The notes under the pieces are model-generated. The model had not been told where the DNA came from. It ran no database searches and worked only from the letters and a program-made list of their open reading frames with translations. This document shows positions 1 through 64,000 of a stretch of 64,000 nucleotides of DNA, one piece after another. How positions within the stretch are numbered: the stretch's first letter is position 1; each line of letters starts with the position of its first letter. The stretch spans positions 1,426,001 to 1,490,000 of the forward strand of contig NZ_CP036299.1 of NCBI RefSeq assembly GCF_007752345.1, written 5' to 3'. This stretch comes from Planctopirus ephydatiae. Its GTDB lineage: Bacteria > Planctomycetota > Planctomycetia > Planctomycetales > Planctomycetaceae. A program made the position numbers and the translations under genes.

Positions 1-153
1 AGCGGCCTGTTCGATGGTGTCATTTTTTGACGTAACATTCTCTTGAGTATCAACTTGCGCGGCAAAGGCGATCTTCCGAAGCTGAGGTGTTACCGTCCAG
101 ATTCCTCCAATGACCACTAAGCCGGCGACGAACAGAGCCGCGTACCTGTGCAT
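1..153 (-). CDS. N-terminus of a membrane-anchored or secreted protein (partial)
   Basis: Only the first 51 codons are in the window; the gene runs off the left edge with no in-frame stop. The ATG is followed by a short basic n-region (HRY) and a hydrophobic stretch at about residues 5-19 (ALFVAGLVVIGGIW), so it begins with a signal anchor or signal peptide. The rest is polar and rich in Gln, Asn, Asp and Thr, which suits an extracytoplasmic portion. No strong ribosome binding site precedes the ATG. It is divergent from the gene at 496. The family cannot be named from this fragment. Confidence 0.55.
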   Translation of the reverse strand, partial: MHRYAALFVAGLVVIGGIWTVTPQLRKIAFAAQVDTQENVTSKNDTIEQAA

Positions 154-495
154 TGAGGCTCTTGTCTGTTTCTGCGTGTTTGTTGGGGTTGGTCGAGTTT
201 GCTGATTATGCATTTCGTTCCCAAATTGACGGATTTTCCAAAGCTGCATGCCCTGGAGTTCCGAAAACAGGTGTGTCAAGTGCTTTTGCGCGTGGCCTTC
301 AGAGGCATTCCCGAACAGCAGACATCCCTTCAGGGATGCCGGTCTGGGGATGGTATGCAATTGAGGCCACGAGGTGAACGGGAAGTTCATCCGGAGGTAA
401 AAGCATGTGCGCGTCATATGTTCGGACACGAGGTCTGTCCTATTTGGCAGCCCGGCGTCCCCAGGCGGTGCGTTGGATAGCAAAGAGGGGTCGCG
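154..495. other. Divergent intergenic region
   Basis: These 342 bases lie between the left-edge minus-strand gene and the plus-strand lipoprotein gene. The open frames here are short and show no convincing start or family. A GAGGGG ribosome binding site sits just before the ATG at 496. Promoters for both directions are expected, but I see no clear -35/-10 pair. Confidence 0.4.
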
Positions 496-1752
496 ATGAA
501 GTTTTACTTCCTGGCATTGGGGACGGTCGTCGTCGTGTGCGTCGGCTGCGCCATGGACGGACAGCAAGTGATGAACAAGGGCGAGTACCATGCTCCCCCT
601 GCCGCTATGATGATGCGGCCGGGCCCCATGGTCGATGGCCCGGGACCTGGCGTGATGCCAGCACTTCCGACAGGTATGGGTGGCCCCATGATGGGCGGCC
701 CGATGATGGGTGGCCCTGCTGGTGGGATGATTCCTCCCGGGATTCCCACCACGACTCAGGTTCGCTTTGTCGGGCCGGACGGCATGCACGTCGGCTGGCA
801 GATTCCGGATGGATATGCTGAGAACCAGCTCGTGGCTCCCGCTCGATTTAACTTCCAGCAGGCTGCAACTTATCGCCTCAAGCTGACCAATATTCCTGGT
901 CGTGCTGGTTTGAACCTGTATCCAACCTTACAGGTTTACCCCAGCCACCCGAATACAGTTGGTTACCTGTCTCACAACAGCGTGCCACTGCAGATTACCG
1001 TTGAAGATCTCGATCAGGTCGAAAGCAACAACTTTGTCACCAAGGTGATCTATCTGCCCGATGCCAAGTATCAGGAACTGGCGATTGCCAACGTGGAAAC
1101 GCTTGTTTCGACTCGGCTCGACCCAGGTGTGGATCCCGTCCAGGAAGCCGACAAGCGTGGTACGATCATGGCGATCCTTCGCTTAGGCAACATGGATCTC
1201 GAAATGCCCGGTGCCCCAGGTGCTCCTGGCGCAACAGTCGGCGGTCCCAACGGTGGTGTGAATCAGGTCGCCTACAACGTGGTCGATGGTGACAAAGGTC
1301 AGCATGTTCCTCCTATGCCCATGAGCATCATGCCCGGATATGGCCCAGGTGTTCCAGATGCGATGATGGTCGCTGGTTATGGTATGCCCGGACAGCCAGC
1401 AGGCAGCCCTTATGTGAGTGGTGTTGGTATGCCAATGTGGGGTCAACCTATCACGGGGACACCAATCGGACTCGCTGGCCCTCCCCACCTGCCTTATGGT
1501 GGTCCAGCCGGTCTCAAAAGCCACACCATTCGTAACCGTACCAAAATGGATATCCCAGAACCTGTGGACCACATGCTGATCGATGTTGAGCATGCCCCTG
1601 GTCTGAGCCTGCCAAAACCAGTTCGCTATGTCGAATACAAGGAAACTCATCCTGTGTACTCACCCGGCGAACTGAGCAACCCAGCCTGGAATGCTCCCGG
1701 TGCTGGAGCAGGTGGAGACGGTGCTTACTGCCCACCCGGCATGCAGCGATAA
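496..1752 (+). CDS. Secreted Met/Gly/Pro-rich lipoprotein, first gene of an envelope cassette
   Basis: A 418-residue protein of unnamed family. The N-terminus is a lipoprotein-type signal with a hydrophobic core (VVVVCVG) and Cys18 as the likely lipidation site. Residues 36-82 and about 235-345 are low-complexity Met/Gly/Pro runs, including MMGGP units. Between them, at about residues 86-232, is a compact domain shared with the next gene: YRLKLTNIP then [18 protein letters not shown], and AILRLGN. A C-terminal tail (about 345-418) is more polar. The start is supported by GAGGGG seven bases upstream. Two further secreted-protein genes follow on the same strand (149 and 56 bp gaps), so an operon is likely. 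A role in the cell envelope is inferred from the signal and the context only. Confidence 0.75.
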
Positions 1753-1900
1753 TTGAATGGAGATTCGCCCACCCCGGAGAACTTGCTTATGTCGGTTCTC
1801 CGGGGTTCAGGCGTTCCTGCTGAATGAAATTCTGCTCGCGTTTTCTCCCGTCGTTCTGTTCAATTCGATGGTTTCCTCTTCTCGAAATGAGTTTCCTGCC

Positions 1901-2752
1901 ATGCGATGCCTAGCCCCCCAGGCAAACTCGAAAGTTGTGGCTCTTGGATGGAAAACTATCCTTTGGATGCTCCTGTTGGGCTGTCTGCCTATGGTGGCTT
2001 CAGCACAGCAATATCCATCCAATGACCGCCGCCACTTCCCTTTAAATCATATGACGTCCCCAGGCACTGCTGCCGCGTGGGCTGTTGCCAATGGCAAAGC
2101 CCATCCGGCCTACTTCCAGCCTGTGCGGATTACGGTCCCCACACAGGGCCGAGTTGACTTCTTCGATGGCTCACCGGCTCGGCCCTTGTCGATGTCAGCA
2201 CCTGGACAGGCGGGGCTCCTGGTTGGCCAGACTTATCGGGTGCGTTTAACTGGCCTGCCCGAGTTCCCGAATCAGGAATTTTATCCCACGATTGAACTCA
2301 TCGATCGCCTTCATCCCCCTGAAGGACTGGCTGATCGATTCCCTGTTGAAGTCCAGTTCAGCGAAGATGATTTCGAGTTTGCCGCCCAGGGCCGATTGGT
2401 AACGAAGGTTGTTTATCTGGAACAGCCCGATCGAATTCCACTCTCAGTCCTGGATGCAGATCTCCGTGTCACAGAAGTTCCACCACAACAGAACGCATTG
2501 GCTGAAGCAGATCTTTTAGGACGACCAGTCGCCATTGTCAGGCTGGGTGGACGCACACCCGATAGCCACAATCCGCTGGATCCGACCTTCTTTGGATTCT
2601 GCCCGCCAGTGCAACCTTCTCCCGCAACGGCAACACCTGAAAACGGTCAACCGGCCAATCCCACTCCGATCCAAAATGAAATGCCACAGGCGCGTACTCG
2701 CCCAAGTGGTGTTCGAGCCTCGGCTTCAATTCAGCAAACGGGTGGTCGCTAA
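1901..2752 (+). CDS. Secreted protein sharing a domain with the upstream lipoprotein
   Basis: About 283 residues from the ATG at 1901. This start leaves a classical signal peptide (MLLLGCLPMVASA, cleavage before QQ). In-frame ATGs at 1868 and 1757 give N-terminal extensions without signal character. The body at about residues 76-217 is clearly paralogous to the domain of the gene at 496: YRVRLTGLP aligns with [17 protein letters not shown] with [20 protein letters not shown] with [10 protein letters not shown], and AIVRLGG with AILRLGN. It lacks the Met/Gly/Pro runs of its neighbour and ends in a Pro/Gln/Thr-rich tail. No lipidation Cys follows the signal, so it is probably periplasmic or surface-exposed. 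No enzymatic motif is visible. Confidence 0.72.
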   Translation: MRCLAPQANSKVVALGWKTILWMLLLGCLPMVASAQQYPSNDRRHFPLNHMTSPGTAAAWAVANGKAHPAYFQPVRITVPTQGRVDFFDGSPARPLSMSAPGQAGLLVGQTYRVRLTGLPEFPNQEFYPTIELIDRLHPPEGLADRFPVEVQFSEDDFEFAAQGRLVTKVVYLEQPDRIPLSVLDADLRVTEVPPQQNALAEADLLGRPVAIVRLGGRTPDSHNPLDPTFFGFCPPVQPSPATATPENGQPANPTPIQNEMPQARTRPSGVRASASIQQTGGR

Positions 2753-2808
2753 TCCCAGAGCTGCTTTCGGTCTCATCCTCAGTTCGAGTTTTTACCCATT
2801 CTGGGTTC

Positions 2809-4227
2809 ATGATTGAGAGTGTCCTTATGACTCGGAAACTCCTCACAAGTGCGACTCGCCCACTATCGTGCGGGCTCCCTGCGATTCTCATCGATCACCT
2901 GAAGAGCCATCGTCTGTTGCCACGTCGTCTGATTCTGGGTGGCCTGATACTGGCAGCTGCGGGTTCGACAGGTTGTACCACTCAGCGGGCTGTCACAGCC
3001 ATGCGGCAGATTTCTGAGCCTCCTGCCTATCTGATCATTGTGAATGATGAAATCACGGTTCGCGGACAATCGCCCGAGGATTCCGGCAACATGGCAGGTC
3101 GGGTCAAGCTAGGTTCGAAATCAGCGAATGGCCGACAGGTTCAAACCGTCAGTCATACTCCGGCTATCGAAGCACTTCCCGTGGGGATGAAGATCGAAGT
3201 TTGTCCTCCCGATCGACGAGTTGTCGCCGGTTGTCCTGATCCCAAAATCTGCCCGCCACCGTTTGCACCTGGCTTTACCATGGCCGAGTGCTACCTGATG
3301 GAATGCAAAAAACGTTATCCCGACGAATACATTTGTGATGGTGGAGATCGCGGCTTGCCGGTGCATTACGATTCTGTGGGTATTCAAGGTCTCGAAACTG
3401 AAGACACTGTGGCTGAATTCGTCGATCACACAGGCAAAGAGCGAGTCAAGCCCTCAAGCCGCGTATGTGTGTATGCACCTCGATTTGCCGCCGTTCGTTC
3501 TGTCAGCGTCCCTGCCGTCGGTGAAGCGGTGAGCGAGCTGGCGAATGTTGCCGGCTCGACAGGCGATCGCAGCATGCGAGCTCAGACCAAGATCGATCAA
3601 TCGGCTCAGCAGACCCCGACCGGTGGCTTGAGAATGCGTTCTCGCTCCAGCGGTTTGGAATCAACCTCTGGCCAGGGAGATTTTGCTTCGATTACCCGGC
3701 TCGCCGCTCATGAAAAGCTGGTCAATCTTTTCCAGGACATTGGCTTTCTGCGAACAGGTCTGATGGAAGTGGATGACGTGGCTGCTATTCAGCAGGGGAT
3801 GCAGGCTTCGATGGCCTGGAGCCGCGAGCAGTCGCCGATCATTGCTGCCAAACTCGATGTGCCGATTGAAGGCCGCAGTGATGTGCATGCTGCTGTGATC
3901 ACCTTGATCGATGATGCCAAAAACAACGAACCCGGTGAACTTCGTGTGGTCAAGCTGGCCGACAAGCAGGACGCTGTCAGTGGTGATGTGATTGAATTCG
4001 TCATTCGCTTCGACAACCTTGGCCCTAATGCGGTCTCGGGAGTGCGGCTGATTGATAACCTCACGCCACGATTGTCCTACATTCCTGACAGTGCCACCTG
4101 CACTCTGCCAGGCCAACTGGTGGTCACACCCAATGGCGTGGGGAGTGAGATCCTGATCTGGGAACTCGAAAACTCCCTCGAAGCTCGCAAAGGTGGCGTC
4201 ATCACCTTCAAGGCCCGTGTCCGATAA
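2809..4227 (+). CDS. Cys-rich DUF11-domain envelope lipoprotein (OmcB-like)
   Basis: A 472-residue protein; an in-frame ATG at 2827 is an equally possible start. A long basic N-region leads into a hydrophobic segment and a lipobox-like GSTGC with Cys56. A middle part at about residues 118-225 carries seven cysteines (motifs EVCPPD, AGCPDP, KICPPP, ECYLMEC, YICDGG, SRVCVYAP). The C-terminal ~85 residues form a DUF11-type repeat (GDVIEFVIRFDNLGPNAV, LIDNLTPRLSYIPDS, GGVITFKARV). DUF11 plus Cys-rich segments is the architecture of the chlamydial large cysteine-rich outer membrane protein OmcB, a member of the same superphylum. A structural envelope role with disulfide cross-linking is inferred from this. 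It is the third gene of the cassette starting at 496. Confidence 0.75.
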   Translation: MIESVLMTRKLLTSATRPLSCGLPAILIDHLKSHRLLPRRLILGGLILAAAGSTGCTTQRAVTAMRQISEPPAYLIIVNDEITVRGQSPEDSGNMAGRVKLGSKSANGRQVQTVSHTPAIEALPVGMKIEVCPPDRRVVAGCPDPKICPPPFAPGFTMAECYLMECKKRYPDEYICDGGDRGLPVHYDSVGIQGLETEDTVAEFVDHTGKERVKPSSRVCVYAPRFAAVRSVSVPAVGEAVSELANVAGSTGDRSMRAQTKIDQSAQQTPTGGLRMRSRSSGLESTSGQGDFASITRLAAHEKLVNLFQDIGFLRTGLMEVDDVAAIQQGMQASMAWSREQSPIIAAKLDVPIEGRSDVHAAVITLIDDAKNNEPGELRVVKLADKQDAVSGDVIEFVIRFDNLGPNAVSGVRLIDNLTPRLSYIPDSATCTLPGQLVVTPNGVGSEILIWELENSLEARKGGVITFKARVR

Positions 4228-4239
4228 ACCCGTTTCCAA

Positions 4240-4322
4240 CCTTCTCCCGTCGGAACGGGATAAGGAGAAAAACCTTCGCCCGCGTCTTGGTGGGAGAGGG
4301 TGGCACGAAGTGCCGGGTGACG
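4240..4322 (+). repeat. Dispersed intergenic repeat element, copy A (hairpin plus GGCAC hairpin)
   Basis: The element begins with an 11-bp inverted repeat, CCTTCTCCCGT then loop CGGA then ACGGGATAAGG (one mismatch, 4240-4265). It ends with GGGAGAGGGT and a second small hairpin, GGCAC-GAA-GTGCC (4302-4314). It lies just after the stop at 4227 in a gap between converging genes. From memory, sequences of this kind recur between genes in many bacterial genomes, so I read it as a mosaic repeat that may also act as a bidirectional terminator. Confidence 0.6.
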
Positions 4323-4450
4323 CTCTTCCTAATCGATGTGGAGCGGTGACGAGGCTTCCGCAGGGGCGCCGATGGTCAGCCATTGGCCAGAAATGACAAG
4401 CATCTCGCGATGAAGCCGGTTGTTGATAGAACGCCAAATACGTTCGAGCT

Positions 4451-4496
4451 CGCCCTCATCCCAGCCTTCTCCCGTCAGAACGGGAGAAGGTGAAAA
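4451..4496 (+). repeat. Dispersed intergenic repeat element, copy B (perfect hairpin)
   Basis: A second copy of the repeat hairpin, here with a perfect 11-bp stem: CCTTCTCCCGT (4465-4475), loop CAGA, ACGGGAGAAGG (4480-4490). It is preceded by CGCCCTCATCCCAG. It has the same orientation as copy A about 225 bp upstream and lies 90 bp before the end of the converging gene at 4582. The sequence between the copies (4323-4450) has no gene that I can support. Confidence 0.6.
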
Positions 4497-4581
4497 AGAC
4501 TTTGAAGTCGTCTGATGCCGTGCCACACACCGCAATGAATTGCGATAAATCTGGACGACCTCTTCGCCAGTAGCCCTGCCC

Positions 4582-7500
4582 CTACTTCTCCAGAACCTGA
4601 CCTGCCTCGATAAACTTGCGGAAGTCGAACGTCCCCTGGCCGGCGTCATAGGCAGCTTCCAGCTTCGAACGATCCACCACGTATGCACCGCGGAACTCAG
4701 GCTCGTACAAGTCGTTGAGTGGTGCTCCAATCCGGACGGCATTGCCATTTGCCGTATCGTAAGTCGCCCGGAAGAACTTGCAGGTCAAAAATACCACAAA
4801 AGTATTGCTGCGAGTCGTAGCATTCTGCGACATTTTGGCAATCAGACGTTCCCGGGTCATCGGATCAAGTGCACCATTGCTATGGTCCGTATCTGAACCG
4901 ACTTCGAAGAGTAACCGGGTATTCTGATCCAATGGATCGACACTGCGAATCAACGAAGGCAGTGCAGGATTCCCGGCTCCCACTGTCGGAGTGGCACTGA
5001 AGCTGCGGAATGGGCGACTTCCCGGCAGGCCTGGCAAAGAGAGTTCTTGCCCTGGGCTATTGCCATACCAGGGGTCGAGTTCCGAGTAGTCCCTGTTGAA
5101 CAGGAAGTCGTCCCACCAGTTGAGGCCATCGATCGTACTGAGTGGTGGTGCAGACACATTGGTGGTGAGATCGACATTCACCACGCGTTCATCATCTAGC
5201 CATGCTGCCAGCACTTCGGGATGCCGGATCGTATTAGGATTCAGCTTGCCTGGTACTCGATTGATGGAGTTCATGGCCGTCTCATTGCTGAGATTTTTAT
5301 TGACCCTCGAGGGGACTTCCAGAAGTTCGAGAACACGGTGCCAGCGGTTGTGGTTATTCCCCGCTGGAGGCGTGGTACTCACGGGAGACTGATACAACGG
5401 CGCCAGGAACTTCGCTCCCGCCGTTCGCGAGTACTCGATGAAATCGATCGCTCCATCGTTGTTTGAATCGTATTGCTCTTCGAGGTTCTGCTGACCGGCG
5501 GCATAGCTCTTTCGTGTATCGACCAGTCGTAACGTCAAATGCTTCGGACCAAACAACGGGATCAAAAACAGCTCGCCCATGTTTGCCAGATCGCGGTCAA
5601 AATGCCTTTGCAGTGCTGTCCATGTCACCAGCGCTCCCGGGTTGGCTGCTCCAATCGAGTTGACATAAGGATCGAGTGGCGCTGTTTCGGTACCATCGGG
5701 CGGAGTTGGTGGTGTGCCATCGGGATGTTGAGTCAGGCTGGCAGCAGTTGCGTCGAGTGGCTGGTTTCGCTCAAAGGATCGCAGCTTATTGAGTTCCGTA
5801 TCAATATTCGGATAAGCCGTCGATGGCTGAAGCTCGAACTCTCGCAATCCAGTCACTCGCAATCGATCCACTTCCACCCATTCGTTGTCAGTCGCTGCCG
5901 TCGCATCAGCGGGACGGGTTCGCCCCAGATACTGTCGGCGATACAAAATCACATCCAGTGGGTCGTTGGCATTGGTAATCATGCTGTCTTCGAGAAGCCG
6001 GATACCAGCGGTCACAGCTCCGTATTCATTGGCATCTCCTGCCATGAGCCGGTGCGTGGTGCCATTCGTTGATTCCCGCCTGACAACATCCAGATCAAGC
6101 ACACCGTTCCGAGGTGCAATCCAGGTTCGATTGATCGTGAAATCTGGTGTCCCGCTTGTCCATTCAAAATCGACCTTCATCACACTCTGCATATCGGTCG
6201 GCTGTGCAGAAGCGCCCACGTCAAAGCTCGTTCCGCCAATCGTATACCGGCCATTCGGAGCAATCGTCCCCAGTTGCATTGTGAGTGCTCTGGCTTTGGA
6301 AAGATCGGGTAAAGTCATCGCAATTCGAGGCTGGACGACGATCTGGTAGTCACCATTAGTAAAGTCAATGTTATCCGGACCGGAATTTGCAAGTTCGATA
6401 TACATCAGATATTGATCAGTCGTATCATCCCACTGCGTGGCCTGATGATCGACTGGCACCATTGAGGCATCTTCAACTTGATTGGCTTTAATGGCCAGCA
6501 CTTCGTTAATCGCCAGACGCTGCCGCTCAATCCCATAAACCTGAGCAAAGGTGGAACTGCCAGAAACTGTCGCAGAGGTGGGGAGGTTGGCATCGTCCAC
6601 GTTCCAGCCATCAGAAAGGTCGATGTCGTAGACAAAGCGGGTAATCACTTCATCGCGATCCATGGCATCAACATAGTTGACGGCAAACTGTGCCATCTCC
6701 CGGAGTTGATCCGGCGAATAAAGGGCAGAGGCCGGCTGAGTGGCAGCATTGAGATTGTCGACCGCTCCACCAAAGAGATAGAGCAGGACATAGATGTCGC
6801 GAGCCAGTCGCTGTCGATCCAGCCTCGCCTGACGCTCTTGAGTGCTTGTAGCGATATTGGCGCCGGCATTCACTTCATGTTGCACCAGTGGGCGGACTGT
6901 CGGGCTGGCTGCTGTGCCATCAATCACACTGTTGAGAGGAATGCGGCGGTGGATGCGTGCTGTGTTGTTGTCATTTTCGATGATTTCCAGCCACTTCCGC
7001 ACTGGGCCGCGCAAGGGATCTGCCGCTGAATAAAGGGCGACAGTTCCGAACTGGGGAGGAAATACATATCGCCCGCCACTGGCTGTATATTCCCAGGAAC
7101 GGTTGATGCTGCGTGGCCACGAGAACTGCTTACGATCCGAGCTCACTGTCGTCAGCTTGGTGCGAATATCATCGGCACGAATGCTGTTGCTGGTATTCAG
7201 ATTGAAGGGAGCCAGATCAGTCAATCGGGTGGAGACATTAAATTCCGTGGCCTTGGCCTGGCGCATCTGCAGAACAGCGCTATCAAAGGCATCGAACAGG
7301 CTGTCGTTCAAATCGGGGGTGTCGCGGTAATAGGCGGTTTCGTAGGGATCATCACCTAACGTAAAGACACCCGCCAGGCGCGGTGCATTCGTGGTATTCC
7401 ATTTCACGAAGGAATTCGTGTCCTGCCCGACCATCCGGCTGAAGCGGAACTGGTTATTGAAGAGATCCAGATTTTTCACATTCGTTGACAAGACATAGGA

Positions 7501-9384
7501 TCCAACTCCCATGAAATCGAGCGGCCATGCGAATGTCGAATTCAGCACGTTCGCAGCGACCGGATAAGGCCATGATGTTGGATAACCTGTGCCGCCACTG
7601 GCAGAATCATTGTTATCGTCGCTGTTCGTCAGACCTGCGCGAGGGAGTACAGTTCCAGTACCAGTGGCAACGCTCTGCAAGAGCGATAGCTCTCCATGGC
7701 GACCTGGATAGATCGTTTCAATCACCGAAGGGGCACTGAATTTAACCCGGCCCAGCAGGATCATCGCCAATTCCATATTGGAAGCTTCCTTCCAGGTATT
7801 GACGATCGATGTGATGGGTGGATTCGTGGTTGGCCCAGGGTAACCCGCAGGCTGTGCCGTGAACATCTGAGTGTAAGGTGACCAGTCCACACCACCTGCG
7901 ACATCCGCAGTTCCGGGTCGGGAGTTGAAGACCCACGACGGGTTCACTTCGGCCGGCCCTAACCCTTGATTGGATCGCGAAAAGAATTCGAGCGAAGATG
8001 CAGCACCCAGAATACCTGCAGGAACTGCTCCCGTGGCACCATTGGGATTCGACCCCAGTGCCGGCACACCCAAAGCCTGATTCAAAGCCAGATTTCCATG
8101 GGCATTCAGGTTGATCAGACTGTCCAGATCATAGATCGTGGCGGAAAAGAGTGGCACGAAGGGGTTCCCATTGGCATCTTCCTGAACCGGATAATCGAGG
8201 TCGAGCCAGATCCCTTCCGGAATCCCATCCTGGTCATTATCAACGTCATATTCATAAGTGGCAGCATCTGTGAGGAACGTACCGGAAGAAGTCGCGATTC
8301 GTTCCCAGATGCCCTGACGACCAGTTTTAAACACCGGAACCGATGTGGTATAGGTCCCGTCCATAGGCTGCATGGGGAAGCCTTGCGTCATCGGTGGATT
8401 CAGTGATGGACTCGCTGCCTCAGCATTTGTCAGAAAACGGCTGACGGCAGAAGAACCCTGCACCTGCACTCGATGATCAGGGTGCGGCCGCAAGGAGCGG
8501 CTACCCCATCCGTTATAGTCATACCAACGCTGACCAGCAGGATCTGTCGCCAATAATGGATCGTTAGTACCAGGCCGCCGCATGTACTGAGGTCTGTGAT
8601 ATGAAGGCACAATGACCGGGACAGACAATGCAGGATTGGTCGGATGTGGTATATATCCCCGATAAGCCAGAAACGCGGTATTGATATCAGGCGCGGTGAA
8701 ATCTCCACCACGGCGGGGAAGGAGCAATGGATCGGCACTTCGCCAGTTGTTGGCAGCCGGCGAGACGTTCAGTGACAGCGGGTTGTATTCGGTTTGCCCA
8801 GCCGTAACGGTTGAAACGGTGGCTCCAGTGGAAACATTGATGCGATCTCCAGTTCCTGCGAGGAGGTTAAAATTACTGACACGGACAGGAGCCGCCACAT
8901 CGGCAATCAGATAGTTATCAATAGCCAGAGTCCCGGCATTCCACGACAGACGCATCGATCCGCCATCAAACGGATGCCGATCGGGATACTGGTAAACGAC
9001 ACGGCCAGTCCCAGCGGAATCAACGCGTTGTACATTCCCCATGGCGTTGGTCACCATTGAGTGAGTGCTCGACCACAACGCACTGCTGCGATACTCGGGC
9101 CGGGTGCCGACGATGATCTGTTCCAGCGCGAAGTCGAAGAGAACCTCACCAGTCAGTCCCAGTTCCTGCGGAGCTTTGGCTGCTTCCGAGAAATATTCGG
9201 CATTGCTTTGTTCTTGCCGGGCGAAGGTGAAAAAGATCACCCCCAGAATCGAGAGCAATCCCAGCAGCACGAGAACGATGAGCAGTGTCGATCCCTGGCG
9301 AGGATGTGCAACGGTTGCTGGCTTTCGATCCTTGCCAAGCTGAACAACCTGCTGAGCCGATTTTGCATGAATCATGTTTTTCAT
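4582..9384 (-). CDS. Giant GspK-like minor pseudopilin
   Basis: A 1600-residue protein; GspK proteins are usually about 300-350. The ATG at 9384 is preceded by AGGAGAG at good spacing; a start 36 bases upstream lacks this. Residues 30-55 form a class III prepilin signal: RQG then STLLIVLVLLGLLSILG. Position +5 after the cleavage glycine is Ile instead of the usual Glu, as known for GspK. Calcium-loop motifs are visible: DVDNDQDG at about 380 and a canonical EF-hand loop DSNNDGAIDFIE at 1306-1317 (bases 5434-5469). The rest is a long Asn/Thr/Pro-rich extracytoplasmic region. It is the last gene of the pseudopilin operon. GspK normally caps the pseudopilus tip, and that role is inferred here. 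The DVDNDQDG loop is followed by IPEGIWLDLDYP. Confidence 0.8.
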   Translation of the reverse strand: MKNMIHAKSAQQVVQLGKDRKPATVAHPRQGSTLLIVLVLLGLLSILGVIFFTFARQEQSNAEYFSEAAKAPQELGLTGEVLFDFALEQIIVGTRPEYRSSALWSSTHSMVTNAMGNVQRVDSAGTGRVVYQYPDRHPFDGGSMRLSWNAGTLAIDNYLIADVAAPVRVSNFNLLAGTGDRINVSTGATVSTVTAGQTEYNPLSLNVSPAANNWRSADPLLLPRRGGDFTAPDINTAFLAYRGYIPHPTNPALSVPVIVPSYHRPQYMRRPGTNDPLLATDPAGQRWYDYNGWGSRSLRPHPDHRVQVQGSSAVSRFLTNAEAASPSLNPPMTQGFPMQPMDGTYTTSVPVFKTGRQGIWERIATSSGTFLTDAATYEYDVDNDQDGIPEGIWLDLDYPVQEDANGNPFVPLFSATIYDLDSLINLNAHGNLALNQALGVPALGSNPNGATGAVPAGILGAASSLEFFSRSNQGLGPAEVNPSWVFNSRPGTADVAGGVDWSPYTQMFTAQPAGYPGPTTNPPITSIVNTWKEASNMELAMILLGRVKFSAPSVIETIYPGRHGELSLLQSVATGTGTVLPRAGLTNSDDNNDSASGGTGYPTSWPYPVAANVLNSTFAWPLDFMGVGSYVLSTNVKNLDLFNNQFRFSRMVGQDTNSFVKWNTTNAPRLAGVFTLGDDPYETAYYRDTPDLNDSLFDAFDSAVLQMRQAKATEFNVSTRLTDLAPFNLNTSNSIRADDIRTKLTTVSSDRKQFSWPRSINRSWEYTASGGRYVFPPQFGTVALYSAADPLRGPVRKWLEIIENDNNTARIHRRIPLNSVIDGTAASPTVRPLVQHEVNAGANIATSTQERQARLDRQRLARDIYVLLYLFGGAVDNLNAATQPASALYSPDQLREMAQFAVNYVDAMDRDEVITRFVYDIDLSDGWNVDDANLPTSATVSGSSTFAQVYGIERQRLAINEVLAIKANQVEDASMVPVDHQATQWDDTTDQYLMYIELANSGPDNIDFTNGDYQIVVQPRIAMTLPDLSKARALTMQLGTIAPNGRYTIGGTSFDVGASAQPTDMQSVMKVDFEWTSGTPDFTINRTWIAPRNGVLDLDVVRRESTNGTTHRLMAGDANEYGAVTAGIRLLEDSMITNANDPLDVILYRRQYLGRTRPADATAATDNEWVEVDRLRVTGLREFELQPSTAYPNIDTELNKLRSFERNQPLDATAASLTQHPDGTPPTPPDGTETAPLDPYVNSIGAANPGALVTWTALQRHFDRDLANMGELFLIPLFGPKHLTLRLVDTRKSYAAGQQNLEEQYDSNNDGAIDFIEYSRTAGAKFLAPLYQSPVSTTPPAGNNHNRWHRVLELLEVPSRVNKNLSNETAMNSINRVPGKLNPNTIRHPEVLAAWLDDERVVNVDLTTNVSAPPLSTIDGLNWWDDFLFNRDYSELDPWYGNSPGQELSLPGLPGSRPFRSFSATPTVGAGNPALPSLIRSVDPLDQNTRLLFEVGSDTDHSNGALDPMTRERLIAKMSQNATTRSNTFVVFLTCKFFRATYDTANGNAVRIGAPLNDLYEPEFRGAYVVDRSKLEAAYDAGQGTFDFRKFIEAGQVLEK

Positions 9385-9607
9385 AATGTTCTCTCCTGCC
9401 AGAATTGGCAGCGACATCAATCAAGATGCCCATCGACGGTGCTCGAACACTTCGTTCACGAGTTGCTTCGGCCCGCAATCTCGAAAGCAATGGATCAGTA
9501 CTTCTGTTAGATCTTGTTGATCAAGCCAGCCGCAGTTGCCTGCACTCGATATTTACGAACGAGATTAGAATAGCACTGCAGATTGTGGATATCGGAATGT
9601 TCTGTAG

Positions 9608-11311
9608 TTAAGGAGTCAGGTCACATTGCATGGTGACGGTTCGCAGTTGCTGGGATGTCGGGTCAAGGAATCGAACGGTGATCTGGATCAATCGCAGTGG
9701 CCGGCGATTATCGACAGGAGTCCATTCGACAACTCCATCGTTAATCGGCGTTCCATAGACAATTGGAGCAGTGATTGGAATCGAAGCACCGGCCGCATTG
9801 TTGGTCCCTGCGCTTGATCCTGAGCGAACAAAGAAGACCGGATCACCAGGGATACTGGATAGACCAGGTGACACTTCCGCGGGAAGAACTGCTCCGGCTG
9901 TCGTGCCAGCGGTAAACCTTGGTAATTCAAAGGCGGAGGCAGTCGCGCCCGCCACGTAACGCCTGGGGAGAAATGGTGGATTCTCAGCGGGATCAGTGGG
10001 TACAGAGGCCAGCCAAACCAGTGGTCCCCAGGTATCGAAGACGTTGTTATCGTTTGCTGCGCCAGGGCCAAAGTTCACGTTGAGGCGACGGTCAACATTG
10101 CCACTGACGGCAGGGTTGGCACTGTACAGGACACTCCCCGGCCCACCGATATCAACAAAAGCTCCTAAACCACCATTGGCAAAGTCATCCCAGACTTTGA
10201 CGTCGAACGAAACAACATTCGCCAGTAGCAGATCTTCACCACGCCGACTGCCATTGGTGGAATTGTGCTGGAGTGGATCCACAACTCCCGTGGTGGCGTT
10301 AACCGTCAGGCCGGCTGTCGCCTGATTCATAGGGCTGGGCGTGGCCACAAATGGATATTGAAAGGCCACATTCGATGTCTCTTCCATCGTGTAGCGACCG
10401 AAAAACACACTGGATAGAAACTCACGTGGCTTGCCGGCATTGACCGTTCCATCGGCGAACTCGAAACCAAAACGGCTGGTTGGAAGTTGCAAATCAGTCA
10501 GAGTATTAAACCTGACTCCATCGATAAATGGAGGTGGCATGGTCTGATTGAAGGTTCGAGCGCTGATCGGGCGCGCCGAAAAGTCAAAGTCTTTCCAGAA
10601 GGTCGAAGTGGCAGACGGTGTATATCTGGTTGTGGCTCCCGACGTTGAATCGAACAGCGTATTCGTGGTATTGCCATCTTCATGAGGCTCAATTTCGGCA
10701 GTGGAATCGGCGGGCTGACGAACCAGCATGACTCGCCTGTAGAGAGCACCGGGGCGACCGGTTGTGCCTCGACGCATAAACAGCGAGATTTCAGCCGTTG
10801 AACTGAGAGCTGCAAGATTGCCAAGATCCCCGTCATCATAATCGGGTTGATTCTGGCTGTTGCCGACCTGAAGAGCACGTCCGGTATAACTATCGGTATC
10901 AGCTAAGGAGTTGACTGTCGTTGTAATCTTGCCTGTGAACTGCAGGACATCGTCGGTATCGTCGAACGGATCGTTTTCCGAAATGTAGAAGTAACCGAGC
11001 ATATCGCTCTCTTCGGAATTCACCGGAGTTAAGTTGCCCGCAAATCGAGGGGCCCAGGGCCAGACATAGCGGAATGTGCGGTTACTGAGATCTTTCGTAA
11101 TCACGGTTTGCACAGAGCGGGCCCGCTGGTCGTTCTCCATAATGCCGCGCTGGGTCGAAACCGTACCTGCAGCAATCTGAAAAACCTGGGCGAACAGCGA
11201 CATCATCAAGAGAACAAGCGCTACCGAGACGAGCATTTCAACCAGTGTAAAACCGGCTGAAGGTCGCCTTGGGCACGCGGTGCGTCTGTGGAGGTAAGTG
11301 AAGGTGATCAT
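9608..11311 (-). CDS. GspJ/PulJ-like minor pseudopilin
   Basis: 567 residues, against about 200 for typical GspJ. The N-terminus carries a prepilin peptidase site at Gly20 followed by FTLVEMLVSV, with Glu25 at +5, then a hydrophobic helix to about residue 48. Sequences after it (IMENDQRARSVQ) resemble the GspJ helix. The globular part is much enlarged and Asn/Thr/Pro-rich. Its ATG at 11311 directly abuts the stop of the GspI-like gene, so the two are translationally coupled. A 223-bp gap separates it from the GspK-like gene downstream. Expected to be inserted in the inner membrane, cleaved and methylated by a prepilin peptidase encoded elsewhere, and built into the pseudopilus tip complex. 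Confidence 0.8.
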   Translation of the reverse strand: MITFTYLHRRTACPRRPSAGFTLVEMLVSVALVLLMMSLFAQVFQIAAGTVSTQRGIMENDQRARSVQTVITKDLSNRTFRYVWPWAPRFAGNLTPVNSEESDMLGYFYISENDPFDDTDDVLQFTGKITTTVNSLADTDSYTGRALQVGNSQNQPDYDDGDLGNLAALSSTAEISLFMRRGTTGRPGALYRRVMLVRQPADSTAEIEPHEDGNTTNTLFDSTSGATTRYTPSATSTFWKDFDFSARPISARTFNQTMPPPFIDGVRFNTLTDLQLPTSRFGFEFADGTVNAGKPREFLSSVFFGRYTMEETSNVAFQYPFVATPSPMNQATAGLTVNATTGVVDPLQHNSTNGSRRGEDLLLANVVSFDVKVWDDFANGGLGAFVDIGGPGSVLYSANPAVSGNVDRRLNVNFGPGAANDNNVFDTWGPLVWLASVPTDPAENPPFLPRRYVAGATASAFELPRFTAGTTAGAVLPAEVSPGLSSIPGDPVFFVRSGSSAGTNNAAGASIPITAPIVYGTPINDGVVEWTPVDNRRPLRLIQITVRFLDPTSQQLRTVTMQCDLTP

Positions 11312-12721
11312 TTACTGCACATCTCGAATAGAGATTGGATTCAGCGGAAAAACATCGACGACATTGGGCATGATGATGGCCGATCCATCATTGGCATTTT
11401 CAAACACACGCCCCTCAATTCGGATGCGGGCAAAGCTGGTGCCTGATCCTGTCGAAAGGCCGGTGGGGTAAAACGAGGCAGCGGGATAGTCGGCAGGTTT
11501 GGCAGCCGCCAGACTGGCAAAAGCTTCTTCAAGCAGTGAAATGCGATACCACCGCATGCGGCCCGCATCGAGGATGTAGCCACCTTTCTTCCATTTGGGA
11601 GGATCATTCTCATCGTACTTGACGATAATGACCGAGGACGCTGCGCCGGAAGTATCGACATACGAGGCGAAGAACGCTCCCTGAATCCGTTCGTCATTGA
11701 TGCCAAACTGGCGGCGGAAGAAAACCACAGCATCCGAGTTTCGTGTACCATCGGCCTTCACGCGGGTCGTCGTCAGCCAGGTGTACCGCAATTCTTGTGT
11801 TTCGATACGAATCTTGACGGGTATGAAGCCGGCCGAGACCGCCCCACGGAAAGAGAGCGTGGTCGAAGTGGGGGCAGGTGTCGTAATGATCGGCCGAACT
11901 TCGACACGGCGCATGTCGGCATCGAACATCACCAGACGCCCGGGAGTGAGGGCCGGATTCACAATCTGGTTCAGGCCCGTCTGATCGGTGAATGTGAGAG
12001 TAAATGTCCCATCGCCGTTATCGGCCGAAGTAAAATCCACCGATTCCACCTGCAATAGCCAGCTGTCGGGCAATGTCGCGATCTGGCTCGCCTGCAATAA
12101 GGTGGTGGCACCTGCCGTGAAGCGGGGAACAACAGTCAGGGCGTTGGTTCCATCATTTCCGTAAAATCGACCGGCATTGGGTGCCAAGACATCCGCCATG
12201 CGGAAGGAACCCAGGGGATCCACCACATAGCCATTGGCAATGGAAACTGGCTGCCAGATCGTCCCGTCAGCCGCTGTAATGGGCCCGGTACTGGCCCAGA
12301 CAGGTTCCGTATTTCCCAGAACACCACTGGTGCTGCAACCAAAGACCAGGCGTGGAAACTGTGAACGGGTGATGGGGTTGCTGGGCAATATAAATGTGGG
12401 TCGAGCGGGATTGTCGGTGATGGATGTCGCTGTCAACCCGGGCTGCCAGAGTGCAGCGCCCGTGTTGACCTGACTGAGTGCATTCCGCAGCCCGCGGACG
12501 TTGTAACTCAGGATGGCCGAGTTGGTCATATTGGTGGCTGCGACCGACTTCAGCACGCTGATTGGGAAGAGTGAGGCCAGACCGACAATACCAATCCCCA
12601 TGATCATCAGCGAGATGAGGACTTCACTCAGCGTCACACCTGCACGGGCTTGTGAACCCTGTGCTTTGATGGACCGATTGAAAGTTCGGGCAGACCGAAG
12701 GAGCGGAAGTAATGTTTTCAT
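11312..12721 (-). CDS. GspI/PilV-like minor pseudopilin
   Basis: 469 residues. Cleavage is expected after Gly28 (ARAG then VTLSEVLISLM), with Glu33 at +5 and a long hydrophobic helix (MIMGIGIVGLASLFPISVL) to about residue 57. The Val at +1 and the SLMIMGIGIVGL helix are typical of the GspI/PilV group. The C-terminal ~400 residues are an enlarged beta-rich region. The start codon overlaps the stop of the GspH-like gene by four bases (ATGA at 12718-12721), and its stop abuts the next ATG. This tight coupling argues that GspH-, I- and J-like proteins are made together. Confidence 0.8.
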   Translation of the reverse strand: MKTLLPLLRSARTFNRSIKAQGSQARAGVTLSEVLISLMIMGIGIVGLASLFPISVLKSVAATNMTNSAILSYNVRGLRNALSQVNTGAALWQPGLTATSITDNPARPTFILPSNPITRSQFPRLVFGCSTSGVLGNTEPVWASTGPITAADGTIWQPVSIANGYVVDPLGSFRMADVLAPNAGRFYGNDGTNALTVVPRFTAGATTLLQASQIATLPDSWLLQVESVDFTSADNGDGTFTLTFTDQTGLNQIVNPALTPGRLVMFDADMRRVEVRPIITTPAPTSTTLSFRGAVSAGFIPVKIRIETQELRYTWLTTTRVKADGTRNSDAVVFFRRQFGINDERIQGAFFASYVDTSGAASSVIIVKYDENDPPKWKKGGYILDAGRMRWYRISLLEEAFASLAAAKPADYPAASFYPTGLSTGSGTSFARIRIEGRVFENANDGSAIIMPNVVDVFPLNPISIRDVQ

Positions 12722-13800
12722 TTACCGGCTCCTTCACCAGTTTCGGCATACAGCAAGCGATCGCTCCCTGACCCGTATCCCAATTCATGCACAGAAACCG
12801 CGCCCGTGCGGGTTGCCACACTGACAAAATATTTATCGCCTCGATTCTCGCTGTCTTCTGTTTCGGCAGCAGAGCCGCCTTCCCAGGCCAGGCGATCCAG
12901 ATCGGCATCTTTCTGGGTCCCTACATACAAGTGCAGTAAGCCTGCTGTGGCTGCCTGTCCAATGACGGTTCCACTGGGTGAGAACATGATGTCAATCTGG
13001 TTGCTGTAGCGAGGTGGATTGACTGAACCATCGCGCCACGCTGTCGGGAGTATGTTCCCCCGATTCGAGGCCGTGGCGAGATTGTCGATATTCCGCGAGG
13101 ATCGATCCAGATGCACGACCACACCTGCTGGCAGAAAGACGGGCTTTTGGCCCACGAACGGAACCGGATCGAGTTGCAAATCATAGGTTGTCACACCATC
13201 CCGACCAGCAGCAAAGGCTTGAAGTGTTCCTGAAGGTGTTTCTGCTGGGAGTCGGAAGGGAGTGGTAAGCCGTAAGCGAATCTGGCCGGCACTGGTATCC
13301 AAGGTCGCTCGATACCACGTTCCCTGGCTTCCTTTTGGAATTCGAATGCGAATGTCACTAGGAAATCGCTGGCGGGCAATAAGATTGGCCCAGTTCGTTC
13401 CTGCCGCTTCAGCCACTACTCGAACATCTGTTGAAGTCAGATCCGACTCATCCCGTCGCAATTCAATTGTTCCATCCGACCATAACTCACCGGGCTGAAT
13501 ATAGACCATGCTGGTAATCGTGCGGTCGTTATTAGGACTCTTGATGAAACGCACACCCACGGGTGCTTTAGCATAAATGGCCCGATCCCGGGCACCATTG
13601 AGGAACGACTGAATCTGCCTGGCGCCGGCACGGACTTTGTCACCATCGAGGCTCAGCCGCACCATGGTCGCAGTGATGACCAGGAGCGTGACCAGAATCG
13701 AGATCACGACCAGCAGTTCGATCAGTGTAAAGCCGCGTCGCTCAGAGATTCTCTGAACCGGCTTTCGACCGATCGCCAATATCACGTGTTTAACAAACAT
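12718..13800 (-). CDS. GspH-like minor pseudopilin
   Basis: 360 residues from the ATG at 13800, which has GGGAGA nine bases upstream; a TTG at 13809 sits too close to that site. The prepilin signal is ERRG then FTLIELLVVISILVTLLV, with Gly23 and Glu28. The next segment, RAGARQIQSFLNGARDRAIYAKAPVGVRF, is characteristic of GspH/FimT (helix with ARxxAxxxxxPVGVRF). The C-terminal domain is longer than in classical GspH (~170 residues). It ends in an ATGA overlap with the GspI-like gene. Confidence 0.8.
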   Translation of the reverse strand: MFVKHVILAIGRKPVQRISERRGFTLIELLVVISILVTLLVITATMVRLSLDGDKVRAGARQIQSFLNGARDRAIYAKAPVGVRFIKSPNNDRTITSMVYIQPGELWSDGTIELRRDESDLTSTDVRVVAEAAGTNWANLIARQRFPSDIRIRIPKGSQGTWYRATLDTSAGQIRLRLTTPFRLPAETPSGTLQAFAAGRDGVTTYDLQLDPVPFVGQKPVFLPAGVVVHLDRSSRNIDNLATASNRGNILPTAWRDGSVNPPRYSNQIDIMFSPSGTVIGQAATAGLLHLYVGTQKDADLDRLAWEGGSAAETEDSENRGDKYFVSVATRTGAVSVHELGYGSGSDRLLYAETGEGAGK

Positions 13801-13824
13801 GAGAGTCAATCTCCCGCCCTAGAA

Positions 13825-14928
13825 TCAGCGACGGTTGTTGAAGTTCGAAATATCATCCAGTAAATCATCGCGTGATGCCGGCAAGCCAAGTCGCCCTGTA
13901 GTGGTATGCGGCTCCTGCAAACCCAGCACTTTCCCCGGCCCTGCGGAAACGATGAGAGGGGTAAAGAACGTATCGAGCTGGTGGTAGTTATTACGAAAAG
14001 CTGCATCGCTTTGGCCCAGCCCGAGTAGCATGGATTGAATCCGGCCGTAACCATCATCAGGATCAACACCTAAGGGGTCGAGATTCGTGCCCGTCGATGC
14101 CGGCAGATCAGGAATCAGTACGAGGGCATACTGGCGATCAATTGTGCCAGATGCGTATGTGAGCGAGTCGTTGGCTACTGCCAAGGTGGCTGTGGTGCCG
14201 CTGGTCGTATTGCGGACAAGTGCTGTCGGCCAACGATAGAACCGCAATGGTTCACCCCACGAATCGATGAACTCCAGGAGTCCGTCACCGTCGGTATCCC
14301 GAACTTCGTTACTCGAGAAGTTATCTGGGCTGACAGGGGGTAATCCAAAAACCTGGGCTTGAGTGAGGGCATAGTAAAGCAGTGCCGATGATTCGGTTTC
14401 GACTTTATGATTGGCACTCACATAGGCTGTTGATGTCAACAGGGGATGATTCGAGGGTAACTCGCTGAACGACTGGGGAAACGTCTGCTTCAGGAGCATC
14501 TTCCGGGCAAGGACTTTCATCGCCGGGATGTAGTTGTTGGTGTTCGCACTACTGATCCCCAGATCCGCACGCACCTGCCGAAAGTATCTCTGGTTATTCG
14601 TTCCCTGCTCCAGGGCTTTATCAACAGCGCGGTTAAACGATTCCAGCCTCTGCTGCAGAAGACCATCGATTTTGAGAATTGTGGCCTGAGTCGCCCGCTC
14701 ACGGGCAGTCAGGATCGTATTCCCAAAGACGGCGGCAAAAATTGAAATCATCAGCAGGATCAGGCCGATCACCACCAGCAATTCAATGATGGTAAAGCCT
14801 GACCGGCGATTCTGCGAACCGCGAGTATGAGGCGGGCGGCTGGAATTCGACGAAATTCTGTTCGCACAGCGGGCGACGACGCCAGTTGGTGAACTATGAA
14901 AATCGAATTGGTGAAACGGATGGATCAT
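13825..14928 (-). CDS. GspG-like pseudopilin with calcium-loop motif
   Basis: 367 residues from the ATG at 14928; an upstream TTG at 14982 in the same frame is less likely. The cleavage glycine is Gly44 (RRSG then FTIIELLVVIGLILLM), with Glu49 at +5. Residues 201-212 read DTDGDGLLEFID, an acidic loop of EF-hand type, followed by SWGEPLRFYRWP, which matches the DPWGNPY region near the calcium site of GspG. The long polar N-terminal leader (44 residues before the cleavage site) is unusual. It lies 24 bp before the GspH-like start, within the pseudopilin operon. Confidence 0.75.
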   Translation of the reverse strand: MIHPFHQFDFHSSPTGVVARCANRISSNSSRPPHTRGSQNRRSGFTIIELLVVIGLILLMISIFAAVFGNTILTARERATQATILKIDGLLQQRLESFNRAVDKALEQGTNNQRYFRQVRADLGISSANTNNYIPAMKVLARKMLLKQTFPQSFSELPSNHPLLTSTAYVSANHKVETESSALLYYALTQAQVFGLPPVSPDNFSSNEVRDTDGDGLLEFIDSWGEPLRFYRWPTALVRNTTSGTTATLAVANDSLTYASGTIDRQYALVLIPDLPASTGTNLDPLGVDPDDGYGRIQSMLLGLGQSDAAFRNNYHQLDTFFTPLIVSAGPGKVLGLQEPHTTTGRLGLPASRDDLLDDISNFNNRR

Positions 14929-15017
14929 CTGAGCATCCCGAGATCGCCCCGTGGCTATGACTAGAAGCAAGCTAAATATCAATCGTGAACTTAACAGATA
15001 GAGGTTCTGCTAAGAGT

Positions 15018-16076
15018 CTAGCGACCACCGAGGGTTCCCGAAGCAAAGTTGGTAATGTTATCAAATTCCGCTTCACGGTCTGCCACACTCACAGGCCCGG
15101 TGATTCCCGGTGCCCAGACAGCCGAAGGAATGTCGGTCGCAGCGTAACCTGGCAATGGTGTCCCTGCATCAGGCTGGAACGGCCCACCCGGCCCGAACCT
15201 CTGATCATACCCCGGAGAAATGATCTGGAACGATTTAGCATTCCAGGCTGATTTATTGGCTTTGTCCTGTGCATAGGGGAGAATGGGGTAGTTCGCAGAG
15301 TTCCCCTGGGGGCCGTAAGTCAAGACGCCATACTTACCGTTCGTGGCGGCTGCATAAAAATAGGGAGTTCCCTGCCCTGAGATGGGATCGACAAGTTCTG
15401 GCAGATTATCACCGTCAAGATCGGTATAGCGACTTGCAGGATGTTCGTAGTAGGGAGTCGTACGCGGGCCAGTTCCACGTCGGAATGGGGCGGCAGGGTC
15501 TTTCGAAAAACCAATCGCCCGCCATAATGTCGTCGAACCTTCAACTGTCTTTTCGTGTAACCCCCCCAGGAAGAAGGCCAGGCATTCGGCATTCGAGAGT
15601 ACAATCGCATTCCCGCCGGTAGTGCCATCGCCGTCGATATCCGGGGCACCAGCCGTGTAGGCGAAGTCAAATTGTGGCCAGAACTGGCGAATAATGGCTT
15701 TGGATTCGCGAATTTCTTGAGCCGTGTACAAATTCGGTGCAACACCACCATCCGCCGGAGTCGCCCAGAGTGCCGCTGTCTGTGGAATCACAATGCGGCT
15801 GGGAGGATGGATACCATACTCTTTCTCAAAGGCGACGCAGGCCGATTCGATCGCACTGATTTCTGTACGTACCTGAGCAATCGTCGCCCTGCGGCGGGCG
15901 CCGTTGATGGCTGGCAACAGGAGAGCAATCAGTATTGAGATCACCACAATCACAGCGAGCAGTTCAATCAACGTGAAGCCCGCACGAGGCCCAGAAGAGC
16001 CACCTTCTGACTGTGTACTAGAATCGCATCCGCGCCCGGCATAGCGAAGGCTGTAGGGGTTGGTTTTCAGGAACAT
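15018..16076 (-). CDS. GspG-like major pseudopilin candidate
   Basis: 352 residues; GspG is usually about 145. The start has GGAG seven bases upstream. Prepilin signal at Gly33 (PRAG then FTLIELLAVIVVISILIALLLP), Glu38 at +5, and an AINGARRRATIAQVRTEI helix as in GspG. Two acidic loops are visible: DIDGDG at 136-141 and DLDGDNLPELVDP from 209, followed by GTPYFYAA and YGVLTYGPQG, which resemble the C-terminal GspG pattern around the calcium site. It is the first pseudopilin in transcription order. I consider it the most likely main pseudopilus subunit, although its length is unlike that of known major pseudopilins. Confidence 0.8.
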   Translation of the reverse strand: MFLKTNPYSLRYAGRGCDSSTQSEGGSSGPRAGFTLIELLAVIVVISILIALLLPAINGARRRATIAQVRTEISAIESACVAFEKEYGIHPPSRIVIPQTAALWATPADGGVAPNLYTAQEIRESKAIIRQFWPQFDFAYTAGAPDIDGDGTTGGNAIVLSNAECLAFFLGGLHEKTVEGSTTLWRAIGFSKDPAAPFRRGTGPRTTPYYEHPASRYTDLDGDNLPELVDPISGQGTPYFYAAATNGKYGVLTYGPQGNSANYPILPYAQDKANKSAWNAKSFQIISPGYDQRFGPGGPFQPDAGTPLPGYAATDIPSAVWAPGITGPVSVADREAEFDNITNFASGTLGGR

Positions 16077-16265
16077 GATGAACTCCAGTCGCAGCGATGA
16101 TAGCCGGTTGTCGATGGATGAATCTCTTGGGTTATAAACAATTCGTTCGAAGCGAAGATCGCGGAGGCCTGCTCAGACTCCGGGAAACACCTCGCCCCTG
16201 AAATCAGAGATTTCTCTGAATTAATCCAGGCGGGCGAGTTGTACCAGTGTCAGTTTCCGCCAGGA

Positions 16266-17522
16266 TCAGGACAGGTCGTTCAGCAACTGAATCAGAGGCA
16301 TGAAGAGGGCAATCACAATGAAACCCACAATCAAGCCCAGCACCACGACCATGAGTGGTTCAAGCATGTTGATCAGACCTTCGACCAGCACGCCCACTTC
16401 TTCGTCATAGACATCGGCGACTTTGTAGAGCATGTTGTCGAGTGCTCCCGTTTCTTCACCGACGTCGACCATATTGACGACGATCTCGTCGTAAATCTTT
16501 GTTTCTCTGAGAGGAACAGCCATCGATTCCCCTTCGCGAATGGCCGCATTGACGTGCTCGAAAGCCTTCACGAACACGGCGTTTCCAGCGGTATCACGCG
16601 TAATCGACAACGCTTCCAGGATGGGTACACCTGAGGCCACGAGCGTTCCCAGCGTGCGGCACGTTCTCGCGATAATTGACTTCTTCAAGATCAGCCCCAG
16701 CATCGGAATGCGGAGTGAGATCCAGTCGATAACGAACGCGCCGGTTTTGTTCTTTTTGATAATCTTAATCAGCAGCCAGATCGAAATCGGAATGACTGGC
16801 CCCAGGTACCAGTAGTTTACGACCGCACTACTCGTATCGATGAGGACGGTCGTCATGAGTGGCAGTTTGGTACCGAAGTCGTCGAAGATCTTTTTGAACT
16901 TCGGGATAATCCAGTACATAATGAAGCCCACGATCAGCGTGGCCACGGTGATCACCGCCGCCGGATAGATCATGGCACCCTGAACTTTACGCTTCAGGCT
17001 TTGCTGCCGCTCTTTGAATTCTGCGAGTCGCTGCAGAATCACTTCCAACGCACCACCGGCTTCACCGGCCCGCACCATGTTCACGTAAAGGTTATCAAAA
17101 GCTTTGGGTTGCTTACCCATGGCTTCCGAAAGAGTGCTACCGGATTCAATATCTTCAATGACCCCCATCAAGGAGTTCTTGAGGGCACCAGGTTTGGCCT
17201 GCACTTCCAGAATTCGCAAGCTTCGAAGAATGGGTAGACCAGCATCCTGAAGTGTCGACAACTGCCGTGTAAAGGTGCAAAGCTGCTTGGCACCTACCCC
17301 ACCAATCGAGAACGTTCCCTTCTTGCGGGCGTTGGGTTTTTTCTTCCCATCCTTGGCAACGCTTGCGTCTTTTTTCTTGGTGCGACCTTTTTCAGAGATC
17401 TTAGTGACATAGAAGCCACGCTCACGGATTTTCGATTGAGCCTCCTGTTCGGTGGCGGCTTCAATTGTATCCTTGACTTCCATGCCCTTGTTGTCCATCG
17501 CTTCGTACATGAAGGTGGGCAT
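16266..17522 (-). CDS. Inner-membrane platform protein GspF/PilC
   Basis: 418 residues from the ATG at 17522, which has AAGGA eight bases upstream and gives the usual MPTFMYEA start. A Lys-rich linker (about 52-75) precedes two T2SF domains: FTRQLSTLQDAGLPI (first) and CRTLGTLVASGVPI (second). Three membrane helices are visible (VITVATLIVGFIMYWIIP, VVNYWYLGPVIPISIWLLI, and the C-terminal MVVVLGLIVGFIVIALFMP). GspF/PilC forms the membrane platform that couples the cytoplasmic ATPase to pilin assembly. It lies between a GspE gene and the pseudopilin genes. A second paralogue is at 34805. Confidence 0.9.
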   Translation of the reverse strand: MPTFMYEAMDNKGMEVKDTIEAATEQEAQSKIRERGFYVTKISEKGRTKKKDASVAKDGKKKPNARKKGTFSIGGVGAKQLCTFTRQLSTLQDAGLPILRSLRILEVQAKPGALKNSLMGVIEDIESGSTLSEAMGKQPKAFDNLYVNMVRAGEAGGALEVILQRLAEFKERQQSLKRKVQGAMIYPAAVITVATLIVGFIMYWIIPKFKKIFDDFGTKLPLMTTVLIDTSSAVVNYWYLGPVIPISIWLLIKIIKKNKTGAFVIDWISLRIPMLGLILKKSIIARTCRTLGTLVASGVPILEALSITRDTAGNAVFVKAFEHVNAAIREGESMAVPLRETKIYDEIVVNMVDVGEETGALDNMLYKVADVYDEEVGVLVEGLINMLEPLMVVVLGLIVGFIVIALFMPLIQLLNDLS

Positions 17523-17674
17523 TATCAGTTCCTTATCTGAAAAAGATGCAGAAAAAGTCGACTCTACGAACTCAAGCAAACAGGCTTCAATCGATCGATT
17601 GATCGTGAAGTGTCCAGAACGTCATCAAATCCCGTCGAGGGAATCATGAAAAACCAGCGAAGAGCCAATGATCT

Positions 17675-19387
17675 TTAGCCTTCGCCATCTTCCGTAATTG
17701 TTTCCCTTACGATTTCATCAATCGTCGTCACCCCGTCAAAAATCAGCTTCAATCCCGCCTCTCGCAAAGTGGTCATCCCCTGCGAGCGGGCAAAATTACG
17801 GATATCGTCCACAGAAGCGTTCGCCGCAATCAGATCGCGGATATCGTCTGTGACATCCAGCAGTTCATAAATTCCGCAGCGGCCTTTGTAGCCCGAGTTG
17901 TTACAACGCTGACAACCTTTACCGTAGTAAAAGTTGTATTTACGAGCCTGCTGAATCGGCAGTTGCAACTCCATCAGCAATTCATCACTCGGATCAAACT
18001 TGGTGCGGCATTCTGTGCAGATTCGCCGCACCAGCCGTTGAGCCAGCACTGCTTCAACACAAGCCGTAATCAGGAAGGGTGGAACACCCATATCCCGCAG
18101 TCGCGTAATTGCCGATGGTGCATCGTTGGTATGCAGCGTACTGAAGACCAGGTGGCCTGTGAGTGCCGATTGAACCGAAACTTCAGCTGTTTCGTAGTCG
18201 CGAATCTCACCCACCAGAATGGTGTCGGGATCGTGACGCAGAATCGCCCGCAGCACCGTCGCGAAAGTCACCCCGATGTCATGGTTTACAGGTACCTGCA
18301 GCAGACCCTCGATTTCATATTCAATCGGGTCTTCTGTGGTAATGATCTTGGTTTCAACGTCGTTAAGTTCGTTCAAAGCGGAATAGAGCGTAGTCGTTTT
18401 GCCAGAACCTGTCGGCCCCGTCACCAGCACAATTCCGTTCGGCCGCTTGATCATGCTGCGAAAGCGTGTCAGCGTATTGGCATCCATCCCAATCTTGTTC
18501 AGATCGAGCTGCACGACCGTTCGGTCCAGCACTCGCATAACGACCGCTTCGCCAAACAATGTGGGCAGAATACTGACTCGCAAATCCACACTGTTTCCAC
18601 CCACGTTCAGCTCGATTCGACCGTCTTGAGGCATCCGCCGTTCCGCAATATCCAGATCACTCATAATCTTGATTCGACTGACAATGGCATTTGCCAGGTG
18701 CCGGGGAGGAGGCACCATTTCATAGAGCATCCCGTCCGCTTTCACACGCACCTTGAACTCGTCTTCAAACGGCTCAAAGTGAATGTCGCTGGCCTGATCC
18801 TTAATGGCCAGCAGCAGAATCATGTTCAGCAGCTTACGAATCGGTGCGGCATCTGCCAGTTCGGCTTCGTCGAGATTGTATTCGCGGCTGTTCTGGCCGC
18901 CGGTCCCTCCATAAGATTCCTCCATCGAGGTAATCAGATCTTCAATACTATCCTGCTTGTCGGCGTAATAGCGGGCAATAGCCGCTTCGACATCCTTCAA
19001 GTTCGAAATTGCACCGCGGACTTCGGCTCCCAGAAAATTCCGCAAATCATCCAGAGCCGCCACATTCTGGGGGTCGGCCATGGCGACTGTCAGCACATTA
19101 TCCTTCAGAGAAATGGGCATGATCTTGTAAAGTTCAGCCATTGTCTGGGGGACCATTTCAATGGCGCGGGGTGGGATTGTCGTTTCTCCCAGATTGACAA
19201 CTGGCATCCCCCATTGTTCCGCCAGAGCTTCCGTGACCTGTGCTTCGGTCACCAGACCCATACGGATCGCTACCTGGCCGATAATCTCGCCCGGACTGCG
19301 CTTCTGCTCCTCAAGCACATCCCAGAGCTGATCCTCTGAAATGTACCCCAGGTCGACCAGAATCTGTCCGAGTTTACGCTGTGCCAT
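17675..19387 (-). CDS. GspE/PilB assembly ATPase with N-terminal MshEN-like domain
   Basis: 570 residues from the ATG MAQRKLGQ at 19387; a TTG at 19408 is less likely. The first ~60 residues have the paired pattern KLGQILVDLGYISEDQL / IGQVAIRMGLVTEAQV expected of MshEN domains, some of which bind cyclic di-GMP. The ATPase core carries Walker A GPTGSGKTTT at 324-333, an Asp-box region (TTEDPIEYEIEG) and Walker B ILVGEIRD, then HTNDAPSAITRL. A four-Cys zinc motif follows (CTEC and CQRC). This is one of three GspE-type ATPases in the window. It sits directly between pilT and gspF, so it is the likely extension motor for this block. Confidence 0.9.
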   Translation of the reverse strand: MAQRKLGQILVDLGYISEDQLWDVLEEQKRSPGEIIGQVAIRMGLVTEAQVTEALAEQWGMPVVNLGETTIPPRAIEMVPQTMAELYKIMPISLKDNVLTVAMADPQNVAALDDLRNFLGAEVRGAISNLKDVEAAIARYYADKQDSIEDLITSMEESYGGTGGQNSREYNLDEAELADAAPIRKLLNMILLLAIKDQASDIHFEPFEDEFKVRVKADGMLYEMVPPPRHLANAIVSRIKIMSDLDIAERRMPQDGRIELNVGGNSVDLRVSILPTLFGEAVVMRVLDRTVVQLDLNKIGMDANTLTRFRSMIKRPNGIVLVTGPTGSGKTTTLYSALNELNDVETKIITTEDPIEYEIEGLLQVPVNHDIGVTFATVLRAILRHDPDTILVGEIRDYETAEVSVQSALTGHLVFSTLHTNDAPSAITRLRDMGVPPFLITACVEAVLAQRLVRRICTECRTKFDPSDELLMELQLPIQQARKYNFYYGKGCQRCNNSGYKGRCGIYELLDVTDDIRDLIAANASVDDIRNFARSQGMTTLREAGLKLIFDGVTTIDEIVRETITEDGEG

Positions 19388-19554
19388 ACATCCAACTTTA
19401 TCTAACAACTGGCCAACAAATCTGTTCGCCGTTGAAACGAACTCTCAAACTTCAACCAGCACCCAGTCGCTCCAGGTGAGCATCAGTTGATCAGAACCTG
19501 AATATCAGAAGGTGAAGCATTCCTTCAGCGCGAGATCCATCCGCTGCCACGAAA

Positions 19555-20667
19555 TTATTCCTCGTCCTCGTCGCCTTCAGGTTCATCATCCAGCAATCCC
19601 TTCTTGGCCCGGGCAATACGGGCTTTCAATTCGCCCGGTTGATTGGATCGAACCACCACGTCGTCTTCTTCGCAGATCTGGTTCTTCCACAGATTGAAGA
19701 GCGCATCGTCCAGAAGCTGCATTCCGAACTTGCGCCCTGTCTGAATGGCTGAGTTAATACGATAAGTCTTCGCTTCACGAATCAGGTTCGCAATCGCAGG
19801 TGTCACCACGAGAAGTTCATAAGCAGCCACCACACCCTTGGGTTTTCGCGGCAACAGCGCTTGTGAAAGAATCCCGATAATCGAAGTCGAGAGCTGGGTT
19901 CGAATCTGTTCCTGCTGGTTGGTCGGAAACACGTCGATAATTCGATCCACTGTTCCCTGAGCACCCGTGGTGTGCAACGTTCCAAAAACCACGTGGCCTG
20001 TTTCGGCTGCGGTAATCGCCGAAGAAATCGTCGCCAGGTCACGCATTTCACCTACGAGAATAATGTCCGGATCCATACGCAGCGCGCGTCGGAGTGCTTC
20101 TGGAAAATCAGGGACATCGACACCGACTTCGCGCTGATTGATCGTTGCCTTTTTATGCTGATGGTAATACTCGATCGGATCTTCCAGCGTGATGATGTGC
20201 GCATCATCGTTGTCATTCAGATAGTTGATCATACTGGCCAGAGAGGTGGTCTTGCCCGAACCAGTGGGCCCGGTCACAAGAAACAAACCTCGCGGCCTGC
20301 GGATCAGATCACGAATGATCGGGGGCAATCCAAGTTGTTCAAACGAAAGAAACTCGTTGGGAATTCGCCGCAGCACCATGCCGATGTGGCCGCGCTGCTT
20401 GAACACAGCCACGCGAAATCGAGCCTTATCACCAAACGCAAATCCGAAGTCAGTTCCACCAACCTCCTGGAGCTCCTGTTGATTACGCTCGGGAGTAATA
20501 CTCTTCATCAGAGCGACTGTGTCTTCAGGCTCCAGCGATTTGGTATCCAGCCGCACCATGTGACCACTGACACGCACCACGGGAGGCTGACCAGTCGTGA
20601 TGTGCAAGTCGCTGACACGCTCGCGAACCACTGTTTCCAACAGTTTGTCGATTTGCAGAAAAGCCAT
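19555..20667 (-). CDS. pilT: PilT-type retraction ATPase
   Basis: 370 residues from the ATG MAFLQIDKLL at 20667, the typical PilT length. N-terminal PAS-like part with VSDLHITTGQPPVVRVSG, Walker A GPTGSGKTTS at 133-142, TLEDPIEYYH, Walker B ILVGEMRD, the His box GHVVFGTLHTTGA, and the C-terminal PilT signature region AYELLVVTPAIANLIRE. There is no zinc motif, as expected for PilT. The last ~20 residues are very acidic. PilT powers retraction of type IV pili. Its presence beside gspE and gspF argues that this block builds a retractable type IV pilus-like machine and not only a secretion pseudopilus. Confidence 0.92.
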   Translation of the reverse strand: MAFLQIDKLLETVVRERVSDLHITTGQPPVVRVSGHMVRLDTKSLEPEDTVALMKSITPERNQQELQEVGGTDFGFAFGDKARFRVAVFKQRGHIGMVLRRIPNEFLSFEQLGLPPIIRDLIRRPRGLFLVTGPTGSGKTTSLASMINYLNDNDDAHIITLEDPIEYYHQHKKATINQREVGVDVPDFPEALRRALRMDPDIILVGEMRDLATISSAITAAETGHVVFGTLHTTGAQGTVDRIIDVFPTNQQEQIRTQLSTSIIGILSQALLPRKPKGVVAAYELLVVTPAIANLIREAKTYRINSAIQTGRKFGMQLLDDALFNLWKNQICEEDDVVVRSNQPGELKARIARAKKGLLDDEPEGDEDEE

Positions 20668-21227
20668 GGCACCCAAGTTTCTGTCGATAGTTCACAGATC
20701 AAGAAATCGCACACGGAGAAATTACAAATTTCGGAGATCAAATGCTGTTCAATTGTCTGATCAACCACACAAATTGGTGAAACTCACTGAACCCGCTATG
20801 AGGCTTTGTTTTGCCAGAAATAATGCGGAAGTGAAATCAGTACTATGAGATCTCTCTGCCAGATTTCCGTGAATCCGTATCAGTTTTCGGTGAAGATCGA
20901 ATCAGAAGGAAAACAAGACGATCGGAATGTCGAGCAGGCGCCTGAAAAGTAAAATGAAATGAATGACTGAGAGCGACCTGAGAACCAAATCAAAATTCGG
21001 TTGCGAACAATCGATCAAATACTGTGAATAAAACGGCAACTGTATCGATGGCCCGCTGAAGACATTATTCATCGCTTCTTTGCGATCTCAAGCCATCGCA
21101 TCAAAAGCCCCTCATTTTGCATTCAAGTTCATGCGGAAGCATCAGCACGCCATCCGCAGACTCCCGCCGATCTCGATATCCCAACAAGCAAGTTTGCTGA
21201 GCTGTCAATCTCTGACCTCGCCCACGC

Positions 21228-21282
21228 GAGTGTTGCAGTATGTGTAGCACTTCCAAAGCGTGTGCTCATTTTTGCAACACTC
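21228..21282. other. Nested inverted repeat (structured RNA or operator candidate)
   Basis: A perfect 10-bp inverted repeat, GAGTGTTGCA (21228-21237) and TGCAACACTC (21273-21282), encloses a second one, AGCAC (21246-21250) and GTGCT (21262-21266). On the minus strand it would fold into a two-part hairpin of about 55 nt upstream of pilT. It is not followed by a T run, so it is not an obvious terminator. Confidence 0.45.
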
Positions 21283-21440
21283 AGAGCGTTGCATTGGATG
21301 GATGTCGGCAGGCAAATCTGTGGCAATCATTTGTTCACAGTTGACTTCAAAACTCGAACGGAGGTGTCAGTCCCCTCAGGTGCACTTGTAGGACTCCCAA
21401 ACGAATTCCAAGCCACTGGGTTCTTCTTATCACGCAGTGC

Positions 21441-21471
21441 AAAATAGGGTCGGCGCTGCTTTCGGCGCCGA
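21441..21471 (-). terminator. Candidate terminator after the GspE gene
   Basis: A 7-bp perfect stem TCGGCGC/GCGCCGA with an 8-nt loop (21450-21471). Read on the minus strand it is followed by CCCTATTTT. It lies 17 bp beyond the stop of the gene at 21488. The T tract is short and interrupted, so its strength is uncertain. Confidence 0.4.
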
Positions 21472-21487
21472 AATCTCCCCGGTTCGT

Positions 21488-23185
21488 CTAGTGGCCACTC
21501 CCCTTATCCAGCTTATAAGCCTCAAGCAGAGTTGACTTTCCGATCAATGCCTTATCGACGGCATCTTCGACAAGGGTCTTCATGCCAAACAAGCGTGCCT
21601 GTCTCCGCAGTGACTGGGAAGGTTCTCCCTTAAATGTCATTTCACGCAATGTCGAATTCATCATCATGAGCTCGAACACAGCGGCTCGGCCGCGATAACC
21701 CGATTGCTGGCAGTGATTACACCCCTTGCCTCGCATAAAGTTCGCCGACGCAACTTGTTCTGGCGTCAGAGCAAAGTGTGCAATTTCGCTGGGGTCGGGT
21801 GCATACGGCTCTTTGCACTTCGGGCACACGGTACGCACCAGTCGCTGGGCCATAATGGCCACAATCGATGACGCCACCAGGAACGGCTCGACCCCCATGT
21901 CGATCAGGCGTGTAATAGAACTGGGTGCGTCGTTCGTGTGAAGAGTACTGAAAACCAAGTGTCCAGTTAAAGAAGCCTGAATTGCCATCTGAGCAGTCTC
22001 GGCATCTCGAATTTCCCCCACCAGAATGATATTCGGAGCTTGCCGTAACATCGCACGAATAATGCGCGCAAAGTTCAATCCAATGTCGGCCTTCACTTCG
22101 ACCTGATTGATCCCGGGCAGGTAATACTCGACGGGATCTTCAGCCGTGATGATTTTCTTGTCCGGCCGGTTCATTTCGCCCAGCGCACTGTACAAAGTGG
22201 TGGTCTTCCCAGAACCGGTCGGTCCTGTCACCAGAAAGATTCCATTCGGACGTCGAATCGTGTTGTTGAACCTGCGGTAGTTTTCGTCCGACAATCCCAG
22301 GCTGCGGATCCCCACCTTAATATTGTTGCGATCGAGGATTCGCATCACGATGGCCTGGCCAAAACCAGTGGGGAGAATACTGACTCGCAGGTCAAAATCC
22401 TGGCCATTGATGCGGGTCTTGATTCGTCCGTCCTGAGGCCGGCGTTTTTCGGCAATATCCATATTTCCCATAATCTTGAAACGGGAAATCAGTGCCGAAT
22501 GCAGGCGTTTGGGGGGGCTGTCTCGTTCGACCAGCACGCCGTCGATCCGGTAGCGAACACGCACCTTGTCTTCGAAGGGCTCAATATGAATGTCGGAGGC
22601 ACGCATGTTCACTGCCTCGCTGACAATCAGATTTGCCAAACGGACAATCGGGGCATTCTCCTCGGCTGTCGTGGCAGCCGATGAGGGAATGTCCGTCGCG
22701 GTAAAATCGATGGCTGTTTCGGTGAACTCCAGCAGAATCGAATCGACAGATTCCGTTTCACTCTGGCCATAATGCCGATTAATGGCATTTTGAATCGATT
22801 CTTTGGATGCCACTGCCAGATCAATATCGCGGTTCAGCAGAAATCGGAGTTTATCAAGCACTTCATAATTCATCGGGTCGCTGATCGCGATCTTCAACCG
22901 GTCGTCGTCCATCGCCAATGGGATCACAATATTTTCGCGAGCAACCGATTCCGGAAGCAGCCCGATCACACTACTGGAGATCTCCATCCCGTCCAGACTG
23001 ACGTACTGGTAGCCAAAAGCGGCGGCCTGCCTCTGGCCTAACTCGCTGGCTCCCACATACCCCAATTTTATCAGGGCATCAGAAATCGAGATCCCCATAC
23101 TGCGGGCGAGGTCCTCTGCTTCACCAAGCTGATCCTTACTGATGAGACCATCCTTGATCAGTTTGCGAAGGTAATCATCCGCCAT
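21488..23185 (-). CDS. GspE/PilB-family assembly ATPase (second paralogue)
   Basis: 565 residues; the ATG has AGGAG seven bases upstream. The N-terminal ~150 residues have a degenerate MshEN-like pattern (YLRKLIKDGLISKDQL, DALIKLGYVGASEL) and the core is a complete PilB-type ATPase: ASDIHIEPFED, Walker A GPTGSGKTTT at 321-330, TAEDPVEYYLPG, Walker B ILVGEIRD, the [14 protein letters not shown] box, and a zinc motif CPKC plus CNHC. It is the first gene of the block in transcription order and is separated from pilT by 820 bp. Its promoter should lie in the gap above 23185. Whether it drives the same machine as the GspE at 17675 or another one cannot be told from sequence. Confidence 0.9.
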   Translation of the reverse strand: MADDYLRKLIKDGLISKDQLGEAEDLARSMGISISDALIKLGYVGASELGQRQAAAFGYQYVSLDGMEISSSVIGLLPESVARENIVIPLAMDDDRLKIAISDPMNYEVLDKLRFLLNRDIDLAVASKESIQNAINRHYGQSETESVDSILLEFTETAIDFTATDIPSSAATTAEENAPIVRLANLIVSEAVNMRASDIHIEPFEDKVRVRYRIDGVLVERDSPPKRLHSALISRFKIMGNMDIAEKRRPQDGRIKTRINGQDFDLRVSILPTGFGQAIVMRILDRNNIKVGIRSLGLSDENYRRFNNTIRRPNGIFLVTGPTGSGKTTTLYSALGEMNRPDKKIITAEDPVEYYLPGINQVEVKADIGLNFARIIRAMLRQAPNIILVGEIRDAETAQMAIQASLTGHLVFSTLHTNDAPSSITRLIDMGVEPFLVASSIVAIMAQRLVRTVCPKCKEPYAPDPSEIAHFALTPEQVASANFMRGKGCNHCQQSGYRGRAAVFELMMMNSTLREMTFKGEPSQSLRRQARLFGMKTLVEDAVDKALIGKSTLLEAYKLDKGSGH

Positions 23186-23693
23186 CGGTGGCTCCTGAGT
23201 TTTCTGAAGTCAATCGAGTTCAAAGATGCACAGAGTGTGCGTTCAATTACGGTGAATCTGCGGCTACAAAATCGTCAGTTCATGACTCCCCCAGCCACTC
23301 AAATGGCTGGCAGCAGTCCAGCGAATTTCTTGATCAGAAGGCAATATTGAGGCAGGCAACCGTGGAGCCATTGTGCAATGATGCTGATCGAGCTGCGTAG
23401 ATCGATCCGTATTGCCCAAATAGTCCCGATCATCACCTGTTACTTGGCGTGACATGAAATTTGAAAGGACGAGCTGAGAAACACCACACAACAGGTTTCT
23501 CTCTCAGCGAATTGTGGGGTTGCTCAACAAGAGAAGTCAAGGACGCAAGTGCCCATCGATTCGATGGTTACACGCAATTTTGCACACCCCCGCCCAATCG
23601 GCTCATCTCAACGGATTTTTCGGATCAGCTTTCAACGGGACTTCTCATCCTGCAGCCGGTGAGCTCTCAGCCCTTCAACTCGATCTTTGAGTG
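23186..23693. other. Intergenic region without a supported gene
   Basis: About 500 bases upstream of the GspE gene at 21488 and downstream of the small minus-strand gene at 23694. The frames here are short, lack good starts and show no recognisable motif. It should contain the promoter of the GspE gene; none is obvious by eye. Confidence 0.4.
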
Positions 23694-23912
23694 TTATTCT
23701 GGAGCACCTTGCATATCGGAGGTCAGCGCGCGGTAACTCCCCTGGTTCGGAACAGACGCTTCGGGTGGCGCACCCTGGGTTGGATCACTGTCGGCTGGAT
23801 TCATCTCAGAGGAACCTGAAGGTGACCTCAACACCCGGTTCATTGACCAGGTCATTGTCAGGATCACAATCGTCCATGCCGGAATCAGCATCGCCCACGC
23901 GGCCCATGTCAT
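23694..23912 (-). CDS. Small single-pass membrane protein
   Basis: 72 residues from an ATG at 23912 that has GAGGTG about eight bases upstream; a GTG two codons earlier is an alternative. Residues 3-24 form one transmembrane helix (WAAWAMLIPAWTIVILTMTWS), followed by a polar Ser/Pro/Gln-rich tail. It has no recognisable family. The good binding site and the position of the hydrophobic segment right after the start argue that it is real, but the short length leaves doubt. Confidence 0.5.
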   Translation of the reverse strand: MTWAAWAMLIPAWTIVILTMTWSMNRVLRSPSGSSEMNPADSDPTQGAPPEASVPNQGSYRALTSDMQGAPE

Positions 23913-24400
23913 GGTCACATCACCTCAACGGAAAATCAGAACAGCGAGAATTCAATTAGTCATTCAGCATGGTAGCTCTCACCGGTGACTTTTGACACAG
24001 ATTTCAGAATTTCACACCGCGCGAAGCACCATGCGTGTGCTCTGTCCTCTCGACATTCATTCCGAGACAACGGCGATCACTTTCCTCAATGCGATCCTTC
24101 GAGACCGGAAAACATGGCCACGAAAACCCATCATCTTTTCAGCTGCATGGCAGTCGAAATTCAAAGCCGTCGCACACTGATCAAAGTCATCAATCCACAG
24201 ACGCTCCAGCCCGGCCTGATATTCAGACCAGTTTTCGGGGATTACAGCTAAGCCTCAATTCCCACCTCGATCAAAAAATCAGGAAAATGAGTCGCCGAAA
24301 GGTACTTTTCGTAATCTGCAGAAATTCTCATGCGTATTCCTGTCTGGTGTTTGATTGAGAAGCTTTTGTCATTCCACATTTTTGGCGGGAGTGTCCATCG
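23913..24400. other. Intergenic region without a supported gene
   Basis: About 490 bases between the small minus-strand membrane protein and the plus-strand DUF4112 gene, so a divergent promoter region. Three overlapping short plus-strand frames are open here, but none has a ribosome binding site or a recognisable product. Confidence 0.4.
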
Positions 24401-24931
24401 ATGCCTTACAATTCTGTTCTGTCACAACCGGGGTTGTTGAGAGACTTCCGCACCAGAGCAGGACATGCTGTGAATCCAGCCAAACCACCACTCCATGCAC
24501 CGGTGATCCTCCCGAAAGGGCAGAAGTTGTCCTCTCTTCCAGAGGCCGATGCCGATTTTGACTCCACACAAACACTAAATTCCGTCGATCTGGATCGTCT
24601 CCTGACGATTCAAAAGTGGGCTCGTTTACTCGATGCCCGCTTCACCATACCGGGTACCAGCATTCGCTATGGCTGGGATTCCATTATTGGCTTGGTTCCG
24701 TGGGCGGGAGATTTGCTCACCGGGCTGGTCGGAGCATGGCTGGTATATCTGGCCTATCGAGTGGGTCTCCCTCGATGGCTGTTGCTGCAGATGTCGGCCA
24801 ACATTATTCTCGACTTCGCAGCCGGGAGCATTCCCGTCGTGGGTGATCTCTTCGATCTCGCGTTCAAAGCCCATATCCGCAATGCCATTCTGGTCGAGAA
24901 TTACGTCAAAGCCCAGCAAGCCGAACAGTAA
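24401..24931 (+). CDS. DUF4112 family membrane protein
   Basis: 176 residues. After a polar N-terminal ~70 residues comes the DUF4112 signature: LLDARFTIPGTSIRYGWDSIIGLVPWAGD, a hydrophobic segment (LVGAWLVYLAYRVGLPRW), ANIILDFAAGSIPVVGDLFDLAFKAHIRN. The paired GLxPxxGD and GSIPVVGDLFD motifs with two membrane segments define this family, whose function is unknown. A GGGAG site lies about ten bases before the ATG. The N-terminal extension is longer than in most members. It is followed by a possible small minus-strand gene and the GH13 gene. Confidence 0.82.
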   Translation: MPYNSVLSQPGLLRDFRTRAGHAVNPAKPPLHAPVILPKGQKLSSLPEADADFDSTQTLNSVDLDRLLTIQKWARLLDARFTIPGTSIRYGWDSIIGLVPWAGDLLTGLVGAWLVYLAYRVGLPRWLLLQMSANIILDFAAGSIPVVGDLFDLAFKAHIRNAILVENYVKAQQAEQ

Positions 24932-24960
24932 GCTGTGGCTCTCATGGATCGTGTGCGCTG

Positions 24961-25218
24961 TTAACGCGCGATCGGCAGGCGGGATGATCGTTTGGCGACC
25001 AGTTTTAGGGTTTTCCCTTTAAGGACTGTCTGATCAGCAGTCATCGCGGGATCGAGATTCTTCCCGGTCAATGTTTGGTACACGTCGTGCAGAGAATTGG
25101 GAATTGATCGTCTCCATGCGCGGTGAGGTATTGTTGTGCGAGCACCTTTTTCTTCATCCAGGTCACGGATTTCACGCAGATTTGGGGCGTGATGGTCACA
25201 AAACAATATCCCAGGCAT
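24961..25218 (-). CDS. Possible small hypothetical protein
   Basis: An 85-residue frame from an ATG at 25218 with GGGGG a few bases upstream. The C-terminus (VYQTLTGKNLDPAM, then DQTVLKGKTLKLVAKRSS) reads like a real basic protein and codon choice resembles neighbouring genes. It would be divergent from the GH13 gene with starts only 26 bp apart, which is tight, and I recognise no family. It may equally be a chance frame in a 313-bp gap. Confidence 0.35.
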   Translation of the reverse strand: MPGILFCDHHAPNLREIRDLDEEKGARTTIPHRAWRRSIPNSLHDVYQTLTGKNLDPAMTADQTVLKGKTLKLVAKRSSRLPIAR

Positions 25219-25244
25219 TTCGCCCCCTGAAAAAGAGGTTGCTG

Positions 25245-27158
25245 ATGGTTCCAGCGAACGTCTCTGTCGAAAATCGTGCATCGGTTGAAAATCAGGCTTC
25301 GAAACCATCAGAAACGACTCCTCATCAGGCAGGCATGGGAGCGATCCTTACACAACAAGGTGTGGCCTTCCGTGTCTGGGCACCTCATGCCCAGGCCGTC
25401 TCGGTGGTGGGGGATTTCAACGACTGGCGAGAGACTCAGCATCCACTTTCCCAGGAGTATCGCGAGCAGATTGAAGATCATGAACAGGCAGGTGCTACCC
25501 CAGAATCTGTCGCCAGTGGTTTCTGGTACGGTGATGTCAAAGGGCTCAGTGTCGGTGCCGAGTATCTGTACGCCTTAAAACTTGGCGAGAAGTGGGTGAC
25601 GCGCATTGACCCCTACGCGAAAGAGGTCACGAATTCCGTGGGTCACGCCGTCGTGACAGATCCTCATTTTGACTGGCAGAACGATGCCTTCGAACTGCCA
25701 CCCAGGAACGAACTTATCATTTATGAGATGCATATTGGCACCTTCGCTAAAGATGCCGGTGATGGCCAGCCGGGAACACTTTCTGCCGCAATTCGCCAGC
25801 TCGATCATCTCAAATGCATGGGTGTAAACTGCGTCGAAATCATGCCTCTAGCCGAATTCGCGGGTGATTTCTCCTGGGGTTACAATCCTGCTCACATTTT
25901 CGCCGTCGAGTCGAGTTATGGCGGCCCTAAAGCATTTAAGGAGTTCGTTCGCGAAGCTCATCAAAGAGGCATCGGGGTCATTCTTGATGTTGTCTACAAT
26001 CACTTCGGTCCGTCTGATCTGAGTCTATGGCAATTCGATGGCTGGAGTGAAAATCAACTCGGCGGTATCTACTTCTATAACGACTGGCGGGCAGAAACTC
26101 CCTGGGGCAGCACCCGCCCGGATTACGGCAGACCCGAGGTTCGACAATACATGTGTGATAATGCACTCCACTGGCTTGAAGAATTTCATTGCGATGGCCT
26201 CCGCTTCGACATGACTTTATATATCCGCAGTGTGCGTGGCGATGGCGACCCCGGCGGTGATCTCCCTGATGGGTGGTCTTTAACACAATGGATCAATTCC
26301 GAAATCCATGCACGCCATCCCCAGGCCCTGACAATCGCGGAAGATCTCCACAATAAGGACGAACTGACAGCTCCCGTCGAACGAGGTGGCGCTGCCTTCT
26401 CCGCACAGTGGGATGCCAGGTTTGTTCATCCCGTACGAGAAGTCCTGATTGAACCCGATGATGATGACCGCTCACTCGATTCCATTAAGGGGGCCATCTT
26501 TGCCACCTTCAACGGCGACGCATTTGAACGTGTCATCTATACCGAATCTCACGATGAGGTAGCAAACGGCAAAGCCCGCATCCCTTCAGAAGTCATGCCG
26601 CTCGAAACCCGCAACTGGTTTGCCCAGAAGCGCGCCACTTTAGGCCTCGCGCTGGTCATGACAACCCCCGGAATTCCGATGGTCTTTCAAGGACAGGAAT
26701 TTCTGGAAGACGGTTGGTTCCGCGACGACGTGCCACTCGACTGGGATAAAGCCATCGAACTTAAAGGCATTCTCCGGCTATTCCGGGATCTTTGCCACTT
26801 GAGAATCAATAACAAAGGCGTCTCTCGCGGATTGACGGGTTCAGGGCTTGCACTGCTATATGAAGACCACACCGCTAAAACATTAGTATTCCACCGCTGG
26901 CATACCCCAGCCCCACACGACGATATAGTAGTGATCCTCAATTTTTACCGCGAATCCCGGCAGATCGAGTTCAATTTCCCCTATGCAGCGACCTGGCAAC
27001 TGGAATTGAATTCAGACGCCAGAATTTACAGTCCAGAATTCGCCAATACGCCCTGTATCGATCAACTGAATCTGCAGGATGAAGCGACCAATCCAGCTCA
27101 CCATGTTTCGCTGGAAGTCGGCCCCTACTCGGCCTTGATCTTTTCGCGTCAAGCATAG
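25245..27158 (+). CDS. GH13 alpha-glucan branching-type enzyme
   Basis: 637 residues from the ATG at 25245, which has AGAGG just upstream; a frame open from 25071 has no such support and no domain. An N-terminal E-set/CBM48 domain (FRVWAPHAQAVSVVGDFNDW, about 37-60) precedes a GH13 barrel with YEMHIGTF, DVVYNHFGP, DGLRFDMT (nucleophile Asp322), TIAEDL (acid/base Glu366) and ESHDEV (Asp437). The E-set and SHDEV region point to GlgB, while DVVYNHFGP is closer to maltooligosyltrehalose trehalohydrolase. I call it a GlgB-like glycogen branching enzyme with moderate certainty. It stands alone, with no other glycogen gene nearby, and ends at a strong bidirectional terminator. Confidence 0.8.
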   Translation: MVPANVSVENRASVENQASKPSETTPHQAGMGAILTQQGVAFRVWAPHAQAVSVVGDFNDWRETQHPLSQEYREQIEDHEQAGATPESVASGFWYGDVKGLSVGAEYLYALKLGEKWVTRIDPYAKEVTNSVGHAVVTDPHFDWQNDAFELPPRNELIIYEMHIGTFAKDAGDGQPGTLSAAIRQLDHLKCMGVNCVEIMPLAEFAGDFSWGYNPAHIFAVESSYGGPKAFKEFVREAHQRGIGVILDVVYNHFGPSDLSLWQFDGWSENQLGGIYFYNDWRAETPWGSTRPDYGRPEVRQYMCDNALHWLEEFHCDGLRFDMTLYIRSVRGDGDPGGDLPDGWSLTQWINSEIHARHPQALTIAEDLHNKDELTAPVERGGAAFSAQWDARFVHPVREVLIEPDDDDRSLDSIKGAIFATFNGDAFERVIYTESHDEVANGKARIPSEVMPLETRNWFAQKRATLGLALVMTTPGIPMVFQGQEFLEDGWFRDDVPLDWDKAIELKGILRLFRDLCHLRINNKGVSRGLTGSGLALLYEDHTAKTLVFHRWHTPAPHDDIVVILNFYRESRQIEFNFPYAATWQLELNSDARIYSPEFANTPCIDQLNLQDEATNPAHHVSLEVGPYSALIFSRQA

Positions 27159-27204
27159 CTGGCATCAGGATTTCAGTGACTAAAGCTATTGGACTTCATC
27201 AAAT

Positions 27205-27240
27205 AAACGGGCGACTCCACCATGAGTCGCCCGTTTTACT
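27205..27240. terminator. Bidirectional intrinsic terminator
   Basis: Perfect 13-bp stem, AAACGGGCGACTC (27205-27217) and GAGTCGCCCGTTT (27224-27236), with loop CACCAT. It is followed by T on the plus side and gives a U tract on the minus strand from the AAA flank. It lies between the converging GH13 gene and the small gene at 27274 and can serve both. Confidence 0.85.
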
Positions 27241-27273
27241 GCCATAAATACTGTAATTTAAATGCGAGAACGG

Positions 27274-27522
27274 TTACCATTGGCGAAGTCGCCAGCCAAG
27301 AACGAATCCCACTCCCAGGCAGACCAATGCCGCAGTGCCAGGCTTTTCGCGGGCATAGACTTTCAGATACTCTCCCAGATCATGGAGGACTCGGGGTTCG
27401 CAGCAAGTAAAATCAGCACCGGCAGCATTTTCGACACGTATTGAAGCAAAGTCCGGTACTGATGAGGAATCGCTTGTCTGCGAGGTTGAAGACACAGGTT
27501 GTGTAGCAACTGAACTCAGCAT
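27274..27522 (-). CDS. Small C-terminally membrane-anchored protein (DUF883/ElaB-like)
   Basis: 82 residues from the ATG at 27522, which has GGAAAG seven bases upstream. A Ser/Thr-rich N-terminus is followed by LGEYLKVYAREKPGTAALVCLGVGFVLGWRL, where the REKP turn and one terminal membrane helix resemble the C-terminus of DUF883/ElaB/YqjD proteins. Such proteins are inner-membrane tail-anchored and, in enterobacteria, ribosome-associated in stationary phase. It is the last gene of a run of small membrane proteins on the minus strand. Confidence 0.65.
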   Translation of the reverse strand: MLSSVATQPVSSTSQTSDSSSVPDFASIRVENAAGADFTCCEPRVLHDLGEYLKVYAREKPGTAALVCLGVGFVLGWRLRQW

Positions 27523-27568
27523 GATATACTTTCCATCATAATAGACGCACAAACATTGCAGAGGCAAT

Positions 27569-27600
27569 TGGCCCGTTGGCCCGTTGGCCTGTTGGCCTGT
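27569..27600. repeat. Four tandem 8-bp repeats
   Basis: Four head-to-tail 8-bp units, TGGCCCGT twice and then TGGCCTGT twice, in the 140-bp gap between two small membrane-protein genes. The perfect register and the pairwise unit change suggest slippage or a variable-number repeat. No function is visible. Confidence 0.8.
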
Positions 27601-27662
27601 TCGTTCATTGGGCGATAATCAATTTCAGCCCACGCTTTGAGAAAAAACACTACGGTAGAAAG

Positions 27663-28130
27663 TTATTTATCGTCATTCTCACCCTGGTGAAGTAAATTGC
27701 GCATCCAAAGAAGATTCGCTTTCAATTCTTCCTGGTTACGGGAGAGGGGCTCTGTTGCATGTTTTAACAGCATCATCGCCCAGAGAAGAATCGTCACGGC
27801 AAAAGCAAAGCCTATCGCCGCTGTACACGCTAAACAAAACTCTCTGCTCAAACCCGATGCTCTTTCCAGCCAGGCTGAAAATGCCAGCAATCCAATTGGC
27901 AAACTTCCCAGAAGCAATCCACTGGCAAGTGTGAGCAGTCCCAGTGCCAATTGTGATCTCTTCCAGAAATCGACAATGTCGATCTGAAGCAGTTGTAATT
28001 GAAGATCTGCAAGCTTTAGGCACTCATGAATAATTATCATGAGTGTGGGTGACTGATCATTCACTCTGGCGTTTGCACGGCTGGCCGGTGTCGGTTCCCG
28101 CTCGTTCATTGTTATTTTTTCTGAATCCAT
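27663..28130 (-). CDS. YqjE-like small membrane protein
   Basis: 155 residues from the ATG at 28130, overlapping the previous gene by 19 bases; an ATG at 28109 just after that stop is an alternative. A polar N-terminus leads into an amphipathic helix (LADLQLQLLQIDIVDFWKRS) and two membrane helices (LALGLLTLASGLLLGSLPIG and ACTAAIGFAFAVTILLWAMM), then a polar tail. This layout fits the YqjE/holin-like superfamily, which usually sits next to YqjD-type genes, as here. A role in envelope stress is inferred from that neighbourhood. Confidence 0.65.
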   Translation of the reverse strand: MDSEKITMNEREPTPASRANARVNDQSPTLMIIIHECLKLADLQLQLLQIDIVDFWKRSQLALGLLTLASGLLLGSLPIGLLAFSAWLERASGLSREFCLACTAAIGFAFAVTILLWAMMLLKHATEPLSRNQEELKANLLWMRNLLHQGENDDK

Positions 28131-28324
28131 CCGCAGGTTGCCCCCAAAAGAACTGCGATCGCGAGGCTCATCACTGTATTCTGTGAGATCCAGTGGCTGG
28201 CTATATCCCAGGATGTACCAACCTCCTGTCTACTATTCTGATCAACAATGTCACCGGATTGATTGTTGCTTTCAAAACCTCTGGTGTAATGCAATCTTCT
28301 GTCCTGAATATCTGGTACTGTCAT
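28112..28324 (-). CDS. Small YqjD/ElaB-like tail-anchored protein
   Basis: 70 residues from the ATG at 28324, which has AGGA at good spacing; an ATG at 28342 has no binding site. The polar body ends in a C-terminal membrane helix, NTVMSLAIAVLLGATCGW, followed by IQKK. The N-x-x-M-S-L-A-I-A-x-L-L-G-A-T-x-G-W pattern is that of ElaB/YqjD/DUF883 anchors. It overlaps the start of the YqjE-like gene, so the two are probably co-translated. Confidence 0.65.
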   Translation of the reverse strand: MTVPDIQDRRLHYTRGFESNNQSGDIVDQNSRQEVGTSWDIASHWISQNTVMSLAIAVLLGATCGWIQKK

Positions 28325-28430
28325 TATCGTCCTATGCCCCATCAGAGTGTTGAAAGCGAGATCAATGTGTCAGGTATGATGAGTTAATAGAAATACTTAT
28401 TCACAAACTGTCAGTCATCTGGGTCTCTTT

Positions 28431-28934
28431 TCACGTTCTCTGGTAGAGATGAATGTCGTTATCATGTTCTAGCGAAGAGTGTGGGTCGATTTCATGATAG
28501 ACGGAATGCATGGTTTCTGGTGATTCAGTCTCAGTCACAGTTCGTTCAGCATTCATCAATCGATCAATTTGTGAAACGCCATAGTTGATCGCACTGCGTA
28601 GCAAAAGTTGGCTGGCAATCGTCACTCCAGTCTGCCACAAAGTCGGTACAGCAGGTGACTGGCTGATGGGCTCTTTGAACTGCTGGATCTGAAGTTGTTT
28701 GACGATCTCCTTTCGCGTTGCCTCATCGAGTTCTACGCGCACGGGAGCCTTTTTCCCGGGGATCAACAGATACCCGGCTGCCGCTGCAATTCCTACACTC
28801 AGGAGTGGGTGCTGGCTGACCTGGAACTTCCAGTCCAGCCAGCGGCAGGCCTGAGCACTCCACTCGCTGGAATAGTGATCGAGTTGTCGCCTCAACCGCC
28901 GCATCTTCAGCCGAATTCTTTCTCGATCATCCAT
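28431..28934 (-). CDS. Membrane-associated hypothetical protein of the small stress cluster
   Basis: About 167 residues, starting at one of two adjacent ATGs (28934 or 28937). The N-terminus is strongly basic and helical (DRERIRLKMRRLRRQLD), followed by a hydrophobic segment HPLLSVGIAAAAGYLLIPG that resembles a DUF883-type anchor but sits mid-protein, then a second weakly hydrophobic part and an acidic tail. It lies between the CsbD-like gene and the YqjD/YqjE pair on the same strand. The family is not certain; a DUF883/YqjK-like role is my best guess. Confidence 0.6.
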   Translation of the reverse strand: MDDRERIRLKMRRLRRQLDHYSSEWSAQACRWLDWKFQVSQHPLLSVGIAAAAGYLLIPGKKAPVRVELDEATRKEIVKQLQIQQFKEPISQSPAVPTLWQTGVTIASQLLLRSAINYGVSQIDRLMNAERTVTETESPETMHSVYHEIDPHSSLEHDNDIHLYQRT

Positions 28935-29008
28935 CATACGTCTTTCGGCGGTGAGGCTCTCTATTGAATGGTTTCAATAGTCAACTATAGGTGCAAGAAG
29001 ACTTGTTA

Positions 29009-29434
29009 TCAGGCTCGGTCAGATCGCAGCAGCAGCGTGACGACGACTCCTGCCAGTAGTCCCACACCAAAGGCTGTCGTAATCGACTCGAGTGGACGCG
29101 ATGCAACCATTTTGTGAGCTTCCTGCATCCCCGATTCAATCCCGCTTTCAATCGATCCCAATCCCTTGCCAGCGGCATGGGCGGCTGTCTGGGCATATTC
29201 ACGAACTGTTTGTCCTGCATTGCCCAGGAAGTTCTGTCCGTTTTTTACTGCCCCTTGAACAAACTGCTCCAGTTGACGGCGTGATTCTCCGGTCTTCTTT
29301 TCCAGGAGACCCATCAATTGCTCTGTATTTCCCTGGGCCTGCTGAAGTTCGTCATCACTGATCTCACCCCAGCGTTCCCGAATCTGACCTTTCAGTTGTG
29401 TCCACTGTCCTTGAAGTTCTTCGCGAGTAATCAT
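29009..29434 (-). CDS. CsbD-like stress protein fused to a DUF883-type membrane anchor
   Basis: 141 residues from the ATG at 29434, with AAGGA nine bases upstream. Residues 1-58 are a CsbD domain (QGQWTQLKGQIRERWGEISDDELQQAQGN in essence). The middle is a helical Ala/Gly/Gln-rich stretch (QTVREYAQTAAHAAGKG), and the C-terminus has RPLESITTAFGVGLLAGVVVTLLL, a DUF883-like anchor. CsbD proteins are usually about 60-70 residues, soluble and induced by general stress; joining one to a membrane tail is less usual. It is the second gene of the minus-strand stress run. Confidence 0.75.
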   Translation of the reverse strand: MITREELQGQWTQLKGQIRERWGEISDDELQQAQGNTEQLMGLLEKKTGESRRQLEQFVQGAVKNGQNFLGNAGQTVREYAQTAAHAAGKGLGSIESGIESGMQEAHKMVASRPLESITTAFGVGLLAGVVVTLLLRSDRA

Positions 29435-29537
29435 ATTTATCGATTCCTTATAAAAGGCCACTGTATTGAACGAGCGTTCGGTCGTTGTGATCTGTCGGTA
29501 GCAGGTTAGCGATCCATGCTTTCCACAGAGATTTCAT

Positions 29538-29708
29538 TTAAATAGAGGGGCGACGTACTCCCCCCATAATCAGGCTCAATAAGAACAATATGATGAACAC
29601 CACGAATAACAGTTTTGCAATCCAGGCGGCTGTACCAGCAATCCCCCCAAATCCCAATACGCCGGCAATAATTGCCACAATCAAAAATGTCAGTGCCCAG
29701 CTCAACAT
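29538..29708 (-). CDS. DUF1328 (YtjA-like) small membrane protein
   Basis: 56 residues from the ATG at 29708, with GGAG seven bases upstream; the frame is open further up but without domain or binding site. The protein is two membrane helices: [33 protein letters not shown] and [13 protein letters not shown]. This is the DUF1328/YtjA family signature ([17 protein letters not shown]). Members commonly sit beside CsbD and YqjD-type stress genes, as here. It is the first gene of the run in transcription order, so a promoter is expected just above 29708. Confidence 0.85.
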
Positions 29709-30592
29709 GATGCTCTCCAATCTTTCGAATGCGTCATTTCTACAGGCGTGAGACATCGCCGGGCTTTTGCAAAGCATTTCCAGCTTCGGGACTCACACAG
29801 AGGAAATGACTGTGAGGAATTGTTCGATTCACAGCCGTCAATCGAAAATTTGCGTTAACTGAGAGTCGTTACAAAGCACGGGTCATGCCAAACGCTCTAA
29901 AGTCACCGATCGACTCGCAAAATCCTGTTTTCGACCCCTATCGATGGCTGATGACCACCCAACTGGTTGCCAATCGACCAGTTTGAAGTCGAAATCGCCT
30001 CATTTCACACGGCACAGAGATGCGGTCTCTGTCGAGAAGATGCATTTCATGCGGTGAGCTGGCTCCATGGGGGCTTTCCATTCGTCAGCCCGAGTCATGA
30101 CAGAGCAGCCGAAATATTGCTGAAAAACGCTCCCGGAAATGGGCGGCTTTCAATCGTTGCAGCCAGACGGCATTCAATCTGGCTTGCACGGATTCCACAA
30201 ACTGACAGCGCTGTAAGTGCCATGCTTGCGGCTCCGAGCAAGCATGCGCGACAGATTCTCAATGCGCCATTAATTGCGTAATGCGTATCACAGCGCAATG
30301 AACGGCAGGCTCACAGGCACAAAACTTTTGAATCCGGGGTACGAAATTTGCCTGATGATTTTGATCAACCAGCCTGATCCCTCCAACAAGCGGCTCAACA
30401 AGACCAGACTATTTCTTTCTGATCCCAACGGGATACGAAAGCTGGCCAAGAGTTGCATCGCGCCCAGTTCCAACAACTTTCCAAGAGTGCAATCCATGCC
30501 GCCTGGGGCATCGCATTATGACCTTTTCATCCGCGATCACAAGCTGTGATTTGCATACCTTCGATCTTCAATTTTCTATCAGGAGTAACATT
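29709..30592. other. Long intergenic region with dyad symmetries
   Basis: Nearly 900 bases between the divergent DUF1328 gene and a small plus-strand gene. No frame here has a credible start or family. Two symmetric sites stand close together: the 10-bp palindrome ACAGCGCTGT at 30205-30214 and a hairpin at 30221-30246. The promoter for the minus-strand stress genes should be near 29720-29800; no clear box is seen. Confidence 0.45.
30221..30246. other. Perfect 9-bp inverted repeat
   Basis: CATGCTTGC (30221-30229) and GCAAGCATG (30238-30246) form a perfect stem around an 8-nt loop. No T run follows on either strand, so it is not a simple terminator. An operator or small-RNA hairpin are both possible. 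Confidence 0.4.
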
Positions 30593-30811
30593 TTGATCCT
30601 TCAGACTACCGCCAGTCATTTGTTCAAAACACTAGTGAAGCGATCACAACCACGAAAAGAGTCGCTGGATCGGCAGTGGAACGATCCCTCCGTCGAGGAA
30701 ATTTTTCTTGCCTGCCAGCAGATTCAGTCTGAGTGGCCCCCCGCAGAAAAGCGCAGACGTCGATGTGCGGCCTTTCTGTGGAATGACGAATTGCCCCTTC
30801 AATCCCATTAA
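30593..30811 (+). CDS. Small basic hypothetical protein with TTG start
   Basis: 72 residues. The start is a TTG at 30593, chosen because AGGAG lies seven bases before it; an in-frame ATG at 30518 has no such site. The sequence is basic and helical with a conserved-looking core, DPSVEEIFLACQQIQSEW followed by PPAEKRRRR. A Trp followed by an E/R-rich turn recalls small proteins I associate with planctomycetes, but I cannot name a family. It precedes the DHH phosphoesterase gene on the same strand by 184 bp. Confidence 0.5.
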   Translation: MILQTTASHLFKTLVKRSQPRKESLDRQWNDPSVEEIFLACQQIQSEWPPAEKRRRRCAAFLWNDELPLQSH

Positions 30812-30995
30812 ATCTGAAGGTGAAGACGTGTACTTCAGTCACCATCAACCGACTAAGCAGCACGATTTTGGCTGTTAATCCAACGTGCAGATCCCGTTGA
30901 TGGAGTGGTTTCAATCGACCATTGAAAACCCTCTGCAAAATTTCTGTGGAAACTTTGCTGGTGAAGCAGGGCTCAAGGTATTTATCATTCGTGAT

Positions 30996-32021
30996 ATGAA
31001 CACGATTGATTGGAAACCGATTGTCCCGCTGATTGAGTCTCATCAACGCATTCTGGTATCGAGCCATGTTCGACCAGACGCAGATGCCATTGGATCAGCG
31101 TTAGGCTTAGCCTGTCTGCTCAAACATCTCGGCAAGACAGTACGCATTGTGAATCCCTCGGCACCGCCGGCCAATCTGTTCTGGATTGACCCCGAGCAGA
31201 TGGTCGAAACGTTTGGCGGCTCTGTGAATGGTGCCAGCCTGGCAGAGACCGACTTGCACATCATTGTCGATACCAGCGCCTGGCAACAATTGGGCGAACT
31301 CGGCAAATGGATGCGTACGACAACCATTCCCCGGATCGTCATCGATCATCACGTCAGCAGTGACGATCTGGGAGCTATGGAGTTCAAAGACACTCGATCC
31401 GAAGCGACAGGCTCTCTAATTTTCCGTCTCTGCGAATTCATGAATGTTCCTCTGACGCAAGTTGCAGCGACGGCCCTCTATGCGGCTATTGCCACTGATA
31501 CAGGCTGGTTCCGCTTTCCTGCCACCAACGCGCAGACGATGCAGATTGCGGGATCGCTCATGGAGCGGGGGGCCGACCCCACAGATATCTACCGTCATCT
31601 GTACGAGCAATCGACCCTTGCCAGGCTCCACCTTTGTGGCCGCGTTTTAGGTCGTGCTCAACTCGATGCCGATGGCCTCCTCGCATCGACAGTCGTTAAA
31701 TGGAGCGATTTCGTCGAACTCGGAGCTGTTCCGGCAGATACCGAAGACCTTGTTAACGAATGTCTGCGCATTGCCGGCACCAGAGCCGCCTACATCGGTG
31801 TTGAACAGATGAATAGCCAGATCAAATTCAGCTTTCGCAGTCGTGGCGGACTGAATGTAGCTTCCATTGCCGAAAAGTTCGGGGGTGGTGGTCATAAACA
31901 GGCTGCCGGTGCAACTCTTCCCGGCCCGCTCGATTTGGCTCACGCTCGAGTTCATGCAGCCATGCTTGAAGGCTTGAAAGCCCTTCCCGATCCTGCCAGC
32001 AGCACGATTCCTGCCAGTTAA
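30996..32021 (+). CDS. nrnA: DHH/DHHA1 phosphoesterase (NrnA-type oligoribonuclease/pAp phosphatase)
   Basis: 341 residues from the ATG at 30996 (MNTIDWKPIV), chosen by family alignment; the frame stays open to an ATG at 30885 and no start has a strong binding site. DHH motifs in order: SSHVRPDADAIGSALGL, HIIVDTS, VIDHHVSSDDLG, and YAAIATDTGWFRFP. The DHHA1 end is FGGGGHKQAAGA. NrnA-type enzymes degrade nanoRNAs and remove the 3'-phosphate of pAp, in the cytoplasm, with manganese. It stands alone here, with no ribosome-maturation gene neighbour as seen in some genomes. Confidence 0.88.
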   Translation: MNTIDWKPIVPLIESHQRILVSSHVRPDADAIGSALGLACLLKHLGKTVRIVNPSAPPANLFWIDPEQMVETFGGSVNGASLAETDLHIIVDTSAWQQLGELGKWMRTTTIPRIVIDHHVSSDDLGAMEFKDTRSEATGSLIFRLCEFMNVPLTQVAATALYAAIATDTGWFRFPATNAQTMQIAGSLMERGADPTDIYRHLYEQSTLARLHLCGRVLGRAQLDADGLLASTVVKWSDFVELGAVPADTEDLVNECLRIAGTRAAYIGVEQMNSQIKFSFRSRGGLNVASIAEKFGGGGHKQAAGATLPGPLDLAHARVHAAMLEGLKALPDPASSTIPAS

Positions 32022-32201
32022 GGCGAATCAGTAAACCTGAATCATTCCATATTTTCAGATCGGTGTATTTCGATGGGTTGAGTGCTGCGGTATACTCAGA
32101 AGTCTACGGCGGGCTCTTAAAGTGCTGACATGAAGATTCTCTTGTGAGCATTTGACAGTCCTTCCCTCCCACCCGAATTCCCACCGAGCGGTGTTTCCTT
32201 T

Positions 32202-32855
32202 ATGACGACCAAACCCAGCGTGGCGTCTGAGTCTGAGGGAGCCCATCCCTCACCTCCGGCAGAGGCGATCGTCTCGCAAACTTCAACGGATTTGGCGCCA
32301 TCGCGACGCGACGCTGTCGCCGCCATGCTCGCTTGTGGATCGTTTCTGGCAGCTGTCGCCATTCCTGTCTCTGCCGCAGTCGGCCTGACTCTCGATCCAC
32401 TCCTCAGAAAGTCCGGTAGTTCTGCGGGTTCATCCACAGAAGGCAACGCGGCAGCAGAACTTGCGAGTGGATTTCTGCCAATTATCAGTTTCGACGAGCT
32501 TCCTGAAGATGGGACTCCTGTCAAAAGTGTGGTGCGGATTGATGTCCGCGATGCCTGGCAGGTTTTTCCTGATCAGCCAGTCGGAACCATCTATCTGAGA
32601 AGATTTCCAGATCGAACCGTCGTGGTCTTCAGTGATATTTGTCCGCATCTGGGTTGCAAAGTTGATTACGAAGCCGATCAAAGCCGGTTTTTCTGTCCCT
32701 GTCACTCCAGTGCTTTTGCTCTCGATGGCCAGGCCATGAATAAAGTCTCGCCCCGGCCGCTGGATCAATTGGAAGCACGCATTGATCCCGCCGGTATGGT
32801 CTGGGTCAAGTATCAGGAATTTCGAACCGGGATCCCGGAAAAAGTCGTTGTTTGA
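32202..32855 (+). CDS. Rieske iron-sulfur protein of a bc-type complex
   Basis: 217 residues. After a polar N-terminus comes a twin-arginine-like signal anchor (PSRRDAVAAMLACGSFLAAVAIP at about 32-54), typical of Tat-exported Rieske subunits. The 2Fe-2S site is complete: CPHLGC and CPCHSS, both pairs of Cys and His present. It is followed at 32955 by the cytochrome b gene, so the two encode a quinol-oxidising bc complex of the inner membrane. No strong ribosome binding site precedes the start. Confidence 0.88.
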   Translation: MTTKPSVASESEGAHPSPPAEAIVSQTSTDLAPSRRDAVAAMLACGSFLAAVAIPVSAAVGLTLDPLLRKSGSSAGSSTEGNAAAELASGFLPIISFDELPEDGTPVKSVVRIDVRDAWQVFPDQPVGTIYLRRFPDRTVVVFSDICPHLGCKVDYEADQSRFFCPCHSSAFALDGQAMNKVSPRPLDQLEARIDPAGMVWVKYQEFRTGIPEKVVV

Positions 32856-32954
32856 CAGCCCACCACAGACCTCGAACTCGACTCCATATCATCAAGCTTG
32901 AAGTGTCAGTTCGGCGTACAGCAGGTTCACGCTGGCATTGAGGAATGCGGCAAA

Positions 32955-34787
32955 ATGCATCGAGTGAGTCATTGGTTAGAAGCACGCACCGGATTGATCA
33001 CCTGGTTTCGAGAGCTGGCAAACGCTCCCGTAGCGGGTGGCCCGCGCTGGCGTTACGCCTGGGGGTCAGTGCTGGTTGTCCTCTTTATCACTCAACTCGT
33101 CACTGGCCTCGCCATGGCGGGCACATATTCGCCAGGCCGCCTTTCCTCGTGGGAGAGCACTTTCTACATCCAGCATCAATTGCATTGGGGCTGGCTAGTC
33201 CGCGGAATTCACCATTATGCCGCCCAGGCGATGGTCGTCGCTCTGGCTTTACAGGTGCTGCAGATCGTCTGGGATCGCTGGTATCTTGCACCTCGTGAAT
33301 TGAGCTTCTGGGCCACGATTGCCGGCGGGCTCTGTATTTTGGGATTGTCGCATACCGGCTATCAGCTCCCTGGTGACCAGCGCGCTCATGCAGCGACCAG
33401 CATTTTTCTGAACATCATGTCTTCAGCCCCGGTGGCCGGTCCTTATTTGCAGGAACTGGTGCAGGGGAGCAGTCGTTACGGAAACCTCACCTTATCGCGG
33501 CTCTACGTTCTGCATGTGGGCTTACTTCCACTCGCTTATCTGGCTGTGCTGTGCCTGCAATCCCTTTTGTGGCGAGCTGAAGCCAGGCGAAACCGGCCGG
33601 ATGAAGTCCCGCTCAACGCGACTCGATTCTGGCCCGGGCAGGCACTTCGCAATGGAATCTTTTCATTGCTGGCTGTCGTCGCTGTTATTGGTTTGACTTT
33701 GACACAACCGGCTGAGCTGGGAGCCCCCATGAACCCTGCTGAGGCATTTTCTGCTGCCCGGCCGGAATGGTATTTTCTGTTTCTGTTCCGCTTCCTGAAG
33801 TTCGAATTCGTTCAACAACTGGGCGGCCTGGTGTTCGGTGCGATTTACCTGCCCACACTCATTGGCCTGGTCATCCTGATCATGCCCTGGACGGGACGTT
33901 CCCGATGGGGTCACAAGGCGAATGTCGCCTTTCTGCTGCTCCTTTTCGCAGGTGTGGGTTATCTCACTGTCACCACTTTGCGAGAAGATGCTCTCAATGT
34001 CGATCATCAACTCGCGCTGCACCACAGCGAGCAACTCGCCCAACGAACAGTTGATCTTGCTTCGCAGACTGGTATTCCAGCCAGTGGTGCTGTCTCTTTG
34101 CTGGTCAACGATCCACTCACACAGGGGCCACGGCTATTTCAGAAGAATTGTGCTGCTTGTCATCACCACGAAGCTGTCGCGGCTAGCCATGCAGCGCATC
34201 CTCCCCAAATCTCGGCGGCGGATTTGAGTCAGTTCGGCTCACGCGAATGGATGAAAGCCATTCTGATCGATTATGCCACCGTTCTGGCTCCGCTCAAAAA
34301 TCACTCCGATGCCACCGTCTCAGCCCGGTTTCTCGAAGGCGATATGGCCAGCTGGTCCAGTGATAACCGCGATCTGTTATTGGCTCCAGAAAATGCCACC
34401 AGCCTGGCGGCACTGCTCGAATTCATGGCGCAGCAGTCCGGCCGGAAAGATCTGGGGACCATTGATGAGAAACTGGCGCTGCAAGGTCGTGAAGTCTTTG
34501 CCACAGGCAAGCTCGCCAGTGGAAGTCTGTCATCCGCCTGCATCGACTGCCATGCCATGCACGTTCGCGGCGAAGACAAGCCTCTTGCCGAAAACTCCGT
34601 GACAGGAGCACCCACACTCACAGGTTATGGCGGCGGTGCCTGGCTCACGCAGTTCCTGAAAGCACCCGGTAGCGACGATTACTTTGGTGCGAAAAACGCA
34701 ATGCCCGCATTCGATAAGTTACCCCCACGAGAACTCGAAATGCTCGTGCAATGGATGACGGGAGATTACTGGCTACCGGCAAGATAA
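32955..34787 (+). CDS. Cytochrome b fused to a di-haem cytochrome c domain
   Basis: 610 residues from the ATG at 32955, preceded by GAGGAA. An N-terminal cytochrome b part has the haem ligands in helices B and D (HHYAAQAMVV; later a His in LYVLHVGLLPL), and the b6-like GYQLPGDQ. The subunit IV-like part holds PEWY (ARPEWYFLFLFRFLKFE region), the quinol-site motif. After about residue 340 comes a soluble part with two c-type haem sites: CAACH at 399-403 and CIDCH at 529-533. So one polypeptide combines cytochrome b6, subunit IV and two cytochromes c. With the Rieske gene upstream, the pair could form a complete quinol:electron-acceptor oxidoreductase. Confidence 0.88.
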   Translation: MHRVSHWLEARTGLITWFRELANAPVAGGPRWRYAWGSVLVVLFITQLVTGLAMAGTYSPGRLSSWESTFYIQHQLHWGWLVRGIHHYAAQAMVVALALQVLQIVWDRWYLAPRELSFWATIAGGLCILGLSHTGYQLPGDQRAHAATSIFLNIMSSAPVAGPYLQELVQGSSRYGNLTLSRLYVLHVGLLPLAYLAVLCLQSLLWRAEARRNRPDEVPLNATRFWPGQALRNGIFSLLAVVAVIGLTLTQPAELGAPMNPAEAFSAARPEWYFLFLFRFLKFEFVQQLGGLVFGAIYLPTLIGLVILIMPWTGRSRWGHKANVAFLLLLFAGVGYLTVTTLREDALNVDHQLALHHSEQLAQRTVDLASQTGIPASGAVSLLVNDPLTQGPRLFQKNCAACHHHEAVAASHAAHPPQISAADLSQFGSREWMKAILIDYATVLAPLKNHSDATVSARFLEGDMASWSSDNRDLLLAPENATSLAALLEFMAQQSGRKDLGTIDEKLALQGREVFATGKLASGSLSSACIDCHAMHVRGEDKPLAENSVTGAPTLTGYGGGAWLTQFLKAPGSDDYFGAKNAMPAFDKLPPRELEMLVQWMTGDYWLPAR

Positions 34788-34804
34788 GCAGCTCTCGCGT
34801 TCAC

Positions 34805-36007
34805 CTAATGATGCGTGCTCAGCTTAAAGATCGGCAGCAGCATCCCCAGAGCAATCGTACCAATCACCAGGCCCATCACAGCCACCATAATGGGCTCGAT
34901 CAGACTGGTGGCTGATTTGATCGAAACGGCCACCTCGCGATCATAATGATCACTCAGTTTGCCCAGCACAGTTCCCAATTGACCGGTCTGCTCTCCCGCA
35001 GCAATCATCTGCACGACCGATTTGGGAAAGACAGGGTTCGTCGCCATGATCTGAGCGATCGACTGACCAGAGGTCACATGCAAGGCCACATCGTCCATCG
35101 CATCCTGAAAGATGCGATTTCCAGCCACTTTGGCAGCGAGTTCCAGGGCAGGTAGCACAGGCACACCGGCTGAGACCGTCGCCGAAAGTGTTCTGGCAAT
35201 CCGGGCAAGAATGGTTTTACGAACCAGTGGCCCCAGAATGGGCAATTGCAGCATCAGGCGGTCGCGAAGACGTTGCCCCCAGTCCTTTGAAAGCAAATAA
35301 GCATTCGCCGCCACCAGGGCCATTACACCAAGGATCCACGCCCACCAGTAACCTGTCAGCGAATTCGAAACTGTCAGCAGAATGCGTGTCGCTGTCGGCA
35401 ACTCAATCCCCCGGCCCGCGAACATCGGAGCAATTTTCGGGAAGACATACGTCAGCAGAAAAATACAGGCTCCGACACACATCAGCAGCATGGCTGCAGG
35501 GTACATCATCGCCCCCTGCACTCTTTGCCGAGTTTCGGATTCCTGCTGAAGCTGTTCCGCCAGCCGACTGAGAATCGGCCCCAGATGACCTGTCGCTTCA
35601 CCGGCTTTGACAAGATTGATGTACCGCGCATCAAAGCTTCGCGGGAACTCACTTAAAGCGGTCGAAAAATCGTCTCCCGATTTCACACGATCTTCGATAG
35701 TCGTCAGCATCTGTTTAAGTGCGGGCGAAACCGCTTGTGAGGCCAGACCTTCCAGAGCCACGGAGAGTGCCACGCCGGCATCGACCACAACGGCCAGTTG
35801 ACTCGTCATCGAAACAATATCCGTCTGCCTGGGTTTACGTGTCAACCAGGGCTTCAATTGAAGAGAGACGGCCGACTCCACCAGTTGGACAGGATACAAT
35901 CCATCTGTTTTGAGCTGACGAACTGCCATGGCCAGCGTTTCAGCTTCCACGCTGCCCGAATGTGTCGTGCCCTGAATGTCACGTGCTGTGTAGGTAAACG
36001 TGCTCAT
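34805..36007 (-). CDS. Second GspF/PilC-type platform protein
   Basis: 400 residues from the ATG MSTFTYTARD at 36007, the usual GspF start; an ATG at 36025 is an alternative, and neither has a strong binding site. Two T2SF domains are visible (MTSQLAVVVDAGVALSVAL and ARTLSATVSAGVPVLPAL), with membrane helices AMLLMCVGACIFLLTYVFP, WWAWILGVMALVAANAYL and MVAVMGLVIGTIALGMLLP. It is the last gene of a run that also carries a GspE ATPase, a STAS protein, a response regulator and a histidine kinase. It lacks the Lys-rich linker of the GspF at 16266. Confidence 0.88.
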   Translation of the reverse strand: MSTFTYTARDIQGTTHSGSVEAETLAMAVRQLKTDGLYPVQLVESAVSLQLKPWLTRKPRQTDIVSMTSQLAVVVDAGVALSVALEGLASQAVSPALKQMLTTIEDRVKSGDDFSTALSEFPRSFDARYINLVKAGEATGHLGPILSRLAEQLQQESETRQRVQGAMMYPAAMLLMCVGACIFLLTYVFPKIAPMFAGRGIELPTATRILLTVSNSLTGYWWAWILGVMALVAANAYLLSKDWGQRLRDRLMLQLPILGPLVRKTILARIARTLSATVSAGVPVLPALELAAKVAGNRIFQDAMDDVALHVTSGQSIAQIMATNPVFPKSVVQMIAAGEQTGQLGTVLGKLSDHYDREVAVSIKSATSLIEPIMVAVMGLVIGTIALGMLLPIFKLSTHH

Positions 36008-36148
36008 CACGGGCACCAGGTCCATTGCAGGCCATCAGAGGAAATGAATCTCAAACACATCTCATCACCAGCGCAGATTTCAGATGAACTTGGCCGAGAA
36101 TCTCAATTTGAAATCTCACATGGCCCAGCCATTAACTTCTTTCCGCCA

Positions 36149-37882
36149 TTAACCTCGCAGTGGTAACCAGCCTTCATCACTCGCCTGAAAGACTTCTTCA
36201 ATCGTCGTTAAACCTTCGCGAACTTTGCGGAATCCATCGAAACGAAGTGGCATCATGCCTTGCTTCTGGGCGTAACTTTTCAGCTCTCCCAATGCTGGCG
36301 ATTGAGCAATCAGATCGCGCATGCCGTCGTCCACCACCAGCAGCTCATGGATCGCGACCCGTCCCGAAAATCCCGTGTTACGGCACTTCTTGCACCCCAC
36401 TCCGCGGAAGAATTCCTTGGCTTCCATCCCCATTTTTCCCATGGCCAGTTGCATGGCTTTGGATGGTTCATACGACTGCTTGCACTTCGGGCAGATGCGC
36501 CGGCACAGTCGCTGTGACAACACCATGTTCAGGCTGGCAGCCAGCAAATAGCTTTCGATGCCCATGTTAATCAGACGTGTCACAGCCGAGCAGGCATCGT
36601 TCGTATGCAACGTGCTGAACACCAGATGTCCCGTCAATGCTGCCTGAATCCCGATGCGGGCCGTCTCATTATCGCGGATTTCTCCCACCATGATGATATC
36701 CGGATCCTGCCTGAGCAGGCTTCTGAGCACTGCAGCAAATGACAGCCCGATTTTTTCATTCACTTGAAACTGATTGACCATCGGCAATTGAAATTCCACC
36801 GGGTCTTCCACAGTGCAGACGTTCTTTTCCATCGAAGTCACGGCATTGATGGCCGAGTAGAGCGTCGTACTTTTGCCACTTCCCGTCGGCCCCGTCACCA
36901 GGGCAATGCCATTGGGATGATGAATCTGGGCAATAAACTTCTCCAGAATCTCGGCACTGAATCCCAACTGCGAAAGTGTCAGGTTGATCTTCTGGCTGTC
37001 GAGAATTCGAATGACCACCTTCTCACCATGCGGCAATGGCAACGTGCTCACCCGCAGGTCGATAGGTCTCCCTTCCATCAAGACATGAATGCGTCCATCC
37101 TGAGGCAAGCGACGCTCACTGATGTCGAGGGTCGCCATAATCTTGATGCGCGAAGCTATCGCTGGAGCAATATGTAAAGGCAATTCGAGTGCCTGATGCA
37201 ACGCTCCATCCACGCGATAGCGCACACGAATTTGCCGTTCTGTCGGTTCGATATGCACATCGCTGGCACCATCCCGCACAGCGCTGAAGATCACATAGTT
37301 CACCAGCTTGATGATCGGGCTCTGACCGGCAAGATCAACATCAAACGAAATATCGTCTATCGATTCCTCGATTAATTCGACAGCTTCGGTGTTCACGTCA
37401 TCGATAATGTCATCGATCACAAACACTTTGGAGTTCGGCAGGTACATCTGGAATGTCCGCCGTATATCTCGACTGCTCGCCACTGCCAGTTGAATGTCGC
37501 AGCCCGAGATCTGCCGCAACTGATCGATGATAAAAATGTTCGATGGCTCTGCCGTTGCGACAGTTAATGTCTGGCGAACTTTGAACAACGGCAGAATGCA
37601 GTTTTTTTCGAGAAACTCCCGAGGCAGTAACTCGACAGCTCGTGGATCAAACAGTCGACTGTCGAGGCGAATATAAGGAATGCCGCAATCATCAGCGACG
37701 CATTCGAGCACCTGGTCTTCAGAGCAATAGCCTTGAGCGACCACAATCTCGCCCAGCAGTTGCATTCCCCCACTGCTATGCTGTTGGGCTAAAGCTTCAT
37801 CCAGATGCTCTGCACTCAGATATCCCTTCTGGACAAGCAGATCGCCAAGTCGAGGTTTATTGAGTTGAAGTAAACCAGCCAT
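36149..37882 (-). CDS. Third GspE/PilB-type ATPase, with N-terminal MshEN-like domain
   Basis: 577 residues from the [13 protein letters not shown] at 37882; a TTG at 37918 in frame is less likely. The N-terminus has the MshEN pair [21 protein letters not shown] and [19 protein letters not shown], expected of cyclic di-GMP-responsive domains. A long acidic region (about 160-195) precedes the ATPase core: [10 protein letters not shown], Walker [11 protein letters not shown] at 331-340, Walker [26 protein letters not shown], and a zinc motif CPKC plus CKKC. Its direct partner is the GspF 141 bp downstream. It follows a STAS gene by 51 bp. Confidence 0.9.
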
Positions 37883-37933
37883 TTCAGTTGCCGAACTTTC
37901 GAATGAGAGGCCACTCAAGACGTGGAGCCGATT

Positions 37934-38272
37934 TCACGACTGGAAACTTCCGACAGCATCGATCATCGATTCATACAGGTCGAATTCTTCATCCAGTCTG
38001 GTGACATGAAAGATCTTACGACCAGTCTCTGTCAGTGCGCAGATTTTGACGTTTCCGCCCTGTTCGCGAAGTCTTTCATGAAGGTCAACTAGAGCTGTTA
38101 AACCAGCACTGTCCAAAGTTTCGCTGCGATCCATCTGCAACACGACGCTTTTCAGCCCCGCCAGCAAATGCATCTCGATGGCTTCATGGAATAATCGCGT
38201 TGTTTCTTCGGTCAGCTCTTCCGGAGTATGAGCGACCAGCACGTTTCCAAAGGTTTCTGTCGAGACCTGCAT
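37934..38272 (-). CDS. STAS-domain protein (anti-anti-sigma-type)
   Basis: 112 residues from the ATG at 38272, with GGTGA nearby; a GTG three codons upstream is an alternative. It is a single STAS domain with DSAGLTALVDLHERL, where Ser55 is at the position phosphorylated in SpoIIAA-type antagonists. No anti-sigma kinase is adjacent. The gene lies between a response regulator and a GspE ATPase, with gaps of 59 and 51 bp, so it probably passes a partner-switching signal within this operon. What it binds cannot be told from sequence. Confidence 0.85.
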   Translation of the reverse strand: MQVSTETFGNVLVAHTPEELTEETTRLFHEAIEMHLLAGLKSVVLQMDRSETLDSAGLTALVDLHERLREQGGNVKICALTETGRKIFHVTRLDEEFDLYESMIDAVGSFQS

Positions 38273-38331
38273 ATCATTCACCGTTCACAGGGAAAATCAG
38301 CTCTGCATCAAATGGGATCAAGTCAGGCAGG

Positions 38332-38754
38332 TTATGGCCGGAAGTGATTCGTCAGATCTGTGATCTCGACCGAATCGTGTCCACCAGGATTCAATAGTCG
38401 GATCGCTGTCTGCACAACTTCTTTCGGGCTGAAGGGTTTGACGACCAGTGCCGATACTCCCAGCCGCTCCTGAAGTTCCGCTTCATCCATTTCGTAACCT
38501 TTAGCGGTCAGCAGAATGGCTGGCAGATGCCGTGTCGCCTCGCACCCGCGGATCTTTTCAATGAGTTGCAGGCCACTCATATGAGGCATGTTGCAATCAG
38601 TGATCACCACATCGGGCTGTTCTTCAAGAATCTTTGACCAGGCAATTCCGCCATGTTCTGCGATTTGCACGTCAAAACCCGATTTGCGGAACTTGAGTGA
38701 CAAAGGCAACAGCACATGCGGTTCGTCATCACATAACAAGACTCGGTAGTTCAT
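38332..38754 (-). CDS. Single-domain response regulator
   Basis: 140 residues from the ATG at 38754; the frame is open much further upstream but the receiver domain begins here, and GGGAAG precedes this ATG. The acidic pocket is Asp9-Asp10, the phosphoacceptor Asp53 (ITDCNMP), with Thr83 (LLTAKG) and Lys106 (VVKPF). No output domain is attached, so it acts by protein contact. It follows the histidine kinase gene by 52 bp and precedes the STAS gene. Confidence 0.9.
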   Translation of the reverse strand: MNYRVLLCDDEPHVLLPLSLKFRKSGFDVQIAEHGGIAWSKILEEQPDVVITDCNMPHMSGLQLIEKIRGCEATRHLPAILLTAKGYEMDEAELQERLGVSALVVKPFSPKEVVQTAIRLLNPGGHDSVEITDLTNHFRP

Positions 38755-38806
38755 GATCTTCCCAATTCGCAGTAGTCGGTATCGCAGTCGAGATGACAGT
38801 GCTTCT

Positions 38807-40570
38807 TCAGTTATCCAGTAGGACGTGGTCGTTGACACGATGTGTTTTTCGAATGCGATGACCAGCCGGTATGCTGATCGTAAAGCAGCTTCCTTCACCT
38901 TGTTTGGAAGAGACGGTGATGGAACCATCGTGGATGCTGGATATGATGTACTTCACAAGTGCCAGGCCTAAACCCGTTCCAGCAGCAGCTTTCATATTCT
39001 CAGGGACTCGATAAAACCGCTCAAAGAGTCGAGGCAGGCTGGCCGCAGGAATCCCCATGCCGGTATCCCGGACTTCAATCAGGACACGATCTTCTTCCAG
39101 TCGGCTTTTGAGAAAGATTTTCCCACCGACAGGAGTGTACTTCACTGCATTTGAGAGCAGGTTCACGACGGCCTGGCTGAAGAGGTCTTCATCCACATGG
39201 GCCGGGATATAGAGATCACTCAGTAACGATTCGACAGTCTGTGATTTAGCGGTAGCCTGAGGAGTCACCACGTCGAGCGCACTCTTGAGCAAGCGGTTGA
39301 TTTCGACATCTTTTCGCTGAACTCGAATCACACCACTTTCAATCCGCGCCAGATTCAGCATATTGTCGACCAGTCGGCTCAGGCGATCGACCTGTTCATC
39401 GATAAACACCAGAATCTTCTGCTGTTCTTCAGCTTCATCAATCTCGCCATCGCGCAAGAGCTCAGCATAAGCTTTGATGCTTGACATGGGTGTCTTGAAC
39501 TCGTGGCAGACCGAAGACACAAACTCCGCATGTCGGCTACGATCCTGCACCTCTCGCCCGATGTCCTGCAGAACCAGCGCAGCCCCCAGCAGGGTGTTTT
39601 CGTTCTCTTTGAGAGTATGCGCATGAATTCGATACGTTGTGGCCAGACATGGAATATCGGCTGTTCTCCGATCACTCGCTACTCGCCGAGTCAAAGTCTC
39701 CTGCAGCAGCGGCCTCATCCCTTCGAGGATATCGATCAGACCCGTCTGTTCTTGAATTTCCCGTGCAAGTTTCTGGCTGATCTGTTTGTAAAGACTTCTC
39801 GCAGATTCGTTCTGGTACAGCGCATGTCCATTCACATCGGTCACGACCACTGGTTGTTCAATATCATCTAGGGCCATTTCCAGACGGCGGACGTGACGTT
39901 TCTGCACTTTGAATCGCGCTTCGACAGTCGCGCGGGCATGCACTGCTTCGGCTGTTCGTTTCTCTGCCTGCTGTAAGAGATGGTTGGCTTCCGAGATGAT
40001 GTTTCGAAACAGCACCAGATCCGCCGTTAACTGTGTGCGATTCTCGGGTTGACCAAGCCTCCTGGCGGCATCGGCTTCGTAGCGAGCCGCAATCATGGCA
40101 CTGATCAGCACGCCACCCAGACAGAAAAAATAGACGATCAAAGAACTGATGGGAGTACCAAACAGCAGAATACATAGCAGTACAGCGGTTTGACCAAAGA
40201 CAGCCACAGGGATAATCAGCGGCATAAGAACCGAATAATGAGCCTGAAAACTCCGCCGCTGTGGTGCCTTGCTGGACGATGTGCTCGAAGAAGTCTGTGG
40301 TTCCAGTTCGTGCGCCTGAGAAGTTGAACCCTGAGAAGTTGAACTGCGAGAAACTGAACCCTGAGCGGACTTGTCAGATTTCGATCCCTCTCTGGTCGAG
40401 TGAGGGTTGATTCCCGAAAGCGGTTGACTGAGCTTGGAATTTCGATCCTTTCCCTCTTCTGAGGGAATATCGAACTCGGCCGAGAGGGCATTGAGCCTGG
40501 CATCGAGTGCAGGCAGATCGCCCCTCATGAGTTGCATTAGTCGGGTTGAGGATTGTGAACTATTGGACAC
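38807..40570 (-). CDS. PAS-containing sensor histidine kinase
   Basis: 587 residues from a GTG at 40570 with AAGGC at good spacing; ATGs further in lack a binding site. A Ser/Thr/Gln-rich N-terminal region (about 45-105) includes five-residue repeats encoded by three 15-bp units at 40318-40362. Two membrane helices follow (LIIPVAVFGQTAVLLCILLF and SLIVYFFCLGGVLISAMIA), then a coiled coil, a PAS domain (VVVTDVNGHALYQNES), the HisKA domain with CHEFKTPM (His356) and a HATPase domain with NLLSNAVKYT, DTGMGIP and GTGLGLAL. The layout is PhoR-like but the N-terminal sensor has no large periplasmic loop. It probably phosphorylates the adjacent response regulator. Confidence 0.88.
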   Translation of the reverse strand: MSNSSQSSTRLMQLMRGDLPALDARLNALSAEFDIPSEEGKDRNSKLSQPLSGINPHSTREGSKSDKSAQGSVSRSSTSQGSTSQAHELEPQTSSSTSSSKAPQRRSFQAHYSVLMPLIIPVAVFGQTAVLLCILLFGTPISSLIVYFFCLGGVLISAMIAARYEADAARRLGQPENRTQLTADLVLFRNIISEANHLLQQAEKRTAEAVHARATVEARFKVQKRHVRRLEMALDDIEQPVVVTDVNGHALYQNESARSLYKQISQKLAREIQEQTGLIDILEGMRPLLQETLTRRVASDRRTADIPCLATTYRIHAHTLKENENTLLGAALVLQDIGREVQDRSRHAEFVSSVCHEFKTPMSSIKAYAELLRDGEIDEAEEQQKILVFIDEQVDRLSRLVDNMLNLARIESGVIRVQRKDVEINRLLKSALDVVTPQATAKSQTVESLLSDLYIPAHVDEDLFSQAVVNLLSNAVKYTPVGGKIFLKSRLEEDRVLIEVRDTGMGIPAASLPRLFERFYRVPENMKAAAGTGLGLALVKYIISSIHDGSITVSSKQGEGSCFTISIPAGHRIRKTHRVNDHVLLDN

Positions 40571-40974
40571 AGTGCTGCCTTATCGCATTCTGAGCCGCAG
40601 GATGCCGTGCCAGAACTGGTGAGTCGCTTGTGGCAAAACGGCAACAGGCTGGGCCTGCGTGGCAACCGTAGGTCAGGATTTCCACTCAGTCCAACAAGAA
40701 CTCGGGACAGCGGGAGAACTATCTCCAACTCCCGGCATCACCGATGGGCTCGTGACGAAAAACTCGCCAGAAACCGATCTCGCAAGTCCGCGACCAGACG
40801 AGATCAAGTGAGGATCTTTGCAACCTCAATTTCTTTGGTATCGATGCGAGTGGCATCCACAAGTGCATCCTGCAATCGATTCCTCGATGACAATCGATAC
40901 TGATGGAATCGACGCGTCATCCGGAGCAATCGTTAGTTTTGGAAGCAATCCTACGATTCGCTTGAAGCCGGATT
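40571..40974. other. Intergenic region without a supported gene
   Basis: About 400 bases between the end of xseA and the histidine kinase start, all on the minus strand. An xseB-sized gene would fit but no frame here has the XseB pattern. It should hold the promoter of the five-gene kinase operon; none stands out. Confidence 0.4.
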
Positions 40975-42195
40975 TTACTGATCATCGTCCGCATCAACTT
41001 GCAAAACCTGGCTGAGAATCTGTCCATCGGCCACCAAAGTCGCCAATTGATCACCCACCTGCACTTGATTGACGGATTGAATCAGCTCACCACCGGGTAC
41101 TCGTTTGCTGATCGAAAAGCCACGTTCCAGCACTGCCAGTGGACTCAATGCCTGGAGTGCCCGGCCCGCACTCTCCAGTTCTGCATTCAGACTGGCTAGT
41201 TTTCTCTTCCAGCCTTGTTTAAGACGAGTCTCGAGATCATCCAACTCACGCGAGAAACGATGGATCTGCTCCAGTGGCTTCGCCAGGGCTCTTCGCTTCT
41301 TCAGTTGCTCAAGTTCTTTGCGACGACTGTTTGTCAATCCGACCAGCGAGGAGCAGAGCCTATCACGGAGCTGATCGAGATGTTGAACCCACTCCGCTTT
41401 GACCGGGATGACACGCTCGGCGGCTTCACTGGGAGTCAATGCTCTTTGATCGGCAACCAGATCAGCAATCGTTACATCGGTTTCATGCCCCACGGCACTG
41501 ATCACAGGAATCCGGCATTGTGCAATGGCCCGGGCCACAAGCTCTTCATTAAAGGCCCAGAGGTCTTCCAGGCTTCCCCCACCGCGACCGCAGATCACGA
41601 CATCCACATCCGGCAGTCGGTGGACCATAGCTAATGCCGCTGCAATTTTTGGGGCAGCCTCTGACCCCTGCACAGGCACGGGAACGACAACCACATTCAC
41701 GCCGGGCCAGCGTCTGAGAAGGATCTGCAGAATGTCATGCACTGCCGCACCGGCAGGACTGGTGATCACGGCAATCCGTTTGGGGAAGCGAGGCAGTGGC
41801 CGCTTCCTTGCCACATCGAACAAACCTTCTGCCGCGAGCTTGGCATGCAATTGACGAAATGCCAGTTCAAGGGGCCCAATCCCCTGTGGCGTCAGCCGCT
41901 CCACCATCAACTGGTATTGCCCACGCGGTGCATAGACTTCGACACCTCCAATTGCTTCGACGGCCAGACCGTCGCGCAGGTCGAACTTCAACTTGATGGC
42001 CGATGATCGCCACATCACCGCCTTGATCTGCGAGGCTTCGTCCTTGAGTGTGAAATAAACATGCCCGGAACTGGCTCGGGTTAAGCCCGAGATCTCTCCA
42101 GTGACAATCACTCGCGGAAATGCCATTTCCACGATTTCCCGCAGACAATCCGAGAGCTGCGAAACTGTCAATTTGGGCAAGTCGTTTCCGGACAA
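40975..42195 (-). CDS. xseA: Exodeoxyribonuclease VII large subunit
   Basis: 406 residues. The start is a TTG at 42195 with GGAG about nine bases upstream; the frame has no upstream ATG and the next in-frame ATG would cut into the OB-fold. The OB domain has VTGEISGLTRASSGHVYFTLKD-like character, and the catalytic domain shows RIAVITSPAGAAVHDIL, ICGRGGGSLEDLWAFNEE, ISAVGHETDVTIADLVADQRALTPSEAAE. A long helical region and GFSISKR follow. XseA with small subunit XseB degrades single-stranded DNA. xseB is not adjacent, contrary to many genomes. Confidence 0.92.
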   Translation of the reverse strand: MSGNDLPKLTVSQLSDCLREIVEMAFPRVIVTGEISGLTRASSGHVYFTLKDEASQIKAVMWRSSAIKLKFDLRDGLAVEAIGGVEVYAPRGQYQLMVERLTPQGIGPLELAFRQLHAKLAAEGLFDVARKRPLPRFPKRIAVITSPAGAAVHDILQILLRRWPGVNVVVVPVPVQGSEAAPKIAAALAMVHRLPDVDVVICGRGGGSLEDLWAFNEELVARAIAQCRIPVISAVGHETDVTIADLVADQRALTPSEAAERVIPVKAEWVQHLDQLRDRLCSSLVGLTNSRRKELEQLKKRRALAKPLEQIHRFSRELDDLETRLKQGWKRKLASLNAELESAGRALQALSPLAVLERGFSISKRVPGGELIQSVNQVQVGDQLATLVADGQILSQVLQVDADDDQ

Positions 42196-42307
42196 ACCTG
42201 ATTCTCCAAAGGCATTTCGTATAAAGCGAGTAGACCACCGAAGCGGTATTCGGTGGTCTACAATTCAATGGTCATTGTTAGAAGAGCTTATCGGGAACGT
42301 CACCTGG

Positions 42308-44128
42308 TTAGAAGCCTGGCGGCAATTCCGTTGTGGTCTGAGAGACCAGCGATGTTGGCGGTGCAACAACCGCTGGCTGGCCAGTTCTGGTGGGAGCCGG
42401 TGGAACATGCACATTTGTCGCTGAGGTTTCGAGATTTGTGGTCGGTGACGAGGGCTGTTGGATCACTCCCGGCAACACCAGTGTTTCCGAGGGTGTCGAG
42501 AGCACCTGAATTGGCCTGCCATTGCGGTTCGATGTTGTCGCGGGAGCAGTCGTCGTGTGCGATGCACTCACCACGGTTGGTTCATGCGGGGGAGGTGTAA
42601 AGGCTGGAACCTGAGATGGTGCTGACGTTTCTACAGGGGAAGCGTCTTTACGGCTGGTGGCGTTCGTCATCGGCAATGGATGATAGCTGACCGGGAAGAT
42701 CGTCTCGGATGTTCCGGGACTTGGCACCGAACTGACCATCGGCGAACGAACGGCCGCTGGTTGCTGCTGGTACAATGGCGGCGTAAATGTCGTGGCATGA
42801 TTCTGTGTTGCGAAATTCTGTGTCGCCGGTGACATCATGGCCTGGGCGCCGTATGTAGTTTGTGGCTGCGAAGCTTGTGGAATCACCATGGCCGTCATGC
42901 CATTGGCTGGTACTCCATAACTTTGAGGCCACTGGTAAACCACCTGCATCGGTTGAGTCTGAACGGGCTGTGCCTGAGTCACAACAGCCTGTGGGAGCAT
43001 GGCAGGCTGAATTCCCGCTGGTTGTGACATCACCGGCTGATAAGAAACCTGATGTTGCTGGGTAATCTGTCCCTGCGGCACCATGAAGGCGACTGGCTGT
43101 GGCAGAATCACATACCGATATCCCGGGACCTGAGCAGGTGCCTGCCATTGCACCACATTCCCTTGTGGTATAGCCGAGACCTGATTGGCCATTGTCATTG
43201 GAGCAGGGGCATTCACAGCAGGCGAAGCTGCAATCGGTGTCGGCTGACGAGCCGGAATGGGCTGCAATGCTGGTCGGTGCTGAGCCACCTGATTCATGGC
43301 AGGTTGGTTGTGGGCCTGCTGCTGGACAGCCTGATGGGCATTTTGCGGGGCCCGCCGGGCGATCGAAGTTGGTGCGGCAGTCGGCGAGACAGGGGTTTTC
43401 TGGCCGGATGCGATTGGCTGCAGAACTGAAGGGACTTTGGGCATCGATTGAGCAAGCTGTGTTGCGGGCATACTTCCCGGATGGGCCTGGTTGGCAGTCG
43501 CCATGAGTTTCGCCTGCACATCCGGCTGATGCACATTCGCTGCCAATGACTGCTGATACATCTGGCTGGCCATGGCCACATTCCCCTGAGCCTGATGGAT
43601 CTCGCCCAGTTGCGCGAGAACTTTGGGCTCGTTGGGCTGGACTCGCAGTGCCTGCTGCAATGTCTGCTGAGCTGCACTCAGATCACCTGTCTTCTGTTGA
43701 GCCGAGGCCAGGCCGACATAAGCATCAGGGTTGTAAGGCTGTGAACCCACCCAGGTCTGCATCACTCCGACAGCTTCGGAAGAGCGTCCCGTATCGATCA
43801 TCAGTCGTGAGAGCGCTGCGTAAGTGGGTTCGTGCGAAGGATCAATGGTTAAATTGTGCTGCAGAATCTGTTCCGCCTCCGCGACTTGTCCAAGTCGCGA
43901 CTGGGCCACAGCCAGATTGAAACGATAGTCAGGATTGAGCGGGTCATCATAGACAGCTCTCGCAAACTCATTGCGAGCCATTTCAAACTCACCGCGCTGG
44001 TAGTACGCCGCACCAGAACTGTTCATCACCCAGCCACTCATGGGGGCACAACCAACAGTAGATCCAATTGCCCAGGCCAGACTGGCAGCACAGGCAAAAC
44101 GACGAATGTTGACAAGACGAACAGGCAT
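42308..44128 (-). CDS. TPR lipoprotein with long Pro/Gln-rich tail
   Basis: 606 residues; GGAG lies nine bases before the ATG. A signal sequence ends in a lipobox-like STVGC with Cys27. Residues about 35-205 contain five or so TPR units (SGAAYYQRGEFEMARNEF, FNLAVAQSRLGQVAEAEQ, LASAQQKTGDLSAAQQTL, LGEIHQAQGNVAMASQMY). The remaining ~400 residues are low-complexity Gln/Pro/Ala/Thr-rich sequence without known domains. TPR lipoproteins often scaffold envelope complexes. This one stands alone on the minus strand between xseA and a divergent glycosyltransferase. Confidence 0.8.
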   Translation of the reverse strand: MPVRLVNIRRFACAASLAWAIGSTVGCAPMSGWVMNSSGAAYYQRGEFEMARNEFARAVYDDPLNPDYRFNLAVAQSRLGQVAEAEQILQHNLTIDPSHEPTYAALSRLMIDTGRSSEAVGVMQTWVGSQPYNPDAYVGLASAQQKTGDLSAAQQTLQQALRVQPNEPKVLAQLGEIHQAQGNVAMASQMYQQSLAANVHQPDVQAKLMATANQAHPGSMPATQLAQSMPKVPSVLQPIASGQKTPVSPTAAPTSIARRAPQNAHQAVQQQAHNQPAMNQVAQHRPALQPIPARQPTPIAASPAVNAPAPMTMANQVSAIPQGNVVQWQAPAQVPGYRYVILPQPVAFMVPQGQITQQHQVSYQPVMSQPAGIQPAMLPQAVVTQAQPVQTQPMQVVYQWPQSYGVPANGMTAMVIPQASQPQTTYGAQAMMSPATQNFATQNHATTFTPPLYQQQPAAVRSPMVSSVPSPGTSETIFPVSYHPLPMTNATSRKDASPVETSAPSQVPAFTPPPHEPTVVSASHTTTAPATTSNRNGRPIQVLSTPSETLVLPGVIQQPSSPTTNLETSATNVHVPPAPTRTGQPAVVAPPTSLVSQTTTELPPGF

Positions 44129-44674
44129 CGGAAAACTCCGGAGTTCGCTGCAGCGGGCAGGAATGGGCAGCAGTGAAGTGAGAAAGAAACAGTGTGGAGA
44201 AATAAACAGCTTGGAGAGAAAACAGATTCAGGCAGGAAGTGATCGTTACCGGTATCAGAAGCTGAATACAGGCAAGTTCACGATTCACAGGAAGGGACAG
44301 GTGCAGGTGAGAACAGGTGGCGGGAAGAAAACAGGCAGGTATCAAGATTGCCTGTGATGCTTTTCAGGGTGAGAAACCCTGACCAACCCGGCGAGCATTC
44401 TCGATAGTTCCACAAGGTGTATGCCATGCCTTCCAGTGGATCAAGACGAACTTGAGGCAATTTAACGGCAGATTTTGCAGGCAGCAACAGGTGAGGAATC
44501 GGACACCCGGGCGTCATCGACAAACTCCCGTTGCTCCCCAAGCCCTTCTACAGCTACAGTTCTCATGGCGTATACCCCTAACGAAGAGGACTACGCCGAC
44601 ATCTGAAGTTGTTTCTTTGCTGTACACCGCTTGTGAGCAGCGAGCGAGACTTCCAGAAAAAATGATTTGAGTTC
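44129..44674. other. Divergent intergenic region with ACAGG-rich stretch and a small hairpin
   Basis: 546 bases between the divergent TPR lipoprotein and glycosyltransferase genes. The motif ACAGG occurs five times between 44269 and 44336. A 6-bp perfect hairpin CAGGGT-GAGAA-ACCCTG lies at 44365-44381. No frame has a supported gene. Promoters for both flanking genes are expected. Confidence 0.4.
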
Positions 44675-46531
44675 ATGCGGAATGGATTCTGCCTGATGAT
44701 GCTGACAACTCGACAACGATGGGGTCTTTTGCTGGCCGTGGTGCTGGTCTTTTTCACTGGCCTGGGAAGCCCATGGCTCTTTGATGAAGATGAGCCCAAA
44801 AATGCCGAGTGCGGCCGTGAAATGTATGTTCGCGGCGACTGGCTCGTCCCTACATTCAACGAAGATCTCCGCACTGACAAACCCATTCTCATTTATTGGT
44901 TGATGCTGACCTCGTTCCACCTCTTTGGCGTTTCCGAACTCACCGCCCGGCTGCATTCCTCCATCTTGTCTGTAGGAAGTGTCCTGCTTGTCTGGCAGTT
45001 GGGAAAATCACTCTTCAGGTCAGAAACTGGTCTCCTGGCAGGTTTAATTCTCGGCACGAGCCTGATGTTTGCCGCCGTTGGTCGATCAGTCACCCCCGAT
45101 GCGACATTAATCTTCTGCATTCTTCTGACAATGACCGCTTACGTCACTGCCGTCGCCCGTCGTCATGGCGGAAAATTCGGCCAGCCCGATAGTGATGGCA
45201 ATGTGGTGGCCCAAAGATTGTGGGGTGAATACGTTCCCCAATCGACCTGGGAGTTCGCCAGCATCTATGCCAGCATGGGCTTAGCAGTTCTTGCCAAAGG
45301 CCCGATTGGTTTTCTACTTCCCATGGCAATCTGGGGGCAATTCCTCTTGTTGCAAAGGTATCGAGACCGCACTGAGTGCGGAAACAGCGTCATCGATGCC
45401 AGACAGCATTGGTTGAGCCGGACATTCCTCATGACGTGGGAGTTGTACCATCCCCGTGCCTTCTGGGAGGCACTCCGCGAGATGCGAGTCGTTCAAGGAA
45501 CGTTGATAACGGCGCTTGTGGCCTTGCCATGGTACATTGCCGTCGGGTTTGCAACTCAAGGAGCATGGCTCGCAGGTTTTCTTGGCGGGCATAATGTCGA
45601 TCGCTTCATGCGGCCGATGGAGAATCACTCTGGCCCTATCATCTACTACATTCCCGTGATTGCTCTCGGCTTCTTCCCCTGGTCGATTTTTCTGCCTGCA
45701 GGGATCTGGCAGATGACCCGACAAGTGCGAAAACCTTCAAATGACCGTGCGGCAGTCACGTTTGTCGCCACCTGGGCCGTGGTCTGGATTGGTTTCTTTT
45801 CAATTGCCAGCACCAAACTGCCCAACTATGTCTTGCCCAGCTATCCCGCTCTCGCCTTACTGGTGGCCAATTACCTTTCCGAATGGATGCAGGAAGCCTC
45901 TCACATCCGTTCGCTGGGATTTCGCAATGCCTGCCGACTCCTTTCGGTAGTTGGCATCGTCGCTATTCCAGCCCTGATCTACGCCACCAGCGTTTATCTG
46001 CCAAATGAAGTCTGGCTTGCCAGTCTGGGTGTGATTCCACTGGTTGGTGGGGTCCTGGCTTTCAGCGCCGCTCAAAAGGCACTCAGGCATCGTGCCGTTG
46101 CCATCTGTTGTGCTTCGGCTTTGCTGCTTTCCTTAGGCATGATGGGCGTCGCTGCCCCACGGATCAGCCGCTACCAGGATTCTCCTCAATTGGCCAAACT
46201 GATCCGACACGAAGCCAACGGACGCCCGGTGCGGATCGCGACACACAATTATTCAGCCCCCAATGTCGTTTTTTATGCGGCACAGCGCATCGAAAGGCTC
46301 GATTCTCCTCAAGACATTACAAAGTTCTTTGTGGAGGCTCCCGAAGGTTATCTCATTACCCGGGCCGACCGCATGGAAGACATTGTTGATGCTCTCCCCC
46401 AGGAGATTACGATCCTGCACCGCATGCCCAGGTTTCTTCGCCGACACGATCTCATCGTGCTGGGTAATCAGAGTAAAGCCGCATCAATGACCGCTGCGGC
46501 ACAAGATCTGGATCGTCTCCGCTGGCAATAA
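44675..46531 (+). CDS. ArnT/PMT-type membrane glycosyltransferase
   Basis: 618 residues; ATGs at 44696 and 44699 are alternative starts and no binding site decides. After the first membrane helix comes WLFDEDEPKNAECGREM, the Asp/Glu loop typical of the ArnT/dolichyl-phosphate-mannose-mannosyltransferase group. About eleven further hydrophobic segments follow, with a long loop between (about 170-240) and a soluble C-terminal part. Such enzymes use a polyprenyl-phosphate sugar to modify lipid A or other envelope glycans. The GT2 gene at 61797 could supply such a donor, but it is distant. Confidence 0.85.
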   Translation: MRNGFCLMMLTTRQRWGLLLAVVLVFFTGLGSPWLFDEDEPKNAECGREMYVRGDWLVPTFNEDLRTDKPILIYWLMLTSFHLFGVSELTARLHSSILSVGSVLLVWQLGKSLFRSETGLLAGLILGTSLMFAAVGRSVTPDATLIFCILLTMTAYVTAVARRHGGKFGQPDSDGNVVAQRLWGEYVPQSTWEFASIYASMGLAVLAKGPIGFLLPMAIWGQFLLLQRYRDRTECGNSVIDARQHWLSRTFLMTWELYHPRAFWEALREMRVVQGTLITALVALPWYIAVGFATQGAWLAGFLGGHNVDRFMRPMENHSGPIIYYIPVIALGFFPWSIFLPAGIWQMTRQVRKPSNDRAAVTFVATWAVVWIGFFSIASTKLPNYVLPSYPALALLVANYLSEWMQEASHIRSLGFRNACRLLSVVGIVAIPALIYATSVYLPNEVWLASLGVIPLVGGVLAFSAAQKALRHRAVAICCASALLLSLGMMGVAAPRISRYQDSPQLAKLIRHEANGRPVRIATHNYSAPNVVFYAAQRIERLDSPQDITKFFVEAPEGYLITRADRMEDIVDALPQEITILHRMPRFLRRHDLIVLGNQSKAASMTAAAQDLDRLRWQ

Positions 46532-46536
46532 AAAGC

Positions 46537-47553
46537 TCAATCGGAAGTCATTGGTCCCACATGCACGATCACCTGATCATGCATGGTGTAGAGGCGATAG
46601 CGCAATCCATCATGAATGATGATTCCGCTCGACTTATTCTCTTCGATCGGCCTGAGTGGCCCGCCCGGAAACTTTTCCCAATGGTGCAAATCGGTTGAGC
46701 GCGCCAGACCCGTCGCCCAGCGACGAGGTGTGGTGGCATCTCCCGAGCCGTGAAACACCATGTAGTACATCCCTCCATGACGAAACACCTGATTCGCAGC
46801 AATCTGCAGGCGATCAAAATCCTGGGGCCCACAAACCATCACAGGGTCGTCCTGTACCAGTTGCCAGACTTTGCCATCTGCAGACGTGGCGTGCCAGATA
46901 CCCAGATCCCGCCGCTCGTAGAACAGGTGCCATTGATTACCTTCAATCCAAAGTGTGGGTGTCCCATAAGGACCCGGCTCAATCGGTTCACCTGACCTCT
47001 TGCGGATGTCCACTTGTCCCAGATGCGACCACTCGATTCCATTTTGTGATTGAAACCACTGCATCTGATCCCCTTCCCCTTCCGCGAATATCAGGAAAGG
47101 TGCAGAGGACGTGTTTTTCTGGCTCTTTTGCGTACGAACACAAACATCTTCCACCCACCGGCCGGGAATCAATGGTTCAGGCTGACTCCGTTCAAATCGC
47201 AGACCATCTTTGGAATGTGCCAATCCCAGCTGTCGAATGCCGGTTTTGCTACCGTCGTAGCCTGTGTAATACAGTCGCCAGTCGTCAGACGAGAGCCGCA
47301 GGATATCTCCTCGTTCACGAATTCGTGCATCCCAGGCCGGATTTTCCTGGCTGGTCAGTTCTTGCGATGTCGGTAAACCTCGACCTTTAAAAATGGGCTC
47401 AACGGATAGAGGCGTAAACTCTGTCAGTGCTCGCGGCCAAGGTCGTGCAGTTGGCACAGAAGAGAGGTCATCGTCGGCGATCACCCACCGCTGGCCCATG
47501 AGAATCACCGCACAACTGGCCAGCAGAAATCGATGCATCGCTTTTTGCCACAT
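46537..47553 (-). CDS. Secreted beta-propeller glycosidase-like protein
   Basis: 338 residues from the ATG at 47553; the frame is open to 47706 but only this start exposes the signal peptide (MHRFLLASCAVILMGQRWVIA). The mature part has repeated blade-like motifs: WRLYYTGYDG, LGLAHSKDGLRFER, WFQSQNGIEWSHLG, WHLFYERRDLGIWHATSADGKVW, YYMVFHGSG, LARSTDLHHWEKFP. This pattern matches GH43/GH32-like five-bladed propellers, many of which act on plant or algal polysaccharides. I see the fold but cannot assign a substrate or confirm catalytic carboxylates. Confidence 0.72.
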   Translation of the reverse strand: MWQKAMHRFLLASCAVILMGQRWVIADDDLSSVPTARPWPRALTEFTPLSVEPIFKGRGLPTSQELTSQENPAWDARIRERGDILRLSSDDWRLYYTGYDGSKTGIRQLGLAHSKDGLRFERSQPEPLIPGRWVEDVCVRTQKSQKNTSSAPFLIFAEGEGDQMQWFQSQNGIEWSHLGQVDIRKRSGEPIEPGPYGTPTLWIEGNQWHLFYERRDLGIWHATSADGKVWQLVQDDPVMVCGPQDFDRLQIAANQVFRHGGMYYMVFHGSGDATTPRRWATGLARSTDLHHWEKFPGGPLRPIEENKSSGIIIHDGLRYRLYTMHDQVIVHVGPMTSD

Positions 47554-47697
47554 TTCAGAGATCACAGGGAGACTCCCGTCTGTCGATCTTTTCGCCAACC
47601 AGCCTGATTCGTACACTGTGAAGGGCCCATGGTTTTGCCAGCGATCCAACCTTGATTTTGATACGCGGTGGATTGAACTCGTTTCGGCCTCGACGTC

Positions 47698-49473
47698 ATG
47701 TTCCAAACTTCAACGCATGATCGCAACCGCCGATCGCCTCAACCGATGGTCACGACCTTCGGCCACGGGCCGTTGCGTACCACTGTTGAGTGTGTGGTGG
47801 CTCTGTTATTGGCCGTATTGCTGTTTCGAACCTTTGCGGCAGAAGGCTTTATGATCTCCACGGGGTCGATGGCCCCGACATTACTCGGTTTTCATAAACG
47901 GGTGGCCTGCCCCAAATGCGGTGAATTGTTTGCCTATGGAACTGCCTGGGATGAATCGGCCAATCACCTGGCAGCCAGTTCATCGGAGTTTGAGGTGGAA
48001 CAATCGATCTGCCCCAATTGCAGCCAGCAGGGGATCGATCTCAGCCATGTCCCGAGAAATCATGGTGATCAACTGCTGGTCAACAAACAGGCCTATCTGT
48101 GGAACTCTCCGCAAAGGTGGGAGATTGCGGTCTTTCGTAATCCCAATCTTCCCACAGAAGCCTACGTCAAACGGATTGTCGGTCTTCCCGGGGAAGCGGT
48201 TTCAATTCGACACGGGGATCTTTGGATCAACGGCGAAATCGCCCGTAAACCACTCGCTGTGCAGCGGACCATATGGATTCCTGTCTATCATCAGGAACAT
48301 CGCGCCACTCACGACAATAGCTTTCAGGATCGCTGGGTTAGCACGGATGGCTGGCTGGAGCCGACTTCCAATCTTCGTGGCTGGAGAAGTTCGCCCACCA
48401 CTTTTCTTTTTCGAGAACTTACAGCAGGTGTCGCCACTGAGGCTCTTCCTGCTGTAAGTTCTGATTCTGAACAAAATACAACATCTCAACCTGCTGGCCA
48501 GACGGCTGTGGCTGCAGAATCCTCCATTTCATGGATCGAGTACCAGCACTGGGTGCGTTCCGGTGGGACTCATATCACCACGGTCACTCTCGAAGAGTGG
48601 CCGAGCGATCTTCAACTGGCCACACTTCCCCCCTCGGGTTTGAAATACGACTCGAAAACTAAAAAACTCTCCTGCTTTGGTGTCCTCCCCGATGATGTCG
48701 TGTCATTTTTAAGGACAAACTCGCAGAACCTCGTCTTTCTGCAGGCGATCGACAAATTGAAGGCCGCCTCTCACCTGGCTCCTATCACGGATCATTACGG
48801 CTACAACCCAGCCGCCAACTCCATGGAACCAAATTCTGTCCGCGACATTGCCTTTGTCGGTGAACTTTCGTTGCCGCAGGAACAGGGACACTTCTTCATT
48901 CAACTGACGGATGGTCTCGAACGATACACACTTGATTTTGATAGCCAGCGCGAATCGGTCCGGCTGTTCCTGGAGGGAACGGATCGACCACTGCGAGTGG
49001 GCCCCTGGTCTCCTCCAGAACGGGGGCAGAGTGTCCGGATTGAAGCGTCCAAGATTGACCGGCAAATGGCCCTGGCGATTGATGGGCACGAAGTCTTCCC
49101 CGCGTGGCCCATTGCGGCTGTTCCTCCGGGTGCAGAGTCACCTCGCTCACCCGTTCGATTTGGTGCACTGAGCGGAACAGTGCGAATTTCCAATCCCACG
49201 CTCTACAGGGATGTCTTCTACACGTTTCAGAGAAGTCGCCATGCGGTCAATCGCCCCTATCCACTCGGGCCAGAAGAATTCTTCGTCCTGGGTGATAACA
49301 GCCCGGTTTCGCACGACAGCCGACAGTGGGAGAAGCCGGGTGTTCATCGCAAATTGCTCGTCGGAAAGCCTTTTCTGGTCCATTTACCTTCACAGCCCGG
49401 TCGCCTGAAAATTGGTGATCATGAGTGGCTGCTCCGCCTCCCTGACTTTGATCGAGTCCGTTTTCTCAGGTAG
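47698..49473 (+). CDS. lepB: Signal peptidase I with a four-Cys zinc insert and long extra domain
   Basis: 591 residues, roughly twice the usual signal peptidase I; ATG 47746 is an alternative start. A membrane helix (VVALLLAVLLFRTFA) precedes the catalytic Ser57 (STGSMAPTL). CPKC at 71-74 and CPNC at 105-108 form a zinc-ribbon-like insert not found in E. coli LepB. GDQLLVNK and then Lys158 (AYVKRIVGLPGE) give the general base region. The distal box GDNSPVSHDSRQW starts at 532, so about 360 residues separate it from Lys158. This insert looks like beta-rich domains. The enzyme removes signal peptides at the outer face of the inner membrane; the window has many secreted clients. Confidence 0.88.
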   Translation: MFQTSTHDRNRRSPQPMVTTFGHGPLRTTVECVVALLLAVLLFRTFAAEGFMISTGSMAPTLLGFHKRVACPKCGELFAYGTAWDESANHLAASSSEFEVEQSICPNCSQQGIDLSHVPRNHGDQLLVNKQAYLWNSPQRWEIAVFRNPNLPTEAYVKRIVGLPGEAVSIRHGDLWINGEIARKPLAVQRTIWIPVYHQEHRATHDNSFQDRWVSTDGWLEPTSNLRGWRSSPTTFLFRELTAGVATEALPAVSSDSEQNTTSQPAGQTAVAAESSISWIEYQHWVRSGGTHITTVTLEEWPSDLQLATLPPSGLKYDSKTKKLSCFGVLPDDVVSFLRTNSQNLVFLQAIDKLKAASHLAPITDHYGYNPAANSMEPNSVRDIAFVGELSLPQEQGHFFIQLTDGLERYTLDFDSQRESVRLFLEGTDRPLRVGPWSPPERGQSVRIEASKIDRQMALAIDGHEVFPAWPIAAVPPGAESPRSPVRFGALSGTVRISNPTLYRDVFYTFQRSRHAVNRPYPLGPEEFFVLGDNSPVSHDSRQWEKPGVHRKLLVGKPFLVHLPSQPGRLKIGDHEWLLRLPDFDRVRFLR

Positions 49474-49968
49474 CGATTTCATCGTGGCTTAAACCGGTTG
49501 AACTCACGCGGGGATTCATGTCCCGAACTCTCACAAAAGCTGGCCCTTGGGCGAGCAATTCGAAGAGTGGCTTCGCCAACTTAGCGTTGACCATCTGAGT
49601 CGAGGAGATCTCTGCAAAGTCGTACTTGTCGTGAACGAAAAGTCTCGATCTGACGAGGCAGGAGAGCAACTGCCAAACTGAAAAACTGGCGAAAGTCGCA
49701 GCGTTAAGGGGTTTCTCAGCACCAAAACCGAAATGCCACTGCAGGCAATAAAACGTAAAGCTTTTGTGCATAATAGTTTGTGTTCATTTCCTGGAAAGTC
49801 CGCCAACCTTGCAGGGTCAGTAGGGGTTGCTATACTTTTCATCCAAATCGATTTTCTCAGGAAAGAAGTCCCACACTTGGTGAACTGGCCAGTGGCTGGT
49901 GTGTCAATTGTGTGGCTTGCTTAGGTGTCGAGAGTTTCTTCGTCATCAATCTGAGGAAGTCAGTTCAA
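49474..49968. other. Intergenic region upstream of the tRNA-tuf operon
   Basis: About 495 bases with no supported gene. A candidate promoter for the tRNA operon is listed separately at 49809-49836. The first 300 bases show only short frames without starts. Confidence 0.45.
49809..49836 (+). promoter_or_regulatory. Candidate sigma-70 promoter of the tRNA-tuf operon
   Basis: TTGCAG (49809-49814), 16 bases, TATACT (49831-49836). The -10 box matches five of six consensus bases and the -35 box three. Transcription would start near 49843, about 125 bases before the first tRNA. Spacing is acceptable, the -35 is poor. Confidence 0.35.
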
Positions 49969-50040
49969 GCTGGTGTAGCTCAACGGTAGAGCTCCTGTTT
50001 TGTAAACAGGAGGTTGTGGGTTCGAATCCCTCCGCCAGCT
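49969..50040 (+). tRNA. tRNA-Thr (anticodon TGT)
   Basis: 72 nt with acceptor GCTGGTG paired with CGCCAGC, D arm GCTC/GAGC, anticodon stem CCTGT/ACAGG with loop TTTGTAA, and TTCGAAT in the T loop. Anticodon TGT reads ACA. No CCA is encoded. First of four tRNA genes before tuf. The T stem has one T-T mismatch. Confidence 0.93.
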
Positions 50041-50056
50041 TTAGTGAATTTTTAAC

Positions 50057-50138
50057 GGCGGAGTTCCCGAGCGGTCAAAGGGGCCAGACTGTAAATCTGG
50101 TGGCTATGCCTTCACAGGTTCGAATCCTGTTTCCGCCA
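50057..50138 (+). tRNA. tRNA-Tyr (anticodon GTA)
   Basis: 82 nt type II tRNA. Acceptor GGCGGAG with TTCCGCC (one G-T pair), anticodon stem CCAGA/TCTGG with loop CTGTAAA, a long variable arm (GGCTATGCC), and TTCGAAT in the T loop. Seventeen bases after the previous tRNA. Confidence 0.93.
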
Positions 50139-50171
50139 ATTTTTGTGTGTTGATCGCTTTACGAAGCAATT

Positions 50172-50245
<74 letters not shown>

Positions 50246-50403
50246 TGTGTGAAATTGTCACATTTGTGCAGCTTTCTGGGGTTTCTTTTATGGAGGCTCT
50301 CAGGTTTCAAGGCTGTGCAGGTCGTGTCGGTTGACATTGCGGAAAATTCGGGTCATCGTCTACAGCCTCGTAGGGAAGTTGTCGGTGATTTGAAGTTGAT
50401 CTC

Positions 50404-50476
50404 GCTGCCGTAGCTCAGTCGGTAGAGTGCGTCCTTGGTAAGGACGAGGTCGTGGGTTCGAATCCCACCGGTAGCT
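50404..50476 (+). tRNA. tRNA-Thr (anticodon GGT)
   Basis: 73 nt. Acceptor GCTGCCG with CGGTAGC (one G-T pair), anticodon stem CGTCC/GGACG with loop TTGGTAA, T loop TTCGAAT. Reads ACC and ACT. It is 161 bp after the tRNA-Gly and 232 bp before tuf. Thr-Tyr-Gly-Thr is the order known in front of E. coli tufB. Confidence 0.93.
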
Positions 50477-50708
50477 TTTGGTGGCGAGATTCTGGCAAGG
50501 TTGCCAGTCTTTACACGATGTGATTTTGTCTGGATGTTGGCAGTTTGAGTACTGTCAGTATCAACTGAGTGTTTGGGTCCACGTATTTGGCGTGGGTACC
50601 GTCGTGGTGCCCATGGGATTGTCGTCCTCTCGTTCTGTCGTCCCAATTTGATACACGGGCGGAAAGTTCCGCTGGTCGACAAACAGCAACAAAGAAGGTT
50701 TCGGAGAA

Positions 50709-51905
<1,197 letters not shown>

Positions 51906-51966
51906 TTAGTCAGGATGGCTCTCATCTTTATGAGATGATCATGCCATGCTATTGATTGAGTGGTTT

Positions 51967-52000
51967 CCCCGCGGCTTTTTGATAAGCCGCGGGGTTGTTT
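51967..52000 (+). terminator. Intrinsic terminator after tuf
   Basis: Perfect 11-bp stem CCCCGCGGCTT (51967-51977) and AAGCCGCGGGG (51984-51994), loop TTTGAT, followed by TTGTTTT. It lies 62 bp after the tuf stop and before rpmG. Confidence 0.9.
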
Positions 52001-52077
52001 TCAACAGTTCTCTGATTTTTGAATAAACTCTGGCTGCCACGGTCAATGGCCGATGGTGCTGTTGGAGAGAGGCAATT

Positions 52078-52233
52078 ATGGCTCGCGAATTCGTTTGGCT
52101 CGAATGTACAGAATCAGGTCAGAGGAATTACCGCGTCTCCAAAGAGACTCGTGGTACGGAACGGCTGGAGCTCATGAAGTATTGCCCCAGGCTGCGGAAG
52201 CATACGCTCCATAAAGAGTCGCGTAAGAAGTAG
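52078..52233 (+). CDS. rpmG: Ribosomal protein bL33
   Basis: 51 residues: [18 protein letters not shown], then [20 protein letters not shown] and RKHTLH. A GGAGAG site precedes the ATG. Only two cysteines (Cys10 and Cys36) are present; zinc-binding bL33 has two CxxC pairs, so this looks like a form that has lost half of each pair. It sits between tuf and tRNA-Trp, its common place in this operon in other bacteria. The protein is a component of the large ribosomal subunit. Confidence 0.9.
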
Positions 52234-52291
52234 TTTTCCGGCTTCGAGGCCTGGATGGTGTGGCAGTTAAACGAGTCATGCTTTGAGGCTT

Positions 52292-52364
<73 letters not shown>

Positions 52365-52589
52365 TTCGCGGTGAGATTCGTTCACAGTGAGGCTCGCTCC
52401 AAGTGAGATTTTCAGCTCCGAACCCTCTGTCAGATTCAGCTCTGATCGTCTTGTCGTACAGGGTCGTGACGAGAAGATTTGCAGCGGTTCCCGCCTGTAG
52501 ATCTCGATTTTGATGAAGTTGGTTTCGATGATGTCAAGTCTTGATGAATGTTCAATACTGAGTTGAGCGTCCATCAGGCAGGTTAATGG

Positions 52590-53072
52590 ATGAATATGGC
52601 AAGCACTGCCCAAGCTACAATCTGGCAATCGATCATCTCCCCTGGCCTTTATAAAAGGAATCAGGGACGGCTCGTTCGTTACCTGACGGCCGCTGCCATG
52701 ATTCTTGCGGTCCTCTTGGGTTCATGGACATTTTCTGTACGAATCTTTGACGATCTCGTGGCTCAGTTGGCTACGGCTTTTCCGGCGATCTCTAACTTTT
52801 CGAATGCCATTCGAATTGCTGTTCCCACAGTGATGGCAGTACTCGGAAGTTGGTGTGCCTGGAGGCTTGTGCACTATCCTGTGTTTGCTGATTTCCTGAT
52901 TGAAGTTGAATCAGAAATGAGCCGGGTCACTTGGCCGGAACGGCCCGAACTCATGAAGGCGACCGGGGTTGTTCTCTTTGTGACAATTTCATTAAGTCTG
53001 GTTTTGTTTGGGTTTGATCTCTTCTGGCAATGGGTCCTGGGCTTGATTGGCGTGTTGCAGATTTACAGTTAG
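52590..53072 (+). CDS. secE: Protein translocase subunit SecE
   Basis: 160 residues. SecE braces SecY in the inner membrane. Three membrane helices are visible (YLTAAAMILAVLLGSWTF, AIRIAVPTVMAVLGSWCAW, GVVLFVTISLSLVLFGFDL), as in E. coli SecE, with the conserved amphipathic helix before the last one: VESEMSRVTWPERPELMKAT. An ATG two codons further in (52596) is an alternative. The gene is directly upstream of nusG. Confidence 0.93.
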   Translation: MNMASTAQATIWQSIISPGLYKRNQGRLVRYLTAAAMILAVLLGSWTFSVRIFDDLVAQLATAFPAISNFSNAIRIAVPTVMAVLGSWCAWRLVHYPVFADFLIEVESEMSRVTWPERPELMKATGVVLFVTISLSLVLFGFDLFWQWVLGLIGVLQIYS

Positions 53073-53276
53073 GCGACTGGAATCATGCGGACTGCTGGTA
53101 TCGATGATGGAGGGGTTAACCCTTCAGATTCAGTGGATTGAACTGGGCTCTGCTGAGTTGCAAAATTTCATGGCTGCTGTCATGATGCCTGCTTCGCGCA
53201 GAATAGCCGTTTCTGGCTGGTGATCTATCTGGCTGGTAAAGAGTGTTTTGCGATCAATATGTCGGGAGGAGTCGTC

Positions 53277-53891
53277 ATGGCGGTAGATGGGAAGGCGACA
53301 GAAGGAGTCGCTGGGGGTGCTTCCTCCAGTAGCTCAGAGGTTGCTTCGACCGAGAACGCCATGCACTGGTACGTTTTGAAGATTACGAGCAATCGTGAGA
53401 AATCAATTCGAGACAATCTCCTCAGGCGAATTCGGCAGGAAGGCCTCGAACAGTTTTTTGGTGAGATTCTGATTCCCACTGAAAAGGTCGTTGAGAATAA
53501 GAACGGTAAGAAGAAAGTTGTCGAGCACAAACTGTACCCTGGGTACCTCATGGTTCAGATGATTCTGAATGATGACACCTGGTACATTGTGAGGACGACT
53601 GGTGGTGTGGGTGATTTCACCGGTTCTGCCGGTAAGCCGACACCGATGCAGGATCACGAGATTGCTCGTATGCTGCAAAAGCAGGAACAGAAGCAGGAAT
53701 CTGCTGCTCCTGCGATGAAAATTGAGTTCGCTGTGGGTGATATTGTGAAAATCAAGGAAGGGACCTTCGAAGGTTTTGAAGGACCGATTGATTCGATTGA
53801 CGAAGCGAACGGTAAGATTAACGTGCTGGTGGAAATTTTTGGACGGTCAACACCCGTTGAACTGGAGTACTGGCAGGCTGAAAGGCCCTAG
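53277..53891 (+). CDS. nusG: Transcription termination/antitermination factor NusG
   Basis: 204 residues from the ATG at 53277, which has GGAGGAG at good spacing; the frame is open upstream to 53220 without support. A ~30-residue Gly/Ser-rich N-terminal extension precedes the NGN domain ([44 protein letters not shown]). The KOW domain is [19 protein letters not shown] and then [18 protein letters not shown]. NusG binds RNA polymerase and links it to Rho or ribosomes. Followed by rplK after 67 bp. Confidence 0.95.
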
Positions 53892-53958
53892 TTTCCGCTG
53901 CTGGTTGTTAACTCGCTCCAGGTAATAGATCTGCAATCCTTGTTGAAGCTGAATAGAT

Positions 53959-54393
53959 ATGGCCAAGAAAGAAGCGAAGATTAAGGCTCAGGTGAAGGTC
54001 CAGATCCCTGGGGGGAAGGCCACGCCTGCTCCTCCCGTGGGTACTGCACTCGGGCCTCACGGTGTGAATCTTGGTCAGTTCGTGACTCAGTTCAATGATC
54101 GCACCAAAGACCTGAACGGGATGATCGTTCCGGTTGTGATTACCATTTTTGAAGATCGTACCTTCAAGTTTGAATTGAAGAGCCCGCCAGCCTCAGTGCT
54201 GCTGAAGCAGGCTGCGGCCATTGCCAAGGGTGCCAGTAAGCATCGCTCCGAAAAGGTCGGTTCGGTAACGAAGGCTCAGTTGGCCGAGATCGCCAAGACA
54301 AAGATGGCCGACTTGAATGCCTCCAGTCTGGATGCTGCAGTCCGGATTATTGCCGGTACTGCTCGCAGTGTGGGTCTGGAAGTTCTGGATTAG
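53959..54393 (+). CDS. rplK: Ribosomal protein uL11
   Basis: 144 residues, normal length. N-terminal [20 protein letters not shown], then [20 protein letters not shown] and the C-terminal rRNA-binding domain with [20 protein letters not shown] and [11 protein letters not shown]. It binds the GTPase-associated region of 23S rRNA. Followed by rplA after 64 bp. The start has only a weak binding site. Confidence 0.97.
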
Positions 54394-54457
54394 TTTGTGT
54401 CTCTTTCGCGTTCGACTCAGTGGCGGTTTGCGACTGGGGAGCGATTAAGGATGAATG

Positions 54458-55165
54458 ATGGCGACTGTTTCTAAGCGAATGAAGCATCTCGGCGAAATCG
54501 CCGGCAAAATTGGTGTGGTTGATCTTCCCGCCGCTGTGACATCTCTCAAGGGGATGGAGTCGAAGTTGCCCAAGGGTGTGAAGCCCTGCAAGTTTGACCA
54601 GACAGTCACCATCTCTATTCGCCTTGGTGTGGATCCTCGGCAGGCGGATCAGATTGTCCGCGGTTCGATCGTTTTCCCTCACGGAATTGGTAAATCGAAG
54701 CGAGTGCTGGTCTTCGCTCAGGGTGACAACGTTAAGATTGCTCAGGATGCTGGTGCTGAGTTTGTGGGTGGCAAAGAACTGGCCGACAAAATCAAAGAAG
54801 GCTGGGTCGACTTCGACGTCGCCATTGCCACGCCCGATATGATGGGTGTCGTCGGTCCCCTCGGTCGAGTCCTTGGTCCTCGCGGCTTGATGCCCTCTCC
54901 CAGAGCGGGGACAGTGACGGCTGACGTGGCAGCTGCTGTTAAAGAATACCGTGCTGGTAAAGTCGAGTTCCGCGTCGATGATGGCGGCAACGTCCATTGC
55001 GTGGTTGGCAAAATGAGCTTCGGCGAGCAGCAGCTTATTGAAAATGTGGAAGCGTTTTTGAAGTACATTCGCTCACTTAAGCCCGCGACCTCCAAGGGCC
55101 AGTACATTCGTAATATTGTCATCGTCGGCAGCATGACTCCGGCCGTCTATGTGACTGCAGTCTAG
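54458..55165 (+). CDS. rplA: Ribosomal protein uL1
   Basis: 235 residues from the ATG at 54458, which has AAGG seven bases upstream; the ATG just before it (54455) is an alternative. Signatures: [74 protein letters not shown]. uL1 forms the L1 stalk of the large subunit and in other bacteria represses its own operon. A 147-bp gap with tandem repeats separates it from rplJ. Confidence 0.97.
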
Positions 55166-55197
55166 TGTGAACAGTGTAATCTGCTTCGTTGGATTGT

Positions 55198-55261
55198 CAG
55201 TGGGATAGACTGCCAGTGACTGGGGTTACCAGTGAATTGGATCACTAGTGAATTGGTGAAA
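55198..55261 (+). repeat. Four tandem 16-bp imperfect repeats in the rplJ leader
   Basis: Four contiguous 16-bp units: 55198-55213, 55214-55229, 55230-55245 and 55246-55261. They begin CAGTGGGA, CAGTGACT, CAGTGAAT and TAGTGAAT; the last two share AGTGAATTGG. They fill the leader between rplA and rplJ, where other bacteria carry the uL10-binding autoregulatory RNA. Whether they fold into such a site is not evident. Confidence 0.65.
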
Positions 55262-55312
55262 CATGTTTGTCATGCAAGTAGTGTTCAATGGTTCGGAGTC
55301 GATTGAGAGATC

Positions 55313-55825
55313 ATGAGTAAAGTTGTCAAAAAAATGATGATCGACGACATCCGCACAGCGGTCGGCGAACATCGTGATTTATTGGTGCTGGATGCTTCCA
55401 AGGTTGATGCGGTCTCCGCCAATAAGTGGCGACTCCTGATGCATTCCAAGAAGATTTCTGTTCTGGGCGTGCGTAACTCAGTTGCCAATGCTGCACTGCG
55501 AGAAGTTGGTATTGATCTGGCGGATTCGCTCAAAGGCCCTTCCACCATTGTGTGGGGTGCTGAAGACGTTGTGGCTTTAGCTCGCGAGATTGTTGACTCC
55601 CTCAAGGATTGCAAGAATCTTGCAGTGAAGGGCGGCACTCTCAGTGGGACTGCTCTTTCAGCTTCTGATGTTGAGAAGCTCAGCAAGAGCCCCGGCCGTA
55701 AAGAGGTGCTGGGTCAGTTGGTGGGTTTGATTCTGTCACCAGGTGCAAACCTGGCTGGTGCTCTTCTGGGTGCTGGTGGCACATTGGCCGGGCAGGTACA
55801 AAGTGTTGCTGAGAAGACTGAATAG
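55313..55825 (+). CDS. rplJ: Ribosomal protein uL10
   Basis: 170 residues. It anchors bL12 dimers to the ribosomal stalk. The N-terminal domain has VVKKMMIDDIRTAVGEH, LLVLDASKVDAV, KISVLGVRNSVANAAL; the Ala/Gly-rich C-terminal part (LSPGANLAGALLGAGGTLAG) ends in a short helix for bL12. A leader with 16-bp tandem repeats precedes it. rplL follows after 148 bp. Confidence 0.96.
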   Translation: MSKVVKKMMIDDIRTAVGEHRDLLVLDASKVDAVSANKWRLLMHSKKISVLGVRNSVANAALREVGIDLADSLKGPSTIVWGAEDVVALAREIVDSLKDCKNLAVKGGTLSGTALSASDVEKLSKSPGRKEVLGQLVGLILSPGANLAGALLGAGGTLAGQVQSVAEKTE

Positions 55826-55973
55826 TTTGGTTGTTTTCTGATCGCCTGTAATAACATGCGATCTTGTTTTTAGAGATTGGTGGCTCGAACTCAGTGCTCT
55901 GGATGCTTCTGCCAGTCGCTGGATTTTGAGTGATTTTTGATAAGTTCGTGCGATCTACGAAAGGGTCGGGCAA

Positions 55974-56366
55974 ATGGCTGATTTTGATTCTGCAACAACT
56001 GAACTGGGCGACAAGATTGTTGCTCTCACTCTCCTCCAGGCGAAGGCTCTGGCCGACTACCTCGAGCAGGTCCACGGCATTAAGCCAGCTGGTGGTGCTG
56101 TCGTAATGGCAGGCCCTGTTGGTGGTGGTGCTGCTGCCGCTCCTGTCGAAGAGAAGACCGAGTTCGATGTAATTCTGACTGGCTTTGGCGATAACAAGCT
56201 GAGCGTCATCAAGGTTGTCCGTACAGCCACTGGCCTCGGTCTCAAGGAAGCCAAGGACCTTGTCGAAGGCGCTCCTAAGCCAGTCAAGACTGGTATCTCG
56301 AAGGAAGATGCCGACAAGCTCAAGAAGGAACTCGAAGCTTCTGGTGGCACTGCTGAAATCAAGTAA
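55974..56366 (+). CDS. rplL: Ribosomal protein bL12
   Basis: 130 residues. An N-terminal dimerisation part ([20 protein letters not shown]), an Ala/Gly/Pro hinge ([16 protein letters not shown]) and the C-terminal factor-binding domain ([49 protein letters not shown]). Followed by a weak hairpin and a 630-bp gap before rpoB. Confidence 0.97.
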
Positions 56367-56371
56367 TTTTG

Positions 56372-56404
56372 AGGCGGGGGTGATCTGTCCGCCTTCTCGT
56401 TTTG
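56372..56404 (+). terminator. Weak terminator-like hairpin after rplL
   Basis: Stem AGGCGG (56372-56377) and CCGCCT (56389-56394) with an 11-nt loop, followed by TCTCGTTTT. It lies five bases after the rplL stop. The loop is long and the T tract interrupted, so it would at best attenuate transcription into rpoB. Confidence 0.4.
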
Positions 56405-56540
56405 CTGGATGGCGTCTTGCCCACGTGTGACAGTTCTCGTCGGCGGCACAGAAGCGGTCTCCCTCGTTTTGAATGAGCTTCGATCAATTGTCAGCAATCT
56501 GCTGTAGAGATTTGTCGGTGCGACCCTTCGATTGTTTTCG

Positions 56541-56575
56541 AATTGCAGCGATAGCAAACTGCTGTCGCTGCAATT
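56541..56575 (+). promoter_or_regulatory. 16-bp hairpin between rplL and rpoB
   Basis: Arms 56541-56556 (AATTGCAGCGATAGCA) and 56560-56575 (TGCTGTCGCTGCAATT) pair over 16 bp with one wobble and a 3-nt loop AAC. It is followed by TCGTTCTCATTT, only a poor T run. In E. coli an RNase III site and attenuator lie at this junction; a processing site here is an inference. Confidence 0.6.
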
Positions 56576-56998
56576 TCGTTCTCATTTGGTTGGTTCTGCA
56601 TCTCTCCATCCGGGTGTTTCAAGCAGAGTCTTGAATCATCCTCGTGGTTGAGCGACTGAGTGGCCGTGATCGAAATGGCTGCACAGTTGCGATAACAATC
56701 TCGCGCGTTATGCTGACTTGGTGATGAAGCGAACCACTTTCAGGCTCATGATCTCTCGTGCAGAGTCGTCCATGAGTCTGTTGAATGGTTGATTTGAGAA
56801 TTCTCAGGCAGTTCTTTTGCTCACAATAATGAACAGGGTGCTCCCGCGTTGTTTTCGACTTCAATCTGCAGATCACTGGCGTGTTCTGCATCGAATGGGG
56901 CCGGATCTGCGTACATGATGGCATGAAATTGACTCGTGCTGTTTGACATGCCTGTTTTGTATCATGTTGATTGATTTCGTTGTCACAGGAAGCTTCGC

Positions 56999-59900
56999 AT
57001 GCCCAACCCCGCCCAGCGTGTGATTGAGACTCATGAAACTCGCCACTTTGGATCTATTCGTGGTGAGTTTGCCATCTCTGAACTCACACAAATCCAGACA
57101 GCTTCTTACCATCGCTTTCTGCAACTGGAGAGTGAGCCACGTGAGCGAGCCGATGACGGTCTGGAGGCGATTCTTCGTGAAGTCTTCCCCATCGAGAGCT
57201 ACGATCAGAAGTATCGCCTGGAGTACATCAAGTACGAACTCGGTAAGCCTCGCTATACACCACTCGAGTGCCGCCAGCTTCGCTTAACCTACGGACGTCC
57301 TTTCCGGGTCTGGCTGCGGTTGATGAAGGAGCAGCCACAGGAAGAAGAAGTTTATCTGGGTGATTTGCCCATTATGATTGGTGGCGGCGAATTTATCATC
57401 AACGGTTCTGAGCGCGTTGTCGTCAGCCAGTTGCACCGATCTCCCGGTGTCGACTTTGTGATGTCAGCCGAACCGGGTGAAAAGAAGACTTTCTCTTGCC
57501 GTGTCATTCCCGAGCGTGGTAGCTGGATCGAGCTCAATATCGGCAAGCGGGACACTCTGAATGTCCGTATTGATCAGTCAGGCAAGTTCAGTGCGATGAC
57601 CTTCCTGCGGGCGATGGATCCTGCATATGGCCGTACCAAAGATCTGGTCAAGCTGTTCCACAACGTGGTGACATTCAAGGTCAGTGACAGCCACTTCGTC
57701 GAGCATGTTGCTGGCAAGCACGCTGCAGACGATATCGTTTATCCAGCCGGTCACGAGCGGATGGGCGAGATCATCTGCGAAGCCTGTCATGTCATCACGA
57801 AGCCACTGGCTGAAGAGATCAAGGAATCGGGGATCAAGACAGTTGATGTCGCCGAGAAGTCGGATGATCCCATCATCATGGACAGTCTGATTGAAGATTC
57901 GACAGCGAGTCATGAAGACGCGCTGCTCCGCATCTACCAGCGTCTGCGTCCAGGCAATCCACCTCAGTTGGAAAAGGCCATGGAGCTCTTCAAAGAGAAG
58001 TTCTTTGACGTGAATCGATATCGGATTGGTCGCGTGGGTCGTTTCCGCGTGAACCGCAAATTTGATCAGGACGTGCCTGATACCGAGATGACTCTTCGTC
58101 CTGAAGACATCATTAACTCGATCCGGTACGTGATGAAGTTGCGAACGGGTGATGCGACAGCCCATGTCGATGATATCGATAACCTGGGCAATCGCCGCCT
58201 GAGAACCATTGATGAACTCGCACAGGAAGAACTTCGCAAAGGCTTCCTGAAGCTCCGCCGCACCGTTCAGGAGCGAATGAGCCTCAAAGACGTGGAAGAA
58301 ATGTCACCACGCTCTTTGATCAATCCGAAGAGTGTCTCGGCAGCGATTGATTTCTTCTTCGGTCGTGGCGAGCTCTCACAAGTGGTGGATCAGACCAATC
58401 CTCTGGCCACGTTGACTCACGAGCGCAGGCTCAGTGCCCTTGGCCCGGGCGGCTTGAACCGCAAGCGGGCGGGCTTTGAAGTTCGCGATGTGCATATTTC
58501 GCACTATGGCCGCATCTGCCCGATTGAAACACCCGAAGGTACCAACATCGGTCTGATTTCGAGCCTCAGCATTTTTGCGAAGGTCGACGATTACGGTTTC
58601 CTTATCACCCCTTATCGCAAGGTTGTGGATAAAAAGGTGACTGAAGAAATCGTCTGGCTGCGAGCCGACGAAGAGTCGCATGTTTACATCGCCCCGGCTG
58701 ATACGCCGGTGCAGGACGACAGGATGCGCGATGAGCGTGTCATGTGCCGTCACCACAACGACTTCCTCTGGCTGCCCGCTTCTCAGGTGAACTATATCGA
58801 CGTCGCACCTTGCCAGATGGTGGGTGTCTCGGCGGGTTTGATTCCGTTCCTAGAGCACGACGATGCCAACCGCGCCCTGATGGGTTCAAACATGCAGCGG
58901 CAGGGTGTTCCTCTGCTGATTGCCGAACCACCCTTGGTGGGGACAGGCCTGGAAGGTCCGGTCGCTCAGAACAGCGGAATGGTGCTCCGTGCTGAGAAAT
59001 CCGGAAAGGTGACTTACGTTGATGGGGATTGCATCGAGATCGATGGCAAGCGTACTCCACTTCGCAAGTACACAGGCCTCAATGAGCGAACCTGTTTGAA
59101 CCAGACTCCTGTCGTCAGAGTGGGTGATAAGGTCAAGAAGGGTGATATCCTTGTTGACAGTGCCGCTGTGGGTGATGGTGAGTTGGCACTGGGACGAAAC
59201 GTGCTGGTTGCGTTTATGTCCTGGGAAGGTTTCAACTTCGAAGACGCGATCATTCTCTCCGAACGTCTTGTGAAAGAAGACGTGTACACGTCGATTCACA
59301 TTGATGAATTCGATGTCGAAGTTCGCGAAACGAAACTGGGTCGAGAAGAGTTCACTCGCGACATTCCCAACGTGAGCGATAAGGCTCTGCGTCATCTGGA
59401 TGATGACGGCGTGATCCATGTCGGTACACGCGTTGAGCCAGGAGATATTCTGGTGGGTAAGGTTTCGCCCAAAGCCAAGACCGAACTGACACCGGAAGAA
59501 AAGCTCCTGCATGCGATCTTCGGACGGGCCGGCGAAGACGTTAAGAACGAATCGCTGGAAGTCCCCAGTGGTGTGGAAGGGATCGTCATTCATACTGAGA
59601 AATTCTCTCGAAGAATGAGTCTCTCGGAAACCGAACGCAAGAAGTTCGAAACTGACCTGAAGCGTGTGGAAGAGTCTGGAAATGACTTGATTGCCGCTGC
59701 TTTCAAGACCTTCCTCACTCATTTTGAAACAGCTCTGGAAAAGAAACTGCAAGACGACGATGGTCGTGATCTTGGCAAGCTCGATGATGCCAAGTTCCTG
59801 GCCACTTATGCCGAATCGTTCCTGCATCGTTTCGAAACCATGGATCTCCGCAGTCCTCAGAAGAAGGCCGATTGCAAGAAGTCCATCAAGGAGTTCTGGG

Positions 59901-60715
59901 GCCCTGTGGAAGAAGCGATTGATGATCGTGACCGCAAGCTGAACACCATGAAGCGTGGCGATGAGTTGCCTAGCGGTGTGCTGCAGATGGTGAAGGTCTA
60001 TGTCGCTCAGAAACGGCAGATCTCTGTCGGTGACAAGATGGCCGGTCGTCACGGCAACAAGGGGGTGATTTCCAAGGTGCTACCTGTTGAGGATATGCCA
60101 TTCCTCGCCGATGGAACACCGGTCGACATCATTCTCAACCCACTGGGTGTGCCCAGCCGTATGAACGTGGGGCAGATTCTGGAAACTCACCTGGGCTGGG
60201 CTGCAGCCAAGCTGGGCTTCCGGGCCAAATGCCCGGTGTTTGATGGCCCTGCTGAAGAAACCATTCGAGATCTGCTCAAACTGGCAGGTCTTCCAGAAGA
60301 TGGTAAGGCTCAATTGCTGGATGGCCGCACTGGTGAGCCGTTTGAGCAGAAGACGACAGTGGGCTATATTTACATGCTCAAGCTCCACCACCTGGTGGAA
60401 GATAAAGTTCACGCCCGCGCCACGGGTCCTTACTCGCTGATTACTCAGCAGCCGCTGGGTGGTAAGGCACGCTTTGGCGGACAGCGATTCGGTGAGATGG
60501 AAGTGTGGGCTCTGGAAGCCTACGGTGCCGCCTATATTCTGCAGGAATTGCTCACGGTGAAGAGTGACGATGTGGAAGGCCGCACGAAGATCTACGAATC
60601 GATGGTCAAGGGAGAAAACACTCTCGAAGCCGGGACACCTGCCAGCTTTGAAGTGCTCAACAACGAAATTCGTGGTCTTTGCCTGAACATGCAGCTGGAG
60701 AAGAGTCTCACATAG
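56999..60715 (+). CDS. rpoB: RNA polymerase beta subunit
   Basis: 1238 residues; AGGA lies eight bases before the ATG. Core signatures are intact: SGELSQ-like region [101 protein letters not shown]. The rifampicin pocket keeps the residues equal to E. coli Gln513, Asp516, His526 and Ser531 but has Thr where E. coli has Asn518. The lineage region between beta domains is short, hence the length below E. coli's 1342. A strong terminator follows 36 bp after the stop, and rpoC does not follow. Confidence 0.98.
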
Positions 60716-60750
60716 TTCTGCAGCTCATACAGTCCATCTTTGTACAGCGA

Positions 60751-60792
60751 AGCAGGGGGATCGGTGCCTGTCACCGATCCCCCTGCTTTTTT
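60751..60792 (+). terminator. Strong intrinsic terminator after rpoB
   Basis: Perfect 16-bp stem, 60751-60766 and 60772-60787, loop CCTGT, followed by TTTTTT to 60792. It ends the ribosomal-protein/rpoB transcription unit 36 bp after the rpoB stop. No A tract on the other side, so it works on the plus strand only. Confidence 0.92.
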
Positions 60793-60936
60793 GATAGGGC
60801 TGTTTTTAAGGCAGCTTCTGGCAATTCAGCAGGCATTCGGCGGAATGCCCTCTGAGCCCTCAATATCAACACACTACGATCATCGCATGAAAATATGGTC
60901 AATCGTACGTCCAAGCGATCTTCAGCCGGACATTCA

Positions 60937-61662
60937 TCAACGCGATGGTTGGCCAGTTCCCTCCTGGAAGCTGGTCTGCTCAATTGCAGGGACTGCCGTC
61001 TCAACATGTTCAGTCGTTAAAGAGGGAGTAGACTGGTCAGGTTTTCCACCAGCGACTTCTTTGGCCTTTTCGGCAGCATAGAAGACATCAAAGTTTCGAG
61101 CGAAAGCATGCTCGAGGGGTGCGTAGTCGTGGCGCCCAAAAAGAGGCATCTTCGACAGAGCTTCTTCACCTGTTTTTCCACGGAACATCACGTCGTACAT
61201 CGTTAACACGCGGCCCGTCCGGTTGAATCCATGCTGGCAATGGACAATCAGCGGATAGTTTGCAGGATCTTTTAGGATAGCAATATGTGGCGCAATCAGA
61301 GAGCTCGATGGATCATCAATATCCGGAAGTGAAAGTTCAATCAGCTTGGCGCCGGCGGCTTCCACAGCCATGCGCTCCTGTCGTGCGCGATCCTGGCCCA
61401 TTTCTCCCGGGCGGCAAAGATTGAGCACGGTCTTCACCTGATGCTTCTGAACAAGTTCAGCCATCACATCGGCTTCCACCCAGCCGCAGCGAATCACTTT
61501 TCCAGGATCGTGAATCGCCACATGCTTGTAGCGATGATGCTGGCGGTAAACCCAGCCGCTCACACCTATGGCCACGATCATCGCCAGAATCAGAATCCAG
61601 CGAAACCGCAGCCGCGAAGCGGCCGGGGTCGTTTCTGTCAAAGTCGTGTTCTCGTTCGTCAT
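60937..61662 (-). CDS. Membrane-anchored Cys-based protein phosphatase (DSP-like)
   Basis: 241 residues from the ATG at 61662, which has AAGGA eight bases upstream. One membrane helix (WILILAMIVAIGVSGWVY) anchors a dual-specificity/tyrosine phosphatase domain with VKTVLNLCRPGE, an Asp-containing loop (SLPDIDDPS) and the P-loop VHCQHGFNRTGR, a complete HCx5R with Cys142. These fold-types hydrolyse phosphotyrosine or other phosphoesters, and this one probably faces the periplasm given its N-terminal anchor. It lies 134 bp after a GT2 gene on the same strand. Substrate unknown. Confidence 0.82.
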   Translation of the reverse strand: MTNENTTLTETTPAASRLRFRWILILAMIVAIGVSGWVYRQHHRYKHVAIHDPGKVIRCGWVEADVMAELVQKHQVKTVLNLCRPGEMGQDRARQERMAVEAAGAKLIELSLPDIDDPSSSLIAPHIAILKDPANYPLIVHCQHGFNRTGRVLTMYDVMFRGKTGEEALSKMPLFGRHDYAPLEHAFARNFDVFYAAEKAKEVAGGKPDQSTPSLTTEHVETAVPAIEQTSFQEGTGQPSR

Positions 61663-61796
61663 GGAAACATCCTTGTCTGCCGCTGACTGGCCCAAATGAA
61701 AGTCTCAATCCTTGAAGCAGCATATGCTTTTGTGACATACCACCCCGGGAGCCTGTCGAGAAACATTCAGTAACAGGTTCGAGTGGACACCAGCAT

Positions 61797-62801
61797 TTAT
61801 GCGGCCCGGCGTGAGCGAGGATCCAGTAGCGGGGCCGGTGAAATGGCGAGTGAAACTGTCTCAAAATTTGTCGTTTTGCGGACAGCATACGTCTGTACGT
61901 TCTGCACCTGAAAATAGATGCGGGAGCAGAGTTCGCTCAGTAAGCCCAGAAAGACAAACTGAATCGCCGCCAATCCGGAAACAGCACTCAACAACAACAG
62001 GGGGTTGCCAGTCATATCATAGTTATAGGCCAGCTTAAGGCCGATACTTGCGAATGCTGCCAGACCGCTGGTGAACATGGCCATCAATCCCATCATCCCG
62101 AAGAGTTTCATGGGGCTGACGGCGTACTGAATCAGATATTTAACGGTTGCCAGATCCAGCAGCACGCGAGTGACGCGGCCCAGTCCGTACTTCGAGACAC
62201 CAAAACGCCGGGCATGATGCCTGGTAACGACTTCGATGCACCGTGCTCCACGCTGCCTGGCAAGAATGGGAATGAAGCGATGCATCTCGCCATAGAGCTG
62301 TAATTCCTTGGCGATTTCGCTGCGAATGGCTTTGAGTGTGCAACCGAGGTCGTGCACCGGGAAACCAGTCACCTTCCCAATCAGCCAGTTGGCACAAATC
62401 GACGGAAGTTTCCTGTGGAGAACTGCATCCTGCCGGTTCTTACGCCAGCCGTGCACGAGATCGTAACCTTCCTCGATTTTCGCCAGCATCATTGGAATGT
62501 CTTCGGGCTCATTCTGCAGGTCGCCATCGATGGTGACGATGACGTCACCAGTGGCTGCCTGAATTCCCGCCTGCATCGCAGCAGTTTGGCCAAAATTCTT
62601 GCGAAACTCGATCAGTTTCACTCGGGAATCTGCCCCAGCAATTTGATCCATGACTTCGGTAGAACCATCGGTGGAACCATCGTTGATGAGGATTAACTCG
62701 CAACTGTGTTGCAGAGGTTCCATCACCCGCATGATGGCGGCATGCAAAAGTGGAAGGTTTTCGAGTTCGTTATAGATTGGAACGACAATCGAAACGTGCA
62801 T
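61797..62801 (-). CDS. GT2 glycosyltransferase with two C-terminal membrane helices (DPM1/GtrB-like)
   Basis: 334 residues from MHVSIVVPIYNE at 62801, with AGGCG eight bases upstream; an ATG nine codons earlier is an alternative. GT-A features: SIVVPIYNELENL, LINDGSTDGS, VTIDGDLQNEPEDI (the DxD region) and the loop VHDLGCTLKAI. Two membrane helices follow (MMGLMAMFTSGLAAFASIGL and LLLLSAVSGLAAIQFVFLGLL). Such enzymes load undecaprenyl phosphate with a sugar. This could feed an ArnT-like enzyme as at 44675, though the genes are 15 kb apart. Confidence 0.87.
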   Translation of the reverse strand: MHVSIVVPIYNELENLPLLHAAIMRVMEPLQHSCELILINDGSTDGSTEVMDQIAGADSRVKLIEFRKNFGQTAAMQAGIQAATGDVIVTIDGDLQNEPEDIPMMLAKIEEGYDLVHGWRKNRQDAVLHRKLPSICANWLIGKVTGFPVHDLGCTLKAIRSEIAKELQLYGEMHRFIPILARQRGARCIEVVTRHHARRFGVSKYGLGRVTRVLLDLATVKYLIQYAVSPMKLFGMMGLMAMFTSGLAAFASIGLKLAYNYDMTGNPLLLLSAVSGLAAIQFVFLGLLSELCSRIYFQVQNVQTYAVRKTTNFETVSLAISPAPLLDPRSRRAA

Positions 62802-63042
62802 ATTAAATCGCCTGTTGCCGACATCCATAGGGCATTTGCATCGCTCGGAATGACATCCATGTCATCGATGCAGGCATTGCCAGTGAATTGGTGAGTGGAT
62901 TGGTTGCTGAGTCGTAAGTCTTGAGTGAGCAGGTTTCCTCGTGAGATTTCCAGACAGAGTTTTGCAGAAGTCGAAGAAAACGTCCAGACCGGCTCCTCGG
63001 TTGAAATGGGTGGTTTCGGCAGTTTGGGAGGAAGTTGCTGAA

Positions 63043-64000
63043 TTACAAAATCGGGGCGAACATGCGAGCCCAGTTTTCCTGGAGCTTCTGCCAGCGGGAA
63101 CGTTTGAACCACAGGCTTTTCTCAATTGGCTCTGCCTGGCGGACATCGATTTCAAACTGCGAGTTGAGCTGCTCGGCAATGCCTTTGTCGTACATTGCGA
63201 CAGCGACTTCAAAATTCAGAAAGACGCTGCGCGAATCGAAATTGGGGCTCCCCACCAGAGAGTACTCGCCGTCCAGAGTCAACGTTTTCGAGTGCAGATA
63301 ACCTCGGTTGTATTCCCAGATCTCAGCACCCGCTCGCAGCAGCGGGCTGTAACTCGACCGGCCCGCCATACGGGTATACCAGTAACCCTTGGCACCAGAG
63401 AGCAGTAATCGCACTTTCACACCCCGCACAGCGGCACACTCCAGGGCCACGACCAGGGCGTTTGTGGGAACAAAGTATCCTGTGGTAATTGTGATGTGAT
63501 GCCGGGCTTCATTGATGGCCGCAAAGAACAGCGCCTGGAATACGCTATCTTCCATATGCGGCCCACCCGAAACCACCTGCGCCTCGACATGACCATGTGT
63601 TTCGGGTCGGGGAAAATCGTCTTGCCACGAGATCTCGCGACCAGTGGCACAATGCCAGTCTTCCGCAAAGATCATCTGCAATTGCAGCACCGAGGGGCCC
63701 ACCAGTCGCAGGTGTGTATCACTCCAGTGGCCAAAATGCGGGACACGACTCAAATATTCGTCACCCACATTCATTCCACCTGTGAAACCGATTTCCCCAT
63801 CGACAATGATGATCTTGCGATGATTACGCAGGTTCAGCGACCACGATTCGAGCCAGCCTCGTCCCGGAACAAACGCCGAAATTTCAATCCCCGCTTCCCG
63901 CATTGGTGCAATAAAGCGGCGGGACAATCTCAATGAACCGATCGAGTCATAAAGAAATCGGACTTTGACACCAGTTCTGGCCTTTTCGATGAGCAGGTCT
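63043..64000 (-). CDS. Cardiolipin synthase-like phospholipase D (partial)
   Basis: The C-terminal ~319 residues are in the window; the gene continues past the right edge. Two HKD motifs are present: NHRKIIIVDGEIGFTGG and LHSKTLTLDGEYSLVGSPNFD. Between them is the typical HITITTGYFVPT and VRGVKVRLLLSG. The reading extends to base 64000 with KARTGVKVRFLYDSIGS, which matches bacterial cardiolipin synthases. These membrane enzymes join two phosphatidylglycerols. The N-terminal membrane helices are outside the window. No promoter can be placed. Confidence 0.88.
   Translation of the reverse strand, partial: DLLIEKARTGVKVRFLYDSIGSLRLSRRFIAPMREAGIEISAFVPGRGWLESWSLNLRNHRKIIIVDGEIGFTGGMNVGDEYLSRVPHFGHWSDTHLRLVGPSVLQLQMIFAEDWHCATGREISWQDDFPRPETHGHVEAQVVSGGPHMEDSVFQALFFAAINEARHHITITTGYFVPTNALVVALECAAVRGVKVRLLLSGAKGYWYTRMAGRSSYSPLLRAGAEIWEYNRGYLHSKTLTLDGEYSLVGSPNFDSRSVFLNFEVAVAMYDKGIAEQLNSQFEIDVRQAEPIEKSLWFKRSRWQKLQENWARMFAPIL

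Follow-up and report, generated by a model that had tools for sequence, protein, structure and literature searches.

The stretch of DNA analysed here, referred to as the window, comprises 64,000 nucleotides (positions 1426001-1490000) of the genome of Planctopirus ephydatiae, which is assembled as one contig of 5,214,061 bp. An intact open reading frame on the plus strand of the window (56999-60715) codes for the beta subunit of RNA polymerase, RpoB (1238 aa), and carries the only PF00562 match of the genome. The full-length identity of this rpoB to its counterparts in other genera of the family is 73-83%. Translations of the open reading frames on the same strand place nusG (53220-53891), rplK, rplA, rplJ and rplL upstream of it (together 53220-56366). 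Thus rpoB is the last gene of a nusG-rplK-rplA-rplJ-rplL-rpoB cluster whose upstream half is still attached, and the order rplK-rplA-rplJ upstream of rpoB is kept as well in relatives in which rpoB and rpoC adjoin. The gap between rplL and rpoB amounts to 632 bp and contains a long hairpin (56540-56576) with a T-rich stretch behind it, which may be an attenuator; in E. coli an attenuator is known between the same two genes.

Downstream of rpoB, hairpin search and folding revealed a predicted intrinsic terminator on the plus strand (60750-60792). Its hairpin (60750-60788) is formed by the arms AAGCAGGGGGATCGGTG and CACCGATCCCCCTGCTT, which make 17 perfect pairs around the 5-nt loop CCTGT, and the run of six T occupies 60787-60792, its first two T lying within the 3' arm. 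The earlier note had described a perfect 16-bp stem with six T placed 36 bp after rpoB; the perfect stem and the six T hold, while the distance from the stop codon to the start of the hairpin is 34 bp and the stem measures 17 bp. Among the perfect hairpins of the whole window this one is the longest and strongest, and folding gave -38.5 kcal/mol with z = -7.1, none of 200 shuffled sequences folding as well (z -7.4 in a separate run). The element thus shows the G+C-rich stem and the T run shortly past a stop codon that characterize intrinsic terminators.

The feature was followed through a genus sample of four genomes: P. ephydatiae (G000), a genome taken as P. limnophila DSM 3776 (G001; chromosome of 5,423,075 bp and one further contig), G002, and G003, which stands farther off within the genus (RpoB identity 94-95% over the parts compared) and has a fragmented assembly that is 88% complete. 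A hairpin after rpoB is present in all four (z -4.4 to -7.1). In G001 and G002 it is homologous to that of P. ephydatiae with one mismatch in the stem, and in G003 it lies at a similar distance from rpoB, forms 16 pairs by folding and is unrelated in sequence. Replacement of the hairpin sequence with retention of the feature is the pattern expected from selection for termination. Only 1 of 91 gaps between adjacent rpoB and rpoC genes holds a terminator-like hairpin under a perfect-stem rule, a strict rule that P. ephydatiae and G003 pass and that misses G001 and G002, with their one mismatch, and Capnocytophaga. These observations suggest that transcription of rpoB terminates at the 60750-60792 hairpin.

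The next gene after the terminator lies on the minus strand, as the earlier note stated. It codes for a DSP/PTPase-like phosphatase (60937-61695; PF22741 and PF22785 over the cut-off), is convergent to rpoB and is conserved in G001 and G002; in G003 it does not stand beside rpoB. The claim that rpoC is absent from the window was borne out, the sole match in the genome falling at 1528300, beyond the window end at 1490000. When rpoC was located in the genome, as had been proposed, it was found on the plus strand at 1528267 (GTG)-1532550, 41,551 bp downstream of the rpoB stop codon on the same strand, and rpsL, rpsG, fusA and the S10 cluster come after it. The supercluster is therefore cut precisely between rpoB and rpoC: nusG and rplKAJL remain with rpoB, and rpsL-rpsG-fusA-S10 with rpoC, and other genera of the family have both of these flanking arrangements. 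The locus resembles the canonical rpoBC (beta) operon in the order and direction of the genes as far as rpoB, in the str/S10 genes after rpoC and in the full-length orthologues. In contrast to the adjacent, co-oriented and terminator-free genes of that operon, separated by 70-250 bp in most family relatives, the Planctopirus genes stand about 42 kb apart with the 17-bp hairpin and its six T between them.

The earlier reading that rpoB ends its own transcription unit, with rpoC lying elsewhere, is supported, and the sequence speaks against co-transcription: with a terminator kept after rpoB in all four genomes and a conserved leader before rpoC (described below), separate transcription of the two genes is likely. 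Were the hairpin an attenuator or stabiliser instead, a very long transcript could still get to rpoC, since hairpins may be leaky and the two genes share a strand. Such a transcript would nevertheless have to cross about 41.5 kb holding many genes on both strands, beginning with five genes after rpoB that lie on the opposite strand, and we regard it as extremely improbable.

The position of rpoC could also be an artefact of assembly, rpoC truly adjoining rpoB, and the two fragmented assemblies among the four genus genomes could not by their own evidence rule such an error out. Yet the chromosome-level assembly of a different species, G001, shows the same gene order across the block, with about 42.1 kb between rpoB and rpoC. 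In G002 the two genes are on different contigs: the one with rpoB extends for 13.2 kb into the same block and lacks rpoC there, and the one with rpoC starts within the opposite end of that block, so that both flanks lead into the same block genes. In G003, again with the genes on different contigs, the 2.96 kb after rpoB lack rpoC; prs comes first there, then HlyD-like and ABC genes, every one of them on the opposite strand. The gene upstream of rpoC in G003 is a different one and divergent. With the chromosome-level assemblies of two species in agreement, an assembly error is hardly credible. The split is shared by all four genomes of the genus sample: it spans about 42 kb in P. ephydatiae and G001, and the contig evidence shows it in G002 and G003.

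Linkage of rpoB and rpoC is among the most stable of bacterial gene pairs, and the common explanation is that the two large subunits are needed in equal amounts. Our survey of 158 Planctomycetota genomes, 142 of them informative, revealed rpoB and rpoC less than 3 kb apart on one strand in 139 of the 142, the exceptions being P. ephydatiae and G001 (about 42 kb) and one further genome, G030. Where both genes share a contig and a strand (n = 141) the median distance between the two domains is 384 bp, and 139 of these genomes are under 3 kb. The closest sister genus, represented by G004 (7,276,092 bp, taken as Planctoellipticum variicoloris SH412), has a gap of 89 bp. The split is consequently not a planctomycete arrangement, which the earlier note had left room for, and is confined in the survey to Planctopirus and one unrelated genome. 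Two other genomes came under consideration: G102, in which the genes are on different contigs, was excluded as uninformative, and G039 was rejected as a split since a contig end falls inside its rpoB and the end of rpoB adjoins rpoC on L111. In a broader control of 80 loci from across bacteria, a single one, that of Capnocytophaga sputigena, lacked rpoC within 10 kb of rpoB.

The two parallels differ from Planctopirus in kind. Capnocytophaga sputigena NCTC11653 (L079) likewise has no rpoC in the 10 kb after rpoB and a strong hairpin with a T run after rpoB; however, it belongs to the Bacteroidota, represents an unrelated event and carries rpoC on a different, longer contig. G030 (L020/L021), of the same class and of family f2, also has unlinked rpoB and rpoC, but on opposite strands; on a circular contig the distance between them across coordinate 1 would be about 0.54 Mb. 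No terminator-like hairpin was found there under the perfect-stem rule. The arrangement in G030 is as an inversion around coordinate 1 would produce. Helicobacter and Wolbachia, in which rpoB and rpoC are naturally fused, depart from the two-cistron operon as well, though in the opposite direction, towards one polypeptide. A literature search covering papers outside subscription yielded no account of a split rpoB/rpoC in planctomycetes or Capnocytophaga. The split is rare and lineage-specific, with at least two independent parallels among the genomes analysed (G030 and Capnocytophaga), and in Planctopirus it is a lineage-specific rearrangement and not a new kind of system.

The DNA interposed between rpoB and rpoC (genome 1486716-1528266, about 41.5 kb, of which 60716-64000 lies in the window) carries genes on both strands. 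Besides the phosphatase, it codes for a glycosyltransferase, a PLD-type enzyme, an ATPase, gyrB, prs, an alanine-racemase-like protein, an ECF sigma factor, a response regulator, a UPF0102 protein, a type I PKS and a type III PKS, and a CsrA-like gene was noted as a weak match under the cut-off. The block also includes an ABC-type exporter with FtsX/MacB-like, ATPase and HlyD-like parts, resembling DevBCA. The type I PKS, a PKS-associated-looking protein, the type III PKS and the HlyD/ABC exporter stand in a row (genome 1512181-1527961), an arrangement that calls to mind the heterocyst-glycolipid type of PKS with DevBCA export.

Insertion of a mobile element between rpoB and rpoC would account for a break placed exactly between the two genes with both old flanks intact, and a tRNA-Thr, a feature in line with such an origin, lies within the block. 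This tRNA is nonetheless about 10 kb inside and not at an end; a scan of the block proteins other than three larger ones (genome 1499169, 1500383 and 1519127) turned up neither integrase nor transposase; and the GC content of the block (0.535) is like that of its flanks (0.529 and 0.525), giving no sign of foreign composition. The core genes gyrB and prs are equally out of keeping with a mobile element. While gyrB of P. ephydatiae (genome 1492521-1494995; L002 12521-14995) sits inside the block, away from dnaA, it is found about 2-3 kb from coordinate 1 in G016, G021 and G033; in the first two of these, which represent other genera and have it at about 3 kb, a dnaA-like gene adjoins it. In the sister-genus genome G004, gyrB, the PLD gene and the exporter occupy three separate sites (1.62, 6.06 and 6.15 Mb). 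Owing to this scatter in G004 and to the position of gyrB elsewhere in other genera, the block is best described as ordinary chromosomal genes pieced together, an assortment that has been reshuffled in G003. A mobile element, which was rejected as the leading explanation in view of the flank-like GC and the result of the protein scan, is an unlikely source of the split.

P. ephydatiae has two DnaA paralogues (genome 49-519 and 967051-967512), one in a long frame (about 860 codons) and one in a short frame, and two DnaA matches are present as well in most other complete genomes tested.

Sequence conservation immediately before rpoC points to a promoter of its own. The 101 bases upstream of the GTG are identical at 100 positions between P. 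ephydatiae and G001 and at 79 between P. ephydatiae and G003; farther upstream, 50-bp bins drop to 76-90% between the first pair, and homology to G003 stops. This leader occurs once per genome, solely before rpoC. Candidate hexamers TTGCAG-N18-TAGTCT, with TG before the -10, match the E. coli sigma-70 consensus weakly, at only 3 of 6 positions each, and G003 keeps the T, A and T of the -10 hexamer (TAGTCT). Conserved between P. ephydatiae and G003 are also an inverted repeat, GCGCA-N3-TGCGC, and an AAGGAG near the start codon. The divergent upstream gene of G003 cannot serve rpoC, which makes a promoter in the leader the simplest reading, and we infer that the rpoC promoter lies within about 100 bp upstream of the GTG.

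In P. ephydatiae no terminator was found in the 305-bp gap between the HlyD-like gene and rpoC, so that read-through into rpoC may add to the output of this putative promoter. Were rpoC driven mainly by read-through from the upstream DevBCA-like exporter operon, which shares its strand and is separated from it by that short gap, the supply of beta-prime would be coupled to the exporter operon. G003, with its different and divergent upstream gene, has nevertheless retained the leader of about 100 bp, and exporter-driven expression as the main source is improbable in our judgement.

Taken as a whole, an ancestral split with a terminator after rpoB, a separate promoter for rpoC and two transcription units is, in our assessment, a highly probable explanation of the locus. 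In the Planctopirus ancestor, a chromosomal rearrangement would have put ordinary DNA between rpoB and rpoC, breaking the nusG-rplKAJL-rpoB-rpoC-rpsL-rpsG-fusA-S10 supercluster exactly at that junction. From then on a strong Rho-independent terminator, which the members of the genus have retained or replaced, would close the rpoB unit, and rpoC would be transcribed from its promoter in the roughly 100 bp before the GTG. The beta and beta-prime subunits would accordingly each have their own transcription unit, both on the same strand with about 42 kb between them.

Their stoichiometry would most likely be achieved through matched promoter strength along with the ordinary assembly and turnover of excess subunit. 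The earlier note held that separate control of the two subunits would need another balance mechanism; independent promoters with ordinary assembly and turnover would suffice, and sequence analysis revealed no dedicated device for balancing beta and beta-prime. Cross-talk evolved after the split to match beta-prime to beta, for example by autoregulation at the rpoC leader of about 100 nt with its GCGCA-N3-TGCGC repeat, seems doubtful at best. A culturable genus without the linkage, set against a nearest sister genus that has it, offers a natural experiment on operon linkage and RNA polymerase assembly.

Smaller departures from the usual spacing were observed in other genomes. A minus-strand open reading frame of 367 aa lies between rpoB and rpoC in G038 (L113 8968-10071), where the two genes may be uncoupled too, within about 1.8 kb. 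An extra plus-strand open reading frame occupies the 1750-bp gap of G010 (L016 9638-11488), and G156, a genome of the same genus as G010, has a similar spacing of the rpoB and rpoC domains.
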